From Chitinophaga pinensis (lineage in GTDB: Bacteria > Bacteroidota > Bacteroidia > NS11-12g > UBA9320): a stretch of DNA of 64,000 nucleotides. The DNA is taken from the NCBI GenBank assembly GCA_945897885.1, contig CAMDGU010000001.1, positions 108,847 through 172,846 on the forward strand, given 5' to 3'. Positions 1-64,000 of this stretch are shown here, one piece after another; the stretch's first letter is position 1, and each line of letters starts with the position of its first letter. The position numbers and the translations under genes were made by a program. The notes under the pieces are model-generated. The model saw only the letters and a list, made by a program, of their open reading frames with translations, was not told the origin of the DNA and did no database searches.

Positions 1-932
1 GAATTGCTATCGTAAACTGCAATATCGTAAATAACGCTATTTTTATCAGAGGCTTTAATACAAAAGAAGCTTTTATCGTTCCCCTTTTTATCCCAAACAA
101 ATATAGCGCCTGTGGCAGTTTGTGGATTGCGCATAGTTTGGCCTTTAAATGTAAATGTCGTCGAACTTGATGCTGTCCAATAGGTGGCTGCATAAACATT
201 CTCATGAATATCAACCTTTATATTATACACTAAAAGACCTGAATAGGGCAAAGTACTCGTCCATTCCAATTTCTTTCCTGATCTTGAAAATTTGAAAATA
301 ATATTCCTGGCACCTGAAGTGGATGAACCTATATTATTCGTACCGCTAGAATCATACACTTGTACTTGTCCAGTATAGGCATTTACAAGGTACAAATTAT
401 CATTTTTGTCAGATGCTAATATTCTTCCAACATTAAAACCGTAAAAAACGCCATCAATCAAATGGTTTCCATTTATTAATTTTCCGGTATCGTTAAATTC
501 CAAGAGATAAAATGCATAATTAGTACCCGATCCATTTCGTTTTAAAGTATCAGATCCTACCAGGATTGATGGTCCTGAGGCTGTTACAAGAACAATAAGA
601 TTACCTTTGCTATTAAATTTGGAATCAAGCGTATACAAATCCTGTCTTATTCCTTCAATAACTTTATACCACAGTACCTTACCTTCCGAATTTTGTTTTA
701 AAACCAGGCCAGATTGATAATTATTTTTAGTTACAGTAATGGATTTAAATTTTATTTGATCCTTAAAATAAAACGAAGCATATTGATTTCCGGAAGAATC
801 CACACTCAAGGATACTGGAGCCTGTATATTTTGTCCTTGAAAAAAATTAACCCACTCAAATTTTTGGGCTTGGCTGTTTATTGAAATAGCCCAAAATAGA
901 AATAGAGTAAATATATTTTTAATTCTTTCCAA
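1..932 (-). CDS. Secreted protein, beta-propeller/SBBP-like, partial (runs off the left edge)
   Basis: Reverse strand reads open from TTG at 932: LERIKNIFTLFLFWAISINSQAQKFEWVNFFQGQNIQAPVSLSVDSSGNQYASFYFKDQ..., with a signal peptide and repeated 'D..GN.Y' type motifs. Absent from the ORF track because it is partial and lacks ATG. Confidence 0.6.
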   Translation of the reverse strand, partial: MERIKNIFTLFLFWAISINSQAQKFEWVNFFQGQNIQAPVSLSVDSSGNQYASFYFKDQIKFKSITVTKNNYQSGLVLKQNSEGKVLWYKVIEGIRQDLYTLDSKFNSKGNLIVLVTASGPSILVGSDTLKRNGSGTNYAFYLLEFNDTGKLINGNHLIDGVFYGFNVGRILASDKNDNLYLVNAYTGQVQVYDSSGTNNIGSSTSGARNIIFKFSRSGKKLEWTSTLPYSGLLVYNIKVDIHENVYAATYWTASSSTTFTFKGQTMRNPQTATGAIFVWDKKGNDKSFFCIKASDKNSVIYDIAVYDSN

Positions 933-1122
933 GCTAAAAGGATAGTGGTTTAAAATCTGGCTTCCTGTTTTTCAAATATAAGGTTATTTTTTGATGACAT
1001 AAAAGTGAGATTTTACAACCATATTTTTTGAATTATTATAACACTTTTCCAACCTTTTAGTTTTAATATTCGTATTTAGTTGTAAAAGAATAATAACTAT
1101 GAAGTATTCTCAAATAAAAATT

Positions 1123-1130
1123 TACTTTTG
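1123..1130 (+). promoter_or_regulatory. Bacteroidota -7 promoter element TActTTTG upstream of riboswitch
   Basis: TACTTTTG matches the TAnnTTTG consensus, just 5' of the riboswitch. Confidence 0.4.
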
Positions 1131-1149
1131 CCATTGATTTTGGGTTTGG

Positions 1150-1345
1150 CATTTTAGCAAATGCTGAATTAAAAGGGAATCCGGTGAAAATCCGGAACAT
1201 TGCCCGATGCTGTAAGCTCCGTCAATGTTTTTTACATTCAAAGCCACTGATTTATTACCGTTGCTTTAAAGCAACGGCAAAAGATTGGGAAGGCAGTAAA
1301 AAACAGGAGTAAGTCAGAAAACCTACCACAATCAAACATATTTTA
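1150..1345 (+). ncRNA. Cobalamin (B12) riboswitch
   Basis: AAAAGGGAAUCCGGUGAAAAUCCGGAACAUUGCCCGAUGCUGUAAGCUC ... AGCCACUG ... UUGGGAAGGC ... AGGAGUAAGUCAGAAAACCUACC: canonical conserved core with the AGCCACUG B12-box-like segment. Confidence 0.93.
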
Positions 1346-1504
1346 GAAGCTTTCGGGAACAAAAGCTGAAAAGGTCTGATACTTTGTATTATTAGTCTTT
1401 TTTGGATTTTAGTTAGCTAAAGCAGTTATTAGGTTAATGAGTTATCAAGTTATTTTAAACTCACCCTCTAATTACGCAATAAATAATAACTTAATAATAA
1501 AAAA

Positions 1505-3163
1505 ATGTATAAATCAATTTTAACTCTTTTAGTAATTGTGGCTTTTTGTATCTCTGCATTGGCACAAAATGAAATGCGTACCAATGTGTCAACCTTTGAT
1601 GTGATTCCATTAAAGTCAAATGGATATTACAATGGTAGCGACCTGAAAGGTGGCTTTTGGAACGGACATTTTGAGTATAAAAATACTTATGACACCGCAT
1701 GGAAAGTATGGACGGGAATATCAGTTTCGAATATGACAGATACGATTACTAATAGTTTTACCAATGAATATAGTAGTATAACTGGTGGTGGAATTAATGG
1801 TACAAAAAATTATGCGGTTTGTTTTTTAGGAGGAACTATAGTACCTGAAAAAACTACCAAACTAACAGGATTTTATGTAACCAACACCACTTATGCCTAT
1901 AAAACAATTAAAGCAGGTTCGGCATTTTCTAAAAAGTTTGGAGGAACTTCAGGAAACGATAAAGATTGGTATAGACTAAAGGTGATAAGCTATTCGGGAG
2001 CCAATAAATCAGATTCTATGTTGTTTTATTTAGCCGATTTTCAGAATGATGATAATTCAAAGGATTATATTTTGAATAAATGGACGTGGGTTGATTTAGG
2101 AAATTTTAAAGCCTCTGACAGTTTAATTCTTTCGTTCGAATCCAGTGATGTGGGGTCATTTGGCATTAATACACCAACTTATGTAGCTATTGATGATTTT
2201 AATGCCGTCGCTTCTACAGATTTAAATATGAACCCGGGGTTATTTTTTAATAATTCTGAATTTTTTACAAAAGGCAATGTTTGGGATGGGCAAAATGATA
2301 CTTCAGGAGGTTTTGCATATGGTAAATTGTATTTTGAAAACAGCTACAACACACAATGGGGGTCGTTTAGTGGTTGGGCAGTTAGCAAAAATATTGATAC
2401 CACAAAATCGGGATATGATGCACAATACAGTGCAATAACTGCCAACGGGGCAAGTACAAAATTTTATAAGGATAGCAGTTTTGCCGTTTCTTACGGGCGA
2501 AGCGTTATTCGTTTGCCATATAAACGAGGAGGTTGGCCAGTAACCTACTTTAGATTTTCATACACGAATAATACGTATACCTATAAATCAATGAAATATG
2601 GAGATGGATTTAGTAAAAAATTTGGCGGACCAATGGGAACCGAGCCCGATTTTTTAAGACTATTTGTTATCGGTTATGACGATAACAATATTCCGGTAGA
2701 TACTTTGGGATTGGATGATATGAATGATGAAATGGCTTTGGCAGATTTTAGGATGAACCGAAGCTATTTAAATAAAAACTGGACTCCTTACATTAGCCGT
2801 GGATTTAAAAAGAACATTGTTCGTATGGAGTTTCAATTAGAATCAACCGATGTAGGTACTTTTGGAATGAATACCCCGGCCTATTTTTGTTTGGATAATT
2901 TATTCGAAGTTCCTATTGAATCAGTTAGTAAATCGGATAAGGGAATGATAAAGGTTTATCCTAATCCGGCTTCAAATTTTATTATTGCTGATGTTCAAAA
3001 TGCGCAAGCTTATGAAATAATAGACCTTGCCGGTCGCCAATTTTTAGTAAATGAAAATCCTGATTCTAATAAAATTGATATTTCAGAATTGCCCAATGGT
3101 ATTTATTGCTTAAAGGTAAAGGCCAATGAAAGGATATATACTTCTAGGTTTGTAAAGTTGTAA
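1505..3163 (+). CDS. Tandem DUF4465-domain protein with T9SS C-terminal sorting domain; candidate secreted cobalamin-binding protein
   Basis: Two copies of the pattern TNTTYAYK..GxxFSKKFGG...D(W/F)xRL...LADF...W...L......ESTDVGxFGxNTPxYxxxDN, signal peptide MYKSILTLLVIVAFCISALAQ, C-term KVYPNPASNFIIADV...SRFVKL; directly downstream of the B12 riboswitch. Confidence 0.88.
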   Translation: MYKSILTLLVIVAFCISALAQNEMRTNVSTFDVIPLKSNGYYNGSDLKGGFWNGHFEYKNTYDTAWKVWTGISVSNMTDTITNSFTNEYSSITGGGINGTKNYAVCFLGGTIVPEKTTKLTGFYVTNTTYAYKTIKAGSAFSKKFGGTSGNDKDWYRLKVISYSGANKSDSMLFYLADFQNDDNSKDYILNKWTWVDLGNFKASDSLILSFESSDVGSFGINTPTYVAIDDFNAVASTDLNMNPGLFFNNSEFFTKGNVWDGQNDTSGGFAYGKLYFENSYNTQWGSFSGWAVSKNIDTTKSGYDAQYSAITANGASTKFYKDSSFAVSYGRSVIRLPYKRGGWPVTYFRFSYTNNTYTYKSMKYGDGFSKKFGGPMGTEPDFLRLFVIGYDDNNIPVDTLGLDDMNDEMALADFRMNRSYLNKNWTPYISRGFKKNIVRMEFQLESTDVGTFGMNTPAYFCLDNLFEVPIESVSKSDKGMIKVYPNPASNFIIADVQNAQAYEIIDLAGRQFLVNENPDSNKIDISELPNGIYCLKVKANERIYTSRFVKL

Positions 3164-3191
3164 GCTATTTCAGAGTTTGTAATTTCGAGGT

Positions 3192-3242
3192 ACGAGGAAT
3201 CTCAGCTCCTTAGATTAGATTCCTCCTATCGTCGGAATGACA
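3192..3242. repeat. Dispersed intergenic repeat (GTCATTCCGACg..GGAGGAATCT family)
   Basis: gaggaatctcagctccttagattagattcctcctatcgtcggaatgaca; related copies at about 54244 and 57541. Confidence 0.6.
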
Positions 3243-3273
3243 AAAACAAAAATAAATTTAGCATTACATAAGT

Positions 3274-3281
3274 TACCTTTG
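3274..3281 (+). promoter_or_regulatory. Bacteroidota -7 promoter element TACCTTTG
   Basis: TAnnTTTG motif immediately upstream of the 3290 ORF. Confidence 0.4.
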
Positions 3282-3289
3282 CCACCGAT

Positions 3290-5113
3290 TTGAAAAATAT
3301 TCGTTACCTCTTTTCGTTTTCCAATAAGTTTCCGATGCACAGGCTTAGGTTTGCAAGCTTCAATATTCTTGCATCCTTGTTTGGAGCCTTTTCCATCATG
3401 ACGGTGGTACCTTTTTTACAAATTATTTTTAATTTAAATCCATCATCAGCCAATCAAAAACCATCTTTGGCCGGCCAAGTGGGTTTGGTAAATGAGGCAA
3501 ATGCCTGGCTAAAGTTGCAAATTATAGAATGGGGAAGTTTTTATTCGCTTGTATTTTTTTCCTGCATGCTGGTTGTTATGTTTTTGCTAAAAAATTTAAG
3601 CTTGTTCATAGCATTTACCGGGTTATCACACATGCGGGCCGGAATATCAAGTCATTTGCGTGAGCTTATGTTTCACAAACTTTTAAAACTTCCAATGAGT
3701 TTTTATTCTTCTGAACGAAAGGGGGATTTAATAACCCGCGCTACCAACGATGTTCGCGAAGTTGAATGGAGTTTTATAGGTGTTTTGGAAATGGTTTTAA
3801 AACATCCGTTTATGCTGCTTATTCCCTTTGGTTTGTTGTTTTATATCAGTTGGCAACTCACTCTTTTTGTTTTAATAGTATTGCCAATAAGCGGTTATGT
3901 TATAAGCCGGCTTGCAAAAAAATTGAAAAAAGCAGCCCGTTTGGGAACTGAAAAATTGGGAGATGTAATTTCTCAATTTGAAGAAACCTTGGGTGGAATA
4001 AAAATTATTAAAGCTTTTAATGCAGAGGGAAAAAGTTCATCCCATTTTGACGAAAAGAACAACGACCATTTTCGATTAACAAAAAAAGTTTTGAAACGGG
4101 AGTATGCTGCATCTCCTCTTAGTGAGTTTATGGGTTCCATTGTTATGTCATCAATTTTAGTATTTGCTGGAAGATTAATTTTAAACAATAATTTTGGGTT
4201 AAGTGGTGAAATGTTCATTATGTACATTGCTATGTTTAGCCAGTTAATACCCCCGGCAAAGGCTTTGAGCGAAAGTTATTTCAGACTCGAAAAAGGAATG
4301 GCATCTATGGAAAGAATTAATGAGGTGCTTCAGGCCGAGGATGGTATTCATGAAATGCCTGATACGTTAGAAGTTCAAGATTTTAAAGAGAGCATTGTTT
4401 TTAAGAATGTTTCATTTCACTACAATCCGGGAACTCCAATTCTTAAAGAAATTAATTTAGTTATTCATAAAGGAGAAAAAGTAGCATTGGTTGGAAGTTC
4501 CGGAGCAGGAAAGTCTACTTTGGCTGATTTGGTATTGCGGTTTCATGACCCGGTTTCAGGTGAAATTCTTTATGACGGTGTAGATATTAAAAAAATGTCG
4601 CTAAGAGGGTATCGAAATAAACTCGCGGTTGTTACCCAAGAGCCAATATTATTTAATGATAGTGTGGAAAGTAATTTAAAGTTAGGGAATCCTTATGCTA
4701 CCGATGAGCAAATGATAGAGGTCGCCAAACAAGCCAATGCCCATTCATTTATTGAACCTTTGGAAGACGGTTATCAATCCATAGTGGGGGAGAGGGGAGG
4801 CAAACTTTCGGGTGGACAAAAGCAACGATTAACCATAGCACGAGCTATACTTAGTAATCCTGAAATACTTGTATTAGATGAGGCCACTTCCGCTTTGGAT
4901 TCAGAATCAGAAAAACTAGTGAATGATGCCCTTGAAAAATTGATGGAGAATCGCACCTCTATAATTATTGCTCACCGATTAAGCACTATTCAAAATGCTG
5001 ATAAAATAGTAGTGATGGAACATGGAAGAATAGTAGAAATAGGAACACATACCGATTTAATAAAGAAAGAAGGGATTTATTATTCGTTGTATAAGCTGCA
5101 AAGTTTGGGGTAA
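3290..5113 (+). CDS. ABC transporter ATP-binding/permease protein (MsbA-like half transporter)
   Basis: TM domain plus Walker A GSSGAGKST, signature LSGGQKQR, Walker B ILVLDEATSALD; TTG start. Confidence 0.93.
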   Translation: MKNIRYLFSFSNKFPMHRLRFASFNILASLFGAFSIMTVVPFLQIIFNLNPSSANQKPSLAGQVGLVNEANAWLKLQIIEWGSFYSLVFFSCMLVVMFLLKNLSLFIAFTGLSHMRAGISSHLRELMFHKLLKLPMSFYSSERKGDLITRATNDVREVEWSFIGVLEMVLKHPFMLLIPFGLLFYISWQLTLFVLIVLPISGYVISRLAKKLKKAARLGTEKLGDVISQFEETLGGIKIIKAFNAEGKSSSHFDEKNNDHFRLTKKVLKREYAASPLSEFMGSIVMSSILVFAGRLILNNNFGLSGEMFIMYIAMFSQLIPPAKALSESYFRLEKGMASMERINEVLQAEDGIHEMPDTLEVQDFKESIVFKNVSFHYNPGTPILKEINLVIHKGEKVALVGSSGAGKSTLADLVLRFHDPVSGEILYDGVDIKKMSLRGYRNKLAVVTQEPILFNDSVESNLKLGNPYATDEQMIEVAKQANAHSFIEPLEDGYQSIVGERGGKLSGGQKQRLTIARAILSNPEILVLDEATSALDSESEKLVNDALEKLMENRTSIIIAHRLSTIQNADKIVVMEHGRIVEIGTHTDLIKKEGIYYSLYKLQSLG

Positions 5114-5121
5114 GAGTTTCT

Positions 5122-6567
5122 CTATCCCCTCGCTCTGTTCAGCCTGTCATTTATTGCCGGTCCCAATCCATTGGGAGGGAAATTTTCCGTAATAATTAGT
5201 TCCAAATTTAAATTATCCAGCTCACGCATGGCAGCAAAAAGATTATGTGCTGCTTCTTCCGTTGATTTATTTTGAGATAATACTCTTTGGTTTTCTATAG
5301 GTAAAAAAACAAATGGGGCATGGAATGTAATGGATCCAGTTTTTGTAATATCAATTGTGTTAAAATCAATTTCGGTGATAAGTTTTAAAGGCGTACGGGT
5401 GGCATAATGCTTATCCAATTGCCCGGGTGAATTGGGTTTAGAATGGGAGGCTATATTTAGAGAAACTTTCCCTATGCAGTTTTCAATAGCTTCAATACTT
5501 AATCCCCCAAGTCTCAAAATGGTCGCATTTTCTTCGTCTTCAAACATAACAATCGTAGATTCAAGACCAACTTCGCATGGTCCTCCATCCAATATATAGG
5601 AAACTTTATCTCCTAATTGTTCTTTCACATGCTTTGCTGTGGTTGGGCTTACATATCCAAAAGGGTTAGCACTGGGAGCTGCCAATGGAAAAGGAAGTTG
5701 TTTTAATAAATTTAACGTTAGGGGATGATTGGGAACTCGCAATCCTACGAATTGTAAACCTGAGGTAACCATGTCGGAAATTATTTCGCTTTTGGGCAGT
5801 ATTAGCGTTAAAGGTCCAGGCCAGAAGGCTTCCGCAAGTTTGTGTGCTTTTTCAGAAAATGAGGTTGTGTACTTACCTACTTCCTTTATGTCAGAAATAT
5901 GAACTATTAACGGATCAAAAAATGGACGGTTTTTAATTTTAAAACTATCAGTAACAGCTTCTTCGTTCAGAGCATTAGCTGCCAATCCGTAAACCGTTTC
6001 CGTTGGGATGGCTACAACATTACCTAACATTAGCAAACGAACTGCTAAACTTATTTGAGAAGTTTCATCTTTTGGCTCTAACTGTTGGTTTGCAGGGATT
6101 AGTATCGGGGTAATGTCTGAATTTAGGTGGTCTTCACTTGCTTCAAAATTATCAGAATTTTGTGTCAAAGCCTTGTCCCCCTTCGAAGGGGGTTGGGGGA
6201 TGATTTTATCACCATTAATCCAGTTTTCAATTCTTAATCCTACATTATGAATGTCGTTCATTACCTCTTCATCCTTAAATCTTAAAATGGAATACCCTAA
6301 TTCATTTAGCCTTTTCTCCCTTACATTATCTTTAATATAAATTTTTTCAATACCATGCGAACAACCATCTACCTCAATAATCAACTTTAAATCTCTACAA
6401 AAAAAATCAGCAATGTATTTGTCTATTGACCTTTGTCTTAAAAACGAAAAACCTTGCATTTGTTTGTTTCTTAGCAATTCGCACCACAATCTTACTTCAG
6501 CTTTAGTGCTGTGGTTTCGATGCGATTGGGCAAACTTTTTTAGGTTCTTGTTGTAATGGTGAAACAT
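5122..6567 (-). CDS. DUF559 endonuclease-like domain fused to L-threonylcarbamoyladenylate synthase (YrdC/Sua5)
   Basis: N-term DUF559 (TKAEVRLWCELLRNKQMQGFSFLRQRSIDKYIADFFCRDLKLIIEVDG.SH...LNELGYSILRFKDEEV); repeat-encoded linker IIPQPPSKGDKAL; C-term YrdC (VVAIPTETVYGLAANAL...KNRPFFDPLIVHI...FWPGPLTLIL...PLAAPSANPFGYVSPTTA). Confidence 0.85.
   Translation of the reverse strand: MFHHYNKNLKKFAQSHRNHSTKAEVRLWCELLRNKQMQGFSFLRQRSIDKYIADFFCRDLKLIIEVDGCSHGIEKIYIKDNVREKRLNELGYSILRFKDEEVMNDIHNVGLRIENWINGDKIIPQPPSKGDKALTQNSDNFEASEDHLNSDITPILIPANQQLEPKDETSQISLAVRLLMLGNVVAIPTETVYGLAANALNEEAVTDSFKIKNRPFFDPLIVHISDIKEVGKYTTSFSEKAHKLAEAFWPGPLTLILPKSEIISDMVTSGLQFVGLRVPNHPLTLNLLKQLPFPLAAPSANPFGYVSPTTAKHVKEQLGDKVSYILDGGPCEVGLESTIVMFEDEENATILRLGGLSIEAIENCIGKVSLNIASHSKPNSPGQLDKHYATRTPLKLITEIDFNTIDITKTGSITFHAPFVFLPIENQRVLSQNKSTEEAAHNLFAAMRELDNLNLELIITENFPPNGLGPAINDRLNRARG
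6175..6202 (+). repeat. GGGGG-type palindromic repeat, inside the fusion ORF
   Basis: gtcccccttcgaagggggttgggggatg. Confidence 0.75.
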
Positions 6568-6584
6568 TGGTCGGGGAGGAAACG

Positions 6585-6612
6585 CATCCCCCTGCCCCCT
6601 TCCAAGGGGGAC
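6585..6612 (-). repeat. GGGGG-type palindromic repeat, inverted relative to the 6175 copy
   Basis: catccccctgcccccttccaagggggac; its reverse complement matches the 6175 copy at all but a few positions. Confidence 0.75.
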
Positions 6613-6655
6613 GGCTGACGCATGAATAAATGAGACTGAGACAATTCCTAATTGA

Positions 6656-8020
6656 TTAAGTTCCTTTTCTCTTTAAGCTAAACTTCTCAATCTTATTGTA
6701 AAGATGGCTGCGTTGAATATCAATTTCCTGAGCTGTTTTGGCTACATTCCAAGCATTTTTCCTCAGCTTAGTATCAATAAAAACTTGTTCAGCAAAGTCT
6801 TTAAAATCTTGAAATTTTTCATATTGATTAACGATGTCTTCAAGATTTACAGATTTACCACCCATTGGGTTTGCAAAATTTATAATATCTGTTTCCGTTA
6901 TTTTATCACCACAAAGTATAACCAAACGCTCGATTACGTTTCTAAGCTCCCGAATGTTTCCACTCCAGGTTATGTTTTTTAACTCATTCATTGCTCCTGA
7001 AGTCAACTGTTTGCGGGGCATAGCGTTTTCTTCGCATATATCCGAAACAAATTTTTCTGCTAATAATGGAATGTCTTCTGTGCGTTCATTTAAGCTAGGT
7101 ACGTGAATTAAGATAACACTTAATCTGTGATATAAATCTTCTCTAAAATTGCCGGCATCTATTTCTTTTCGCAAATCTTTATTGGTAGCGGCAATTATTC
7201 TTACATTTACTTCTATTTCCTTCTCACCACCTACTCTTGTTATTTTATTTTCCTGCAAAGCCCTTAAAACTTTGGCTTGTGCCGAAAGACTCATATCGCC
7301 TATTTCATCCAAAAATATAGTTCCACCATCTGCTCTTTCAAATTGTCCAATTCGTTGTTTTATAGCAGAAGTAAAAGCTCCTTTCTCATGACCGAATAAT
7401 TCACTCTCTATCAATTCGGCGGGTATGGCAGCACAGTTTACCTCTACCATTTGCATGTTTGAGCGATTACTTTTTTCGTGAAGCCATCTTGCAACCAATT
7501 CCTTTCCGGTACCATTTTGGCCGGTTATCATAACACGGGCATCAGTTGGGGCAACTTTTTCAATGGTTTGTTTTATTTTTATAATTGCCGGTGAATCACC
7601 AATAATTTCCCGGGTTTTTGAAATTTTACGTTTTAATACTTTGGTTTCAATAACCAAATTATTTTTTTCGCAAGCATTTCTTACAGTGATTAAAAGTTTG
7701 TTTAAATCTGGTGGTTTGGCGATAAAATCATAGGCTCCACGTTTGGTAGCTTCTAATGCAGTTTCTATGGTTCCATGTCCTGAAATCATAATAAACGAAA
7801 CATCGTCAGCCACCCCTTTTACTCTTTCCAAAAGTTCAAGGCCATCAATTTTTGGCATTTTTATGTCGCAAATTGCTACATCATACTCTGTTTTGCGGAG
7901 CATGTCCAAGGCTTGCGCACCATCTTCAGCTACATCTATTTCATAGCCTTCATAGGTAAGTATTTCTTTTAGCGTTTCCCGAATACTGGCTTCGTCGTCT
8001 ACTATTAATATTCTTGACAT
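6656..8020 (-). CDS. Sigma-54-dependent response regulator (NtrC family)
   Basis: Receiver domain (ILIVDDEASIRETL...VAICDIKMPKIDG) plus AAA+ with GQNGTGKELVARWLH, ELFGHEKGAFTSA, GGTIFLDEIGDMS. Confidence 0.95.
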   Translation of the reverse strand: MSRILIVDDEASIRETLKEILTYEGYEIDVAEDGAQALDMLRKTEYDVAICDIKMPKIDGLELLERVKGVADDVSFIMISGHGTIETALEATKRGAYDFIAKPPDLNKLLITVRNACEKNNLVIETKVLKRKISKTREIIGDSPAIIKIKQTIEKVAPTDARVMITGQNGTGKELVARWLHEKSNRSNMQMVEVNCAAIPAELIESELFGHEKGAFTSAIKQRIGQFERADGGTIFLDEIGDMSLSAQAKVLRALQENKITRVGGEKEIEVNVRIIAATNKDLRKEIDAGNFREDLYHRLSVILIHVPSLNERTEDIPLLAEKFVSDICEENAMPRKQLTSGAMNELKNITWSGNIRELRNVIERLVILCGDKITETDIINFANPMGGKSVNLEDIVNQYEKFQDFKDFAEQVFIDTKLRKNAWNVAKTAQEIDIQRSHLYNKIEKFSLKRKGT

Positions 8021-8049
8021 TTTATTTTTATTCTATTTATTCAAAAAAA

Positions 8050-8434
8050 GTGCAAACCGATAAGCCGGGTTCTGTATCTTAACCTTTCGGTTACGATGCC
8101 TGTCATTTATCTATGCGACCTACCCTCCTTGTCTTTAACCATTACTGGCTAAATAGGGCGAGCAACCCTAAATACACGGTTTACATGGTCTTACAACGCA
8201 TAAGGTTTTTTCCAACCATACATCACTGCAAGTTGCGTGGGCTCTTACTCCGCGTTTTCATCTTTTCCTTTGTTTCTTGCGAAACGCAGGTAGTCATTTT
8301 CTGTAACACTTTCTGTTTTCGGATTTTATCCCGAAACCTTTCATTTCTAAAAGTATGCTGCTCTGTGTTGCCCGGACTTTCCTCCCTCAATAATGCCTAA
8401 ACATTACCAAAAGCGACAGGCTGGTTTGCAGAGC
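8050..8434 (-). ncRNA. rnpB: RNase P RNA component (bacterial class A)
   Basis: Reverse strand contains GGGAGGAAAGTCCGGGCAACACAGAGCAGCATAC near the 5' end, GGGTAGGTCGCATAGATAAATGACAGGC and CAGAACCCGGCTTATCGG at the 3' end; no credible ORF. Confidence 0.93.
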
Positions 8435-8507
8435 AAAATTATAAATAAATGTATAATTTAAAAGACAAATGTGAAATAAATCTGAAAACTTTTTGTTAAT
8501 CTGATTT

Positions 8508-10466
8508 TTAAGAGTTTGTTTCTATAAATTCTTTAACAACTTTGTTCCCAGGCTCAAGTTTCAAAATTCTTCTGGCAATGCCAAGAGCCTTAATTTTATT
8601 CCCTGTTGAAAGATAGTAATCCATTAAATTTTTTAACACGGGTAAAAAATCTGGATTTGTGGTTAAACTTCGCAAATAGTAAGAATTGGCCTTGCTCAGT
8701 TCACCCGATTTAAAATACAAGTATCCCAAATTATTAAGTGCTTGGGTATGATTTGGATTTAGAGCAATAACACTTTTAAGATTTTGCTCTTCATCAAGTC
8801 CTTTTCCTAATTCATGTTTTACAATACTTAGCTTATAAATAAACTCAAAATTTTTAGGCTGAATTTTTAAAGCCTTTTGGATATAGTTTTCGGCTTTTTC
8901 CCATTGTAATATGTTTAAATACGATTGTCCTATTCTATAAAATCCCCAGGCATCAAATTTGGCTTCATCTGCTTTTTTTGAAGCTTCTATTACTTTTAAG
9001 TTGCTTCCTTTTAAATACCAATAATAAACTTCTAAAACAGGATTCTTTGCTTTGTCCAAAAGCTTTCGGGCTTCCTTCAAATACAATGGATCAGGATTAA
9101 ATTTTTCGTAGTAACTCAGGTAGGCTATTATTGTTGTTTCTTTGGTTGGGTTATCATTATTTATGCAATACAACCCTTTTAACTTTCCTTTGTTTGGTAG
9201 GGCTTGGGTAACAGGTTTTCGGATATAATGATCGTGAACAGTTACGTGCGGAATATCTTCGGTACCGCTTTTGGGCATATGGCATTTTACACAGTCATTT
9301 CCATTTTCTTTTTTCAATTCTGGCTTGGCGGTGCACTCAGCATCGGACTTGTGGCATTTTTGACAAGCATTATTAAATTGAGTTTTACCGGTTTCTTTAA
9401 CTGAAATATGAGGATTATGACAATTTATGCAGGTTAGTGAGAGTTTCTGCTCTCCTTTATTAGATTTTATAAAACATTGGCTTAGTTGAAGTCTTTGGGC
9501 ATGGGATGCCATAATAAAACCCGATTCATTGTTTTCATAATTCGGCATAAAAACATTGAAATAATCCGACAGTTTCATGCCAGGTTTAAACTCAGTAAAA
9601 CGTTTGCCATCCTGCAATACAGCGTTACCTTGCAAATGACAGCGTTGGCATAAATCTACCTGTAATTGCCAACTTAATTTAGATGGATTGATGATAGTTC
9701 TATCAAAGCCTTCCTTACTTTTTATGGTTTTACCTTTTAGTCTTAAATTAACATGCAACTCGCCTGGTCCGTGGCAACGTTCGCAATCAATTCCCTTGCC
9801 TATGCTTACAAACTTATTGTTACTTTCGGCCTCAACTTTCGGCATCGAATTATGACAACTCATGCATTCCTCATCAATTATTCGAGCAAATTTTGAGTTT
9901 CGTCCTTTTTCAAAACCGGGTGGCAATCCCCAGTGTTTTTCCTGAGAATACCAGGTCATTGGTGCTTGATATACAAATCCATTTCGCAATATAAGATGCG
10001 AATTGGTGTGCTGACCTGAACCAATAATGTAATCTATTTTCTCAATTCGTTTGTGAACAGTGTCTTTTCCATCGAGCCTGTATTCCATAAAAAACAACTC
10101 TTCTTTATTCCAAAACGGCTTGTAAAACAAATCATTTAAAGTGTCATAAATAACATGATTTTTTGAAAAATCAGCGGCACTTTTTTGATGGGTGGCAAAA
10201 TGAAACGAACTTCCCATACCTGTGTGCTGAAAAGTTTTGGCAATTTCTTGATGACATGAAGAACAAGTAGCTAAACCAGCATAGTCAACCGTATCATTGT
10301 GATTCAAATAAAAGAGTTCTTCAGTTTTTTCATTATTTGAGGTACATAAAAAAAAAATAAGAAAGAAGAAAAATACACCAAAAATTAAAGAAATTATTGT
10401 ACGAGGTGATTTCAATTGTTTGGTAATAATAGAGCTTTGAATATTGAACATACTAAAAAGTATCAA
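8508..10466 (-). CDS. Multiheme cytochrome c with C-terminal TPR repeats
   Basis: Seven CXXCH motifs (CSSCH, CMSCH, CERCH, CQRCH, CINCH, CQKCH, CVKCH) followed by TPR helices. Confidence 0.9.
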   Translation of the reverse strand: MILFSMFNIQSSIITKQLKSPRTIISLIFGVFFFFLIFFLCTSNNEKTEELFYLNHNDTVDYAGLATCSSCHQEIAKTFQHTGMGSSFHFATHQKSAADFSKNHVIYDTLNDLFYKPFWNKEELFFMEYRLDGKDTVHKRIEKIDYIIGSGQHTNSHLILRNGFVYQAPMTWYSQEKHWGLPPGFEKGRNSKFARIIDEECMSCHNSMPKVEAESNNKFVSIGKGIDCERCHGPGELHVNLRLKGKTIKSKEGFDRTIINPSKLSWQLQVDLCQRCHLQGNAVLQDGKRFTEFKPGMKLSDYFNVFMPNYENNESGFIMASHAQRLQLSQCFIKSNKGEQKLSLTCINCHNPHISVKETGKTQFNNACQKCHKSDAECTAKPELKKENGNDCVKCHMPKSGTEDIPHVTVHDHYIRKPVTQALPNKGKLKGLYCINNDNPTKETTIIAYLSYYEKFNPDPLYLKEARKLLDKAKNPVLEVYYWYLKGSNLKVIEASKKADEAKFDAWGFYRIGQSYLNILQWEKAENYIQKALKIQPKNFEFIYKLSIVKHELGKGLDEEQNLKSVIALNPNHTQALNNLGYLYFKSGELSKANSYYLRSLTTNPDFLPVLKNLMDYYLSTGNKIKALGIARRILKLEPGNKVVKEFIETNS

Positions 10467-10489
10467 TAATCAATTTCAAACTCATTATA

Positions 10490-10789
10490 TTAAAACATAT
10501 TTTTCCAAGCAACCATACCACCTGTAAGATTTTTTACATTTTTAAAACCTTGCTTGGTTAAAAAATCAGTAGCAGCAGCACTTCGAGCACCCGAGTGGCA
10601 ATGGATAATAATTTCATCATCCATATATTCTTCCAAATCAGGCAATGCTGCTTGAATATTTCCCAAAGAAATCAGGCGACCATTAATGTTAAAATCTTCA
10701 AATTCATAGGGTTCACGTACGTCTATGATAATAGGATTTTCACCTTTGTCAAGTCTGGCTTTTAATTCGGATACAGAAATAGTTTGCAT
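10490..10789 (-). CDS. Rhodanese-like domain protein
   Basis: IIIDVREPYEFEDFNI...IIIHCHSGARSAAATDFL...NLTGGMVAWK. Confidence 0.92.
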   Translation of the reverse strand: MQTISVSELKARLDKGENPIIIDVREPYEFEDFNINGRLISLGNIQAALPDLEEYMDDEIIIHCHSGARSAAATDFLTKQGFKNVKNLTGGMVAWKNMF

Positions 10790-10793
10790 AATA

Positions 10794-12677
10794 TTAGTAG
10801 TGCAATTTTACCATTTTTTGGTGAAAAATTTCACCGTTTTTGGTGGTTACTTCCAAAGAATATATCCCGGGTTGAGCTAGTTGCATATCTATTTCATTTG
10901 AAAAAGATTCACCAACTTGTTTTCCTGAAAGGTCATAAACTTTGATATTTGAAACGCCTTTTTTAGTATCAACGGTGATTTTATTCATAAAAGGATTTGG
11001 ATAACATGTAATTGATTGATCAATTATTTGTGAAACTTTAGCCTCTCCAAGTCCTATTTTTTTGCCAACATAAGGACGCATCATTAAGGCCCCTTTAAAA
11101 TTTACTGCCGTCCAGTTCCCACGATCAGCCCAAAAAAGGTTATCGCTTGATTCTGTATCATGATGGCCATTGTTAATATCATATCCAACATCCAAATGAT
11201 TGTTCCCCACCTGTTCCCAACCAATGTAAAAATCACCTTTTGGGATAAATAGAGCCGTATCCAAATAAAATACATGGTAACCATTTATGGTATCAGTAAA
11301 TACCGGGCTTAGATTGGTCATCGTTTTTAAACTTACATCGGCATTTCTTCCTTGCCCTAATGGACTAATTTTTTGCCACACTTTTAAATCAAATCGCAAA
11401 GCAGAAGTGCTTTTTACTGAACGGTTAAAAAACATACCAATAGCCCATAGTGAATCGGCTTTGGTGAGGTTAAATTTATAGGCTATTGCTCCTTTATAAA
11501 AAGGATCAATTACATCATCATCATAGCCAAATCCATATTCAGCGGTTCCATCATCGTAGGCATAACAGCTACCAAATTCCTGATAAACGGTAATTTTGTC
11601 ATTGGCTGAATATTTTGAAGCAATTCCTGATTCACGAATTTCATAAACTCGCTTAATCACAACCGGGGAACCTGTAAGATTATTTAAATTGAATCCCTGA
11701 AACCTTCGTTTGGCGCTGTCTTGAGCAGGCACATTGGCGTTATTGGCATTATAATCTGTACTAACGATGGTGGTTCCTTTGCTTGATTCAATGTGGCGAG
11801 CTTGAACATTTTTTATAACATTATGTAAATTGGAAGCATTTACAAAAATAAATTTTGCTTTTTGATTTGCTGAATCAACTTGAAAATGGTCATACGGCAT
11901 TTGGAAATAATTTTTAAGCAATGACGATGGTCTGCTTTGAATAGCTATGTCATCGTAATAATTCAAACCCGCTTTTCTGTTTCTGGCCAAATGAACATAG
12001 TCCACATGCCATTGGTTTAAGTTACCTGTATGTCTTGAAAAATTTATAAATCTAAATTGAAATCCTTTGAAAAGGTATTTCGTGTCTTTTACCCCTATTA
12101 TCACAAATTTAAAAGGTTCAACACTTCCGCCTTTGGCTTTCCACATGGTTTTCCAGTTACCATCTTTGTCTTTAAATTGAACAATGATTGAATCACGGCT
12201 GTCGGATGGGTCTCCCAATCCCTGACGCTGATAGTAAAAACTAAAATAAATAGAATCGGCTAAGGTATAAGTTTTTGTGCTGGAGTCTTTTAAGTTTATC
12301 GCCAACGATAGAAGGGTATCGCAAGCCCCAAATGTTTGGTCATTTAGTTCCTGATATGGATTTCCTTTAGAGTCTAAATCATCAAATGTTGCAACCCCGT
12401 AGCTTGGCGGTTTTATTGCAAAATCATTATTGACATAAACATAGTTATTATACCATTTGGTAGAATCAGGATAAACCTTTGTAGAAACAAAATCATCAAA
12501 AAAAGGAATTTTTATTGTATCCTGTTTTTGCCACTTTGCAAGTTTCTGATTGCTGTTCCATTGGGGGTGTGCAGTGGAATAAAGTTTTAACGTTGAATTG
12601 CCGTTGCGCTTAAGTTTAGGTTGAGACCAACTAAAAAATGAGGCGATTATAAATGTAAAAAAAAGTATTTGTTTCAA
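10794..12677 (-). CDS. Secreted protein with T9SS type A sorting domain
   Basis: Signal peptide; C-term CYPNPFMNKITVDTKKGVSNIKVYDLSGKQV...GIYSLEVTTKNGEIFHQKMVKLHY. Confidence 0.8.
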   Translation of the reverse strand: MKQILFFTFIIASFFSWSQPKLKRNGNSTLKLYSTAHPQWNSNQKLAKWQKQDTIKIPFFDDFVSTKVYPDSTKWYNNYVYVNNDFAIKPPSYGVATFDDLDSKGNPYQELNDQTFGACDTLLSLAINLKDSSTKTYTLADSIYFSFYYQRQGLGDPSDSRDSIIVQFKDKDGNWKTMWKAKGGSVEPFKFVIIGVKDTKYLFKGFQFRFINFSRHTGNLNQWHVDYVHLARNRKAGLNYYDDIAIQSRPSSLLKNYFQMPYDHFQVDSANQKAKFIFVNASNLHNVIKNVQARHIESSKGTTIVSTDYNANNANVPAQDSAKRRFQGFNLNNLTGSPVVIKRVYEIRESGIASKYSANDKITVYQEFGSCYAYDDGTAEYGFGYDDDVIDPFYKGAIAYKFNLTKADSLWAIGMFFNRSVKSTSALRFDLKVWQKISPLGQGRNADVSLKTMTNLSPVFTDTINGYHVFYLDTALFIPKGDFYIGWEQVGNNHLDVGYDINNGHHDTESSDNLFWADRGNWTAVNFKGALMMRPYVGKKIGLGEAKVSQIIDQSITCYPNPFMNKITVDTKKGVSNIKVYDLSGKQVGESFSNEIDMQLAQPGIYSLEVTTKNGEIFHQKMVKLHY

Positions 12678-12763
12678 GCGGTGATGAGTTATTTGAATTT
12701 TAAAACGGGAATATAAACTTATAATTGCTTTGCAAAAGTTATTAAAGTGTAATAATGGTTAAA

Positions 12764-13399
12764 CTAATTATCTATTCCATCAACGGAAGTGGCCGGCGAA
12801 GGGTTCCCAGGAATAGTATCAAATGAAAGTTGGGAGGTATCTGTTTGATTTTCCATTACACCTACTACCAAATCTATCTTTGATTTGCGTTTTATTTTTG
12901 TTCCGGGCGAAATAGGTTCTCCTCTGTACAATTGTTCAAATACAGGCATATCGGCAGCTGAAGTTATGGAGGGGTCCGGCTGTTCTGTTATTTTACCAAT
13001 CAATAATCCTTTACCTATTAAAGTTTTTTTAGCTTGTTCAAAACTCATCTTACCTGCTATATCAGGCATTTCAACCTCGGGCACATCTAAAGAGTTTACC
13101 GTTAAATAAATTTTTCTTCCTTTTTTTACTAAGCTCATCGCAGCCGGGCTTTGATCCATAACACTATGGCGTGGGGCATTATCATCAAATACCGAATCGG
13201 CTATGGTGTAGTCCAAATCATTATCTTCAAGCAATTCAATTGCTTTTTCAATACTCATACCCGTAACTTTTGGCACTTCTTCTGTTTGGCCTTTGCGGGT
13301 ATAGATGTTAATTACAAAAAATGCAACAATACCAATTCCTACTAGCACCATTAGCATTAGCAAAATATTTTTAATTATAAGCCAGATTCCTTTTATCAT
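12764..13399 (-). CDS. PASTA-domain membrane protein
   Basis: N-terminal TM helix, then VPKVTGMSIEKAIELLEDNDLDYTI...PDIAGKMSFEQAKKTLIGKGLLIGKI. Confidence 0.85.
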   Translation of the reverse strand: MIKGIWLIIKNILLMLMVLVGIGIVAFFVINIYTRKGQTEEVPKVTGMSIEKAIELLEDNDLDYTIADSVFDDNAPRHSVMDQSPAAMSLVKKGRKIYLTVNSLDVPEVEMPDIAGKMSFEQAKKTLIGKGLLIGKITEQPDPSITSAADMPVFEQLYRGEPISPGTKIKRKSKIDLVVGVMENQTDTSQLSFDTIPGNPSPATSVDGIDN

Positions 13400-13420
13400 T
13401 TATTTTTATAAACAAAATTT

Positions 13421-13508
13421 AACACAGAGGCAATTAGGTCATTAAGTTGCACAGAGTTTTTTGTTAATTTGGCTCCGTGTTTCTCTATGTTCTCCGTGTT
13501 TCCGTGGT
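13421..13508. repeat. Dispersed intergenic repeat, 'cacagag / ctccgtgtt' family
   Basis: aacacagaggcaattaggtcattaagttgcacagag...ctccgtgtttctctatgttctccgtgtttccgtgg. Confidence 0.5.
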
Positions 13509-13531
13509 AATAATTCAAGTTACAATATTAG

Positions 13532-14530
13532 TCAATTTGTCACAGCCTTCAATCGTTCAGCTATCAGGCTGTTTATAAACCAGGCCACATTCATCCCGGC
13601 TGCCCTTACTTGCTGTGGAACCAAACTTTCATTGGTCATTCCAGGAGTGGTGTTGGCTTCTAAAAAGTAAAAGTTATCGCCATTTAGAATAAAATCAATT
13701 CTGGATAGCGTTTTACATCCCAAAGCCAAAAATAATTTTTTTGACCAATGCTGAATTTCCAAGGTTTGTTCCTTCGTTAAATCTGCGGGTGTTACTTCTT
13801 TCGATTTACCCATATACTTAGCATCGTAATCAAAAAAATCAGTTTGGCTTATAATTTCTGTGGGGGGCAAAGCCACCGTTTCACCTTCTAATTCATATAC
13901 TCCACATGAAAATTCACGACCGGCAATAAATTCTTCAACAATCACTTCATCATCAAAATTAAACGCTTTTAGCAAAGCTGTTTCTAGTTCCTCAAGTTTA
14001 TGAACCTTCGTAACACCGTAACTTGATCCGTTTTTATTTGGTTTAACAAATACAGGCAACAATAAGTGGCTTGATATTTCCAAAGCGTGCTGAGCTATTA
14101 AATTTTTTTTGATGCACAAAACGGATTTCGCCATGGCAACTCCAGTTTTTTCTAAAAATACTTTGCAAGCCGCTTTATCAAAACTTATGGCTGAAGCTAA
14201 AACCCCACAACCGGTATAAGGAATATTGAGCATATCAAAATATCCTTGAATTTTGCCGTCTTCAGCCGGTGGGCCATGTAATGGGAAAAAAGCGGCCAAT
14301 TGAAAGTTTATTGTTCCCGACGGAATGTTTAATGAAAAATCATTTTTGTTTATGGAAAATACAGCCCCATCATCCGCCTTATAAAACCAATCTTCCTTAG
14401 TAATATGAATAAGCCAAACGTTGTAAAATGATTTGTCAATCCATTCATATACTTTGTTGGCACTAAGCAATGAAATATTTGATTCGGCAGAAAAACCGCC
14501 CGTGAGTAATGCGATATTGATTTTAGTCAT
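13532..14530 (-). CDS. ddl: D-alanine--D-alanine ligase
   Basis: LLTGGFSAESNISLLSA...FFPLHGPPAEDGKIQGYFDMLNIPYTGCG...PVFVKPNKNGSSYGVTKV...FLEANTTPGMT. Confidence 0.95.
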   Translation of the reverse strand: MTKINIALLTGGFSAESNISLLSANKVYEWIDKSFYNVWLIHITKEDWFYKADDGAVFSINKNDFSLNIPSGTINFQLAAFFPLHGPPAEDGKIQGYFDMLNIPYTGCGVLASAISFDKAACKVFLEKTGVAMAKSVLCIKKNLIAQHALEISSHLLLPVFVKPNKNGSSYGVTKVHKLEELETALLKAFNFDDEVIVEEFIAGREFSCGVYELEGETVALPPTEIISQTDFFDYDAKYMGKSKEVTPADLTKEQTLEIQHWSKKLFLALGCKTLSRIDFILNGDNFYFLEANTTPGMTNESLVPQQVRAAGMNVAWFINSLIAERLKAVTN

Positions 14531-14628
14531 TTATGCTTCGCAAAATTAGGCAAGCAAATTCATATTTCTAAAATCTAAAAATAATTTACCTTTGGCACAT
14601 CAATTGTAAATATCAAGAAAATTAAATT

Positions 14629-15141
14629 ATGCAAAAATTAATAACCATTACTTTACTACTTTGTTTTGCGGCCTTTGCCAATGCTAACGATTCAGACACA
14701 GCAAAATCAAATTCGTTGCCATCGGTATCTGTTAAAGACATGAACGGACAATCTGTGAATTTTGCCGAGTTTGCCAATAATGGTCAAATAACCATCGTTT
14801 CTTTTTGGGCCACTTGGTGCAAGCCTTGCTTGGTAGAGCTTGTAAATATTGATAATGTATATGAAGAATGGCAGGAAAAATATAAAGTGAGATTAATTGC
14901 TGTATCTGTTGATGATAGCCGAACTGCACCAAAAGTGAAACCATTGGTAACCAGTAAAAACTGGACGTATGATATTTTAATTGATATAAACAGTGATTTA
15001 CGTCGAGCTCTAAATGTTACCAATCCGCCAACTACTTTTTTGATAGACAAACAGGGCAAAATTGTGTACACACATACCGGTTATCTCGAAGGAGATGAGC
15101 TAGAGTTGGAAAAAAAGATTGCAGAATTAGCAGGGAAATAG
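14629..15141 (+). CDS. TlpA-like thioredoxin-fold protein (secreted)
   Basis: Signal peptide; ITIVSFWATWCKPCLVEL active site; NPPTTFLIDKQGKIVYTHTGY. Confidence 0.9.
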   Translation: MQKLITITLLLCFAAFANANDSDTAKSNSLPSVSVKDMNGQSVNFAEFANNGQITIVSFWATWCKPCLVELVNIDNVYEEWQEKYKVRLIAVSVDDSRTAPKVKPLVTSKNWTYDILIDINSDLRRALNVTNPPTTFLIDKQGKIVYTHTGYLEGDELELEKKIAELAGK

Positions 15142-15145
15142 AAAT

Positions 15146-15190
15146 TTACACGAAGGCAAAGAGAACACAGAGATTCACAGAGGTTTTTTT
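15146..15190. repeat. Dispersed intergenic repeat, 'cacagag' family
   Basis: ttacacgaaggcaaagagaacacagagattcacagagg resembles the reverse complement of 13470-13508. Confidence 0.45.
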
Positions 15191-15199
15191 AAAAGAGTT

Positions 15200-16012
15200 C
15201 TATTGAGCTTTTTCCTTGTTCTTTTTCATCAGGTATTCTGAAAGTTCAAGGTCACTCATGGTCAAAATATTTTCTGATAATAAAGTTTGGGCTTCTTTAG
15301 CCAATGGATTGGTTGGGTATTTATCAACCAGTTGCTTGTAGTATAATTTGGCTTTTTCAATGTCTTTTAAATTATTCCAGCAAATAAACCCTGCGGCTTG
15401 CAAGGCATCCGGGCTTTTTTCATAATCAGGGTATTTGTTGGCTACTTCACTGTATAGTCTTACCGATTCGGTAAAGTCGTTAGCCATTTGATAAAGTTTT
15501 CCTCCAGTATACAAAGCTGAAGCAGCCTTTGCTTTTGCAGGTTTAGCTAATGCCCATTTTTCTAGTATTCCGGCAGCTTTGCGTTTTTCATCGGTACTAA
15601 ATTGTGCTTTACCATCCGATACTAAATAATAGTAAACAGCTGAATCTTGATTTTTTTTACCAGTATTATATAAATCAGCCAATTTTAAATTGATACTGTA
15701 ATAGTTTTCACTTACTGCATATGTGGATTTGTAATAATTGGCAAATTTTAAAGCATCATCCCAATTGCCGGTAATGTATTTAAAAATAAAAGCTTTAAAT
15801 AAATAGCGCTCTGAAATTGAGTCTTTGGTAAAACTCTGGGCATAATCAAAATACATATTTGCCAATTCATTCATCCCTTTTGGGGTATAGGAGGAGTCTG
15901 ATATTTCCATTTTATAAATGGACTTGGCCAATTTTTCTTTTTTGGAAGTACAAGCTATTGCAAATACCGTTATTAGGATTACAAATACTACATTTTTTAT
16001 TAGGTAACTCAT
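15200..16012 (-). CDS. TPR-containing lipoprotein
   Basis: Lipobox (VFAIACTSKK) and TPR repeats (SALYTGGKLYQMANDFTESVRLYSEVANKYPDYEKSPDALQAAGF...). Confidence 0.75.
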   Translation of the reverse strand: MSYLIKNVVFVILITVFAIACTSKKEKLAKSIYKMEISDSSYTPKGMNELANMYFDYAQSFTKDSISERYLFKAFIFKYITGNWDDALKFANYYKSTYAVSENYYSINLKLADLYNTGKKNQDSAVYYYLVSDGKAQFSTDEKRKAAGILEKWALAKPAKAKAASALYTGGKLYQMANDFTESVRLYSEVANKYPDYEKSPDALQAAGFICWNNLKDIEKAKLYYKQLVDKYPTNPLAKEAQTLLSENILTMSDLELSEYLMKKNKEKAQ

Positions 16013-16054
16013 TCTATATTTTATGCTTTTAACTTTACGCTTTCAACTTTAAGT

Positions 16055-16804
16055 TTACATCACCATTCCGCCACACACACTCATTACCTGACCTGTAATG
16101 TAGGTAGACATATCCGAAGCTAAAAATACAGTTAGGTTTGCAACATCATCCACAGTTCCTCCACGTTTTAATGGAATTTGTTCCATCCATGTCTTCATTA
16201 CATCATCACCTAATTGGTGTGTCATTTCAGTTTGAATAAACCCCGGGGTGATTACATTACAGCGAATATTTCGTGAGCCTAATTCTTTGGCCACAGATTT
16301 ACTAAAACCTAAAATTCCGGCTTTGGATGCAGAATAATTAGATTGACCTGCATTGCCTGTAACACCAACTACTGATGACATATTAATTATAGAACCGCGT
16401 TTTAGTTTTAAAAAATTGCGAACGGAGGCTTTGGTTAAATTAAAAACAGATTTAAGGTTTACATCAATCACTTCATCCCATTGTTCTTCCGTCATTCTCA
16501 TTAGTAAATTGTCGCGGGTAATACCGGCATTATTTACCAAAATATCAAAATCACCAAAATCTTTTCCAATGGCTTCTACCAACTCATTTGCCTCCTGAAA
16601 TACAGCTGCATTTGATTGATATCCTTTAACTTTTACGCCATATTTGCTCGAAAGTTCATTCTCAAGTGCTCTGGCACTGTCTACCGAGTTGGCAAATGTG
16701 AAAGCAATGTTGGCCCCATGTTCGGCAAATTTTTCAGCAATACCTTTGCCTATTCCTCTTGATGCTCCTGTAATCAGGGCAGTTTTTCCTTCTAATAGCT
16801 TCAT
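16055..16804 (-). CDS. fabG: 3-oxoacyl-[acyl-carrier-protein] reductase
   Basis: ALITGASRGIGKGIAEKFAEHGANIAFTF...LVNNAGITRDNLLMRM...NMSSVVG..GNAGQSNYSASKAG. Confidence 0.95.
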   Translation of the reverse strand: MKLLEGKTALITGASRGIGKGIAEKFAEHGANIAFTFANSVDSARALENELSSKYGVKVKGYQSNAAVFQEANELVEAIGKDFGDFDILVNNAGITRDNLLMRMTEEQWDEVIDVNLKSVFNLTKASVRNFLKLKRGSIINMSSVVGVTGNAGQSNYSASKAGILGFSKSVAKELGSRNIRCNVITPGFIQTEMTHQLGDDVMKTWMEQIPLKRGGTVDDVANLTVFLASDMSTYITGQVMSVCGGMVM

Positions 16805-16850
16805 AATATGAGTTGCAAAAATAGTTTCTTATTCAAATTTATTTACTAAT

Positions 16851-16884
16851 AAAAAACCCGGCTTTTAAAGCCGGGTTTTTTTTA
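16851..16884. terminator. Bidirectional rho-independent terminator
   Basis: aaaaaacccggcttttaaagccgggtttttttt: perfect stem AACCCGGCTTT/AAAGCCGGGTT with A/T tracts on both sides. Confidence 0.85.
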
Positions 16885-16909
16885 ATCTTATAAGTAAGAT
16901 AAGATTTTA

Positions 16910-17452
16910 TTACATTTCGTCTGTGTCTCTTCTAACTTCAAAAGCTCCGGCAGAAATATTACCGGTAATCAAACTTCCTGATTCTTGTAGCATAGCACTG
17001 AATGTTCCTTTAATTCTTCCTCCAACAGGATCATATTTTGTAACGGTAACTATTATATCTCTTCCAGTTCCTTCTGCCCATTCATATCTTTTTTCTTTAA
17101 TACCTTGACCAGTTGTAACAATTGCATCCACAATATTACCTGCAGAAAGTTTATAAGTTCCTACTTTATTTCCTGGAAATTTTAAATTAAAAGCACCATA
17201 ATTAGTGCCAGAGTAACCTTCTACTACAATTGTAGTTTGGTCAGTTCCTGGTCTGTAACTTCCAAACATATTTGTACTATCCCATTTTAAGTTATACGTA
17301 GTAATTCCATTAAATTTAAATGTATTAATTGGGCTAACAGTTGTCTTAGTTGTATCCTTAACTATTGGTGGCTCATCTTCTGGTGGAGGAGAACAATTTT
17401 GAAAAGGAATTGCAGCGGCTGCTAATAAAATAATAAGAAGTATTTTTTTCAT
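16910..17452 (-). CDS. Hypothetical lipoprotein
   Basis: MKKILLIILLAAAAIPFQNCSPPPEDEP lipobox; no further family recognised. Confidence 0.65.
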   Translation of the reverse strand: MKKILLIILLAAAAIPFQNCSPPPEDEPPIVKDTTKTTVSPINTFKFNGITTYNLKWDSTNMFGSYRPGTDQTTIVVEGYSGTNYGAFNLKFPGNKVGTYKLSAGNIVDAIVTTGQGIKEKRYEWAEGTGRDIIVTVTKYDPVGGRIKGTFSAMLQESGSLITGNISAGAFEVRRDTDEM

Positions 17453-17515
17453 GTTTGACTAATTTACGGTACAATTTTATGGTAATTTACACAAACTAAC
17501 AAACTGTATTTAGCA

Positions 17516-18382
17516 TCATTCCGCAATTTTTTCTTCTTCAAAATTTCCATAACGTAGAAATAGAGCTGTCATTCCTACCGAAATAAAGCTAAACTGGAGA
17601 AATAAGACAAGTATGTTTAAATACATTTTTGCAGAGTATGAAGGAAACCATAAGGAAGGAAAATACACCAAGGCAGATAAAATAAAGGATAACATTAAAA
17701 AAATTAAGGTTCCAAATATTACAATTTTGAAGGCCCTGCCCGATGAAATGGTTTGGATGGAATATTTTATGGCTTCTCCAAAATTCATTTCGCCAATAAT
17801 TATGCCGGGTATAACCAAACAATTTCTTACCAAAAGCATTCCCAAAAATATTCCGGCAATTATTCCAATAAAAGGATTGGCTGAAATACTTAATGCTATA
17901 AAACCACTTGAAAAGATAAAGAAACCACTACTCAATAATAGAAATAAAAATATTTTTATTAATTGATTTGTTGGGATAAAGTTGCTAATAAATTTGGCTT
18001 CAATTCTAAGTGATTTTGACTTTAAAAATAGTTGTGTAACATAAAACTGGTAAGAAAATAAAATTAAAATTAAAGCAAATGAACTAGCCATAACAGCAAC
18101 CAAACTTGGATATTTAAGAATGAAATTTTGCATAGCTTCTGATTGTTCCTTCATGCTTATGGATTGTCGCTCCATAAACTGACTTAATTCTTTTAATCCT
18201 TCGGCTCCTAATGTATTTACTAAACTTATTTTTATTATCAGAAATGCTATGGAAGATAATACAAGTGAGCAGCTAATAATAAATAAGGAACTACTGCCCA
18301 AAAGTTTGTAGAATGCCGCAACGGGTTGAACTTTATAGTGTGAATTAATCATGTTTTTTATGTTTTGAAATTTCGTCTTCAT
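17516..18382 (-). CDS. Hypothetical multi-pass membrane protein
   Basis: Long ORF with several hydrophobic helices. Confidence 0.65.
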   Translation of the reverse strand: MKTKFQNIKNMINSHYKVQPVAAFYKLLGSSSLFIISCSLVLSSIAFLIIKISLVNTLGAEGLKELSQFMERQSISMKEQSEAMQNFILKYPSLVAVMASSFALILILFSYQFYVTQLFLKSKSLRIEAKFISNFIPTNQLIKIFLFLLLSSGFFIFSSGFIALSISANPFIGIIAGIFLGMLLVRNCLVIPGIIIGEMNFGEAIKYSIQTISSGRAFKIVIFGTLIFLMLSFILSALVYFPSLWFPSYSAKMYLNILVLFLQFSFISVGMTALFLRYGNFEEEKIAE

Positions 18383-18614
18383 CCAATATTTCGGTGTGTT
18401 TCTGTTTTATAATCTGTTTAAATGCCTGCTTAAATAATGCCAGAGAGTAGCTAACAAATAAGTATACCAAAAGGCAAATACCAATGAAGTAAGCAATATG
18501 TTTGGCACTAAAATGTGGATTGAGATTAAATACCCAAAAGAGCAAAGAAAATGATAGCACTTGTAACGATAAGGCTGTAATTATTTTTACAATTCTGAAT
18601 ATTACTTCAACCAT
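18345..18614 (-). CDS. Hypothetical small membrane protein
   Basis: Two TM helices; overlaps both neighbouring genes on the same strand (operon-like). Confidence 0.55.
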   Translation of the reverse strand: MVEVIFRIVKIITALSLQVLSFSLLFWVFNLNPHFSAKHIAYFIGICLLVYLFVSYSLALFKQAFKQIIKQKHTEILDEDEISKHKKHD

Positions 18615-19312
18615 GGATTTTTTTCTTCTTCTTTAAATTTAACTCCTTCGTATTTTGGGTAAAAGTTATTGATTTGAACCGCGAAGGGGGTTTTGATAAA
18701 TTTAGTTGCTTCAGCATCTAATGTTCCTAACATATAAGGTTTTAGCCAATCCATCATTTGATTAGTTCGGGGGGCTACAAAAAAATATGATGTCTCAATA
18801 TTGCCACTTTCTATTATTTGAAATGGAGGGTAGTCATATAAGCCTCGATACATTAAAAAAACAGTTCTTTCATCAAATTTAGAAGGTCTAAGTTTTTTCC
18901 AAGTTGTATCCTTGTTTATTTTTGATTTTTTAAACCCTAACACTTTGCTTTTTTTTCCAAGTCTTATAAATTCATGTTCAATGTCAAATAGACTGAATGC
19001 TTTGCCGGCTATTATTACATTTTTCTTTTTGTAAAAATTAGTATATACCCCTTCAAACAATGTATCACGAAGAAAAGTTAGCATATAGCTATTGTAAATA
19101 TTTACCCAAAATGAATTTTTTTCATTATCGGTTTTTAAATGTGTTATCAAAAACCTTGTGTCTAAATCTCTCAAAATTTCTGTTTGCCCTTTATCATATG
19201 GTGTAAAACGAGCTCCGTAGGCCAATATCTCAGCCATATTTAATGCAGGATTATTTTGGGCCGATACCTTTATTGTAATAATAAGAAATATTAGAGCAAC
19301 TTTAAATTTCAT
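18602..19312 (-). CDS. DUF547 domain secreted protein
   Basis: Signal peptide; KNSFWVNIYNSYMLTFL...LFDIEHEFIR pattern of DUF547. Confidence 0.8.
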   Translation of the reverse strand: MKFKVALIFLIITIKVSAQNNPALNMAEILAYGARFTPYDKGQTEILRDLDTRFLITHLKTDNEKNSFWVNIYNSYMLTFLRDTLFEGVYTNFYKKKNVIIAGKAFSLFDIEHEFIRLGKKSKVLGFKKSKINKDTTWKKLRPSKFDERTVFLMYRGLYDYPPFQIIESGNIETSYFFVAPRTNQMMDWLKPYMLGTLDAEATKFIKTPFAVQINNFYPKYEGVKFKEEEKNPWLK

Positions 19313-20247
19313 ATTCCCTTATAATTTTTATTTTCCCCTATACGCCACCCTGTTTTTTCTTCAATCAAATGTAAAACCTGTTTTTTAAAACCAAATTTTT
19401 TAATCTCCGGGTCACGGTCAAATTTCCAATTAATACGCTTGATTCTTTCAAGCATTACGCTAGGATGCGTGCCATCAAATTTTTTAACTGAGTCGATTCC
19501 AGAGTAATCAAAATCTTTTTGAGGGTCAAATTTTTTCTGGATATAATCATCAGAATGCCAATATTTACTTGCTTCCACGTTTTTAGCCATCATAAATTCG
19601 GGTGGCCTTACCCATCCATAATGATGAATATCTGCGTTAATGGATTTTACCTTCAGCTTTCTGCCATTAATTCTAAATCCTTGGGCATCTTTCCATGATT
19701 TTATACCCATGTTATTTTTAATAATTCGAATCTCTTTTCTATACCAGCGTCGGCTATCGGCCAAATAATCGTAGGATCCATAAAAATGATTGTAATTGAA
19801 TAATAAACCTTCAACAGCATTATCATCTTTCCATATTTTCATGGCATTTTTGATCACCTGATAATCTTTTTCATGGTAACATTCATCGCCTTGCACATAG
19901 ATGCACCAATCGGCTTCTGGGTTTACTGCGGCTAAAGCTTTATCTGTTTCCAAGGCTAAAACTACACCCCCTTTGCGAAGGGTATCATCCCAAACAGTCT
20001 CAATTATCTTTATTTTATCGCTGGCAATATTTTTAATATAAGTTAAGGTTTCATCATCCGAATTTCCGACTGCTACCAACACTTCATCACATAAAGGCAA
20101 AATAGAAAGGATGGCTTCCTTAATAGGATAGTCCAATTTTAATGCATTGCGAATAAATGTAAATCCTGAAACGAACAAGGTGATTTTTTTGAAGTTCAAA
20201 ATTAAGTTAATTGTTACATTGATGAATTGATAAATTGTTGGTTTCAT
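19309..20247 (-). CDS. Glycosyltransferase family 2-like protein
   Basis: FVSGFTFIRNALKLDYPIKEAILSILPLCDEVLVAVGNSDDETL...EADWCIYVQGDECYHEKD; the tracked ORF start (20301) overlaps the divergent 20296 gene, so the start is placed downstream and is uncertain. Confidence 0.8.
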   Translation of the reverse strand: MKPTIYQFINVTINLILNFKKITLFVSGFTFIRNALKLDYPIKEAILSILPLCDEVLVAVGNSDDETLTYIKNIASDKIKIIETVWDDTLRKGGVVLALETDKALAAVNPEADWCIYVQGDECYHEKDYQVIKNAMKIWKDDNAVEGLLFNYNHFYGSYDYLADSRRWYRKEIRIIKNNMGIKSWKDAQGFRINGRKLKVKSINADIHHYGWVRPPEFMMAKNVEASKYWHSDDYIQKKFDPQKDFDYSGIDSVKKFDGTHPSVMLERIKRINWKFDRDPEIKKFGFKKQVLHLIEEKTGWRIGENKNYKGI

Positions 20248-20283
20248 TTGCAAATTTTCAAATTGTTTCATTTTCAAATTAGT

Positions 20284-20291
20284 TAGCTTTG
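20284..20291 (+). promoter_or_regulatory. Bacteroidota -7 promoter element TAGCTTTG, 4 nt before the start codon
   Basis: TAGCTTTGCGCTATG. Confidence 0.4.
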
Positions 20292-20295
20292 CGCT

Positions 20296-21663
20296 ATGCA
20301 ATATTGCAACACCATTTTAGATACCATTGGCAATACGCCTTTGGTTAAAATTAATAAAATAACGAAAGATATTCCTGCCTTAGTTTTGGCTAAAATTGAG
20401 ACCTTTAATCCCGGTAATTCTATTAAAGACCGCATGGCTCTTAAAATGATAGAAGATGCTGAAACAAGCGGAAAACTAAAACCAGGAGGAACCATTGTAG
20501 AGGGAACCAGCGGTAATACAGGTATGGGATTGGCCATAGCTGCGGTCATAAAAGGGTATAAGTGTATTTTTACAACTACAGACAAACAAAGCAAAGAAAA
20601 AGTAGATGCATTGAAAGCATTTGGTGCCGATGTAATTGTTTGTCCAACAGATGTAGAACCAGAAGACCCTCGTTCTTATTATTCAGTATCAAGCCGGCTG
20701 GAAAAGGAAATTCATAATGCATGGAAACCAAATCAATATGATAATTTAAGCAATTCGGTAGCTCATTATGAGCAAACCGGTCCTGAAATTTGGGAACAAA
20801 CGGAGGGGAAAATAACCCATTTGGTAGTAGGGGTAGGAACAGGCGGAACCATAAGTGGAACAGCTAAATATTTAAAGGAAAAGAATCCAAATATTCAAAT
20901 TTTGGGTATTGATACCTATGGTTCTGTTTTTAAAAAATACAAGGAAACCGGAATTTTTGATAAGAATGAAATTTACCCTTACATCACAGAGGGTATTGGA
21001 GAAGACTTTTTACCCCAAAATGTTGATTTTACTTTAATTGACCATTTTGAAAAAGTAACTGATAAAGAAGCTGCTGTAATGACCCGCCGAATACCACGCG
21101 AAGAAGGAATATTTGCAGGAAATAGCGCCGGAAGTGCTATGGCTGGTTTGGTGCAAATGGCCGATAAATTTAAAAAAGGGGATGTGGTGGTTGTTATTTT
21201 TCACGACCACGGAACCCGCTATTTGGGTAAAATGTTTAACGACGATTGGATGCGTGATAGAGGATTTATTAGTCCTGAGCCTAAAAAGCAAGCCATCGAT
21301 TTAATTGAAAATCACCGCCATTTGCCATTGGTTACAGCCAATGAAGACCAAATTATTTCGGATGCATTTGAATTAATGCAACGCTATAATATTTCACAAG
21401 TGCCTGTAAAAAATGCCAAGGGTGAATTTACAGGAAGTTTGGTGGATGGCAATCTGTTTGCACAATTGGTTAAAAACCGTCACCTGATGCATGAACCTGT
21501 AAAAACCATCATGCAAGAATCGTTTCCTGTTGTAAAATCAACCGATGCTATCGATTTTGTTTCCTCGCAATTCAGCAATCAAACCCAAGCAGTATTAATG
21601 ATGGATATGGGTGGCAATTGGCACATCATTACCAAAGTGGATGTGATAAATGCGATTGGGTAA
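20296..21663 (+). CDS. Cystathionine beta-synthase-like (PLP domain plus C-terminal CBS pair)
   Basis: NTPLVKINKI...ETFNPGNSIKDRMALKMIEDAE...IVEGTSGNTGMGLA...GVGTGGTISGTAKYLKEKNP; C-terminal CBS motifs. Confidence 0.92.
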   Translation: MQYCNTILDTIGNTPLVKINKITKDIPALVLAKIETFNPGNSIKDRMALKMIEDAETSGKLKPGGTIVEGTSGNTGMGLAIAAVIKGYKCIFTTTDKQSKEKVDALKAFGADVIVCPTDVEPEDPRSYYSVSSRLEKEIHNAWKPNQYDNLSNSVAHYEQTGPEIWEQTEGKITHLVVGVGTGGTISGTAKYLKEKNPNIQILGIDTYGSVFKKYKETGIFDKNEIYPYITEGIGEDFLPQNVDFTLIDHFEKVTDKEAAVMTRRIPREEGIFAGNSAGSAMAGLVQMADKFKKGDVVVVIFHDHGTRYLGKMFNDDWMRDRGFISPEPKKQAIDLIENHRHLPLVTANEDQIISDAFELMQRYNISQVPVKNAKGEFTGSLVDGNLFAQLVKNRHLMHEPVKTIMQESFPVVKSTDAIDFVSSQFSNQTQAVLMMDMGGNWHIITKVDVINAIG

Positions 21664-21719
21664 TAGAAAAGGTTAAAATAGAAAGATTAAAGTGATATTG
21701 CGATGAAATTTTTCTAGTG

Positions 21720-21752
21720 CGAATTCCCCCTTATAAAGGGGGTTAGGGGGAT
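21720..21752 (+). repeat. GGGGG-type palindromic repeat
   Basis: cgaattcccccttataaagggggttagggggat. Confidence 0.7.
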
Positions 21753-21817
21753 TTTTTCAATTGAAAATAAATTGGGTATCGGAAATTTGTATTTTACAAA
21801 GAAACTTTGCCGAAGCA

Positions 21818-21848
21818 AATTCCCCTCTTGAGAGGGGTTAGGGGTGTG
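21818..21848 (+). repeat. GGGGG-type palindromic repeat (diverged copy)
   Basis: aattcccctcttgagaggggttaggggtgtg. Confidence 0.65.
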
Positions 21849-21863
21849 TTTTAAAAAAACTAT

Positions 21864-22646
21864 ATGAAGTATAAAGACCAGCTAAATAGAGAAATCTATA
21901 TTCCAACTCTACCCCAACGGATTATTTCTCTAGTTCCTTCCCAAACCGAACTTTTGTATGATTTGGGTTTAAAAGACCGAATAGTTGGGAAAACCATTTT
22001 TTGTGTTCATCCTTTAGAATATTTAAAATCATCCATTAAGATTGGAGGCACAAAAAAACTGAATCTTGAAAAAATTGCATCTTTAAAACCTGACCTCATT
22101 ATAGCCAATAAAGAAGAAAACGAGAAAGACCAGATTGAACAATTATCCAAAGATTTTCCGGTTTGGATAAGTGATGTAAATACTTTGGAGGATGCTTTGA
22201 GTATGATAAAAAGCCTTGGAGAAATAACCGAAACCCAAAATAAGGCCTCAAAAATTGTCAATCAAATAACGCAAACCCGTAAGGATTTTTTAAAGCAATC
22301 CAAACCAAAGAAATCCGTTATTTATTTAATTTGGAACAACCCTTATATTGCTGTTGGTACCAATACATTTATAAATACTATGCTTAGTGAAGCTGGTTTT
22401 GAAAATGCCATAAGCCAAAGCCGTTACCCTGAAATTACATTGGATGAAATAAAGCAAATCAATCCCGATTGGGTATTTTTATCCTCCGAGCCTTTTCCTT
22501 TTAAAGACGAACACAAACTGGAAATGGATAAACTATTAGGAGAAAGTAAATCGGTATTGGTAGATGGTGAAATGTTTAGCTGGTATGGAAGTAGGCTGCA
22601 TAAGGCCTATGAGTATTTTAAGAAAATAAAAAAATCAGCTGATTAG
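21864..22646 (+). CDS. BtuF-like helical-backbone metal/cobalamin receptor (ABC substrate-binding family)
   Basis: RIISLVPSQTELLYDLGLKDRIVGKTIFCVHP...IGGTKKLNLEKIASLKPDLIIANKEENEKDQIEQL...YPEITLDEIKQINPDWVFLSSEPFPFK; no obvious signal peptide. Confidence 0.85.
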   Translation: MKYKDQLNREIYIPTLPQRIISLVPSQTELLYDLGLKDRIVGKTIFCVHPLEYLKSSIKIGGTKKLNLEKIASLKPDLIIANKEENEKDQIEQLSKDFPVWISDVNTLEDALSMIKSLGEITETQNKASKIVNQITQTRKDFLKQSKPKKSVIYLIWNNPYIAVGTNTFINTMLSEAGFENAISQSRYPEITLDEIKQINPDWVFLSSEPFPFKDEHKLEMDKLLGESKSVLVDGEMFSWYGSRLHKAYEYFKKIKKSAD

Positions 22647-23029
22647 GATAGGGTTCTTTTTTTTCTATAATGACTTACTAAAAAAAGAATTCCAACCAAA
22701 ATAAAAGGAACGGTAATAATGAGTACCACATTTAAACTTTGAGCAATACTAAATCCGTTTCTGATATGGTTTAACTGAAAAACAAACGGACTCATTATCA
22801 AACCTACTAATGTAAAAATCATACCACCAATTTGTTCCCATTTCCAGGCTATTATTAGAAAAGCAGTTAAAATAAAACTTGGAATTAAATGCTTTAAAAA
22901 ATGAGCTAATTGTACCCCAATACTCAATCCTTTTTCAAAGGAGTCTAATGCAAACAAGCTGATAAAAAGTATTGCTGAAATACATAAAAGACGAGGCAAC
23001 CAATAAAATAATTTGTCTGAATTTTTCAT
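22643..23029 (-). CDS. Hypothetical membrane protein
   Basis: Four predicted TM helices. Confidence 0.6.
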   Translation of the reverse strand: MKNSDKLFYWLPRLLCISAILFISLFALDSFEKGLSIGVQLAHFLKHLIPSFILTAFLIIAWKWEQIGGMIFTLVGLIMSPFVFQLNHIRNGFSIAQSLNVVLIITVPFILVGILFLVSHYRKKRTLS

Positions 23030-23172
23030 AATCCTTTAAAATTTAAGACAAAATTATTTACCAATAATTTTATTTAACCAAATAGTATACGAAAGAATTG
23101 TTTTCTTAGTTGAGTAACTAGACTATGACTTAATAATTAACAATTAATAACTAATCATTAACCATTAAAATC

Positions 23173-24558
23173 TTATCCCATTATAATATTCTTAATATCC
23201 ATCTTGATTTTATCAGCCAAATTATTGGCCATCGTTTCAGTTTGGCTTTCAGAATAAATGCGGATAATTGGTTCGGTATTAGAACGGCGTAAATGAACCC
23301 ACTCATCACCAAATTCTATTTTTAAACCATCCACTTTATTAATAGGTTGTTTGATATATTTTTCTTCAATTTTTTTGAATATCAAATCCAGATTGATGGT
23401 ATCGTCTAATTCAATTTTATTTTTTGAAATGGTGTAATCAGGATAAGTCATTCTAAGACCCTTCACACTTTTTCCGTTTTGTGATAAGTGACTTAAAAAT
23501 AAAGCGATACCAACCAAGGCATCGCGGCCATAATGCAACTCAGGATAAATAATACCGCCATTGCCTTCGCCTCCTATTACAGCATTAGTGCTCTTCATCA
23601 TTTCCACAACATTTACTTCCCCTACGGCACTGGCATTGTATTCGCCACCATATTTTAGAGTGATATCTTTTAAGGCACGAGTGGATGAAAGATTGCTTAC
23701 TGTATTTCCTTTAGTATGCTTCAAAACATAGTCAGCTACAGCAACCAAAGTGTATTCCTCACCAAACATTTCGCCATCTTCACATACAAAAGCCAGTCGG
23801 TCCACATCTGGGTCAACCACTATACCTAACTGAGCTCCTGAACGTTTTACTTCGTGTGATAGTTCACCCAAATGTTCGGGTAATGGCTCAGGATTGTGCG
23901 GAAATTTTCCGGTTGGTTCGCAAAAAATTTCAACAATTTCCTGAACTCCCAAAGCTTCTAAAAGCATTGGAACCACAATACCTCCGGTAGAATTTACAGC
24001 ATCTACTACAATTTTATATTTTTTAGCTTTTATGGCTTCCACATTTACAAGTGGCAGGGCTAAAATAGCATCGATATGTTTTTGAAAATAATTTTCAGGA
24101 TAGGAAATAGTTCCTATTTCATCAATTTCGGGAAACTCAAATTCTCCTTTTTCAGCGATCTCCAATAAAGCAGCTCCATCTGCAGCTGAAATAAATTCAC
24201 CCTTATCGTTTAATAATTTTAAAGCATTCCACTGTTTTGGGTTATGACTGGCAGTTATTATTATTCCGCCGGCGGCTTGTTCCCAAACCACTGCTAATTC
24301 TACAGTTGGTGTGGTGGATAGTTGCAAATCAATCACATCAAAGCCACAGCCAATTAAAGTACCTATTACCAAATTATTAACCATTTGCCCCGAAATACGC
24401 GCATCGCGGCCAACTACGATTGATTTATTTTCTGAATTTTGTTTTAACCAAAAAGCATACGCCGTGGTAAATTTAACTATGTCTGATGGTGTTAGGCCTT
24501 CTCCTGCTTTGCCTCCTATGGTTCCCCTTATACCTGAAATGGACTTAATTAATGTCAT
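23173..24558 (-). CDS. glmM: Phosphoglucosamine mutase / phosphomannomutase
   Basis: SISGIRGTIGG...TASHNPKQWNALKLL...VDPDVDRLAFVCEDGEMFGEEYT...GEGNGGIIYPELHYGRDALVG; start taken at MTLIKSISGIRG. Confidence 0.88.
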   Translation of the reverse strand: MTLIKSISGIRGTIGGKAGEGLTPSDIVKFTTAYAFWLKQNSENKSIVVGRDARISGQMVNNLVIGTLIGCGFDVIDLQLSTTPTVELAVVWEQAAGGIIITASHNPKQWNALKLLNDKGEFISAADGAALLEIAEKGEFEFPEIDEIGTISYPENYFQKHIDAILALPLVNVEAIKAKKYKIVVDAVNSTGGIVVPMLLEALGVQEIVEIFCEPTGKFPHNPEPLPEHLGELSHEVKRSGAQLGIVVDPDVDRLAFVCEDGEMFGEEYTLVAVADYVLKHTKGNTVSNLSSTRALKDITLKYGGEYNASAVGEVNVVEMMKSTNAVIGGEGNGGIIYPELHYGRDALVGIALFLSHLSQNGKSVKGLRMTYPDYTISKNKIELDDTINLDLIFKKIEEKYIKQPINKVDGLKIEFGDEWVHLRRSNTEPIIRIYSESQTETMANNLADKIKMDIKNIIMG

Positions 24559-24666
24559 AAACTGACTGCAAAAATATAGAAGATTTTTTGATAAGTTCAT
24601 ATAAAACTTACCTTAATTTAATGCTTACAACATGTTGCCTTATAGAAGAGGTTAAGAATAAGGGGT

Positions 24667-25287
24667 TTACTTGTTTTCGTTTGCTTCCTCTTCTTTTGCT
24701 TCCTGTTAAAACCATGAAGCAGCAAAGGCTGTAAACGTTCCAAAAAGGGCCATACCTGCGGTAGTTAATTTAGCAGTAATTATTCTTCCTTCGATTGTTA
24801 TAGTATAAAATTCACCATAGCTAAGGGTTGTGAAAGTGCTATATGATCACCAAATAGCTTCTTCAGCGGTTTTAATATTGCTTCCAGGTTCTTGTACTGC
24901 TTGAAGTATTACTTTAGACGAAAAAAGTAAAAGAAGGATGGATGTAAAGGCTGCAGAGGCTAAAGCTCTAACTATTCTTAGCAAACGAATTAATCGTAAA
25001 AATACGACCTGCTCTTAAAAAATCAATCACTGGAGTACTTGATAATAGGTCTATCCGGCCCCATTTCATAAATTCACGTTTGTCTTTAGCCTTTTTAAAT
25101 CGAATGCTAAAATCAATAAAAAATATGGCACAAATTTCCAAATAAATGTATGCCAATAATTTTGACATTTCAGGCGAAAGTTTATAAAATGTTTAAATTA
25201 ATACGGCCATCAAAATGCATATTGAAAGCAGCATTACCAAAAGATTCAAAAAACCAAGTTTTCATATTTTGGGTTTTGGTCAGTCAT
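24667..25287 (-). pseudogene. Degenerate voltage-gated potassium channel (ion transport family)
   Basis: Spliced reading: MTDQNPKYENLV/FLNLLVMLLSICILMAVLI*TFYKLSPEMSKLLAYIYLEICAIFFIDFSIRFKKAKDKREFMKWGRIDLLSSTPVIDFLRAGRIFT/RLIRLLRIVRALASAAFTSILLLLFSSKVILQAVQEPGSNIKTAEEAIW*SYSTFTTLSYGEFYTITIEGRIITAKLTTAGMALFGTFTAFAASWF*QEAKEEEANENK; two frameshifts and three stops. Confidence 0.85.
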
Positions 25288-25407
25288 GGTATAAAGTGTA
25301 TCTTTTGTATTTTGTAAAAGGTAAAATTTACAGATTGTGGGTTAAATATTGTTTAAAAATAATTGGTAAATATACTTTGACTGTAAATCTAAAATAGCAA
25401 ATTGAGT

Positions 25408-25415
25408 TATCTTTG
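25408..25415 (+). promoter_or_regulatory. Bacteroidota -7 promoter element TATCTTTG
   Basis: TAnnTTTG motif 13 nt before ATG at 25429. Confidence 0.4.
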
Positions 25416-25428
25416 ACCCATCTAAATT

Positions 25429-25776
25429 ATGGCAATAATAATAACAAGTGATTGTATTAATTGTGGTGCTTGTGAGCCCGAATGCCCCAATAATGCAATT
25501 TATGAGGCAGGTGCTATGTGGGCAATGAAAGATGGTACGGATTTAAAAGGACCATTTACCTTAAAAAAAGGAGATGTAATTGATGCCGCTGCGCAGCAGC
25601 AACCTATATCAGATGAGGTGTATTACATCGTACCTGATAAATGTACCGAGTGTGAAGGGTTTCATGAAGAGCCACAATGTGCCGCAGTTTGTCCTGTAGA
25701 TTGCTGTATACCCGACGAGTTAAATGTTGATTCGCATGATGAATTAATGGCTCGTAAACTAAAATTACATTTATAG
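25429..25776 (+). CDS. 4Fe-4S dicluster ferredoxin
   Basis: [16 protein letters not shown] and [22 protein letters not shown] cluster motifs. Confidence 0.94.
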
Positions 25777-25777
25777 T

Positions 25778-26515
25778 ATGGCAGGTATTTGTCATCTAAG
25801 TTCAATTGCCCTCCGCGGCGAACCATCGCATCGCAGTGAAATGGTCAGTCAGTTAATTTATGGTGAGAAATACGAAGTTTTAGAGACGGTGAATAATGAG
25901 TGGTTAAAGGTTAAATGCAGTTTTGATGGTTATGAAGGTTTTATGCCAAAGCCTCAATATTCAGAGTTTAATTTTGACAACGAATCGTTGATATTTACAG
26001 GTGGGTTGGGCAATGATGAGGTGAATAATTTAATACCAAAAGGGGCAGAAATTTATGATACCGAAACCCTTGTAGAGGTAGACGAAGATGAATTGATAGA
26101 TTTGCGCCATATCCATTTCACTACCGACCAGATAAAAGAAAATATTTTTTACCACAGTACTTCGCTTATCAATTCGCCTTATTTATGGGGAGGAAGAACA
26201 CCTTGGGGGATTGATTGCAGTGGCTTTACACAAATAATTTTTAAGGTTTGTGGTATCGCTTTGCCCCGTGATAGCAGTCAGCAGGCATTGCTTGGTGAAA
26301 GTATTTCGCTTAGTGATTCAGGCTTGGGTGACTTAGCTTTTTTTACCAATGAAAAAGGAATAGTGAACCATGTAGGCATTGTTTTTGGAAATCAAATGAT
26401 AATTCATTGCAGCGGTATGGTAAGGGTAGATCAATTAAATATGAATGGTATTATTAATTTAGATACCAAACTAAAAACTCATTCGCTTCATAGTATTAAG
26501 CGGGTTATTTCTTAA
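25778..26515 (+). CDS. SH3-domain / NlpC-P60 cell-wall hydrolase
   Basis: SH3-like N-term; NSPYLWGGRTPWGIDCSGFTQIIFKVCG catalytic Cys motif; VNHVGIVFG His motif. Confidence 0.93.
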   Translation: MAGICHLSSIALRGEPSHRSEMVSQLIYGEKYEVLETVNNEWLKVKCSFDGYEGFMPKPQYSEFNFDNESLIFTGGLGNDEVNNLIPKGAEIYDTETLVEVDEDELIDLRHIHFTTDQIKENIFYHSTSLINSPYLWGGRTPWGIDCSGFTQIIFKVCGIALPRDSSQQALLGESISLSDSGLGDLAFFTNEKGIVNHVGIVFGNQMIIHCSGMVRVDQLNMNGIINLDTKLKTHSLHSIKRVIS

Positions 26516-26520
26516 AATTT

Positions 26521-27420
26521 TTATTTTTGATAAGCTGGAATTAGTACTACCAAACAAATAATTACTACCAGAAAAATCTTATAATAAACATGAACAATTT
26601 CTGAATTTTGTTCATTTTTACGGTGGTATAGTTTTACAAATACCAAGACATTCAGCGCAATGGTAAGTGAGAGTAATATTCCACTTAAAATAATCAGATT
26701 ATAACCTTGCAATAGAATCAGAAGTGGAATAATGGCAAGACTATTAATAATAAGTATTCCAGAGGTTGATTTGCGTTTGCCAAGCCAGGTGGCCAATGTG
26801 CCATAACCAAATATGGTATTCCCTTTATAGGATTCAATTCCCTTTAAAATTTCACGCGAAAAAATAATTAGCATGGCAAAACATCCGTAAATAAACAAAG
26901 GCCAAGTGATGTATTTATAAAAAATACCAATGCTAAAAAAGGAACTAACTGAAAGAAGTGAAGCAGTAATTTCTCTTATAAATGGAATTTTTTGAAATTT
27001 ATGTGAATATGCCCAAAGCCCAACAGAAAATAAGAAGTAGAAAAGAAACATTCGCCATGATGCCAGTGAGGCAATAGCCAAACCAATGGTATTAAAAAGG
27101 AAATAGCAATTTAAGCAAAACTGACGGCTTACGATTCTTCCAAAAAGAGTTTTTTCAGGCCGGTTAACCAAATCTTTTTCAAGGTCATAAAAACTATTGA
27201 TAATGTAACCTCCGGCTATAATAAACGCTGAGGCAAACGTCATTAAATGCAATTTGGGATTGCTCAAAACTTCGATATAATTTTTGGAAGGATTTAGGAT
27301 GAAAACAGCTGCCAGATACTGTGCAAAAATGGTTAGCAAAATATTGAGCCACCTCACAATGGATAGAAGCGCAAAAACTTTAATGATTACTAACCGCTTT
27401 TGTCGCTTGGTAGATGCCAC
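26521..27420 (-). CDS. UbiA family prenyltransferase (geranylgeranylglycerol-phosphate GGTase-like)
   Basis: GGYIINSFYDLEKDLVNRPEKTLFGR (NxxxDxxxD-like motif), multiple TM helices, next to mevalonate genes. Confidence 0.85.
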   Translation of the reverse strand: MASTKRQKRLVIIKVFALLSIVRWLNILLTIFAQYLAAVFILNPSKNYIEVLSNPKLHLMTFASAFIIAGGYIINSFYDLEKDLVNRPEKTLFGRIVSRQFCLNCYFLFNTIGLAIASLASWRMFLFYFLFSVGLWAYSHKFQKIPFIREITASLLSVSSFFSIGIFYKYITWPLFIYGCFAMLIIFSREILKGIESYKGNTIFGYGTLATWLGKRKSTSGILIINSLAIIPLLILLQGYNLIILSGILLSLTIALNVLVFVKLYHRKNEQNSEIVHVYYKIFLVVIICLVVLIPAYQK

Positions 27421-27425
27421 TTTTT

Positions 27426-28385
27426 TTAAAAAGTATAAATCACTTCAGGGTTGTAGTCTTTAAGCTTTGGTAAGGCTTTTTCGTAATCAGGAGCAAACCC
27501 TAAAATATATCCTCCGCCACCCGAACCGCAAAGTTTAAGGTAATAGGTGTTTGAGTCGATTCCTTCTTTCCAAAGTTTATGAAATGTTTTTGGAATCATT
27601 GGTTTAAAATGCTCCAAAACCACGTGAGATAGTTTTTTAAGATTATTAAACAATGGATTAAAATCGTGTTTCAAAAACGCTTTAATACATTCATCGTTGT
27701 ATTTTTTAAACTGTTCAGAAATTACCTTTCTGAAACCTTCATTCTTCATTTTTTCTAAAAAGATATTTACCATAGGCTGCGTATCGCCAGGGCTTCCACT
27801 ATCCAGAAGGAAGATGGCTCCTTTGCCATCTGCATTTTGTGAAGGAATACCAATGGTATCAACATCCGTTTTGGATTTAATAAGTACCGGAAGATTAAGG
27901 TAGCAAATTAAAGGATCCAAACCGCTGCTTTTGCCGTGGAAATAACTTTCCATTTGGCCAAACCAGGTTTTTAGTTGTAAAATATCCTTTTTGTCAATAC
28001 TGGTTTCAGGTTCTATTTTAGCAATAGCATATTGGTCATAAATAGCCGCCACCAAGGCTCCGCTGCTTCCTACACCAAAGCCCTGAGGAATACTGCTGTC
28101 AAAAGTTAATCCTTTGTCAATATCTTCTTTAAATTTGGTAAGATTAAGCTTTGGAAATAATTCGGTTTCTTCTGATTTTGAAACCAAATAGGTATAAAAT
28201 TTAGATAACGAATGATTAGAATCAGTTTCTTCTGATGATGAAAGGTTTGAAAAAACTAATTTTCCTTTGTAAAAATTAAACGGGATAGAAAGCCCCATCG
28301 AATCTTGAATAATGCCATATTCACCGAACAATAATATTTTGGCATAGAACAAAGGATTTTTTAACATATTGTTTACTGGGCTCAA
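27426..28385 (-). CDS. GHMP kinase, likely mevalonate kinase
   Basis: AKILLFGEYGIIQ...SSIPQGFGVGSSGALVAAIYD...LKLCGSGGGGYILGF. Confidence 0.85.
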   Translation of the reverse strand: MSPVNNMLKNPLFYAKILLFGEYGIIQDSMGLSIPFNFYKGKLVFSNLSSSEETDSNHSLSKFYTYLVSKSEETELFPKLNLTKFKEDIDKGLTFDSSIPQGFGVGSSGALVAAIYDQYAIAKIEPETSIDKKDILQLKTWFGQMESYFHGKSSGLDPLICYLNLPVLIKSKTDVDTIGIPSQNADGKGAIFLLDSGSPGDTQPMVNIFLEKMKNEGFRKVISEQFKKYNDECIKAFLKHDFNPLFNNLKKLSHVVLEHFKPMIPKTFHKLWKEGIDSNTYYLKLCGSGGGGYILGFAPDYEKALPKLKDYNPEVIYTF

Positions 28386-28471
28386 AGATAATTAATAAAT
28401 TTTAAAATGAGGCTGTTTTGGATAAAGTGTCCGTTTTTACATTCAAAACAACTTTTTTGAAATAAAGTTCA

Positions 28472-29503
28472 TTACGCCATTTGCTCAGGGCCTTTGCCCA
28501 CATGGTCGTGGATGAAATGATTTTTTGAGCAATACGGCAAAAGTTCTTTTTTTATAAATTCCTGAACTTTATTTTTCTCGGCAGCAGGATAAAGCAAATG
28601 AACATTGGCTCCGGCATCCAAAGTAATTGTCATATTCAAACCCAGTTGTTTTCTGCTTTCCCAAACCTTTTGAATAATAGCCACTGTTTCTGGTTTCATT
28701 AATAAAAAGTAAGGATTACTGGTCATCATCATGGCGTGCAGCATCATGGCTTCCTGCTCAACTACTTGGTTAAAGAGGATTAAATCTCCTTTGGCCAAGG
28801 CATTTTTTAGCAACTCTAAATTTTTATTGGCCTCTTCAAAACGGGTTGGGGCAAATGGGTGATTGGTTAATAAAGAGTGACCAACCGAACTAGAAACATT
28901 CTTTGTTCCTTCGTCCACAATCAAAATAGTATCGCAATAGGTTTTAAAAATATCGTGTACATCACCAACTTTAAGGGCAAACTCATCGCTACTTCCGCTA
29001 TACAAATTGGATTGTCCCCACATGGCCAATGGACCGTAAACCGAGCGGCTTGCGCTACCGCTGCCAAGTCTGGCTGCGATGGAGGCTTTTTTAAAAAAAT
29101 CATCATCCGATAAGGTGTTTCCAATTTCTTTTTCCATGCTGCACAGGCAAAGTGCCAAAGCTGCCATGCCTGAAGCCGAGGAAGCAATTCCGCTGCTGTG
29201 AGGAAAGGTGTTGGTAGTATTTATTTCAAGTATATAGCCCGGCAAAAACGGGAAAAGACTTTCTACTTTATTAAAGAAAATTTCTAGTTTGGGTTCAAAC
29301 GAAGGCATGGGTTGACCATCATAGGCAAAGGATACCAATAAGGTGCCATCGTTTTCTTTAGGTTTAAAAGTAAGATTGGTAATAGTGTGACAATTACTCA
29401 ATGTAAAACTGATGGAAGGATTGGCAGGCAACTGATTTCCTTTTTTTCCCCAGTATTTAACCAAGGCAATATTCGACGGGCATTTCCATGTAACACTTGA
29501 CAC
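28472..29503 (-). CDS. mvaD: Diphosphomevalonate decarboxylase
   Basis: CPSNIALVKYWGKK...PANPSISFTLS...FPHSSGIASSASGMAALALCL...RLGSGSASRSVYGPLAMWG. Confidence 0.95.
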   Translation of the reverse strand: MSSVTWKCPSNIALVKYWGKKGNQLPANPSISFTLSNCHTITNLTFKPKENDGTLLVSFAYDGQPMPSFEPKLEIFFNKVESLFPFLPGYILEINTTNTFPHSSGIASSASGMAALALCLCSMEKEIGNTLSDDDFFKKASIAARLGSGSASRSVYGPLAMWGQSNLYSGSSDEFALKVGDVHDIFKTYCDTILIVDEGTKNVSSSVGHSLLTNHPFAPTRFEEANKNLELLKNALAKGDLILFNQVVEQEAMMLHAMMMTSNPYFLLMKPETVAIIQKVWESRKQLGLNMTITLDAGANVHLLYPAAEKNKVQEFIKKELLPYCSKNHFIHDHVGKGPEQMA

Positions 29504-29566
29504 GGGGGCAAAATTAGGAATTTAGTTGGTTTATAGTTTGGTAAATAATAAGTAGTTTTGTTTTAG

Positions 29567-30028
29567 ATGTCGGGTACATTTTCACAAATCTACATTCAAC
29601 TCGTATTTGCCGTTAAGGGTAGAAATAGTTTAATAAGCAATTTATGGGAAGAAGAATTATATAAATACATAACAGGGATTGTTAGGAATAAAGAGCAAAA
29701 AATGTTAGCTATAAATGGAATGCCTGACCATATACATTTATTCATAGGTATGAAACCTTCTTGTTGCTTATCAGATTTGGTTAGAGAAATCAAAAAGTCA
29801 TCCAATAATTTTATAAATGAAAAAAAGTTTACAGATTTTAAATTTCAATGGCAGGAGGGATACGGTGCATTTTCATACAGTCATTCTAATTTGGATAACG
29901 TTATAAAATATGTGATGAATCAAAAGGAGCATCATAAAGTGTTATCTTTTAAAGAGGAATACATTGAGTTTTTGCAGAAGTTTGAAATAGAATTTAAAGA
30001 TGAATACTTGTTTGAGTGGGTTGTTTGA
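29567..30028 (+). mobile_element. IS200-like / RAYT-like Y1 (HUH) transposase
   Basis: AINGMPDHIHLFIGMKPS (HUH 'HIH'), KSSNNFI...FKFQWQEGYGAFSYSHSNLDNVIKYVMNQKEHHK (catalytic Tyr with NQxxHH). Confidence 0.92.
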
Positions 30029-30034
30029 GGGGAA

Positions 30035-30540
30035 GAATCCGAAGGATTCAAATGTTTATAGTAATGGTTTCTCAGAATATTCGACCCCGAAGGGGTCGCA
30101 CAGCCGGATATCATTTTTTCTATAATCATATAATCCTTTCAGGATTAAGAATTGGCGAAAGAAATCCGAAGGATTCAAATGTTTATAGTAATGTTTTCTC
30201 AGAATATTCGACCTCGAAGGGGTCGAATAGCTAAATATCATTTTTTGGAAAGTGTAAAATCATACGGGTTTAAGAATTGGCGGAAGGAATGCAAGAATTC
30301 TAATGTTAAGAACGCCATAATCTCAGATTACATTCGACCCCTTCGGGGTCGCCCGATCCAAAACATTACCTATTTCTATAAATATAAAATCCCTTCGGGA
30401 TTAACAATGGTCGAAAAGAATCCGAAGGATTCAAATGTTTATAGCACGATAATAGCAAATTACATTCGGGATCGCACAATCCACAACATTTGATGTTTCT
30501 ATAAACATAAAATCCCTTCGGTATTAATATATTTGCCAAC
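30035..30540 (+). repeat. Array of four imperfect ~127-bp tandem units with internal palindromes (REP/BIME-like)
   Basis: Units start at about 30035, 30162, 30287 and 30418. Each contains gaatccgaaggattc, cgacccc-gaa/ttc-ggggtcg and aatccc-ttc-gggatta or degenerate versions. Confidence 0.85.
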
Positions 30541-30563
30541 CAATTCTCAATCCCTAATTAACC

Positions 30564-31319
30564 ATGTTCATCCTCTCCAAACTAATTAACATTTTTTTAA
30601 GCCCTTTAATCTGGATATTGGTTAGCTTGTTTTTTATTTGGCGAATAAAAAATACCAAAAAGAAAAAATATCTGATATGGGTTTCGATGGTTTTTATCTT
30701 TATGTTGACCAATAATTTCATAGTTCATAAATGCCTTGAAAAATACGAAACGCCTTATCAACCCATTGCAGAGGGCAAAGTTTACGATTGCGCTATTGTT
30801 TTGTCAGGAGCATCGGGGTATGATAGTTTTTCAAGGTCTTTACAATTTAATCAAGGAGCCGAACGCTTAACCGAGCCGGTAATACTTTATAAAAAAGGCA
30901 TTGTAAAAAAACTTTTAATCAGTGGTGGTTCGGCCAGTGTGTTTCCTCCGTACATAAAGGAAGCCACTTATGTGAGGCGCTTTTGGCTGGATATGGGTGT
31001 GCCGGATAAAGATATTATTGTAGAATCAGAATCGCGAAATACCATTGAGAATGCCAAATTTTCTAAAGAAATGTTGGAGAAAAAGGCCGTTGGAAAAAAT
31101 GTTCTCTTAATCACTTCGGCTTTGCACATGCCCCGCAGCAAGTATATTTTTAACAACATGGGAATGCTGGTTGATATTTATCCGGTTGATTTTAAAGTAA
31201 GGAGAATTGCGGAACCAAGTTATGATATCACCAATTACATTTTACCTAAAACAGGAGCCTTAGAAGCCTGGGGAGAATTGATACACGAATGGGTGGGACT
31301 GCTTGCGGCAAAAATTTAA
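30564..31319 (+). CDS. YdcF-like (DUF218) membrane protein
   Basis: AIVLSGASGYDSFSRSLQFNQGAERLTEPVILYKKGIVKKLLISGGSA...ESESRNTIENAKFS...VLLITSALHMPRSKYIF. Confidence 0.9.
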   Translation: MFILSKLINIFLSPLIWILVSLFFIWRIKNTKKKKYLIWVSMVFIFMLTNNFIVHKCLEKYETPYQPIAEGKVYDCAIVLSGASGYDSFSRSLQFNQGAERLTEPVILYKKGIVKKLLISGGSASVFPPYIKEATYVRRFWLDMGVPDKDIIVESESRNTIENAKFSKEMLEKKAVGKNVLLITSALHMPRSKYIFNNMGMLVDIYPVDFKVRRIAEPSYDITNYILPKTGALEAWGELIHEWVGLLAAKI

Positions 31320-31395
31320 AGCTTTTTTAGAATTTACCTTCAAACATAATCACTATCCCAGTGAACAAAACGATACTTTACTCTCTTTCATTAGC

Positions 31396-32427
31396 ATGGA
31401 AATAGGCATTGACAGTTTTGCTGCGGCAAAACTTAGTGACGATAAACAAACCGCTGTTAACAGCAAACATTCACTGGCCGAATTGCTGGAGAGAATGGAA
31501 TTTGCAGATAAAGTGGGATTGGATATTTTTGGGATAGGGGAGCACCATCGCAAGGAGTTTCTCGATTCTGCTCCTGCCCTTATTCTGGCTGCCGCTGCTG
31601 CCCGAACCAAGCGTATACGGCTAACAAGTGCCGTTACCGTTATTAGTGCCATTGACCCGGTGAAAGCCTTTCAGGAATTTGCCACCTTGGATTTAATTTC
31701 TCAGGGACGGGCCGAAATGGTGGTGGGACGAGGTTCATTTACCGAGGCTTTTCCATTGTTTGGTTATAATCTTCATGATTATGATGCCTTGTTTACGGAG
31801 AAACTAAATCTGTTGCTTACCATTCGTGATAATGAGGTGGTGAATTGGTCGGGAAAATTTCGTCCTGCACTGCACAATCAGGCCATTTACCCACGACCGG
31901 TGCAACCTAAATTGCCTATTTGGCTGGGAGTAGGAGGTACTCCTGAATCGTTTGCCCGTGCTGGTAGTTTGGGATTGCCGCTTATGGTGGCTGTAATTGG
32001 AGGCGAAACCCACCGATTCCGCCCATTGGTTGATTTATACCGCGAGGCAGGCAGACGAGCCGGCTATAAACCGGAAGAGCTAAAGGTAGGATTGCATTCC
32101 CTGGGTTATGTGGCCAACACCCGCGAGGAAGCCATAGAAGAATATTATCCGGGGTATGCCGAAACTTTTACCCGAATAGGGAAGGAGCGAGGTTGGCCTC
32201 CCGTAAGCAGTGGCCGTTTTGAAGCGCAAATTGGGCCAACGGGTGCTTTGCTGGTAGGCAGCCCTGAAGAAATAGCCCATCGCATCCTTCATCACAGTGA
32301 GGCATTGGGTGATATTTCCCGCCTTACCTTTCAAATGGATAATGCAGGCCTATCGCATGAAAAGCTTTTAAAATCAATTGAGTTGATTGGAACGAAGGTG
32401 AGTAAGTTGGTGAAAAAAGGAGGTTGA
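31396..32427 (+). CDS. LLM-class flavin-dependent oxidoreductase
   Basis: FADKVGLDIFGIGEHHRKEFLDSAPALILAAAAARTKRIRLTSAVTVISAIDPVKAFQEFATLDLISQGRAEMVVGRGSF; start set at MEIGIDSF. Confidence 0.93.
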   Translation: MEIGIDSFAAAKLSDDKQTAVNSKHSLAELLERMEFADKVGLDIFGIGEHHRKEFLDSAPALILAAAAARTKRIRLTSAVTVISAIDPVKAFQEFATLDLISQGRAEMVVGRGSFTEAFPLFGYNLHDYDALFTEKLNLLLTIRDNEVVNWSGKFRPALHNQAIYPRPVQPKLPIWLGVGGTPESFARAGSLGLPLMVAVIGGETHRFRPLVDLYREAGRRAGYKPEELKVGLHSLGYVANTREEAIEEYYPGYAETFTRIGKERGWPPVSSGRFEAQIGPTGALLVGSPEEIAHRILHHSEALGDISRLTFQMDNAGLSHEKLLKSIELIGTKVSKLVKKGG

Positions 32428-32508
32428 AGCAAATTGACGAACAATTTTTGTTAATTGCGCATCGAAATCATCTAGCTTTAAATTATTCAAAATTTAATGT
32501 GGTAATCA

Positions 32509-33168
32509 ATGAAGACTTATTTAATATTTTTTTTAGCATTTAATTTCGCTAAAACGAGTTTCGGGCAAATAAAAAATATTTCATGTGACTGCCCAAAAAA
32601 ATATTATTCAGATATAAAGGAAGACACAATATTTCATTTTCTTAATGGAAAGGCATTAGTTGTGTGTGGATATAAAAATCCAGATGTTCCTATAACTTTT
32701 TCTGAATTCGTTATAGCCGTTTGCGGACACGACACAATTATCGATTTTTGGGATGCTACTTTAACTTGTAGACTAAAATTCAAAAAAGATACATTGTGTG
32801 TCGAAGAACTTCAAAACTTACCGATTGGTAAAAATTTTGAATATCAAGAAATAGTTTGGACAACTGAACAGATTTATTTTGATGAACAAAATGTGATAAA
32901 AAAGCTTTTCATTAATAAGCAAATTCGCAAATACAATCAAGCTGAAATTCAATCTGTTTTAAAGGAATTTGAAAGAGCAAAATTTGGATTCGATGAAAAC
33001 AAAAGTGTAATTTTAAACAGGCTTTTTATTGCTACAATTTCAGGTAATAAAATAGCCCGAAAATATTTTGGAGAATTTGAACATAAATTTGGGACACTTG
33101 ATGGAGCTTACGCTGAGGAATATGGAGATTTGAGAGAAATGTTAGGGGTATGGGATAAAAAGCAGTAA
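32509..33168 (+). CDS. Hypothetical secreted protein
   Basis: Signal peptide MKTYLIFFLAFNFAKTSFGQ; no family recognised. Confidence 0.6.
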   Translation: MKTYLIFFLAFNFAKTSFGQIKNISCDCPKKYYSDIKEDTIFHFLNGKALVVCGYKNPDVPITFSEFVIAVCGHDTIIDFWDATLTCRLKFKKDTLCVEELQNLPIGKNFEYQEIVWTTEQIYFDEQNVIKKLFINKQIRKYNQAEIQSVLKEFERAKFGFDENKSVILNRLFIATISGNKIARKYFGEFEHKFGTLDGAYAEEYGDLREMLGVWDKKQ

Positions 33169-33289
33169 TAATATTTTTATTTAACTAACTGCATAGTGTC
33201 TTCGCCTTGATTCGTGTCCCCACGAATCGAAACAGCCAATCACAAATCTTCAACATAAATACCTTTTAGAAAAGAAGGATTAAATAAAA

Positions 33290-34186
33290 CTAATTCAATC
33301 CACTCTTATACTCCTTATACAAGCTCCTCACCATACCATCACTAAGCCCCGTTTGGGGAACATAAATTTTAGAACTTCCGGTTTGTTCTGCCACTTTTAA
33401 AAACAGTTCCATGGCCGGTACAATCACATCCGCCCTGTCGGGGTTCAGCATATAAGTAATCATGCGTTCATCGGGTTCCATGGGCTTCATTTCATTGTAT
33501 AATTTAAGAAGCTGTTGGGTGGTTATAAACTTTTCCTTGGAGTCGGCTACCAGATTTATAATTTTATTAATGTTTCCTCCCGAGCCAATAATCGGTATGT
33601 CTTTAAGCAGGGGAATATGAACTTTTATCCAATTTTTAAGGTTAGCCCATTCCTGCAAGGAAACGCGATTGTGCAACAAGCGAATGGTGCCAATATCAAA
33701 CGAACGACCGGCCGTTTTTTCACCTTTATCAATCAATGAAAGTTCGGTACTTCCTCCACCCACATCCATATAAATAACCTGTTTTTTTGATTTTAGGTTA
33801 TTGGGCAAAAACCGGCTGGAAATAAGGTCGGCTTCCTTGTCGCCCGAAATAATTTCAATATTTATGCCGCTTTCTTTTTTTATGCGTTCAATTATTTCAT
33901 CCGTATTAGAAGCATCGCGCATGGCCGAGGTAGCAAAGGCTTTGTAGGAAATAACTTCGTGGGCTTTCATCAAAAAAGCAAAGGCTTTCATGCAATCCAC
34001 CAAATGGATAATGTTTTGATCTGATATTTTTCCGGTAATAAACGCGTCCTCGCCTAATCGAATGGGAACCCTTACCAACAAAGCTTTTTTGAAAACCGGC
34101 CCATTGACGGTTTCAAACACGTTGTCGAACAACAGGCGGATGGCATTGGAGCCAATATCAATGGAAGCGAATTTAAGGTATTTCAA
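33290..34186 (-). CDS. Exopolyphosphatase / GppA family phosphatase
   Basis: FASIDIGSNAIRLL...YKAFATSAMRDASN...IYMDVGGGSTELSLI; starts inside the ppk end. Confidence 0.92.
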   Translation of the reverse strand: MKYLKFASIDIGSNAIRLLFDNVFETVNGPVFKKALLVRVPIRLGEDAFITGKISDQNIIHLVDCMKAFAFLMKAHEVISYKAFATSAMRDASNTDEIIERIKKESGINIEIISGDKEADLISSRFLPNNLKSKKQVIYMDVGGGSTELSLIDKGEKTAGRSFDIGTIRLLHNRVSLQEWANLKNWIKVHIPLLKDIPIIGSGGNINKIINLVADSKEKFITTQQLLKLYNEMKPMEPDERMITYMLNPDRADVIVPAMELFLKVAEQTGSSKIYVPQTGLSDGMVRSLYKEYKSGLN

Positions 34187-36233
34187 TGGCGTCGGGTCTC
34201 GACTTTAAGTAGTCGAAGAAATCCGATTGCGAACGTACCATTTTATCTTCAGAGGTTATGAACCGATTATCCATAGAATCATTGTGTTCTCTGGCCTTTT
34301 GATTATCGCTCAAAATCATGTCAAGATAGTTGTCTATTTCCTTTTTAATGGATTTATCATAAATGGGGCAAGCTACTTCAATCCGGTAATCCAAATTTCG
34401 TGTCATCCAATCGGCTGATGATATGAAATAGAGTGATTTATTGTCATTACCAAAAACAAAAATCCGCGAATGTTCCAAAAAGCGATCGATAATACTTATG
34501 GCTTTTATGTTTTCGCTCAATCCCTTAACTCCCGGTATAAGGCAACAAATGCCTCTTACAAATAATTCTATTTTTACCCCGGCCTCACTGGCAGCATAAA
34601 GTAAATCTATTAATTTTTCGTCTACAAGGTTATTGAGTTTTATTCGCATATAGGCAGTTTTGCCTTTAAGGGCCAACTGCGTTTCGTTTTCAATAAGCTT
34701 TACTATTTTTTTTCGCATGCCAACCGGCGACACCAGCAAATGCTTAAACGTGTGAGGCAAGTAAGGTTTTTCAATCATATGAAAAACTTTGTTTACTTCA
34801 TTGGTTATTTGAGGGTCGGCAGTAAACAGGGCCACATCTGTATAAATTTTGGAAGTTGTTTCGTTAAAATTACCTGTAGCCACATACGCAAAATGATGCT
34901 CCTTGTTTTTAACCACCCTAGTAATGGCTACTAATTTGGCGTGGGTCTTTAGTCCGGTGAGTCCAAAAATAAGCTTAACACCTGCATCCGTTAATTTTTT
35001 ACTCCAGTTTAGGTTAGCCTCTTCATCAAATCGTGCTTGCAATTCAAGAATAGCTGTTACAGATTTACCGTTTCTCACCGCATTAATCAATGCATTTATA
35101 ATCATTGAATTTTTTGCCAATCGGTAAAGCGTAATTTTTATAGACTTTACAGTTGGGTCGATGGCGGCTTCCCTTAAAAAATGAATGACATAATCAAAGG
35201 GCTGATAGGGAAAAAAAAGCAAATGGTCTTTTACCGAAATGGCATGCAGCATACTTACCGATTTTTCAAAAGGCGGATGAGTAATACGCTTAAATGGAGG
35301 GTATTCTAATTCGGGTTCACCTACATTTGGAAATTTTATAAAGTCTTTAAAATTATGATACTTTCCTCCGGGAATTATATTTTCATTATCTGATATTTTA
35401 AGTTTTTTAAGCAATACATTTAGGTAAGGCTTAGGCATGTTTTCATCATAAATAAACCTTACGGGCTCAGCCTTTTTTCTATTTTCAAGGCTTTTTTCCA
35501 TTTGCTCAAAAAAACTGTCAGACACATCACCTTCCAGCGTTAACTCTGCATCTCGGGTCAGTTTTATAATATAGGACTCAAAATTGTCAGGTTCGAATAT
35601 TTGAAATATTTCGGGTAGGTTAAGCCGAATAACATCGTCCAAATAAATAAGGTATTTTTTGATACCTTGATTGGGTAAAAGAATAAAGCGAGAAATAATA
35701 TCTGTAGGAACTTCAATTAGTGCAAAAAGCTTTTGCTTTGTTTTTTTTACAGTAAATTTAACAAACAAATAAATACTTTTGTCACGAAGAGCCGGTATAG
35801 GAGAGGCTTCATTTAAAATAACGGGAACCAATAACGGCTGAACTTTTTCTTTAAAGTACTCGTGCAAATAGCCGTAATGTTTTTTTATTATTTTTCGTTC
35901 ATCTAAGATGATAATATTCTTAGCTTCTAGGTCTTTTTGTATCTGTTTATAGGTTTTGTCAAAGTCTTTTTGGATAGCAATTACCTTTTGATGAATTGCT
36001 TTTAGGGCCAACTGATTTGAAGAGTGAGGCGATTTTGAATCATTTTTTTCAAGGCTGATAAGTCGTCTTACCGTGGCTACTCTTACTCTAAAAAATTCAT
36101 CCAGATTATTGGAAAAAATTCCTAAAAATTTCATCCTTTCTACCAACGGAACGGTATGATCGGCAGCTTCCTGCAAAACACGGGCATTAAAAGCCAACCA
36201 ACTCAATTCTCTATTCAGGTACTTCACTTTCAT
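34173..36233 (-). CDS. ppk1: Polyphosphate kinase 1
   Basis: YLNRELSWLAFNARVLQEA...FSNNLDEFFRVRVA...LYRLAKNSMIINALINAVRNGKSVTAILELQARFDEEANLNW...HAKLVAITR; start taken at MKVKYLNREL. Confidence 0.95.
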   Translation of the reverse strand: MKVKYLNRELSWLAFNARVLQEAADHTVPLVERMKFLGIFSNNLDEFFRVRVATVRRLISLEKNDSKSPHSSNQLALKAIHQKVIAIQKDFDKTYKQIQKDLEAKNIIILDERKIIKKHYGYLHEYFKEKVQPLLVPVILNEASPIPALRDKSIYLFVKFTVKKTKQKLFALIEVPTDIISRFILLPNQGIKKYLIYLDDVIRLNLPEIFQIFEPDNFESYIIKLTRDAELTLEGDVSDSFFEQMEKSLENRKKAEPVRFIYDENMPKPYLNVLLKKLKISDNENIIPGGKYHNFKDFIKFPNVGEPELEYPPFKRITHPPFEKSVSMLHAISVKDHLLFFPYQPFDYVIHFLREAAIDPTVKSIKITLYRLAKNSMIINALINAVRNGKSVTAILELQARFDEEANLNWSKKLTDAGVKLIFGLTGLKTHAKLVAITRVVKNKEHHFAYVATGNFNETTSKIYTDVALFTADPQITNEVNKVFHMIEKPYLPHTFKHLLVSPVGMRKKIVKLIENETQLALKGKTAYMRIKLNNLVDEKLIDLLYAASEAGVKIELFVRGICCLIPGVKGLSENIKAISIIDRFLEHSRIFVFGNDNKSLYFISSADWMTRNLDYRIEVACPIYDKSIKKEIDNYLDMILSDNQKAREHNDSMDNRFITSEDKMVRSQSDFFDYLKSRPDAIEIP

Positions 36234-36341
36234 TTGTAACTCATTTTTATTTTTTAAACTTTTGCCAAATTCAATACTCGATTCATTATGGCTTGAATTA
36301 ATGAGTTGTTTCGCACGTTTCACATCTTCAAACATAAAGCT

Positions 36342-36367
36342 AAAGGGTATGAAATTTCATACCCTTT
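36342..36367. repeat. Perfect 26-nt palindrome upstream of ppk1
   Basis: AAAGGGTATGAAA|TTTCATACCCTTT. Confidence 0.7.
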
Positions 36368-36398
36368 GCAAAAAAATATGTTTACTGTTAACTGAAGG

Positions 36399-37208
36399 TT
36401 AATAATTGATAAGATAAACAAAAGAAAGCTTTAAAGATTGCCCTCGGGTATTACGTATGTAGGGTATACCGTTATTGTCTTTAAGTATTTCTCCCTGTGG
36501 ATCATATTCCTGAGTTCTTACTTTACCAAAGGCATATTTAAAATTTATTTCCATAGGTGTATCGCCACGCATAAATGTGAAACCTGCACTAAACGAGGGA
36601 ATTACAAAGGCCTTATTGTATTGGCGTGAAAGTTCGGTTAAGTTAATAAGTCCCACTTTATTTAGCTCTAACCCTGCTCCGGCACTAAACCCATAATCTT
36701 TTTCGGTAGTATAGGTTGAACCATTTCCAATATTTAGTTTTAATAATAACGGAACTTGGATTGAGCCAAATCCATTTATGCCTCTTACAATTAAATCTTC
36801 TCCCGCTGCCGAAAATGAATTACCAATGCCAAAACTAACCGGTGCCGAAATGGATAGGGATGAATTGTCATCAAACTCTTTTAGATTTAAGCGCGGTTCC
36901 ATACCTATGGATACAATATTAAGTTGTTGGGTTTGGTAAGGAATCTCTGCAAAGGTTGGGTTACCAAGTGTGTCAGTATTTCCTTTAGCTCCGTAATAAT
37001 ATTTTAAAGGGGTTACAATTAAATCGGTGTAAGTGGAAGTGCTTAACGCCATGAAAAATTTGCTTGATAAATCGTTCTTTTTATTCTTTCCTCTTGATTC
37101 TTCACTTTCTTCCTGAGCCAATGAAACTTGAGTGAATGTCGCAATTAAAAGGGCTGAAATAATTACCCTTTTTAAGGATACGAGTGGTTTTATGGTTTTG
37201 AAATTCAT
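36399..37208 (-). CDS. Hypothetical outer-membrane-type protein
   Basis: Signal peptide ISALLIATFTQVSLAQ; alternating beta-like sequence ending LKLSFVYLINY; start taken at MNFKTIKPL. Confidence 0.6.
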   Translation of the reverse strand: MNFKTIKPLVSLKRVIISALLIATFTQVSLAQEESEESRGKNKKNDLSSKFFMALSTSTYTDLIVTPLKYYYGAKGNTDTLGNPTFAEIPYQTQQLNIVSIGMEPRLNLKEFDDNSSLSISAPVSFGIGNSFSAAGEDLIVRGINGFGSIQVPLLLKLNIGNGSTYTTEKDYGFSAGAGLELNKVGLINLTELSRQYNKAFVIPSFSAGFTFMRGDTPMEINFKYAFGKVRTQEYDPQGEILKDNNGIPYIRNTRGQSLKLSFVYLINY

Positions 37209-37345
37209 AACAATAGAGAATAATTTTTTTAAAGCTTTATGCTTCTTGATTGTTAAACAAAAATAATACCAATTTGATTGGTAATTAAACAACTGCAGTT
37301 AACAGTTGATTTTAAATTGACAAAGGGCACTAAAAGCTGTAAGTT

Positions 37346-38569
37346 TTATGTCGTTTTATTTTTTGAAGGGTTGATTCCTAAAAAAATAAACCAAAACAGC
37401 GAAACCAAAATAACGCCATGTTGCCTATCAAAAAGACACTCGAACATACAACCAAATAAAACTAATGACCATAAAGCGATGAAAAGTTTGGGTAATTGCG
37501 TGAAGTTATTAAACAAGGGTAAAAAGAAAAACAGGGAAAGTAATAGTAGTCCGATAATACCATGAATAGCTGCCTCCATAATAAACTGATTGTGTGGCAA
37601 AATTCGGTTTTCAATAAAAAGATTGGTATTATTTTCTTCATATTGTACACTCATGGCTTGCTTAATATTACTGCAACCTACACCTATGACAGGGTGTTTT
37701 TTTATTAAATCAAAAGCTGTTTTGGCTGCCATTACCCGCATTCCCATGGATTGATAATTGGCATCTTTTTGGTTCCAAATAACTTTTACATCTTCCATGG
37801 AATTAATAATTCTGTTGTGAAACGAACGGATACTGTAAAACGCTATAACAGGAACTATGCAAATTAGTGCCAAACGACCAATAAGGTATTGAATCTTGGG
37901 TTTATGATTGAGAATATAAACCACCCCCAAAACAAAACAGGCAAAATACAACCCCACTAAACCTGTACGAGCTGCTAACACGTGGAGCCCAATAAAATTA
38001 ATACCGGTTAAAATCCATAGCCAGTTTAGTTTGTTTTTAAGCGCATAATATGCCGAAACAATAACGGTAAAGGCACAGAATACTGAAAAAGTAATATGGT
38101 GCATTCCCCCAAGTATTGGAATTGGTTTTGATTGCAATACCAATGCATTTATTTCTTTATAATTTATACCATAATTAATACTGCTTGCTAATGTGGCAGC
38201 TGTAACAGAAATGCAGAAAATTAGGGAGAATTGCTTAAAATTATCTTCTGAATATTTATTTCGAAATGGGAAAACAGAAAAAGACAATAAAAACAATGGT
38301 AGCTTGATGTTGAAACAGGAAAACCATTCATTTACCGAACTCACCCTTAATCCGTCAAACAAGCACAACAAAACAATTCCTGATATCCAAATAAACGAGT
38401 TTGCAAACGTGATTTTTGGTTTATTTATAAATACTTCGGCTAATGCAGCGATAAAAAGTAATCCGGTAGCAATACTTGTAAATGCCCTTGACCAAGGCAT
38501 AGAAACTACAAGCACGATTAATGAAATCTTGAAAAGGTGAAAAGGGTAATTGCTTGTTTTATTTCGCAA
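37346..38569 (-). CDS. O-antigen ligase family membrane protein
   Basis: Multi-TM; KKHPVIGVGCSNIKQAM...ENRILPHNQFIMEAAIHGIIGLLLLSLFF (Wzy/WaaL-like H-N motif). Confidence 0.85.
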   Translation of the reverse strand: MRNKTSNYPFHLFKISLIVLVVSMPWSRAFTSIATGLLFIAALAEVFINKPKITFANSFIWISGIVLLCLFDGLRVSSVNEWFSCFNIKLPLFLLSFSVFPFRNKYSEDNFKQFSLIFCISVTAATLASSINYGINYKEINALVLQSKPIPILGGMHHITFSVFCAFTVIVSAYYALKNKLNWLWILTGINFIGLHVLAARTGLVGLYFACFVLGVVYILNHKPKIQYLIGRLALICIVPVIAFYSIRSFHNRIINSMEDVKVIWNQKDANYQSMGMRVMAAKTAFDLIKKHPVIGVGCSNIKQAMSVQYEENNTNLFIENRILPHNQFIMEAAIHGIIGLLLLSLFFFLPLFNNFTQLPKLFIALWSLVLFGCMFECLFDRQHGVILVSLFWFIFLGINPSKNKTT

Positions 38570-39578
38570 AACTTAACTTTATCGTAAATTTTTCTTTCTT
38601 GTCAAATCCTAAATTTTCGACGGTAGTTTTGGTTAGGTAAACAATTACGGCATCATTTTCAGCACGGGAAAAGTTTTTGACAACCTTGGCATAAACGGTT
38701 TTATTATTAGCCGGATTGGTAATTAAGATGACAGTGCCTACAGGAGCCGAATGATGTGTAATCCAATCTTTTTTTTGATTGATTTTAGTATCTACCATTA
38801 GTTTTCCACAACCTGTTTCGGTTATTTTTTCTACATCAAATTCAGGGAAATTTTCGATAACAATAATATATCCGGGAATGGTAGGTGTATTTTTTTCTTC
38901 CTCTATTTTATTTTCAATTTCCTCAGTTTTGATTTTACTTTTAATAAGATTTATAGAATCCGTTTTATCTTTTTCACTCTGATTTGCCAATTCTTCTTCC
39001 CTTTTCCTTGCCAAAGAATCTGATTTGGCACTACTATCGACAGGGACCAATATTTTTTTACCTACTTGTAATACTTCACTATTTAGTTTATTTAATTGCT
39101 TTAAAAAATCAACGGATGTATAAAATTTTTGAGCAATACTAAAAAGGGTTTCCCCTTTTTTTACGATATAAGGAATGGTGAAGGTGGTGTTGGATTTAGA
39201 ATTGTCGACACTTATGGAGTCTATAGGTTTATATTCATTTTTTTTTAGTTTTATCGTAGGTTTAGAATACTCATTAGCGTTTTTTGAATATTTAGGCGTT
39301 TTATTTCCAAAAAATTGTTTTTCAGTTTTTCCGGTAGGAATTATAAGAGTTTGCCCAATATTTATTTTTACTTCTGACCCCGGGTTGGCATCTCTAATAT
39401 CTGTCCATTGCACCATATACCGACGGGCCACACCATAAAGTCCCTGACCTTTATCTACCTTGTGTAGGATACAAACTTGACCGTTTCTTAATAATACACC
39501 TATTGAATCATCAACAGAGGCAAATAGGAATGAACCGACCAAACAAAAAAGTAAAGTTAATTTTAGTTTTAGCCACAT
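38559..39578 (-). CDS. LysM peptidoglycan-binding protein
   Basis: Two LysM units (HKVDKGQGLYGVARRYMVQWTDIRDANPG; YIVKKGETLFSIAQKFYTSVDFLKQLNKL...VGKKILVPV). Confidence 0.9.
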   Translation of the reverse strand: MWLKLKLTLLFCLVGSFLFASVDDSIGVLLRNGQVCILHKVDKGQGLYGVARRYMVQWTDIRDANPGSEVKINIGQTLIIPTGKTEKQFFGNKTPKYSKNANEYSKPTIKLKKNEYKPIDSISVDNSKSNTTFTIPYIVKKGETLFSIAQKFYTSVDFLKQLNKLNSEVLQVGKKILVPVDSSAKSDSLARKREEELANQSEKDKTDSINLIKSKIKTEEIENKIEEEKNTPTIPGYIIVIENFPEFDVEKITETGCGKLMVDTKINQKKDWITHHSAPVGTVILITNPANNKTVYAKVVKNFSRAENDAVIVYLTKTTVENLGFDKKEKFTIKLSFAK

Positions 39579-39706
39579 AATTATATTTTACGAAAATAGT
39601 ATAAAAATCATGTGACTTATTTAAAGTAATTTCAACGAATATTGCCATTAATTCATTTTAATATACAGCACTTAGAAAAAATAGTAATTTTAGGCCAACT
39701 TAAGAT

Positions 39707-40690
39707 TTGAAAATATTAATTATACGATTTAGTTCCATCGGAGATATTGTACTTACTACGCCCATTGTAAGGTGTCTTAAAAAACAGTTGCCTCAAGGAT
39801 CTGAACTTCATTATTTAACCAAGCCTTCATTTAATTCATTACTAAATGAAAACCCGTACTTGGATAAATTATGGCTTTTAAAATCAAATCTTAATGAAAC
39901 TATCAATGAAATTAAGGCTCAAAAATTTGATTACATTATCGATTTACACAATAATCTTCGTTCGTTTATAATTAAAAATAGATGCGGAGTGCCTTCGTCT
40001 TCTTTTGATAAGCTTAATTTTAAAAAATTCTTAATAACCCGTATAAAAATAAATAAACTTCCTGCGGTTCATATTGTAGATAGATATTTCAGAGCTGTTA
40101 ACAAACTTGGAATCTTCAATGATAATGATGGTTTGGATTATTTTTTTCCGGTATCAAAAGAAATTATTTATCAAAAGGCGGAAAGTTTAAAAGGTTTAAA
40201 TTTTATTTCTCTGGCAATAGGCGGGCAGCATAGCACAAAGAAAATGCCGATTTATAAATTGAAAGAAATAGTAGCTATGTCAGAATACAAAATTACTATT
40301 TTGGGAGGAAATGAAGATGTGCAAGTGGCTAATGAATTGGAAATACAATTCCCGGAAAAAGTAATAAACTTAGCAGGGAAATTAACACTTCATGAAAGTG
40401 CCGGGGTAGTGGCACTTTGCAAAGGTATAATAACACATGACACAGGAATGATGCACATAGCAGCAGCTTTAAAAAAGCCTGTACTTGCGGTTTGGGGCAA
40501 TACAATACCTGAATTTGGTATGTCGGCCTATTATGGAAAACATGAGGTATATATTAAAAATTTTGAAGTGAAGAATTTAAAGTGTCGTCCTTGTAGTAAG
40601 TTAGGATTTGAGAAATGCCCAAAAGGTCATTTTAAATGCATGGGTTTACAGAATGCCAAAGCAATAGCTTATTCAGCAAATAATTTATAG
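39707..40690 (+). CDS. Glycosyltransferase family 9 (heptosyltransferase-like)
   Basis: ILIIRFSSIGDIVLTTPIVRCLKKQLP...GIITHDTGMMHIAAALKKPVLAVWGNTIPEFGM. Confidence 0.93.
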   Translation: MKILIIRFSSIGDIVLTTPIVRCLKKQLPQGSELHYLTKPSFNSLLNENPYLDKLWLLKSNLNETINEIKAQKFDYIIDLHNNLRSFIIKNRCGVPSSSFDKLNFKKFLITRIKINKLPAVHIVDRYFRAVNKLGIFNDNDGLDYFFPVSKEIIYQKAESLKGLNFISLAIGGQHSTKKMPIYKLKEIVAMSEYKITILGGNEDVQVANELEIQFPEKVINLAGKLTLHESAGVVALCKGIITHDTGMMHIAAALKKPVLAVWGNTIPEFGMSAYYGKHEVYIKNFEVKNLKCRPCSKLGFEKCPKGHFKCMGLQNAKAIAYSANNL

Positions 40691-40695
40691 ATCTT

Positions 40696-41499
40696 TTACT
40701 TCTCTATATTTATTCTTCGGTGTTTTGGGTAATTGAATAGTAGTGAACTGATAAGCGGAGCAAAAAATATTAACAGCGTAAGTAAGGAAAAAAGTTGATC
40801 AACAAATTCTTTGGTGTGGTGGTCAATATTTCCACCTGTGCCAATATATTTTATAAAAGCTATATCAGGATAGTAGTGAGTTAGTATTGACAACCCAAGT
40901 TTAAGACCAAGAACTCCAATAATTGTGTAAGCGGATGTTTCTAAAAATGGATATTTGCTCATTAGGGTTACAAACCATGTAGCTACAAATCGCATTGTAA
41001 TTATACCAATAACAACACCCATAATAATAAGGTTCATATTTTTTGTAAAGGCAACCACAGCTAATACATTATCAATAGAAAAGGCCAAATCCATTAATTG
41101 AATCATGAAAACGGTAGCTACAAACGGCGTAATATATTTAGATAAAAAGGAATAAGTTTTAGGTTTTTTTATTTCGTGATGTAGCTCAACTTCCAATTTC
41201 TTTTTTCTGAAATAACCAATAACCAAAAATAATAAATAAATTCCTCCTATTGGTTCTATCCACCATATCTGCAAAAGATAAGATGCTAAAAATAAACACA
41301 AAACTCTAAACCCTATGGCCCCAATCATTCCATAAAAAAGAGCTTTTTTTCTTTGAGTTTTTGGCAGATCCATTACCATTGAGGCTAATACAGCTGCATT
41401 ATCAATTGATAAAAGACTCTCCATAATAATGATATTTAAAACAAGCAGTAACGTGGCTTTAGGGTCGGTTCCTAATATATTCGATATAAATTCGTCCAT
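40696..41499 (-). CDS. TerC family integral membrane protein
   Basis: IIIMESLLSIDNAAVLASMV...FMIQLMDLAFSIDNVLAVVAF. Confidence 0.92.
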   Translation of the reverse strand: MDEFISNILGTDPKATLLLVLNIIIMESLLSIDNAAVLASMVMDLPKTQRKKALFYGMIGAIGFRVLCLFLASYLLQIWWIEPIGGIYLLFLVIGYFRKKKLEVELHHEIKKPKTYSFLSKYITPFVATVFMIQLMDLAFSIDNVLAVVAFTKNMNLIIMGVVIGIITMRFVATWFVTLMSKYPFLETSAYTIIGVLGLKLGLSILTHYYPDIAFIKYIGTGGNIDHHTKEFVDQLFSLLTLLIFFAPLISSLLFNYPKHRRINIEK

Positions 41500-41607
41500 T
41501 TTTTTTAGCGATGCAAAAGTATAACCAATACTTATAAAATTAATACCCAAAGTTTTTAGTTTTAAATTAACTTTTAGCTTAGTTTCGCTTTTCTAAAACT
41601 TTAAAAA

Positions 41608-41952
41608 GTGGGAATAATAAAAGAATTTAAAGAATTTGCCGTGCAAGGCAATGTGATTGATTTAGCTGTGGGTATTATTATAGGTGCTGAATTTGGGAAA
41701 ATTGTAAATTCATTGGTAAATGATATTTTGATGCCGCCAATAGGTAAATTAATGGGTGGTGTAAATTTCATTGATTTAAACATTTCATTAGATGGGACTG
41801 CATATAAAACTTTAGCAGCCGCCAAAGAAGCTGGAGCTCCTGTTATTGGATATGGTTCGTTCCTGCAAGCAACCCTTAATTTTATTATTGTAGCCTTTTG
41901 TATTTTTATTATGATTAAGGCCGTAAATAAGATGAAGAAAAAGGAAGCTTAA
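41608..41952 (+). CDS. mscL: Large-conductance mechanosensitive channel
   Basis: [55 protein letters not shown] start. Confidence 0.96.
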
Positions 41953-42053
41953 TTTTTTTCAGTATATCTTAACTTCTTTTTTTCTTATTTGGTGAAAAAA
42001 GATTTGCATATTTTGTCCACATTGATTACAATTGTGGCCATTTAATCAAAATT

Positions 42054-42458
42054 TTGGTCACATTAAAAAATCATAACGTAATATTAGATGCGGATTTTAC
42101 AATTAAACTGCATTCTAAAACTCTTTATGAGTTAGGTAAAATGTGTCCTGAATATCAGTTAAAGTTTCAAGAAGTTTATTTAAAAAGCAACAGGTCTTTA
42201 TTTTTGGCCTATACGTGTTTACTGTTTTTACCGTCTACTCATTACGCATTTTTGGGGCGTTGGCAATTGCAGTTTTTGTTTTGGCTAACTGTTGGTGGAG
42301 CATTTGTTTGGTGGATGGTTGATTTATATCGTTTACCTGCGTTGGTAAAGGATTTTAATTTTCAACTTCAGCAAAAAGCATTAATGGAAACCAAATCAGT
42401 AAATGTTTTCAAAACTACCAAACCAATTCATATTTCCAAAATGGTAGCTGCCGTTTAG
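42054..42458 (+). CDS. Hypothetical small membrane protein
   Basis: Two central TM helices; no family recognised. Confidence 0.5.
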   Translation: MVTLKNHNVILDADFTIKLHSKTLYELGKMCPEYQLKFQEVYLKSNRSLFLAYTCLLFLPSTHYAFLGRWQLQFLFWLTVGGAFVWWMVDLYRLPALVKDFNFQLQQKALMETKSVNVFKTTKPIHISKMVAAV

Positions 42459-42471
42459 TTTAAAAAGTTTA

Positions 42472-44247
42472 CTAATAAAATCTTAAAAGTTTAGTGTTTA
42501 TTGAATATTTGCCATCAAAGGAGTTGAGTCTAATGTAATAAACCCCCTTTTGAAATAATTCTGGGAACAATATAATTTCTGTATTAGAATCTAACGTTTT
42601 TATTATTTGGCCTTTACTGTTATAAATTTCAATTTGTTTCCATAAGATCGGATATGCTAATTTGATTACTGCCGGTTCCGCACCAATGGCAAAGTTAGAA
42701 GTGTTTAAAATTTTAACCCCATTAGTATAGTTTACATGGTCAATTTTTACAAGACTCCAGGGAACAGTATCCAATATACCTCTATCAGTAAAACATTGCC
42801 AAATGTTAGCAACGTCTTTTCCTTGAAATAATATACTATCTATCTTTAGTATAACTCTTGCCATTTGTGGCATAGTGCCTTGCGAAGCTTGCAAAAAGAA
42901 AGAAGTTAAAATAAGGCTATCACTTTTAGTTCTTCTGAATTTATCATTAATACACATTAGGGCTGTTGACCAAAGTTCACGATCTATATCCTTTATTCCT
43001 GATAAATTTTTATACAAACCTTTTGTATTTGTTTTAAAACCATTCCAAAATTGGTTATGGCCATCCCAACTAAAAACATCGTTTCTTCTATTTATGCTTA
43101 ATGCCCCTGAATAACTCATACATACATAATCAGCCTGACCTTCTTCCATTGCTAGTCTTTGAGTTCCTTGAACGGTGGTAGGTGATGCAACAATAGATAA
43201 GGAATGGCCAAACTCGTGAATTATAACTTGTCCATCTTCTCCATCATCTACACCTCCAGTTCCGTATTCTATTTCGTAGGGATATTTTTGGGGATCAAAA
43301 AAACTGTTATCATCTCCATTAGAACCATGAGCATCAATATACAGTGAATCTAATAAACTTTCGAATCCAATAGTCCGCAAATACTGGCTATAATTATTGA
43401 GATGGTAAAAAACATTGATATCTTCAAAGCCTGATTGGTCGCGGGTGAAATTTAAAAAGGTATCGGTTGGTTCTATAGGATTACCAAGAGGGTCGTGGAG
43501 GTTTTTAAGAGTTATTAGTCCGTTACTCAATATGAATTTTCCATTATTAAACATCAAAGGAACCCTCACTTTTATCCTGGCATCAGTAAGTTCGGTTGTG
43601 TTTTTGTCGCCATCATCAACAAAACCTTTGTCGCCATATGTGGCATTTGCTGCTACTATTGGATTTGGCAAATACACCATTGCCGAAACCATACTATCGG
43701 GGCCATTAAAATACAAACGTGGATCATTTACAAATAAAAGTTTATCTTCATTATTGAAATAAAATTGTGCTGATTGATTTTTTGAACTATCCCATATTTC
43801 CATGCGGTAAGCTGGAGTTAAGCCATAATTAGTGTTCATCCAAAATTTTCCTTTTGTATTCGGTATTTCTGGAATGTCCAAATCATCAAACTGGGCAAGA
43901 TTATCCATTACTAAAACTAAATTCCCCAAATTATCATAATTTGCTTGCACAAAGGATTGAAAAACCGGTAACCCTTTATAAATATGCTTATATCTATGAT
44001 GAAATCCTAAAGGTGATTTTTTAATACTTTCCAGCTCTAGTTTTTGTCCACTAAATCTGTTATTTAAATAGTTTGATTCTAAAAATAAATTAGTATTTTC
44101 AGTCGAAATGAATTTTTGAAAATTCTTTATTGTAAGGAATTTTGGCTCAGTAGGCATATAAAACACAGCATGCTTTTTAAACAAACTTGTTTGAGAATAT
44201 ACCATCATAGAAAGTATTAGAAAGCCAAGGGTATTAATATATTTCAT
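42472..44247 (-). CDS. Secreted zinc metalloprotease (HExxH) with T9SS sorting domain
   Basis: GQVIIHEFGHSLSIVA active site, downstream E; FTP-like N-terminal region; C-term LYNSKGQIIKTLDSN-type tail (EIYNSKGQIIKTL...GVYYIRLNSFDGKYSINTKLLRFY). Confidence 0.82.
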   Translation of the reverse strand: MKYINTLGFLILSMMVYSQTSLFKKHAVFYMPTEPKFLTIKNFQKFISTENTNLFLESNYLNNRFSGQKLELESIKKSPLGFHHRYKHIYKGLPVFQSFVQANYDNLGNLVLVMDNLAQFDDLDIPEIPNTKGKFWMNTNYGLTPAYRMEIWDSSKNQSAQFYFNNEDKLLFVNDPRLYFNGPDSMVSAMVYLPNPIVAANATYGDKGFVDDGDKNTTELTDARIKVRVPLMFNNGKFILSNGLITLKNLHDPLGNPIEPTDTFLNFTRDQSGFEDINVFYHLNNYSQYLRTIGFESLLDSLYIDAHGSNGDDNSFFDPQKYPYEIEYGTGGVDDGEDGQVIIHEFGHSLSIVASPTTVQGTQRLAMEEGQADYVCMSYSGALSINRRNDVFSWDGHNQFWNGFKTNTKGLYKNLSGIKDIDRELWSTALMCINDKFRRTKSDSLILTSFFLQASQGTMPQMARVILKIDSILFQGKDVANIWQCFTDRGILDTVPWSLVKIDHVNYTNGVKILNTSNFAIGAEPAVIKLAYPILWKQIEIYNSKGQIIKTLDSNTEIILFPELFQKGVYYIRLNSFDGKYSINTKLLRFY

Positions 44248-44858
44248 TCAGTTCTTAAAAATGTATATTCAAAGTTATCCAAATTATTACACTCATTTAT
44301 TAATAACTCGGTTTTTGCACCATTAATTGACAAAGTGACAACCACAGTTTGCATATGAACGGTATCAACTATGGTTGCTGACAATTTACGTGCAATGTTA
44401 TAAATTTGGTGTTCACTTTCAAAATCGGTTTCAATTTTAAAATAATCGAGCAAGGTTTTTGTAACAGTTTCGCATTTTTCCAATACCAGTTTGGCTGCCA
44501 TCCCATAAGCTTTTATCAATCCCTCTATCCCCAGTTTTTTACCACCAAAATACCTAACCACTACTACCAAAACATTGGTAAGGTTAAGCGCATTTATTTG
44601 TTTTAAAATTGGCCGGGCTGCTGTGTTGGCCGGTTCGCCATCGTCATTTATTCGTTGAGCCGATTTGTCAGGATTCATTATCCAAACGTAGCAATGATGG
44701 GTGGCATCAGGATATTCGGTCTTTAGGTTAGATAAGTGTTGTTTTACCCCCAATTCATTATTTACAGGAAATGCAAATGCCAAAAAGCGGCTTCCTTTAT
44801 CGGTATATACTGCTTCTGTAGGTTCGTATATTGATTTATAGTCTCTGTCGAAAAGCAT
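44244..44858 (-). CDS. YigZ/IMPACT family protein
   Basis: DKGSRFLAFAFPV...ATHHCYVWIM...INDDGEPANTAARPILKQINALNLTNVLVVVVRYFGGKKLGIEGLIKAYG. Confidence 0.94.
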   Translation of the reverse strand: MLFDRDYKSIYEPTEAVYTDKGSRFLAFAFPVNNELGVKQHLSNLKTEYPDATHHCYVWIMNPDKSAQRINDDGEPANTAARPILKQINALNLTNVLVVVVRYFGGKKLGIEGLIKAYGMAAKLVLEKCETVTKTLLDYFKIETDFESEHQIYNIARKLSATIVDTVHMQTVVVTLSINGAKTELLINECNNLDNFEYTFLRTE

Positions 44859-45901
44859 CAGATGGTAAATAGTTCTAATAAATTATCCTCCAAATTAAAT
44901 TTATGGGTTGGATTTAGATTTATGATAGGAGCCTTAATGCCGTTTTCCCATATATTAAGCGTCGAAATTCGAATGATATCACATGGCAATCCCGAATCAA
45001 TAAATGACTGAATGGTCTTGCTTCCACCCTCTAATAATACTGAGTGAATTCCCAATTCATTTAGTTTAGCAGCAATCATGTTCCAAAAAAATTGAGCGGT
45101 ATCAAAGTTTATTTTAATGTATGTAATATAACCAAAGGTTTCGTCTTTTATCGTATTAAAAAGAACAACCTTTCTGTCAGGTTTAAAAAGATTATGGGTT
45201 AATGGGATTTTTAAATTTTTATCAATTAGCACAGCAATTGGAGCTTGGCCATACCAAAAGCGATTGTCTAATAAAGGGTTGTCAGTAAGTGCTGTATTTG
45301 TTCCAATCATAATGGCTTGAGTTTCACTTCTCAGTTTGTGAACAAAACGCTTTACCAAATCATTTGATAATTCTCGTTCTTCGGCCGAATTATAAAATTC
45401 TTTACCCATAAAACCATCCGCACTTTGGGCCCATTTGAGGATAAATTTTAAGGTTTTATTTGAATGTTTAAATTGTTTAATAAATGAAAGGTTTAAATTT
45501 AAACACTCCTGTTCTAATATTCCTGAAACAACTGTGATTCCTGCTTCTTCCAATAATTTTAAACCTTTTCCGGCCACCACTGGATTTGGGTCAACATTTC
45601 CTACAATCACTTTTTTAATCCCTGAGTCAATAATTAATTGGTTGCATGGTGGTGTTTTACCCCAATGGCAGCAGGGTTCCAGATTAACATAAATAGTAGA
45701 TTCTTTGAGTAACTCTTTATTTTTTACTGAATTTATGGCATTTACTTCGGCATGAGGTCCACCGTATTGTTGATGGTAGCCTTCGCCTATAATTTTATTA
45801 TCATATACTACAACTGCCCCAACCATAGGGTTGGGAAATACTATTCCTTTGGCCCTTGCGGCTAATTGAAGGCAGCGTTGCATATATAAAATATCGTTCA
45901 T
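44858..45901 (-). CDS. ribD: Bifunctional riboflavin biosynthesis deaminase/reductase
   Basis: MQRCLQLAARAKGIVFPNPMVGAVVVYDNKIIGEGYHQQYGGPHAEVNAI...YVNLEPCCHWGKTPPC; start set at MNDILYMQ to avoid overlap with prmC. Confidence 0.95.
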   Translation of the reverse strand: MNDILYMQRCLQLAARAKGIVFPNPMVGAVVVYDNKIIGEGYHQQYGGPHAEVNAINSVKNKELLKESTIYVNLEPCCHWGKTPPCNQLIIDSGIKKVIVGNVDPNPVVAGKGLKLLEEAGITVVSGILEQECLNLNLSFIKQFKHSNKTLKFILKWAQSADGFMGKEFYNSAEERELSNDLVKRFVHKLRSETQAIMIGTNTALTDNPLLDNRFWYGQAPIAVLIDKNLKIPLTHNLFKPDRKVVLFNTIKDETFGYITYIKINFDTAQFFWNMIAAKLNELGIHSVLLEGGSKTIQSFIDSGLPCDIIRISTLNIWENGIKAPIINLNPTHKFNLEDNLLELFTI

Positions 45902-45947
45902 CAATTGGCAAAAATAAGCAACATTAATCCTTAATTTGCGGCAATCA

Positions 45948-46808
45948 ATGACTACCAAACAAATCCACTCTTTATTTTTTGATGAACTTGATTCGTTTTA
46001 TTCCAAAAATGAATTGGCCGCCATTTGGAAACACTGTTTGGATTTTTTTCTAAAAATGGACCCAATTGTTTTTATTACCAATCCTGAGGATGCGATAGAC
46101 GATGAAAAAGTTTTTAAAATTAAGGAGGTTATACTAAGGCTAAAAAATTATGAACCAATCCAATATATATCGGGGAAAGCTTGGTTTTGCGACAGCATTT
46201 TTACTGTTAATCCATCGGTATTAATTCCACGGCCAGAAACGGAAGAATTGGTTGAAGAGGTTTGTAATGCAATTTCAGAAGGGCCAGTAAATGTAATGGA
46301 TATAGGTACCGGAAGTGGATGCATAGCTATTAGCATAAAAAAGAAAAAACCTATGTGCAATTTGGTAGCTATTGATATTTCGGAAGATGCTTTGGATACT
46401 GCTACTAATAATGCCGTTCAAATATTGGGTGAAACCTCGGTTTCCTTTATTAATAGGGATGTGTTAAAGAGAGACTTTGCAGATATTTTTAAAGTAAAAT
46501 TTGATATTATTGTTAGCAATCCACCATATATACCAATTGCTGAAAAGGATACATTAAATGAGAATGTTTTAAATTTTGAACCTCATTTGGCCTTATTTTG
46601 TGAGAATGAACCTTTGTTATTTTATAAGGCTATTGCCAATCATGCCAAACAATTATTAAAAACGGATGGTTTATTATTTTTTGAAATTCATGAAAACTTT
46701 GCATTGGAAGTGCAGCAGATGTTAGAAGGGGAAAATTTTAGTGAAATAAAAATTTTAGACGATTTTCATGAAAAAGCCAGAATAGTAAAAGCCAAAATAA
46801 ACTTATGA
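45948..46808 (+). CDS. prmC: Release factor glutamine methyltransferase
   Basis: QYISGKAWFCDSIFTVNPSVLIPRPETEELVE...DIGTGSGCIAI...IVSNPPYIP. Confidence 0.95.
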   Translation: MTTKQIHSLFFDELDSFYSKNELAAIWKHCLDFFLKMDPIVFITNPEDAIDDEKVFKIKEVILRLKNYEPIQYISGKAWFCDSIFTVNPSVLIPRPETEELVEEVCNAISEGPVNVMDIGTGSGCIAISIKKKKPMCNLVAIDISEDALDTATNNAVQILGETSVSFINRDVLKRDFADIFKVKFDIIVSNPPYIPIAEKDTLNENVLNFEPHLALFCENEPLLFYKAIANHAKQLLKTDGLLFFEIHENFALEVQQMLEGENFSEIKILDDFHEKARIVKAKINL

Positions 46809-47716
46809 TAAAACAGCTAAGTGACCCGGGATTGGGTGAAAAATTTTACCAGAACAAAAGCCGTATGGTAAATAAAGATGGGTCGTTCAACTCAAAACGA
46901 ACGGGGATGAAACGCCATCTTTACCATTACTTAATTACCATTAGTGGATTAAGACTTACTTTTATAATTGTATCAACCTATATTTTAGCTAATGTGCTTT
47001 TTGCTTTCGTTTACACGTCAATTGGCATTGAAAAACTGGGTGGTCAGCATTTTGAAAACTCATTTTTAACTGGTTTTCTTTTCAGCATGCAGGCTTTTAC
47101 TACTGTAGGTTTTGGAGCCATTTATCCTCATGATTATATTTCGGGATTGATAAGCGGTATGGAAGCTTTGTTTGGCCTTCTGTTTTTTGCATTTGCCACA
47201 GGTATTGTATATGGACGTTTTTCTAAGCCAACTGCCTTTATTAAGTTTAGCGAAAATGCCGTAATAGCAACTTACAAGGATGGAAAAGCATTTATGTTTC
47301 GCATTGTAAATGCACGTCCCAATACCTTAATTAACATGAATGTTGGAATTATCCTTGCTATGAAAACTGAAGCAGGGGATAGTTCAATCAGAAAATATTT
47401 TAACCTTGATATCGAAACATCTTCGGTGGTGTTTTTTCCAATGCCATGGACCATTGTTCATCATATTAATGAAAACAGCCCTATGTATAACCTTTCGCAA
47501 TCAGAGATTGAAAAATTGGATGCTGAGTTTTTAATCCATATTCAAGGGTATGACGAAACCTATGCTCAAAATACGAATACCATATTTTCATATAAATACT
47601 ATGAGATGGAGTGGGGTAAAAAGTTTAAACTAAATTATAACGTAAACGATGTGGGTCAGGTTGAGTATGATATAAATAGGATAGGAGAAACCGAAACGGC
47701 AATTTTGCCTTTGTAA
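46805..47716 (+). CDS. Inward-rectifier (Kir-type) potassium channel
   Basis: FSMQAFTTVGFGAIYPHDYISGLISGMEALFGLLFFAFATGIVYGRFSKP...FSENAVIATYKDGKAFMFRIVNARPNTLINM. Confidence 0.93.
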   Translation: MIKQLSDPGLGEKFYQNKSRMVNKDGSFNSKRTGMKRHLYHYLITISGLRLTFIIVSTYILANVLFAFVYTSIGIEKLGGQHFENSFLTGFLFSMQAFTTVGFGAIYPHDYISGLISGMEALFGLLFFAFATGIVYGRFSKPTAFIKFSENAVIATYKDGKAFMFRIVNARPNTLINMNVGIILAMKTEAGDSSIRKYFNLDIETSSVVFFPMPWTIVHHINENSPMYNLSQSEIEKLDAEFLIHIQGYDETYAQNTNTIFSYKYYEMEWGKKFKLNYNVNDVGQVEYDINRIGETETAILPL

Positions 47717-48157
47717 TTACATTAATGCAATTTTCTTAACTCGGTTCTTGTGTCTTCCCCCTTCAAAAGCGGTGGTTAAAAATATGTCTAATATTTCTTT
47801 AGCAGTAGCTTCTGATATAAATCGTGAAGGTAAACAAAGAACATTTGCATCATTGTGTAATCGGGCTAATTCACCCAATTCCTTTGTCCAGCAAAGTGCT
47901 GCACGAATCTGTTGGTGCTTATTAGCAGTCATACAAACGCCATTTCCACTACCACAAATTAATATTCCAAACTCATATTGCCCGTTTGCAACCGACATAG
48001 CTAAGGGGTGCACAAAATCAGGGTAATCTACTGAATTATCAGAAAAGCAGCCAAAATCTTTTGTTTCAAAACGATCAGAAATTGCAGCCATAAGTTTTTG
48101 TTTAAGTTCAAATCCTGCGTGATCACAGCCAAAGGCTATTCGTGTTTTTGTTTCCAT
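47717..48157 (-). CDS. rpiB: Ribose-5-phosphate isomerase B
   Basis: IAFGCDHAGFELKQKL...DYPDFVHPLA...FGILICGSGNGVCMTANKHQQIRAALCW. Confidence 0.95.
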   Translation of the reverse strand: METKTRIAFGCDHAGFELKQKLMAAISDRFETKDFGCFSDNSVDYPDFVHPLAMSVANGQYEFGILICGSGNGVCMTANKHQQIRAALCWTKELGELARLHNDANVLCLPSRFISEATAKEILDIFLTTAFEGGRHKNRVKKIALM

Positions 48158-48187
48158 ATTGTATTTAGATTTTTTGAATAAAGTTTT

Positions 48188-49000
48188 TTAAGATTCTCTT
48201 TTGGCATTTTTTTCCACCCTTTTTGTAATAATAACACCAACCTCAAATAATAAAAGAAGTGGAATACTTACCAATATTTGGCTTCCAACATCAGGAGGAG
48301 TAACAATGGCAGCAATTACAATTATAGCTAAAATGGCATAGCGTCTGTATTTTTTTAAGAAGGCAGAGGTTATAAGTCCTAACTTGGCCATAAAATACAT
48401 AACCAATGGTAATTCAAAAATTAATCCTGTAGCCACAGTAAGCATTGACATAAACGAAATATAACTCTGGATGGTCCAGGTATTACTTATTTGGTCGGAG
48501 ATGGAATAACTGGCCATAAAGAACAAAGAAACCGGGGCCAATAAGAAATAGCCGAACAATACCCCAGTGGCAAACAAACCTGAGCTTATAAGAATTATTC
48601 CACTTGTTTTCTTTTGCTCTGATGGTTTTAAAGCAGGTTTGAAAAAACGCCAAAATTCAAAAATAATGTATGGAAATGCAGCAATTAATCCAACCACAAA
48701 GGCAATCATTAAACCCATAATAAATTGACCGGTAACATCTGTATTAATTATGGTAAACTTAAATAGGTCAGGATTCATATCAATATGGATAGTCCGAAGT
48801 AATTTGTAAGTAAAAAAATCTTTTGACCTAGGTCCAAAGATTAATATGTTCATTACAAAATCATTAAAAACGAAGGCTAATATCGCCCCTATAATTACTG
48901 CAATTAAAGATCTAACTATATGACTGCGCAATTCACTGATGTGATCAAAAAACGACATGTTTTTTTCATTCTCTTCTACATCAATTTGGTCTAGTGCCAT
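48188..49000 (-). CDS. tatC: Sec-independent protein translocase TatC
   Basis: MSFFDHISELRSHIVRSL...FPYIIFEFWRFFKPALKPSEQK...FELPLVMYFMAKLGL. Confidence 0.95.
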   Translation of the reverse strand: MALDQIDVEENEKNMSFFDHISELRSHIVRSLIAVIIGAILAFVFNDFVMNILIFGPRSKDFFTYKLLRTIHIDMNPDLFKFTIINTDVTGQFIMGLMIAFVVGLIAAFPYIIFEFWRFFKPALKPSEQKKTSGIILISSGLFATGVLFGYFLLAPVSLFFMASYSISDQISNTWTIQSYISFMSMLTVATGLIFELPLVMYFMAKLGLITSAFLKKYRRYAILAIIVIAAIVTPPDVGSQILVSIPLLLLFEVGVIITKRVEKNAKRES

Positions 49001-49070
49001 TATTTTTTTTTTATAAAGCCGCAAATTTAAGGTTTAACAATTCATTCGGTTTATAATTTTAAAATTCATT

Positions 49071-49078
49071 TAATTTTG
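49071..49078 (+). promoter_or_regulatory. Bacteroidota -7 promoter element TAATTTTG
   Basis: 7 nt before the TTG start at 49086. Confidence 0.35.
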
Positions 49079-49085
49079 CCCTGTC

Positions 49086-49724
49086 TTGAAATTACTTAAA
49101 AAATACTTCCCAAATTTAACTAACGAGCAAATTAGCCAATTTTCGCTCTTGGCCAAATTATTTCCAGAATTCAATTTGCAAGTAAATATGATCAGCCGCA
49201 AGGATGTTGAAAATTTGGAGAAACGCCATATATTGCATTCTTTAGCCATTGCAAAGTATATAAATTTTAAATCTCAAACACGTATTTTAGATATCGGCAC
49301 CGGTGGGGGGTTTCCCGGACTTCCATTGGCCATAATGTTTCCCGACTGCAAATTTTATTTGGTTGATTCCATAGGAAAAAAAATTAATGTAGTAAACGAA
49401 TTGTCTTCTCAACTTGAATTAAAAAATGTAGTGGGGATAAATGCCAGAGCCGAATCATTGGATATTGATGTTGATTTTGTTGTATCAAGGGCTGTTGCCC
49501 CAATTTCAGATTTGTACCGTTGGTCAAAAAACCGATTGACCAAGGATAAATACAACGATAAGCCAAATGGTTATATCTTGTTAAAAGGCGGGAATCTTAC
49601 CGACGAAAAAAATGAGTTTAAGGAAATGTTGAGAAAGAGTATTAAAATTCAGGAAGTTCCTTTGGATACTTATTTTAAAGAAGAGTTTTTTGACACTAAA
49701 AAAATTATCTATTTTACGGTATAG
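49086..49724 (+). CDS. rsmG: 16S rRNA (guanine-N7) methyltransferase
   Basis: FNLQVNMISRKDVENLEKRHILHSLAIAKYI...RILDIGTGGGFPGLPLAIMFPD...VVSRAVAPISDLYRW. Confidence 0.95.
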   Translation: MKLLKKYFPNLTNEQISQFSLLAKLFPEFNLQVNMISRKDVENLEKRHILHSLAIAKYINFKSQTRILDIGTGGGFPGLPLAIMFPDCKFYLVDSIGKKINVVNELSSQLELKNVVGINARAESLDIDVDFVVSRAVAPISDLYRWSKNRLTKDKYNDKPNGYILLKGGNLTDEKNEFKEMLRKSIKIQEVPLDTYFKEEFFDTKKIIYFTV

Positions 49725-49809
49725 CTAATTTGGTTATCGTATATAATTTTATTTTAAACCGGTTATGATTTTGTTAAGTTTGTCGTCCAATTTTAAAAAT
49801 AAATTTTAT

Positions 49810-50772
49810 ATGAATAAATTTTTTACATCTCTAATTCTTTTGTTTGTATTTCATTTTGTGAGTCAAGCGCAAATAAAGGTTTCATCTGCTGCCGGCATTT
49901 TTGATACTCTAATGGCAGGCACTCCTATTTATTATCAATATGCCTGGGATGACCCATTAGATGAAGATTATCCAGTGGTTTTAAAATTACCAAAGTCAGT
50001 AAAAGCTTTTGAATCTATTTGGGATTCGATGTATGTTTCTGATGGCTCTGTTTTTTTAACTTCCACTACCAATCGCAAGGCCTTTATAATTTTGGATGCC
50101 ACAGGATGGGATTTAATTGATAAGGGATATGAAGATACAGTTAATTATCCCAATATTTCTCAAATTACAGTTTCACCAACTGGAAATGAAGTGGAGTGGT
50201 TAAACTTTGGTTTTTATAATGAATTAGATGGTTTGGGTGCATTGCCAAGTGCAGGAAGTATAAAAATTTCAATTGATTCAGCCAATAAAGTTAATTTTAT
50301 ATACGGCGATTTTAGCATTGTTCGCCCCGACTTATGTTTTGAAGGATTTGGGAGTTTACGCCCTTCCATTACCTACGTCGACACAGCCTCTGGATATACC
50401 ACTTGGTTTATTTATGGAGACCCAACCGCACCTACTATAGATACTTTATCTGATACAGCTTTTGCTAATTTACCCGCTATTGGCCAAAAACTCACTCTTG
50501 ATTTTAACAAAACCAATTTTATTAAAAGAATAGATAATTTAAATATTTCAGTTTCTCCCAATCCGGCCGTAAATATTTTAAATATTGATATTATCAAGGA
50601 TATTGAAGGAGGGTTGTTTCAAATTTTTTCATTGGATGGACGAATATTAAGCAAAGGAAAACTTGCAAATAATCTGATAAATATTGAGCAATTGAAATCT
50701 GGAAATTATATTCTTAAGGTTCAGAGTAACGGGAAAATTTATTACTCAAGATTTATTAAAACAGATAACTAA
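49810..50772 (+). CDS. Secreted protein with T9SS type A sorting domain
   Basis: Signal peptide; C-term ISVSPNPAVNILNIDIIKDIEGGLFQIFSLDGRIL...GNYILKVQSNGKIYYSRFIKTDN. Confidence 0.8.
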   Translation: MNKFFTSLILLFVFHFVSQAQIKVSSAAGIFDTLMAGTPIYYQYAWDDPLDEDYPVVLKLPKSVKAFESIWDSMYVSDGSVFLTSTTNRKAFIILDATGWDLIDKGYEDTVNYPNISQITVSPTGNEVEWLNFGFYNELDGLGALPSAGSIKISIDSANKVNFIYGDFSIVRPDLCFEGFGSLRPSITYVDTASGYTTWFIYGDPTAPTIDTLSDTAFANLPAIGQKLTLDFNKTNFIKRIDNLNISVSPNPAVNILNIDIIKDIEGGLFQIFSLDGRILSKGKLANNLINIEQLKSGNYILKVQSNGKIYYSRFIKTDN

Positions 50773-50784
50773 AAGTAAAGTTAT

Positions 50785-52092
50785 TCAAAGGTTCAAAGCA
50801 TCACATATTAATTGCTCATATACTGTTGGCCAGCCACCTTGCCATCTCAGGGCTCCTGATAGGGATTCATTGTGCCAAAGGCTTATAAATGTACCATTTA
50901 CATCCTTTACTTTTTTTAATAATTCTCTATTTTTTTCAATGGCCTGCTCTGGTGTTAATTTAAAATAATGCAAAGGCGTAATATCCATACTGCAAAATGG
51001 GTAAAGTAATAATGTTGTTTCTAGATCCTTTTCCAAATCGTAAAAATAAAAAGGAGAAGCAATGCCGGCTCTAAAACCATATTGGCTGGTGTAGCCCAAT
51101 GTGTAATCTTGCTTTATACCCTGTTGTATTAGGTTTTGATAGGTTTTGGGATAGTGATGAATAAGGAAATGCTGGCGGCTAATAGCTGGTTTATTTCCTG
51201 TTACCGTTGCAAGCCTGCTTATTTCTTGCTTTAGTACTACCGGCTCGGTATTTGATTGGTAGGAAGGGTGGATTCCTATTTTATGAGTTTGGGCTAATTG
51301 TCTTATAACCGCTTGTTGCCTTGCATTTTTCCAGTTAATATTTTTATCAAATTTTGCATAATCACCCAGTAGCCAAAAATAAATTACTTCTATATCCGTA
51401 TGATGTTTCTCAAGTTCTTCAAACACATCAAAGGCATCCTTTTTAAGGTTACAAAGAGTGAGAAAACGGTTTTTTACTTCTCCATAATTTCCTTTAAAAA
51501 AATCCTTTAAAAAACCGGATAATGACCAAAAAAATCCCTTTTCCTTATACTGAAATGTGCTGTCAACATCAATGGTAGAAATGAATTTGAAACTTGGTTC
51601 ATTAAATTTCAAATCAGGAAATTTTAAAACCAACTGATGCTTTAAATTTTGCACCCAGTTATTTACCAATGGAAATTCAAAGCTTTGGGTTTTGCACAAA
51701 ATACTGGCTTCGGGTGGAAACCGATGATGGGCATCCGGCTCAAATCCTTTGTATTCCTCATAGCGGCTTACCAAATAAAAAATTGCTGCAAATACATCAA
51801 AATCCCATTGGTTAGGAGTAAGTTTTTCGGAAGGGAATAAAAGGGTATCAACTCCCGAATTTTTAAAAGGAATATCCATTGGTTCAAAACCTTTGGAATT
51901 TAGTAAATCACTGCAAACTGGAATATTTATTGAAGTTGAATTTTTAAAGCTTTTGGAATAAATAATATGAGCATTTTCAGTTTCAGAAACTAGTTCATAC
52001 CCAACACCTAAAAGCTGTTTAAATACCAAATTGAAAACAAAAGTTTGTCTTTTGCTTTCATGGGATGAGAAGATTTTTAGCAGGTCATTCAA
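50785..52092 (-). CDS. Polysaccharide deacetylase-like (DUF7033-type) protein
   Basis: FISTIDVDSTFQYKEKGFFWSLSGFLKD...IGIHPSYQSN...RQHFLIHHYPKTYQNLIQQGIKQDYTLGYTSQYGFRAGIASPFYFYDLE. Confidence 0.7.
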   Translation of the reverse strand: MNDLLKIFSSHESKRQTFVFNLVFKQLLGVGYELVSETENAHIIYSKSFKNSTSINIPVCSDLLNSKGFEPMDIPFKNSGVDTLLFPSEKLTPNQWDFDVFAAIFYLVSRYEEYKGFEPDAHHRFPPEASILCKTQSFEFPLVNNWVQNLKHQLVLKFPDLKFNEPSFKFISTIDVDSTFQYKEKGFFWSLSGFLKDFFKGNYGEVKNRFLTLCNLKKDAFDVFEELEKHHTDIEVIYFWLLGDYAKFDKNINWKNARQQAVIRQLAQTHKIGIHPSYQSNTEPVVLKQEISRLATVTGNKPAISRQHFLIHHYPKTYQNLIQQGIKQDYTLGYTSQYGFRAGIASPFYFYDLEKDLETTLLLYPFCSMDITPLHYFKLTPEQAIEKNRELLKKVKDVNGTFISLWHNESLSGALRWQGGWPTVYEQLICDALNL

Positions 52093-52104
52093 TTAACTAA
52101 ATTA

Positions 52105-53025
52105 TCAGTCCTTTACCTTTTTATTAATAATTTTAACCAATCGCTTTATCATTTTTTTGGTATCATTTGGCATGGTACTATAGTCCCAACTTCTATAAAC
52201 AAATTTATCTTTCTTCATTATAATGAAGTGAGTATCATTATAAAAATATAATGTGTAGAAAAAATTAGGATTTGAAGATAATTTGGACTCCAATTCATCC
52301 ATACTTATTAGCTTGTAAGGGTAGGGATATAGTTTCATTACTTTTTCTTCAATATCTTCCTCTGCGCAATCTTTATATGGACTAAATATTTGTAATAAAT
52401 TAGCGGTTATATAAAGTGTGTCTTCGGTTAATTTTGTTAATTCCTCATTTTCTATATCCTTAAGTATTTTTTTATCTGTTCTGTTTAAACAAAAGCTCAT
52501 ATGTTGTAAGTAAGCAACTAAAATAGCAGGTTTGAAATTGGTAACAGGGACTTTCCCGTTTAGGAGTTTGTCAATTTCTTTACCCCTTGAGTTATATAAT
52601 TTTGCCCTAAATTGACAAGTTATATCTAAGTTTAAATTCCCAAATACAAGTTTTTCACCAAGCATTTTAACCTTTTCAATTCTCTTTTGCCAAAGTTCAA
52701 AATATAAGCTACTAAAACTTCCATTCCAAAGGGTGTAGCTCAAAGTGAAAAATGCAGCATACTTTTCATTACTATATTTATTGAAATCCTTTTCATTTAT
52801 TATTTCAATTTGGTTATAGGTCCACCCTTTTTTTATGGCTGCTTCAAATTCTTCTTCTTGATCATTGATTAAATAATTGGGTATTACAAAATACACCGTA
52901 CTTTTTTTAAACCGCTCTGTTTCCTCTTTTGAGGCAGGATTTTCTGCCCAAACAGAACCGTAACTTGAGTTAACGGATCCGAGCAAAACAGTGGATACTA
53001 ATAATCCTAGAAAGATGTTTTTCAT
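52105..53025 (-). CDS. Hypothetical secreted protein
   Basis: Signal peptide MKNIFLGLLVSTVLLGSVNSSYG; no family recognised. Confidence 0.6.
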   Translation of the reverse strand: MKNIFLGLLVSTVLLGSVNSSYGSVWAENPASKEETERFKKSTVYFVIPNYLINDQEEEFEAAIKKGWTYNQIEIINEKDFNKYSNEKYAAFFTLSYTLWNGSFSSLYFELWQKRIEKVKMLGEKLVFGNLNLDITCQFRAKLYNSRGKEIDKLLNGKVPVTNFKPAILVAYLQHMSFCLNRTDKKILKDIENEELTKLTEDTLYITANLLQIFSPYKDCAEEDIEEKVMKLYPYPYKLISMDELESKLSSNPNFFYTLYFYNDTHFIIMKKDKFVYRSWDYSTMPNDTKKMIKRLVKIINKKVKD

Positions 53026-53098
53026 GGCAACGAATTAATAGCTTTTACCTTATCATAACAAATTTTAAATTTGCAGCTTATTTAAAAATTTAAAACCA

Positions 53099-54238
53099 TT
53101 GCAAAAGCGAGCACTTATAACAGGAATTACAGGACAAGACGGAGCTTATTTGGCTGAGTTTTTATTAAACAAAGGCTATGAAGTTCACGGTATAAAACGC
53201 CGCAGTTCTTTATTTAATACTGACAGGATTGACCATTTATACCAAGATCCGCATGAGAGGAATCTTAAATTAAAACTTCATTATGGAGATTTAACGGATA
53301 GCACTAATCTTATCCGTATTATTCAGGAAGTACAGCCGGATGAAATTTATAACCTGGCGGCCATGAGCCACGTAAAGGTAAGTTTTGAAACGCCTGAATA
53401 CACTGCCAATGCTGATGGAATAGGAACCTTACGAATTTTGGAGGCTATTCGCATTTGTGGATTAACAGAAAAAACGCGTTTTTATCAGGCATCCACTTCT
53501 GAATTGTATGGTTTGGTGCAACAAGTACCTCAAAGCGAAACAACCCCGTTTTATCCTCGTTCGCCTTATGCCGTGGCCAAAATGTATGGTTACTGGATTA
53601 CCGTAAATTATCGAGAAGCATATAATATGTATGCTTGCAACGGAATATTATTTAACCATGAATCGCCCATAAGAGGTGAAACATTTGTTACCAGAAAGAT
53701 AACCAGAGCCGCCAGCCGCATAGCGATTGGTTTACAGGATAAATTATTCCTCGGAAACCTGGATGCCAAGCGCGATTGGGGACATGCTAAGGATTATATA
53801 GAAGCCATGTATTTAATGCTTCAGCAACCAACAGCTGAAGATTATGTGATAGCCACCGGAATTACCACCGAGGTGAGAGAATTTGTGAGAATGAGTTTTG
53901 CTGATTTGGGTATAGGTATTGAATTTAAGGGAATTGGGGTAAAAGAAATAGGTTTTATTACAACCATTGACAAAGCCCGAATGGAATTTTTAGATATCAA
54001 AAATGATAACTTAAAAGAAGGCAAAGAAGTGATTTTTGTAGATCCATTGTATTTCCGCCCTACCGAAGTTGATTTGTTAATTGGTGACCCAACCAAAGCG
54101 AAAACCCAATTAGGATGGGAACCAAAGTATGATTTAAATTCATTAGTAAACGATATGATGAAAGGGGATTTGAAACTTATGAAGAAGGAGAAGTACCTGC
54201 AAGACGGAGGATTTAGAGTGTTTAATTATTTTGAGTAA
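53099..54238 (+). CDS. gmd: GDP-mannose 4,6-dehydratase
   Basis: [44 protein letters not shown]...[33 protein letters not shown]. Confidence 0.97.
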
Positions 54239-54243
54239 TGCTG

Positions 54244-54298
54244 TGTCATTCCGACGAAGGAGGAATCTGATTGAGATGCTTTGTGCCTCAGCATGACA
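54244..54298. repeat. Dispersed intergenic repeat (GTCATTCCGACGAAGGAGGAATCT family)
   Basis: tgtcattccgacgaaggaggaatctgattgagatgctttgtgcctcagcatgacaa; ends form an inverted TGTCAT/ATGACA. Confidence 0.7.
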
Positions 54299-54317
54299 AA
54301 ATGAAGAATAACCAAAA

Positions 54318-55244
54318 ATGAATACAAACAGCAAAATATATATAGCAGGCCACCGCGGTATGGTAGGTTCAGCAGTTAAGCGGGCTCTGGAAAAGCAAGG
54401 ATTTACCAATCTAGTTTATCAAACTTCAGCCGAGCTTGACCTAAGAAATGCTAATGCAGTAGCCGATTTTTTTGATGCAGAGCAGCCGGAATACGTTTTT
54501 TTGGCCGCCGCCAAAGTAGGAGGTATAGTAGCTAATAATACCTATCGTGCGCAGTTTTTGTATGAAAATCTTCAAATACAAAACAATATCATTCATAATG
54601 CTTATTTGCATGGTGCCAAAAAGCTTATGTTTTTTGGATCATCTTGTATTTATCCTAAGTTAGCTCCTCAACCACTTAAAGAAGAATATCTATTAACAGG
54701 CTTGTTGGAACCAACCAATGAGCCCTATGCTATAGCTAAAATAGCAGGTATAAAAATGTGTGAAGCATATAGGAGCCAATATGGATGCAACTTTATATCG
54801 GTAATGCCTACCAATTTATATGGGATTAATGATAATTATGATGCTCAAAACAGTCACGTATTGCCTGCGTTAATCCGCAAGTTTCATGAGGCTAAAATAC
54901 ATAATACACCTGAAGTTGTAATTTGGGGGACAGGTTCACCATTACGTGAATTTTTATTTGCAGATGATTTGGCAGAGGCTGCCTTAAAACTTATGCTGGA
55001 ATATGACAGCGAAAAGTTTGTAAACATAGGAACCGGTCATGATTTGAGTATTAAAGATTTGGCAATACTAATTCAGGGAATAATTGGGTATAATGGTAAA
55101 TTAGTTTTTGATACCACCAAACCTGATGGAACACCCCGTAAATTAATGGATGTATCTTTTTTAAACTCTTTGGGTTGGAAATATAAAACTGAATTGGAAG
55201 AAGGAATTAAGATTGCTTATAGTGATTTTTTAAAAAGATACTAG
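54318..55244 (+). CDS. fcl: GDP-L-fucose synthase
   Basis: [23 protein letters not shown]...[52 protein letters not shown]. Confidence 0.97.
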
Positions 55245-55268
55245 AAGAGCAAAAAAAGCTTATTTAAA

Positions 55269-55297
55269 AAAAATGCCTGCAAATCGCAGGCATTTTA
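55269..55297. terminator. Rho-independent terminator downstream of fcl
   Basis: aaaatgcctgcaaatcgcaggcatttta: stem AATGCCTGC/GCAGGCATT plus T tract. Confidence 0.8.
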
Positions 55298-55466
55298 ATA
55301 TCATGAGGTTTAGTTAGTTTATCCGTGTTTTATTTCTTTCGAAAAAGGTTAAAACGAATTTAACTAAACCCTGTTAGCCTATCCTAAGAAAATGTGAAGT
55401 AATCAATTTTATTTGTGAAGTAGAGGTTTTTGCAGGTAGATTAAAACCCATTAGACTTAATTAAAG

Positions 55467-56597
55467 TTATTCCGTTACCACTTTTCTAAGTTTTTCAACT
55501 GCAAAGCGAATATCCTCTTCTGTTGTAAATTTCCCAAAGGAAAAGCGTACACCGGTTCTTTCATCAGGATGGTGAATAGCTGCTAAAACATGGCTTCCTT
55601 TACTGGCACCGCTGCTGCAGGCAGAGCCTCCACTAGCACAAACCCCTTCAATATCTAATTTAAAAAGCAACATATCTCCGGCTGGATTTGGAGGAAGACT
55701 AACGTTTAAAACAGTATACAAACTTTTATCATCTTCTTGCACACCGTTAAAACCAACTCCGGGTATTTCAGCTGCTATAAGGGTTCGCATTAACGATTTT
55801 AAAGCCTGAAGTTTCTGCTGTTTTTCAGGCATTATACTGTGAGATATTTCTAAAGCTTTTGCCAACCCTACAATTCCATGAAGATTTTCAGTGCCGGCTC
55901 GCATATTTTTTTCTTGGCCACCACCCGTAATTATTGGTCTTAACTTGTGTGTGTTTTTTACAAACAAAAATCCTGAGCCTTTTGGGCCATTAAATTTATG
56001 AGCAGAACATACTAAAAAATCTAATCCCAATTCTTCAACGTCAATTTTGTAATGCCCTATAGTTTGCACCGTGTCAGAGTGAAAAAGACAATTATATTTT
56101 TTTGCAATTGCTGATACCTTCTTTAAATCTAATAAGGTTCCTATTTCATTATTAGCATGCATTAAGGAAATAAGACTTCCTGGATATTGTGAAGTTAATT
56201 GTTCCAAATGAGCTAAATCAATTTCTCCTTTATCATTAATACTTACCAAATGCATTTCGGCTACTCCTTTATGATGCATTTCTTCTACAGTACTTAAAAC
56301 AGCATGATGCTCAATAGGAGAGGTAATAATATGTTTAATTCCTAAATCATTTACTGCAGAGCGAATAACAATATTATCGGCTTCAGTTCCTCCGGAGGTA
56401 AACAGTATTTCTGAAGGTTTGGCGTTTATAAGTTCTGCAATTTTTCGACGTGCCATTTCCATCACTCCTTTGGCATTTCGTCCAATGGCATGCTGTGCAC
56501 TTGGATTCCCAAAACAATTGGATAAAACATCCGTCATGGCAGAAACCACTTCAGGGTCTAAAGGTGTGGTAGCTGCATTATCTAAATATACACGCAT
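55467..56597 (-). CDS. Cysteine desulfurase (NifS/IscS family)
   Basis: VYLDNAATTPLDPEVV...LFTSGGTEADNIVI...SAHKFNGPKGSGFLFV...CASGGSACSSGASKGSHVL. Confidence 0.95.
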   Translation of the reverse strand: MRVYLDNAATTPLDPEVVSAMTDVLSNCFGNPSAQHAIGRNAKGVMEMARRKIAELINAKPSEILFTSGGTEADNIVIRSAVNDLGIKHIITSPIEHHAVLSTVEEMHHKGVAEMHLVSINDKGEIDLAHLEQLTSQYPGSLISLMHANNEIGTLLDLKKVSAIAKKYNCLFHSDTVQTIGHYKIDVEELGLDFLVCSAHKFNGPKGSGFLFVKNTHKLRPIITGGGQEKNMRAGTENLHGIVGLAKALEISHSIMPEKQQKLQALKSLMRTLIAAEIPGVGFNGVQEDDKSLYTVLNVSLPPNPAGDMLLFKLDIEGVCASGGSACSSGASKGSHVLAAIHHPDERTGVRFSFGKFTTEEDIRFAVEKLRKVVTE

Positions 56598-57517
56598 TAT
56601 TTTTGAAGGCAATATTTGGTTGCAAATTTTGGATTTAAGGTACAGTAACCTAATATTTTGTAAAGCAATTTGGCTAAACTGAATTGAGTTAAAATTTCAC
56701 CTTCCTTTGGTGCACATTCCACAATATCAAAACCTACCACTTCTTTTTGGGTACAAACTTTCTTTAAAAATTGAAGGGTTTCAAACCAACCAAGTCCGCC
56801 GGGCTCAGCCGTTCCAACTGCTGGCATCACAGAAGGGTCAAATCCATCGGCATCAATTGTTAAGTATATTTTCTCAGGCAAGGCAGCTACTACTTCATCC
56901 TGCCAATTTGCATTGGCTGCTATTTGATGAGCATACCAAGTATTTATTAAAGGAGAGCTTTTTATCAATTCAGCTTCTTCTTTGCATTGTGCTCTTATCC
57001 CTACTTGATATAAATTTACACCCAAATCATGAATACGAGCCAACACCGAAGCGTGGCTATAGGGATTGTCGTTATAACTTTGGCGCAAATCTGAATGGGC
57101 ATCTATTTGTAAAATACCAATTCCGGGATGTTTAGCCAAATGAGCTTTGAAAAAACCTAATGTAACAGTATGCTCGGCACCTAGGCTAACAACAAATTTA
57201 TTATTGTTTAAATTTTCAGTCGTAGCGTTTTCTATAAGCCTTACAGCAGCTTCGTCAACACTATTTTCAAAATTTAATGGTTCAAGGGTAGAAATTCCTA
57301 TTTTTTTATAGGTTTCCTGCCCAAGTTCTTCATCATAAAACTCCACAAAATGAGAAGCTTCAATAATGGCTTCAGGTCCTTTATCAGACCCGGCTAAATA
57401 GGAAGAGGTATATTCGTAAGGTGCTGACTGAATAACCACACTTGAAGAATTATAACTATATAATATCTCTTCAGTAATCCCAAGAAAGTTGTTTTCAGTT
57501 TCTAGATATGAACTCAT
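56597..57517 (-). CDS. Agmatinase / arginase family ureohydrolase
   Basis: SLGAEHTVTLGFF...IGILQIDAHSDLRQSYNDNPYSHASVLARI...YLTIDADGFDPSVMPAVGTAEPGGLGWFE. Confidence 0.95.
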   Translation of the reverse strand: MSSYLETENNFLGITEEILYSYNSSSVVIQSAPYEYTSSYLAGSDKGPEAIIEASHFVEFYDEELGQETYKKIGISTLEPLNFENSVDEAAVRLIENATTENLNNNKFVVSLGAEHTVTLGFFKAHLAKHPGIGILQIDAHSDLRQSYNDNPYSHASVLARIHDLGVNLYQVGIRAQCKEEAELIKSSPLINTWYAHQIAANANWQDEVVAALPEKIYLTIDADGFDPSVMPAVGTAEPGGLGWFETLQFLKKVCTQKEVVGFDIVECAPKEGEILTQFSLAKLLYKILGYCTLNPKFATKYCLQK

Positions 57518-57540
57518 TAATTTTTTTTGAAATGTATCTT

Positions 57541-57569
57541 AGAGATTTCTCCTTAGTCGGAATGACAAA
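57541..57569. repeat. Dispersed intergenic repeat, partial copy (AGAT-TCCTCC..GTCGGAATGAC family)
   Basis: agagatttctccttagtcggaatgacaaa. Confidence 0.5.
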
Positions 57570-57620
57570 CCCCAGCAACTTGTAATGCTGAAGAAAGAAG
57601 CAGCTCATAAAAATATAAAT

Positions 57621-58184
57621 TTATTTCTTTACTCTTTCCACGTATTCACCGTTGGCAGTATTCACTCGTATCATTTCCCCTATTTCGCAAAATAACGGAA
57701 CACGAATTTCTGCACCTGTTTCAAGAGTTGCAGGTTTTCCTGTATTGGTGGCTGTATCGCCTTTTATTCCGGGTTCGGTATAGGTTATTTCCAGTTCTAC
57801 GTTCAATGGAGCCTGACCACCTATTGGCAAATCACCTTCAAACTGAACCATTACAGTCATTCCTTCTTTCATAAAACGGGCAGCATTTCCAAACATAAAT
57901 TCAGGAATATTAACCTGATCATAGGTTTCATTATCCATACAAACCAAAGCATCAGCTTCTTTGTATAAATACTGCATTTCTTTTACATCTACTCTTACTG
58001 TTTCTATTTCTTCACCACTTCGAAAACGGTTCTCTAAGTTTTTTCCGTTTTTAACGTTACGCATTTTACATTGGTAAAAAGCTCTTAAATTTCCCGGTGT
58101 GCGGTGCTGCCATTCTGTAACCTGACACAATTCATTATTGTATCGGATAAACATTCCTACTGAAATATCTGCTGTAGTTGCCAT
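57621..58184 (-). CDS. efp: Translation elongation factor P
   Basis: ADISVGMFIRYNNELCQVTEWQHRTPGNLRAFYQCKMRNVKNGKNLENRFRSGEEIE. Confidence 0.96.
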   Translation of the reverse strand: MATTADISVGMFIRYNNELCQVTEWQHRTPGNLRAFYQCKMRNVKNGKNLENRFRSGEEIETVRVDVKEMQYLYKEADALVCMDNETYDQVNIPEFMFGNAARFMKEGMTVMVQFEGDLPIGGQAPLNVELEITYTEPGIKGDTATNTGKPATLETGAEIRVPLFCEIGEMIRVNTANGEYVERVKK

Positions 58185-58382
58185 TTAGTTATTGATTTTA
58201 AATTTTGGCAAAAATACGATTTGAAAATTAAATAATTTGGTGAGTGAAACAATTGATTCTGAAATTTAAAACTTCTTAGTTGGAAACAATTATGATTAAT
58301 CATGACAAAAAAAACACATTGGGGATTTGGAAAGTGATTTTTTTTAAGACATTTGAAGGAGTTTAACCCTAAAAAGAAAAAT

Positions 58383-59276
58383 ATGAAAACAATCAAATTA
58401 ATTCTAGTTCTCTTGTTTTGGGCATTTCAATTTGCGTATTCTCGACCAAAACCAACTCATTTTGCCAAACGCACATGTCACATTGATTGTGGTCAATGTG
58501 AAGAATGGATTGAATCCGTTGGAGACCCTTGTCTTAAAACTTATTACTGTGTAACAAGTAACGGATCAACTCGCGCAATGACATGTCAAAGTTGGACATG
58601 GGGCATACCTCCAAACGCAGGAGGAGCATCCGATGAAGATGCTCAAGAAGTTGGAGCAATATTTAAGAATGAGGATATTACAGTTGCAATTGATGAAAAT
58701 AGTGATGAAGATGATATTATTTTTAAAGCATATTTAAATTCAGACCTTGATGAATCAGTAATTGCAACAACTTTTGCCTTACCAGCCAGCTGGGTAGAAG
58801 ATGGTTGGGGATATAATATTTCATATTTGAGTGGTAATAATCAACTTCTTATAAAAGTTTATCCATTAGTGTATGAAAATGATTCCTTATTTTGCAGCTT
58901 GCAAGATGAAAATGGGGGATATTCCGCATATGTTTTAGTTGATTATCTTGAGGGTGAGTTAATTGGTGGGGGTAACATCGCTCCAAGGAATATTAATGGA
59001 GTACCTGTCTTTTCTTCAGATAATATTGTGGCAATAATTTATCCTAATCCAGCAACAAAGGATGCAATATTTACTAAAATAGAAGTTCCCTTTGCTAAAT
59101 CAATGGGTCATGTGGTAACTATAACTGATATAAATGGTAAGGTTGTAATCAAAAACACCTTTGACGATTTAGAAAATAAGATAAATATTTCAGGCTTAGA
59201 AAATGGGATATATATGGTTAAAGTAGAGGTAGATTCTTTAATAATTAAACAAGAAAAATTATTGATTCAGAGATAG
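58383..59276 (+). CDS. Secreted protein with Cys-rich N-terminus and T9SS sorting domain
   Basis: Signal peptide MKTIKLILVLLFWAFQFAYS; CHIDCGQCEEWIESVGDPCLKTYYC; C-term IIYPNPATKDAIFTKIEV...GIYMVKVEVDSLIIKQEKLLIQR. Confidence 0.8.
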   Translation: MKTIKLILVLLFWAFQFAYSRPKPTHFAKRTCHIDCGQCEEWIESVGDPCLKTYYCVTSNGSTRAMTCQSWTWGIPPNAGGASDEDAQEVGAIFKNEDITVAIDENSDEDDIIFKAYLNSDLDESVIATTFALPASWVEDGWGYNISYLSGNNQLLIKVYPLVYENDSLFCSLQDENGGYSAYVLVDYLEGELIGGGNIAPRNINGVPVFSSDNIVAIIYPNPATKDAIFTKIEVPFAKSMGHVVTITDINGKVVIKNTFDDLENKINISGLENGIYMVKVEVDSLIIKQEKLLIQR

Positions 59277-59329
59277 GAATTGAAAAACTCATTTGATAAA
59301 GCATCTATCTCAAAAGGTAGGTGCTTTTT

Positions 59330-59995
59330 TTATTCTATATTTATTGTTGTTTCAGGTTTTAATTTAAAACTTATTAAATAAGCAAAATATGGTTTCCAGT
59401 GGGTTACAAAAGAATAATAGCCTAATTGCCATAATCCTTTTTCTAAGTTCATGTCATCGATGTGTTTGAATCCCATAATTGGAATGTAGTGATAATCGTA
59501 TTTAAGGTTTGGGTCTTTTAAAAGGTTCTTAGCTTCATCGAATGATAAAATCCATTTATCTGTTGGGAATTTTTTATTGCCCAATTCCCAAGCCAATGTA
59601 AGTCCTTGCACATTTACAAAAACAGAATTTTGACTATTTAAAAATGCAATACATTCTTCAGAAGTTACAGTTTGTAAGATTGGATAAAAACTCACACTAT
59701 ATTTTTGATTAGCCACTAGGTTGTTAGAGGCATTTTTAAAACACGAATCAATATTGTAATAAGGCGAAATAATAAATGCAGTGTCGTATTTTGCCAAAAA
59801 AAGTTTTAACTGAAAGTTATGACTGTAACTAGCTGGCACTATTAAGTCGAATTGATTGATTGGCATTCCAAATTTTTTATTCAAATCAACGGAATCAGAA
59901 AAAACTATTTCTTTAGGAGATTTAGAAACTAAACATCCATTAAGGCAGAAAAAAAAGCCAATAGCAAATAATGAAAGAAGGAAATTACGAATCAT
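59330..59995 (-). CDS. Hypothetical lipoprotein
   Basis: MIRNFLLSLFAIGFFFCLNGCLVSKSP lipobox; no family recognised; start set at MIRNFLL. Confidence 0.6.
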   Translation of the reverse strand: MIRNFLLSLFAIGFFFCLNGCLVSKSPKEIVFSDSVDLNKKFGMPINQFDLIVPASYSHNFQLKLFLAKYDTAFIISPYYNIDSCFKNASNNLVANQKYSVSFYPILQTVTSEECIAFLNSQNSVFVNVQGLTLAWELGNKKFPTDKWILSFDEAKNLLKDPNLKYDYHYIPIMGFKHIDDMNLEKGLWQLGYYSFVTHWKPYFAYLISFKLKPETTINIE

Positions 59996-60125
59996 TTCAG
60001 CAATTTTTGAAAGATATATTGTTTTTGAAAATAAACACAAACTTTATAAAGAATTGATAAACATGCAACTTTAAAATTCAGTGATAAGGGGATTTAATTC
60101 TAATGTTAATTAAATATTCAAGGTT

Positions 60126-60605
60126 TTACAACTCATTTTCTGCTTGGCTATCAATGCCGGCATATAATTGGTTTTTAAAGCTTTTAAAATCCGGATTGTT
60201 TTCTTTTTCCATTAAATGAAAACTGGGATAGACTGAATTTTTTGCGTTGAAATAAAGAAAATTATACCCCTTGTCATTATCTTCACTTACCGATAGTAAA
60301 TCTTTAAAATGAAGTGCAAAATCTTTCGTATGAAACAAATTTCGTTTAAAGAAATGAAAGTCGATATAACTGCTATTTAAGGTAACTTCAACAGAACCCC
60401 TAATTAAGTAAACAAGGTATAGGGTTGAAAACAAAACGCAACTCAAATAACCCAGCGTTAAAATTATGGAGGTCCATTCAGAAATTGGGAATTGCGGAAT
60501 AATATATTCTATAGCCAGTAGTAAAGGAATTAGCAAAATAAATGCGGGTAGAATCATAACCCATATTAACTGCGAATTTCTACCAAACGTGAAAGTATAT
60601 TTCAT
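60126..60605 (-). CDS. Hypothetical membrane protein
   Basis: Two N-terminal TM helices; no family recognised. Confidence 0.6.
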   Translation of the reverse strand: MKYTFTFGRNSQLIWVMILPAFILLIPLLLAIEYIIPQFPISEWTSIILTLGYLSCVLFSTLYLVYLIRGSVEVTLNSSYIDFHFFKRNLFHTKDFALHFKDLLSVSEDNDKGYNFLYFNAKNSVYPSFHLMEKENNPDFKSFKNQLYAGIDSQAENEL

Positions 60606-60643
60606 ATTAATTTAGGTTCGAAAGTAATAATTAATATTGCACA

Positions 60644-61462
60644 ATGATTTCATACAATCCGAAACATTGGTTTTTGTTTATTTTTAAAATTCATAAGGCC
60701 GAAACTTTTCGCCAACTTTTTCCCCTTATGTTTTTACTAGGGGTATACTCTTTTATAGTGTATTTGGTATTTGTTAATTTTTTCCATGTATCACCAAAAG
60801 GCCGAATGGCAAACCTTTCCGTCATGTATTCGGTATTAGGTTTTGTTATTTCGCTTTTATTGGTTTTTAGAACCAATACAGCTTATGAACGCTGGTGGGA
60901 AGGTCGCAAACTTTGGGGGTCATTAATTAATACCTCTCGAAATTTGGCAATAAAACTTCAAACGTTTTTACCTGTTCAAAACCATTCGTTTTTTAAACAA
61001 TCCATTCCCGATTATTCGGTTTCGTTAATGGTACATTTGCAAAATCTTACCAGCCATGAACATCCTAATAAGCAAGCCGGGTTAATTTTGGCAGAGGTAA
61101 ACAAGTTGTATAAAGAAGGAAAGATTTCTGAATCGCAACTCATTATTATAAATGCCGATTGGCAGCAACTAACAGAAATATGTGGAGCTTGCGAACGGAT
61201 TAAAAATACACCCATTCCATTTTCCTACAGTGCTTTTATCAAAAAGTTTTTGTTTTTTTATACCATGTTTATGCCTTTTGCCTATGTAAGCAACTTGGGC
61301 TATTTTGTTATCCCACTGGTTATTTTTATTTTCTATGTTTTGGCTAGTATTGAAATTATAGCCGAGGAAATAGAAAATCCGTTTGGCGATGATGAAAATG
61401 ATTTACCATTAGAGAATCTGTGTGGTGTGATTAAAAAATCGGTGGACGATATTTTTTCGTGA
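60644..61462 (+). CDS. Bestrophin-family anion channel protein
   Basis: VLGFVISLLLVFRTNTAYERWWEGRKLWGSLINTSRNLAIKLQTF...IIAEEIENPFGDDENDLPLENLC. Confidence 0.93.
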   Translation: MISYNPKHWFLFIFKIHKAETFRQLFPLMFLLGVYSFIVYLVFVNFFHVSPKGRMANLSVMYSVLGFVISLLLVFRTNTAYERWWEGRKLWGSLINTSRNLAIKLQTFLPVQNHSFFKQSIPDYSVSLMVHLQNLTSHEHPNKQAGLILAEVNKLYKEGKISESQLIIINADWQQLTEICGACERIKNTPIPFSYSAFIKKFLFFYTMFMPFAYVSNLGYFVIPLVIFIFYVLASIEIIAEEIENPFGDDENDLPLENLCGVIKKSVDDIFS

Positions 61463-61466
61463 ACAT

Positions 61467-62292
61467 TTAAAAGTTTAAACTGGGAGATTTTCTTTTTTGA
61501 GTCGATGAATTTATCATTCCAACTAAACCTGCTGAAAAAATAATTTCCTCCTGAGGATATGCACTACCATTGCTATTAATAGACCAGCCCAAATGCAGTT
61601 GAAGTTTTAGTGGTTCATAGCCGGCTCTCAATGTTAAACCTGGTTCTAACAAAAAGGAATTTGGTTTGGTTTGTATTCTGTTTACATCATCAATTAGTTG
61701 TGTTTTATAACTAGGGTCTAAATTAGGTGCTGTTTCTTTAATTTGGCCAATATGCAGATAACACGTTCTTATAGTGACTATCGCATCAAAATAATGAGAC
61801 CTATAGCCAATATTGCCTTGAACAAATGGTTTAAAGCAATTATTATCTATTTGATAAGGAAAAGAAGTAGTACCCAAGTTATCACTTGCATAGGTTCTTA
61901 AAAAGTGGTTGCTTACTTTACCAATTGCAAAGCCGCCGTATAATTCATAACTAAGTTTGGAGGTGATAGGGGTAAAGTAGCCTATTGCCAATTCCAATTG
62001 AGAACCTTTTCCATAATTTTGATCTTGCGGTTCATCTTTGTTGTAACCACCTTCCGCAGAATATAAAGTTCCTGAAACTGCTAAATTTGAGTCAACTGCA
62101 AATGCCGCTTGAATTTGCAAACATTGATCTATTTCATTTCCATTACCAATATGTGCTGAAAGTTGAGCCTCACCTTTTTCTCTAAAAAGTGGTGTTATAG
62201 CAGTAGTTGGAGCATAAAATTGTGGACTGCATGAAGTAAACAGAAAGGACAGTAGAATTATATTTAAAAATTATCAGAAAAAGAAGTTTCAT
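61467..62292 (-). pseudogene. Outer-membrane-type lipoprotein with a frameshift in the signal peptide
   Basis: ATG at 62292 gives MKLLFLIIFKYN... then terminates. Adding one nt at the A5 tract 62266-62270 gives MKLLFLIIFLNIILLSFLFTSCSPQFYAPTTAITPLFREKGEAQLSAHIGNGNEIDQCLQIQAAFAVDSN..., continuous with the 61467-62120 ORF. Confidence 0.7.
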
Positions 62293-62352
62293 AAAATAAA
62301 ACTAATATTTGAACAAAGCTAGTTCATTAAAAAGGAAATAATAGCTAAATAT

Positions 62353-63627
62353 CTATCCAAACCGTTTATAGATTTCTTTTTCTAGCCATTCTCGATGCAT
62401 GGGGTGGGCTATATTCATAAGTGCTAAAGCCCGTTGCTTTAAATTTTTTCCAAATAAATAAGCAACACCATACTCGGTAACTACATAGTGAACATGTGCC
62501 CGGGTGGTAACTACCCCGGCACCGTTTTTAAGAAGCGGTACTATTTTAGATTCGCCGGTATGTGTGGTTGAAGGCATAGCTATAATGGGTTTTCCGCCAT
62601 CCGATAAAGCAGCCCCTCGCATAAAGTCCATTTGACCACCAACGCCTGAAAACTGATAGGTTCCTATGGAATCGGAACACACTTGCCCTGTAAGGTCAAT
62701 TTCTATGGCTGAGTTAACTGCCACAACTTTATTATTTTGGCGAATAACTTTAGTATCATTTACATATTCAATTTCTAAAAAAACTACCTGCGGATTGTCG
62801 TCCACAAAATCATAAAGCTTTTTGGTACCAATGGCAAAACCGGTAACTATCTTTCCGCGGTGCTTCTTTTTGTATTTATTGGTTATAATTCCTTTTTCAA
62901 CAAGGGGAATTACCCCGTCCGAAAACATCTCGGTATGGATTCCTAAATCTTTGTGATTATTTAAGCACGAAAGCACCGCATCTGGAATAGCACCAATTCC
63001 CATTTGCAAAGCTGAGCGATCATCAATTAGTTCGGCACAATAGCGGCCTATTGTAAGAGAGGTTTCATTAACCAACTTATTATAGCTTACTTCAGGCAAT
63101 GCCTCATCCACTTCTACAACCGTATTAATTTCACTGATGTGAATTATTCCATCACCATGTGTACGGGGCATTTGCTTATTAACCTGAGCTATTACATATT
63201 TTGAGTTTTTTACAGCGGAGCGAGCTATATCTACCGAAGTACCTAATGAGCAAAATCCATGCTTATCAGGCGGCGAAACGTGAATTAAAGCCACGTCAAG
63301 GGGTAATATTTTCTTTTCAAACAAAAGACTTATTTCACTCAAAAAAACAGGGATGTAATCACCGTGGTCGCTGTTTACCAATTTTCGGGTATTGTTGGAA
63401 ACAAAAAGAGAGTTCATAAAAAAACTCTTTCCAATATCCGGAGCGTCAAATATGCCATCGCCCAGGGTACTTATGCTTACTATTTCTACATTTTCAAGTT
63501 CATGCCTTCGGTTTATTAAGGCTTTTAAAAGTTGAAGAGGCGTGGCAGCACTTCCATGCACAAATATTCTATTTCCTGATTTTACTGCTTGCACGGCTTC
63601 ATCAGCCGATTTATAGTGAATTTCCAT
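62353..63627 (-). CDS. Acetyl-CoA hydrolase/transferase (4-hydroxybutyrate CoA-transferase-like)
   Basis: IFVHGSAATPLQLLKALINRRHEL...DVALIHVSPPDKHGFCSLGTSVDIARSAV...LQMGIGAIPDAVLSCL...FSGVGGQMDFMRGAALSDGGKPIIAMPST. Confidence 0.94.
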   Translation of the reverse strand: MEIHYKSADEAVQAVKSGNRIFVHGSAATPLQLLKALINRRHELENVEIVSISTLGDGIFDAPDIGKSFFMNSLFVSNNTRKLVNSDHGDYIPVFLSEISLLFEKKILPLDVALIHVSPPDKHGFCSLGTSVDIARSAVKNSKYVIAQVNKQMPRTHGDGIIHISEINTVVEVDEALPEVSYNKLVNETSLTIGRYCAELIDDRSALQMGIGAIPDAVLSCLNNHKDLGIHTEMFSDGVIPLVEKGIITNKYKKKHRGKIVTGFAIGTKKLYDFVDDNPQVVFLEIEYVNDTKVIRQNNKVVAVNSAIEIDLTGQVCSDSIGTYQFSGVGGQMDFMRGAALSDGGKPIIAMPSTTHTGESKIVPLLKNGAGVVTTRAHVHYVVTEYGVAYLFGKNLKQRALALMNIAHPMHREWLEKEIYKRFG

Positions 63628-63716
63628 GTGTTTTATTTTATCTAAAAAGCTTAAACTTACGGGCCGCGAAATTACTATTCCTTATTCAACCCTTAAAATT
63701 AAAGAATCATACTATT

Positions 63717-63977
63717 TTATGATTTTTGTCCTTCTTTAATAATTCTAAAACTCAGTAAAGCCAAAATAAAAGTTAATGGGGTAAATACAAGTTTTTCAAA
63801 ATTTGATTTTGCCATTAAATTACCAATTGTATTAAGGCTAAAAAGAATTATAAAAAGCCAAACTAGGCTATTTATAATTTTGGATGAAAATTTAAAATTA
63901 AGGTAATTTCCCTTGATGGTAATTATTAGAATTATAAAACAATTAATTAGGATTGAAATAGTTTCAAATCGTTGCAT
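63717..63977 (-). CDS. Hypothetical small membrane protein
   Basis: 86 aa with three hydrophobic helices; no family recognised. Confidence 0.5.
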   Translation of the reverse strand: MQRFETISILINCFIILIITIKGNYLNFKFSSKIINSLVWLFIILFSLNTIGNLMAKSNFEKLVFTPLTFILALLSFRIIKEGQKS

Positions 63978-64000
63978 TTCGGCAATTGAATTTAATCTGC

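What the first reader, a model, noticed from the sequence alone, without database searches (positions are those of the whole stretch)
1123..3163. B12 riboswitch controlling a tandem-DUF4465, T9SS-exported protein: candidate secreted cobalamin-binding system
Seen: a canonical cobalamin riboswitch is followed about 160 nt later by one gene. That gene encodes a signal peptide, two DUF4465-like domains (TNTTYAYK...FSKKFGG...LADF...ESTDVGxFGxNTPxY) and a T9SS sorting tail (KVYPNPASN...). No TonB-dependent receptor or BtuCD is adjacent. Established knowledge: B12 riboswitches in Bacteroidota regulate cobalamin uptake, and gut Bacteroides carry surface B12-binding lipoproteins of the BtuG/BtuH type; from memory the BtuH type corresponds to DUF4465, but I could not verify this here. 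Inference: this lineage may use T9SS rather than a lipid anchor to put a two-site B12 scavenger on the cell surface or release it as a cobalophore-like protein.
Basis: partly seen in the sequence, partly recalled or inferred. Interest (0 to 1): 0.72.

Follow-up and report, generated by a model that had tools for sequence, protein, structure and literature searches.

The report
Secreted two-site vitamin B12 catcher
A vitamin-B12-sensing RNA switch sits in front of a gene for a secreted protein made of two copies of a domain already shown elsewhere to grip vitamin B12, so this bacterium probably puts a double B12 catcher on or outside its surface when the vitamin is scarce; the binding domain is known, while the export route, the doubling and the split from the uptake operon appear to be undescribed variations.

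Summary
A cobalamin riboswitch (RF00174, 94 bits, 1124-1344) precedes a 552-aa gene with a signal peptide, two DUF4465 domains (145 and 109 bits) and a type A T9SS tail. One reader identification is wrong: DUF4465 is the BtuJ family, not BtuH. DUF4465 was shown to bind B12 in 2025-26, which makes the functional guess stronger and less novel. Both domains keep the BtuJ1 B12-contact residues and fold like B12-bound DUF4465 structures. The genome has SprA, is B12-dependent and lacks a corrin-synthesis marker. In related genera the gene sits inside a conserved operon: riboswitch-btuB-DUF4465-[unknown T9SS protein c4]-btuG. Only in the window's genus is the operon split: btuB-c4-btuG lie elsewhere behind their own riboswitch, and DUF4465 stands alone at what synteny suggests is the old site, with a longer leader holding a terminator-like hairpin. 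Solo and tandem forms also arose independently in other Bacteroidota. Best reading: a B12-repressed, T9SS-exported, two-site B12 scavenger feeding BtuB/BtuG; whether anchored or released is undecided. New variant of a known kind. Separate puzzle: this family lacks a recognisable BtuC.

The parts
1124..1344 (+). Cobalamin riboswitch aptamer (RF00174)
   Evidence: cmscan 93.9 bits, E 4.7e-22
1203..1207 (+). L5 loop (CCCGA), 5-bp kissing partner of L13
   Evidence: all five pairs invariant in 7 congeneric genomes, so no covariation evidence either way; complementarity by sequence
1348..1367 (+). P13 hairpin with L13 loop (UCGGG at 1353-1357)
   Evidence: same sequence core in all 7 genomes; folds; helix cells paired 91%
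1368..1403 (+). AU-rich hairpin running into U6: putative intrinsic terminator (expression platform)
   Evidence: -11.9 kcal/mol, z -3.85; 94.5% of cells paired, 3 pairs changed on both sides in 7 genomes. Not flagged by the simple terminator scan, which wants 3 G-C pairs
1505..3163 (+). Tandem DUF4465 (BtuJ-like) T9SS-exported protein, 552 aa
   Evidence: AlphaFold2 pLDDT 89
1505..1564 (+). Signal peptide (type I, no lipobox), residues 1-20
   Evidence: sequence; hydrophobic helix in the model; no prediction program available here
1697..2200 (+). DUF4465 domain 1 (residues 65-232); Y130, N222, T223, Y226 match BtuJ1 Y146, N241, T242, Y245
   Evidence: PF14717 145 bits; phmmer to B12-bound structures; residues
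2354..2902 (+). DUF4465 domain 2 (residues 284-466); Y358, N456, T457, Y460 match the same BtuJ1 residues
   Evidence: PF14717 109 bits; own model TM 0.74 to 9HMU; residues
2954..3157 (+). T9SS type A C-terminal sorting domain (residues 484-551)
   Evidence: TIGR04183 E 2.5e-14; structural match to the NucA tail in the T9SS translocon 8GLK, TM 0.79
3290..5113 (+). ABC exporter gene, a synteny marker and not thought part of the B12 system: its 50-57% identical orthologue follows btuG in other genera of the family
   Evidence: Pfam

Best explanation
This is a B12-repressed capture protein of the BtuJ (DUF4465) family. When intracellular cobalamin is low, the riboswitch lets the gene be expressed. 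The protein crosses the inner membrane through Sec, then the outer membrane through the T9SS, which removes the tail and leaves it on the surface or outside. There its two jelly-roll domains each bind one corrinoid and pass it to BtuG/BtuB, which are encoded by a separate riboswitch-controlled operon in the same genome. When cobalamin is plentiful, the aptamer with the L5-L13 kissing loop favours a downstream terminator-like hairpin and expression stops. Shown here: the parts, their conservation, the fold and contact residues, the operon history, T9SS presence and B12 dependence. Inferred: binding by this protein, the direction of regulation, surface location and hand-over to BtuG/BtuB.
For: Riboswitch and gene anatomy. 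Eight divergent DUF4465 proteins, down to 16% identity, bind B12 in the laboratory (PMC13398666); BtuJ1 Kd is about 0.16 nM (PMC12751083). Contact residues are kept in both domains and across 47 tandem relatives (N456 and T457 47/47, Y358 46/47, T223 47/47). Fold: whole protein to 9HMU TM 0.82 by target length, domain 2 alone 0.74. 12 of 12 Rfam-tested loci from other Bacteroidota carry the riboswitch directly ahead of the DUF4465 gene; 33 of 38 genomes of the window's family have the riboswitch. In related genera the gene lies between btuB and btuG. SprA present at 2381 bits and dozens of other T9SS tails. MetH, methylmalonyl-CoA mutase and IcmF present; CbiC absent in 7 of 7 genomes.
Against: No binding, expression or localisation data for this protein. 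Tyr97 of BtuJ1 is Phe85 in domain 1. Domain 2 evolves faster than domain 1 in this genus, so it may bind more weakly or something else. The terminator is AU-rich and was not flagged by the standard scan. No BtuC-type permease was found in the genome, so import beyond the outer membrane is unexplained.
Confidence: 0.78

Rival explanations
1. Released cobalophore: the protein is shed into the medium (or on vesicles) as a diffusible two-site B12 binder rather than anchored near BtuB, and works at a distance.
For: T9SS type A tails are used by both anchored and released proteins (general knowledge). BtuJ1/J2 act on vesicles and are compared to siderophores (PMC12751083). In this genus the gene is transcribed apart from btuB with its own switch.
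Against: In sister genera the gene is within the btuB-btuG operon, which suggests joint work at the surface. No sequence feature decides anchoring.
Confidence: 0.3
2. Only domain 1 is a B12 site; domain 2 has been recruited for another job (another corrinoid, or docking to BtuB/BtuG).
For: Domain 2 scores lower (109 against 145 bits) and has longer branches within the genus (0.43 against 0.14 for the window).
Against: All four core contact residues are kept in domain 2, and it still matches B12-bound structures.
Confidence: 0.2
3. Periplasmic or storage binder: the tail is not functional and the protein stays inside.
For: PMC13398666 describes non-lipoprotein DUF4465 proteins as bearing periplasmic signals.
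Against: The tail is significant, structurally matched to a tail in the T9SS translocon, present in 76 of 79 relatives surveyed, and the T9SS channel gene is present.
Confidence: 0.06
4. Not a B12 binder: a jelly-roll surface protein (for example glycan-binding) under B12 control.
For: Jelly-roll folds resemble carbohydrate-binding modules (weak hits).
Against: Family-wide B12 binding in the literature and conserved contact residues in both domains; weak CBM hits are far below the DUF4465 hits.
Confidence: 0.04

Closest known systems
BtuJ1/BtuJ2 of Bacteroides thetaiotaomicron (DUF4465, IPR027828; PDB 9FCT, 9QPM, 9I2L)
   Same: Same domain family, same fold, conserved B12-contact residues, B12-riboswitch control
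   Different: BtuJ1/J2 are single-domain lipoproteins in btuB loci, found on vesicles; this one is two-domain, has a type I signal peptide and a T9SS tail, and is encoded alone
D5EK51 of Coraliomargarita akajimensis (PDB 9HMU)
   Same: Closest solved structure by sequence (E 7.3e-20) and fold; B12-bound
   Different: Single domain, no T9SS tail reported, different phylum
Riboswitch-btuB-DUF4465(T9SS)-c4-btuG operons of related Bacteroidota
   Same: Orthologous gene with the same tail; same riboswitch class
   Different: There the gene is second in an operon with the transporter; in the window's genus the operon is split in two
BtuG (PF16819) and BtuH surface lipoproteins
   Same: Work like: surface capture of B12 for BtuB

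Membership tests
DUF4465 / BtuJ family (PF14717) | Match to the family profile over its cut-off | tested here: met
   Two matches, 145 and 109 bits against 25
DUF4465 / BtuJ family (PF14717) | Augmented beta-jelly-roll fold | tested here: met
   AlphaFold2 models match 9HMU and 9FCT
DUF4465 / BtuJ family (PF14717) | B12-contact residues (BtuJ1 Y146, N241, T242, Y245) | tested here: met
   Y130/N222/T223/Y226 and Y358/N456/T457/Y460
DUF4465 / BtuJ family (PF14717) | Measured corrinoid binding | not testable with these tools
   Needs purified protein
T9SS type A cargo | C-terminal sorting domain | tested here: met
   TIGR04183 and PF18962 over cut-off; 8GLK match
T9SS type A cargo | Signal peptide without lipobox | tested here: inconclusive
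   By eye and model helix; no SignalP available
T9SS type A cargo | T9SS present in the genome | tested here: met
   SprA 2381 bits; other components not searched
Cobalamin riboswitch (RF00174) | Aptamer match over gathering score | tested here: met
   93.9 against 31.5 bits
Cobalamin riboswitch (RF00174) | L5-L13 kissing loop and expression platform | tested here: met
   Complementary loops invariant in 7 genomes; P13 and following hairpin conserved
Cobalamin riboswitch (RF00174) | B12-dependent change in expression | not testable with these tools
   Needs RNA-seq or reporter
   DUF4465 is assigned to BtuJ, separate from BtuH; no BtuH structure among the matches

The most novel reading that the evidence does not exclude
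Environmental Bacteroidota have a T9SS-borne surface B12 capture system (BtuB, BtuG, T9SS-tailed BtuJ and an unnamed T9SS-tailed partner), in which two-site binders arose repeatedly by tandem duplication. In the window's genus the binder has become an independently regulated, transcription-attenuated module that may be released as a diffusible cobalophore. In this family the captured B12 then enters by an inner-membrane importer that is not BtuCD.
Probability: 0.25. Interest if true: 0.7.

Novelty: new variant of a known kind. Interest (0 to 1): 0.45.

Why it matters
It extends B12 scavenging by surface binders from lipoproteins of gut Bacteroides to secreted T9SS cargo in free-living, mostly uncultured Bacteroidota. 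It also suggests that non-lipoprotein DUF4465 proteins need not be periplasmic, as the family paper describes the remainder. The repeated duplication to two sites and the split into separately switched units suggest that capture capacity is tuned apart from transport. The partner protein c4 and the missing BtuC give concrete, testable gaps in bacterial B12 uptake.

Tried and rejected
Horizontal gain of the solo gene from Prolixibacteraceae-type solo genes: rejected by the protein tree (the genus groups with its own family at SH-aLRT 93; forcing it with the solo group gives p-AU 0.004). Single riboswitch per genome as a biological trait: rejected, contig C98 is cut inside btuB and the other six genomes have two. 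A single ancient tandem duplication: not supported, D1 and D2 labels need at least 6 changes on starred branches, though gene conversion is not excluded. A first regex for riboswitches missed 24 of 41 known and a second had a mistake and found none; the corrected one found 41 of 41 but still missed L152 and L167, which Rfam finds, so counts from it are lower bounds. c4 against solved structures: only its T9SS tail matches. No paper found in the open library joins DUF4465 with T9SS; subscription papers and preprints were not searchable.

Full report
What is there. At 1124-1344 lies a full-length cobalamin riboswitch aptamer (93.9 bits). About 160 nt later one ORF (1505-3163, 552 aa) encodes a signal peptide, two DUF4465 domains and a type A T9SS sorting domain.

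What the domain is. DUF4465 (PF14717, IPR027828) is the BtuJ family. BtuJ1 and BtuJ2 of B. thetaiotaomicron are riboswitch-controlled lipoproteins; BtuJ1 binds cobalamin with Kd about 0.16 nM, and BtuJ1/J2 act on vesicles (PMC12751083). Eight divergent members bind B12 (PMC13398666). Both window domains hit the B12-bound structures by sequence (E 7.3e-20 for the whole protein, 6.9e-10 for domain 2) and by fold. The chain numbering printed for BtuJ1 equals the paper's, which let the contact residues be mapped: Y146, N241, T242 and Y245 correspond to Y130, N222, T223, Y226 in domain 1 and Y358, N456, T457, Y460 in domain 2, all nearly invariant among 47 tandem relatives except Y/F at the last position.

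Export. The tail passes both curated cut-offs, and the model matches the NucA tail bound in the T9SS translocon (8GLK, TM 0.79). The genome has SprA (2381 bits) and dozens of other T9SS tails. The signal peptide has no acceptable lipobox and its cysteine is not conserved in the genus (inference by eye). Whether the mature protein is anchored or released is open.

Need for B12. The genome encodes MetH, methylmalonyl-CoA mutase and IcmF, but none of the seven genomes of the genus has CbiC, a marker of corrin synthesis. It is therefore probably a corrinoid scavenger; other synthesis genes were not searched.

Neighbourhood and history. In 108 genomes of the order, 77 have DUF4465: the window's family mostly tandem, its sister family single. 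In related genera the gene lies in a tight operon: riboswitch, btuB (TonB receptor), DUF4465, usually c4 (about 320 aa, no Pfam family but a T9SS tail), btuG (PF16819; profile hits solved BtuG structures at E 2e-85). In this order, the operon is split only in the window's genus. There btuB-c4-btuG lie elsewhere, led by their own riboswitch (62-80 bits), and DUF4465 stands alone behind a second riboswitch (94-100 bits). In this genome the first is missing, most likely only because contig C98 begins inside btuB. The ABC gene downstream of the window gene (3290-5113) is 50-57% identical to the gene that follows btuG in other genera of the family. The simplest reading is that the window locus is the old operon site and btuB-c4-btuG moved. 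The tree places the genus with its own family (SH-aLRT 93), and forcing it together with the solo genes of Prolixibacteraceae is rejected (p-AU 0.004). The solo arrangement therefore arose at least twice.

Two outputs for one switch class. The seven leaders in the genus keep L5 (CCCGA) and L13 (UCGGG) without change, the P13 hairpin, and then an AU-rich hairpin running into U6; pairing is 95% with four pairs changed on both sides, falling to 37-63% when slid. This looks like transcription attenuation. By contrast, in the five btuB leaders of the genus that could be read, P13 ends some 10-15 nt before the ATG, with no such hairpin, which suggests control of translation. The difference is by sequence and fold only. 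The standard terminator scan did not flag the hairpin. A tree of the aptamers themselves was too weakly supported to say where the second copy came from.

How general. A scan of 84,980 species' genomes gave at least 472 relatives; of the 79 best with a DUF4465 gene, 76 carry a T9SS tail and 58 are tandem. These were chosen by similarity to a tandem T9SS query, so the fractions are not population estimates. A riboswitch was found within 2.4 kb upstream in 58 of 68 assessable loci by regex, a lower bound, since Rfam found it in 12 of 12 tested, including two that the regex missed. A domain tree needs at least six changes between first and second domain, so two-site forms probably arose several times, unless gene conversion misleads.

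Assessment. The working model is a B12-repressed, T9SS-exported two-site capture protein that supplies BtuG/BtuB. The kind is known (BtuJ); the T9SS route, the tandem form and the split regulation were not mentioned in the papers read. It is a new variant of a known kind, with moderate interest. The most surprising by-product is that almost the whole family lacks a strong BtuC (FecCD) match while nearly every genome of the sister family has one, leaving the inner-membrane step unexplained.

Noticed in passing
Family f1 genomes, including G000: No strong FecCD (BtuC-type) permease in almost all genomes of the window's family, while nearly every genome of the sister family has one, although btuB, btuG, DUF4465, riboswitch and (in the window's genome) B12 enzymes are kept. 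The inner-membrane B12 importer is unknown.
   Followed up: partly
G000 contig C98; L107:1314-2321; L197 (758 aa), L190 (1071 aa): Protein c4 (about 320 aa, T9SS tail, no Pfam family) accompanies DUF4465 and btuG, and is fused to two DUF4465 domains in two other genomes: a candidate unnamed B12-uptake component.
   Followed up: partly
L078-L083 leaders of btuB against window 1344-1505: The two cobalamin riboswitches of one genus appear to use different outputs: P13 close to the start codon for btuB, terminator-like hairpin for DUF4465.
   Followed up: partly
L039:3694-7077: In G003 a gene that starts like IcmF (B12-dependent mutase) lies directly upstream of the riboswitch-DUF4465 unit on the same strand.
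   Followed up: no
window 5122-6567 (-): Fusion of a DUF559 domain to a Sua5-type threonylcarbamoyl-AMP synthase with Sua5_C; a similar long form starts in G006 (L042).
   Followed up: no
window 8045-8432 (-): Bacterial RNase P RNA class A, 165.8 bits.
   Followed up: no
L182 and L220: Tandem or single DUF4465-T9SS genes in MAGs labelled Gammaproteobacteria and Verrucomicrobia; L182 groups tightly with a Crocinitomicaceae sequence, so mis-binning is likely.
   Followed up: no

Follow-up and report, generated by a model that had tools for sequence, protein, structure and literature searches.

A DUF559 nuclease gene between inverted palindromic repeats: a probable minimal mobile element that also lies in frame within essential genes

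The window (the whole stretch of 64,000 nucleotides that was analysed) carries a DUF559 nuclease domain that is joined in frame to Sua5, a tRNA-modifying enzyme (threonylcarbamoyl-AMP synthase), and is flanked on both sides by inverted palindromic repeats. The features of the locus, together with two lone repeat copies elsewhere in the window, are as follows.

5122..6567, minus strand: chimeric ORF of 481 aa, consisting of DUF559, a repeat-encoded linker (IIPQPPSKGDKA...) and Sua5
5131..5499, minus strand: Sua5_C domain of the host gene (Pfam E 2.7e-22)
5506..6033, minus strand: Sua5_yciO_yrdC domain of the host gene (threonylcarbamoyl-AMP synthase; Pfam E 8.4e-57)
6160..6640, minus strand: segment inserted relative to empty congener sites (borders approximate, about 20 bp, set by eye)
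6175..6202, plus strand: inverted palindromic repeat, Sua5-proximal, with hairpin CCCCCTTCGAAGGGGG and tail TTGGGGGATG towards the nuclease
6223..6546, minus strand: DUF559 (Vsr-like, PD-(D/E)xK/EDxHD) nuclease domain with catalytic residues E, RQ, D, ExDG and H (Pfam PF04480)
6585..6612, minus strand: inverted palindromic repeat, distal, with its tail towards the nuclease and an outward extension gacggctgacgcatg that is similar in congeners
21726..21749, plus strand: lone repeat copy without a nuclease
21822..21844, plus strand: lone C28-type repeat copy without a nuclease

The DUF559 domain occupies amino acids 8-115 of the chimeric ORF (Pfam E 7.6e-28), and its frame runs without a stop across the Sua5-side repeat, which is translated as IIPQPPSKGDKA, into complete Sua5/YrdC and Sua5_C domains. 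The insert lies between a response-regulator gene (6656-8020) and Sua5. A sequence-only reading of this DNA had placed inverted copies of one repeat at 6175-6202 and 6585-6612. Both fit the pattern CCCCCTTNNAAGGGGGNNDGGGG without a mismatch, far above chance (0 matches expected at up to 3 mismatches in 100 dinucleotide shuffles), and an alignment of the pair in inverted orientation spans about 33 bp (score 42). The same reading described a DUF559 coding segment between the repeats; the domain is there, but as an in-frame fusion to Sua5 and not as a free ORF. The two further copies that it reported at 21720-21848 are present and lack a nuclease, but they stand in direct orientation and differ in subtype (CCCCCTTATAAAGGGGG and CCCCTCTTGAGAGGGG, the latter being the subtype that brackets a DUF559 gene on contig C28). 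The Sua5 fusion, the insertion within many essential proteins, the spread past Bacteroidota and the kinship with homing endonucleases all go beyond that reading.

All three DUF559 genes of the source genome (G000) lie between inverted palindromes, each pair of its own subtype (TTCGAA/TTCCAA, TTTGTAAA and CTCTTGAGAG). Approximately 16 separate sites in this genome match the repeat pattern; six are the brackets, and the others are not paired around a nuclease. A family-level pattern search finds the window repeat type in this genus only (G000, G005, G006 and G007). Sua5 is present in all seven genomes of the genus. Its site is occupied by an insert of about 480 bp in three (G000, G006 and G007) and empty in four (G002, G003, G004 and G005), so the empty orthologous sites that had been suggested as a check do exist. 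In the empty congeners the Sua5 frame begins straight after the response-regulator gene, and DUF559 and the C-run repeat are both absent from the displayed interval between the two genes. Sua5 is 82% identical to the window copy in the empty G005 and 81% identical in the occupied G006, indicating that empty and occupied forms occur in equally close relatives. G005 has kept the repeats while possessing no DUF559 gene, which counts against the reading of an autonomous element. Two window-type repeats in this congener are inverted, about 100 bp apart and without a nuclease (L301:560-730).

Bracketing was scored as the best local inverted match between the 200-bp flanks of the DUF559 domain (match +2, mismatch -3, threshold 30), and control windows had equal geometry but were shifted by 700-1100 bp. 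Among Bacteroidota, 68 of 133 DUF559 domains are bracketed versus 2 of 763 shifted windows (Fisher p 9e-62). A second set from a GTDB scan, which takes in isolates (Ilyomonas limi and Flavobacterium flabelliforme among them) and may overlap with the first by a few loci, gives 47 of 77 versus 1 of 585. PIN genes, a control family of small genes from the same phylum, are bracketed in 0 of 29 cases, while RAYT genes, the positive control, are bracketed in 25 of 39 (with slightly wider flanks of 250 bp). DUF559 genes elsewhere are thus strongly enriched for inverted flanking repeats, as the sequence-only reading had envisaged from one locus, and the shifted windows and the PIN control rule out chance or a repeat-rich neighbourhood as the source of the brackets. 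Nor are the repeats distributed independently of the nuclease: in a phylum sample searched with one common repeat pattern, DUF559 is carried by 16 of 19 repeat-positive genomes and by 151 of 379 others (Fisher p 1.7e-4). About half of the Bacteroidota DUF559 genes have no bracket of at least 30, which counts against the autonomous-element reading; decay is the simplest reading of the genes without a clear bracket.

Outside Bacteroidota, eight of 18 plasmid-collection loci score at least 30 with 220-bp flanks, a noisier set since, among the eight loci of the second batch, a score of 30 was attained by three shifted windows as well. The high-scoring loci belong to Pseudanabaena (2), Picosynechococcus (1), Deinococcus (4) and Sphingomonas (1); those scoring below 30 belong to E. 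coli (2), Neisseria, Sinorhizobium, Azospirillum, Pseudomonas, Photobacterium, a second Picosynechococcus and Synechocystis (2). On Deinococcus plasmids, DUF559 copies with brackets of at least 30 (L281, L293 and L295) occupy differing positions in related hpa clusters across species, which suggests separate insertions. A Pseudanabaena galeata plasmid (L296) has a strongly bracketed DUF559 within a very long CDS (from 1382) near brxC, possibly a BREX gene.

The host genes were identified by clustering DUF559 ORFs by host sequence and checking 20 representatives by Pfam/NCBIfam. Pfam recognises leucyl- and isoleucyl-tRNA synthetase (LeuRS and IleRS), RecG, methionine synthase (MetH), YgbB/IspF, SpoU methylase, guanylate kinase, chorismate synthase, PolyA_pol, HemD, a UvrD-type helicase, methylmalonyl-CoA mutase, MazG, HsdR, HsdM, GcpE/IspG, coproporphyrinogen oxidase, RNase H, a GATase_5 (PurL-type) protein and an Eco57I methylase. 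In total the unrelated host genes number more than 20, LeuRS is occupied at several positions and free intergenic copies exist as well; bracketing is found at all of these. The GTDB scan returned 37 LeuRS, 18 RecG and 11 MetH hosts, counts that do not estimate incidence because the scan query was of aaRS type. In RecG, the DUF559 domain sits between the two helicase lobes. Seven genomes in an order-wide search (G004, G042, G047, G049, G055, G057 and G065) each have a single strong LeuRS match, and their LeuRS ORFs are 1105-1272 aa long versus 922-925 aa in near relatives; the chimera still scores above the leuS family cut-off. One LeuRS position (site a) is occupied or empty between sister species, and in G049 another LeuRS site is occupied while site a is empty. 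Two separate bracketed DUF559 insertions are present in one LeuRS frame of a Bacteroidetes MAG (L168:3004-4479).

Pfam scans of the 20 chimeras detect host domains and DUF559 but no Hint or splicing domain, which rules out an intein; the insertion appears to stay in the host protein. Homing into pre-existing lone repeats was likewise rejected, as the empty Sua5 and LeuRS sites are free of repeats.

The ends of the element are seen most directly where two copies with different hosts are compared. Between an IspF-borne and a TrmH-borne element the alignment covers 502 bp (70.5%), from exactly ACCCACCCCC to exactly GGGGGTGGGT; it stops at the repeat tips and the flanks are unrelated. In a set of elements whose exact ends are uncertain by a few bp, no obvious target-site duplication was seen, a point against the autonomous-element reading. 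The ORFs and Pfam matches within the window element include no DDE or HUH transposase. On a nuclease tree of 217 domains (about 105 columns, with many unresolved forks) the host label changes 52 times versus a minimum of 16. The IleRS copies require five changes for five rows and the RecG copies form one supported clade, indicating that repeated jumps and long vertical retention both occur. There is good support for mobility of the bracketed unit, as a whole, with its own repeat type and with no need for a repeat at the target. One genome contains a same-subtype pair of end repeats about 170 bp apart without DUF559 (L298), together with a bracketed element that has these repeats (L164); the pair looks like a non-autonomous derivative. 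Rfam gives no credible match, with one SNORD57 match far under the cut-off.

DUF559 is a common, functionally uncharacterised family, and E. coli ycjD is one of its members. A DUF559 profile finds in the PDB an N. gonorrhoeae DUF559 structure (3hrl) and the homing endonuclease I-Bth0305I (3r3p, E 9.6e-6). A Foldseek search with an AlphaFold model of the domain (pLDDT 89) returns 3hrl, 3r3p (8.1e-5) and Vsr (1vsr). I-Bth0305I is the nearest characterised relative. In the closest literature, DUF559 is grouped with the EDxHD homing endonucleases (PMC9403480), and a Caulobacter DUF559 protein (VsrA) has been reported as a Vsr-like enzyme (PMC12907096). Nearly all of 220 domains, fused or free, preserve the motif E...RQ...D...ExDG..H, with the catalytic D, E, D and H kept in 218-220 of them, and pairwise dN/dS of DUF559 is 0.00-0.17. 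Two of the three Sua5-fused copies (L002, L030 and L032) are altered in ExDG (E to V in G007, G to D in G006) while the window copy is intact, suggesting from these substitutions that activity may be decaying in the Sua5 lineage. A useful function would equally produce the very strong purifying selection on fused copies and the one old insertion in RecG, which counts against the autonomous-element reading.

The repeats vary together with the nuclease. Their tails point inward in 12 cases and outward in three in one nuclease clade, versus 13 inward and 71 outward in the remainder (p 1.6e-6), and similar repeats go with similar proteins (Mantel rho 0.38, 0 of 500 permutations, close relatives left out), although the common descent of the genomes weakens both tests as a partial confounder. 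A repeat's own partner is its best match in 68 of 114 cases, which is weak evidence because the segments were picked for matching each other. Inward tails in some lineages and outward tails in others are unlike ordinary terminal inverted repeats and speak against the autonomous-element reading. In both bracket repeats of one locus (L031, in G013), the main hairpin and the tail are separated by an additional internal hairpin of about 35 bp, whose position is similar in the two and whose sequence has diverged.

The explanation that we favour, and consider probable, is a minimal mobile element, autonomous and about 440-550 bp long, in which a DUF559 endonuclease gene lies between inverted C/G-rich palindromic repeats. 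Such an element would consist of one small Vsr-like gene and two inverted repeats, each a hairpin with a C-rich tail. The nuclease would recognise its cognate repeat, probably in the hairpin or cruciform form that the inverted ends can take, and would nick or cut it so that the unit is freed or copied, in a manner resembling TnpA-REP/RAYT but with unrelated chemistry. DUF559 itself would thus move the element, probably through nicks or cuts in its own repeats. The bracketed unit could enter intergenic or coding DNA, a repeat at the target being unnecessary, and intragenic copies would survive where they are read through in frame, the host protein gaining an unspliced nuclease domain at a tolerated position. 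Lone repeats and short repeat pairs would be solo or non-autonomous derivatives.

The repeats could instead be non-autonomous REPs moved by the Y1 transposase of a RAYT or TIRYT, with DUF559 as trapped cargo. RAYTs are present in the source genome and in 256 of 398 Bacteroidota genomes. The terminal inverted repeats of some Y1 transposases share GGGGWSAS (PMC3733652), a motif that would fit GGGGTGAG, the tail of one DUF559 repeat subtype, and this fit keeps the cargo model alive. It is nevertheless unlikely. Compared with RAYT flanks of the same genomes, DUF559 repeats reach a median of 15 and a maximum of 23, whereas the DUF559 partner repeat gives 30-66; the RAYTs have different repeats of their own, often with GGGTAGAA-type motifs. 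The RAYT of the window (Y1_Tnp, 29579-29923) is followed by its own palindromes CGACCCCGAAGGGGTCG and AATCCnnnGGATT (to 30240), which are unlike the DUF559 repeats. Repeat type and orientation follow the nuclease, and the PIN genes of the same phylum are unbracketed (0 of 29). At least 11 genomes with bracketed DUF559, as well as G004, have no detectable RAYT. By hand comparison of the bracket and Y1_Tnp results (E 1e-6), the 11 are G417, G334, G283, G457, G303, G294, G169, G249, G139, G500 and G465, including the single-contig assemblies G139, G169, G294 and G500. The different repeats and the bracketed copies in RAYT-less genomes disfavour a RAYT as the mobiliser.

Two other explanations concern homing and domestication. 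Classical homing, in which the DUF559 EDxHD endonuclease would cut a conserved host site, recombination would copy it in and the repeats would be incidental, draws on I-Bth0305I being the nearest solved functional relative and on the recurrent occupation of LeuRS, RecG and MetH, with the RecG copies in one clade. It seems quite improbable in view of the more than 20 unrelated hosts, the several LeuRS sites and the free intergenic copies, all bracketed, and of a gene that has no surrounding intron or intein; homing alone leaves the coincidence of the ends with the repeats without explanation. A domesticated repair or restriction domain, useful to the host proteins and fused to them adaptively, is very improbable as a general account, since most hosts (LeuRS, IspF, Gmk, AroC, HemD, MetH) are functionally unrelated and presence is polymorphic between sister species. 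The intact active sites and low dN/dS of fused copies, the recurrent fusions to RM/HsdR/HsdM genes and RecG and the Vsr-like Caulobacter protein (PMC12907096) fit domestication, and domestication of particular lineages such as RecG may be compatible with a mobile origin.

The proposed self-mobilised DUF559 element resembles several known systems. The comparison of nuclease and palindromes with REP/RAYT, already drawn in the sequence-only reading, holds, with enrichment, co-occurrence and empty sites all found. REP/RAYT (REPtron) and TIRYT/TIRtron systems also comprise a small gene in inverted palindromes, with lone and paired copies and a lineage-specific repeat type. They differ in encoding an HUH Y1 transposase where the DUF559 element encodes a PD-(D/E)xK/EDxHD (Vsr-like) enzyme; the DUF559 element has other repeats in the same genomes and is often in frame inside essential genes. 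The GTAG or CGTC tag at the foot of REP/RAYT palindromes is not seen on reading the DUF559 repeats, which have tails of the CCTCACCCC or GGGGGAT kind. EDxHD homing genes insert at a single conserved cognate site that mostly lies within an intron or intein. The DUF559 element shares with I-Bth0305I a related catalytic domain (sequence E 1e-5, Foldseek 8e-5) and a selfish nuclease, but has terminal palindromic repeats at many unrelated sites and no intron, intein or extra DNA-binding module. Rickettsia palindromic elements (RPE) are likewise palindromic DNA translated in frame in protein genes; they are about 150 bp long and enzyme-less, whereas DUF559 elements of about 440-550 bp have intact nuclease catalytic residues and occur in several phyla. 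Inteins also embed a nuclease frame in conserved essential proteins, but the DUF559 insertion is free of splicing domains.

The literature searched (open-licence PMC papers only) contains no prior description of a bracketed DUF559 element. A wider claim would make DUF559 genes a widespread, unrecognised class of autonomous elements in several phyla. Their stand-alone Vsr-like nuclease would nick or cut at hairpins, thereby mobilising its own REP-like ends and also, in trans, the lone repeats, and the elements would persist by invading essential genes in frame and without splicing; we hold this to be just as likely wrong as right. There is an even chance that bracketed DUF559, read as a selfish nuclease with REP-like ends, deserves a class of its own. 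If DUF559 is the enzyme of such a repeat-bracketed element, many uncharacterised nucleases and C/G-rich palindromic repeats so far lacking a known partner would be explained together, and the REP-plus-enzyme arrangement would have a second, chemically unrelated solution. Unspliced in-frame invasion of sole leuS copies and other essential genes raises the question of how often a nuclease insertion is tolerated, and for annotation, many chimeric proteins now pass for odd fusions.

Caulobacter VsrA and E. coli ycjD are DUF559 proteins as well, and ycjD has related C/G-rich repeats, but on its 3' side only, with no bracket detected (in E. coli HB101 the locus is L288:3778-4340), which counts against the autonomous-element reading. 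It does not provide exact occupied and empty borders, because strains lacking ycjD hold the eef efflux operon there and so offer no clean empty site. A 2026 paper describes ycjD in place of the eef operon, and the part consulted does not discuss mobility (PMC12817139). Of 5426 E. coli genomes, 3367 contain a stretch that spans 80% or more of the ycjD query, and a 41-bp part of the ycjD 3' repeat is matched alone in a genome without the remaining query.
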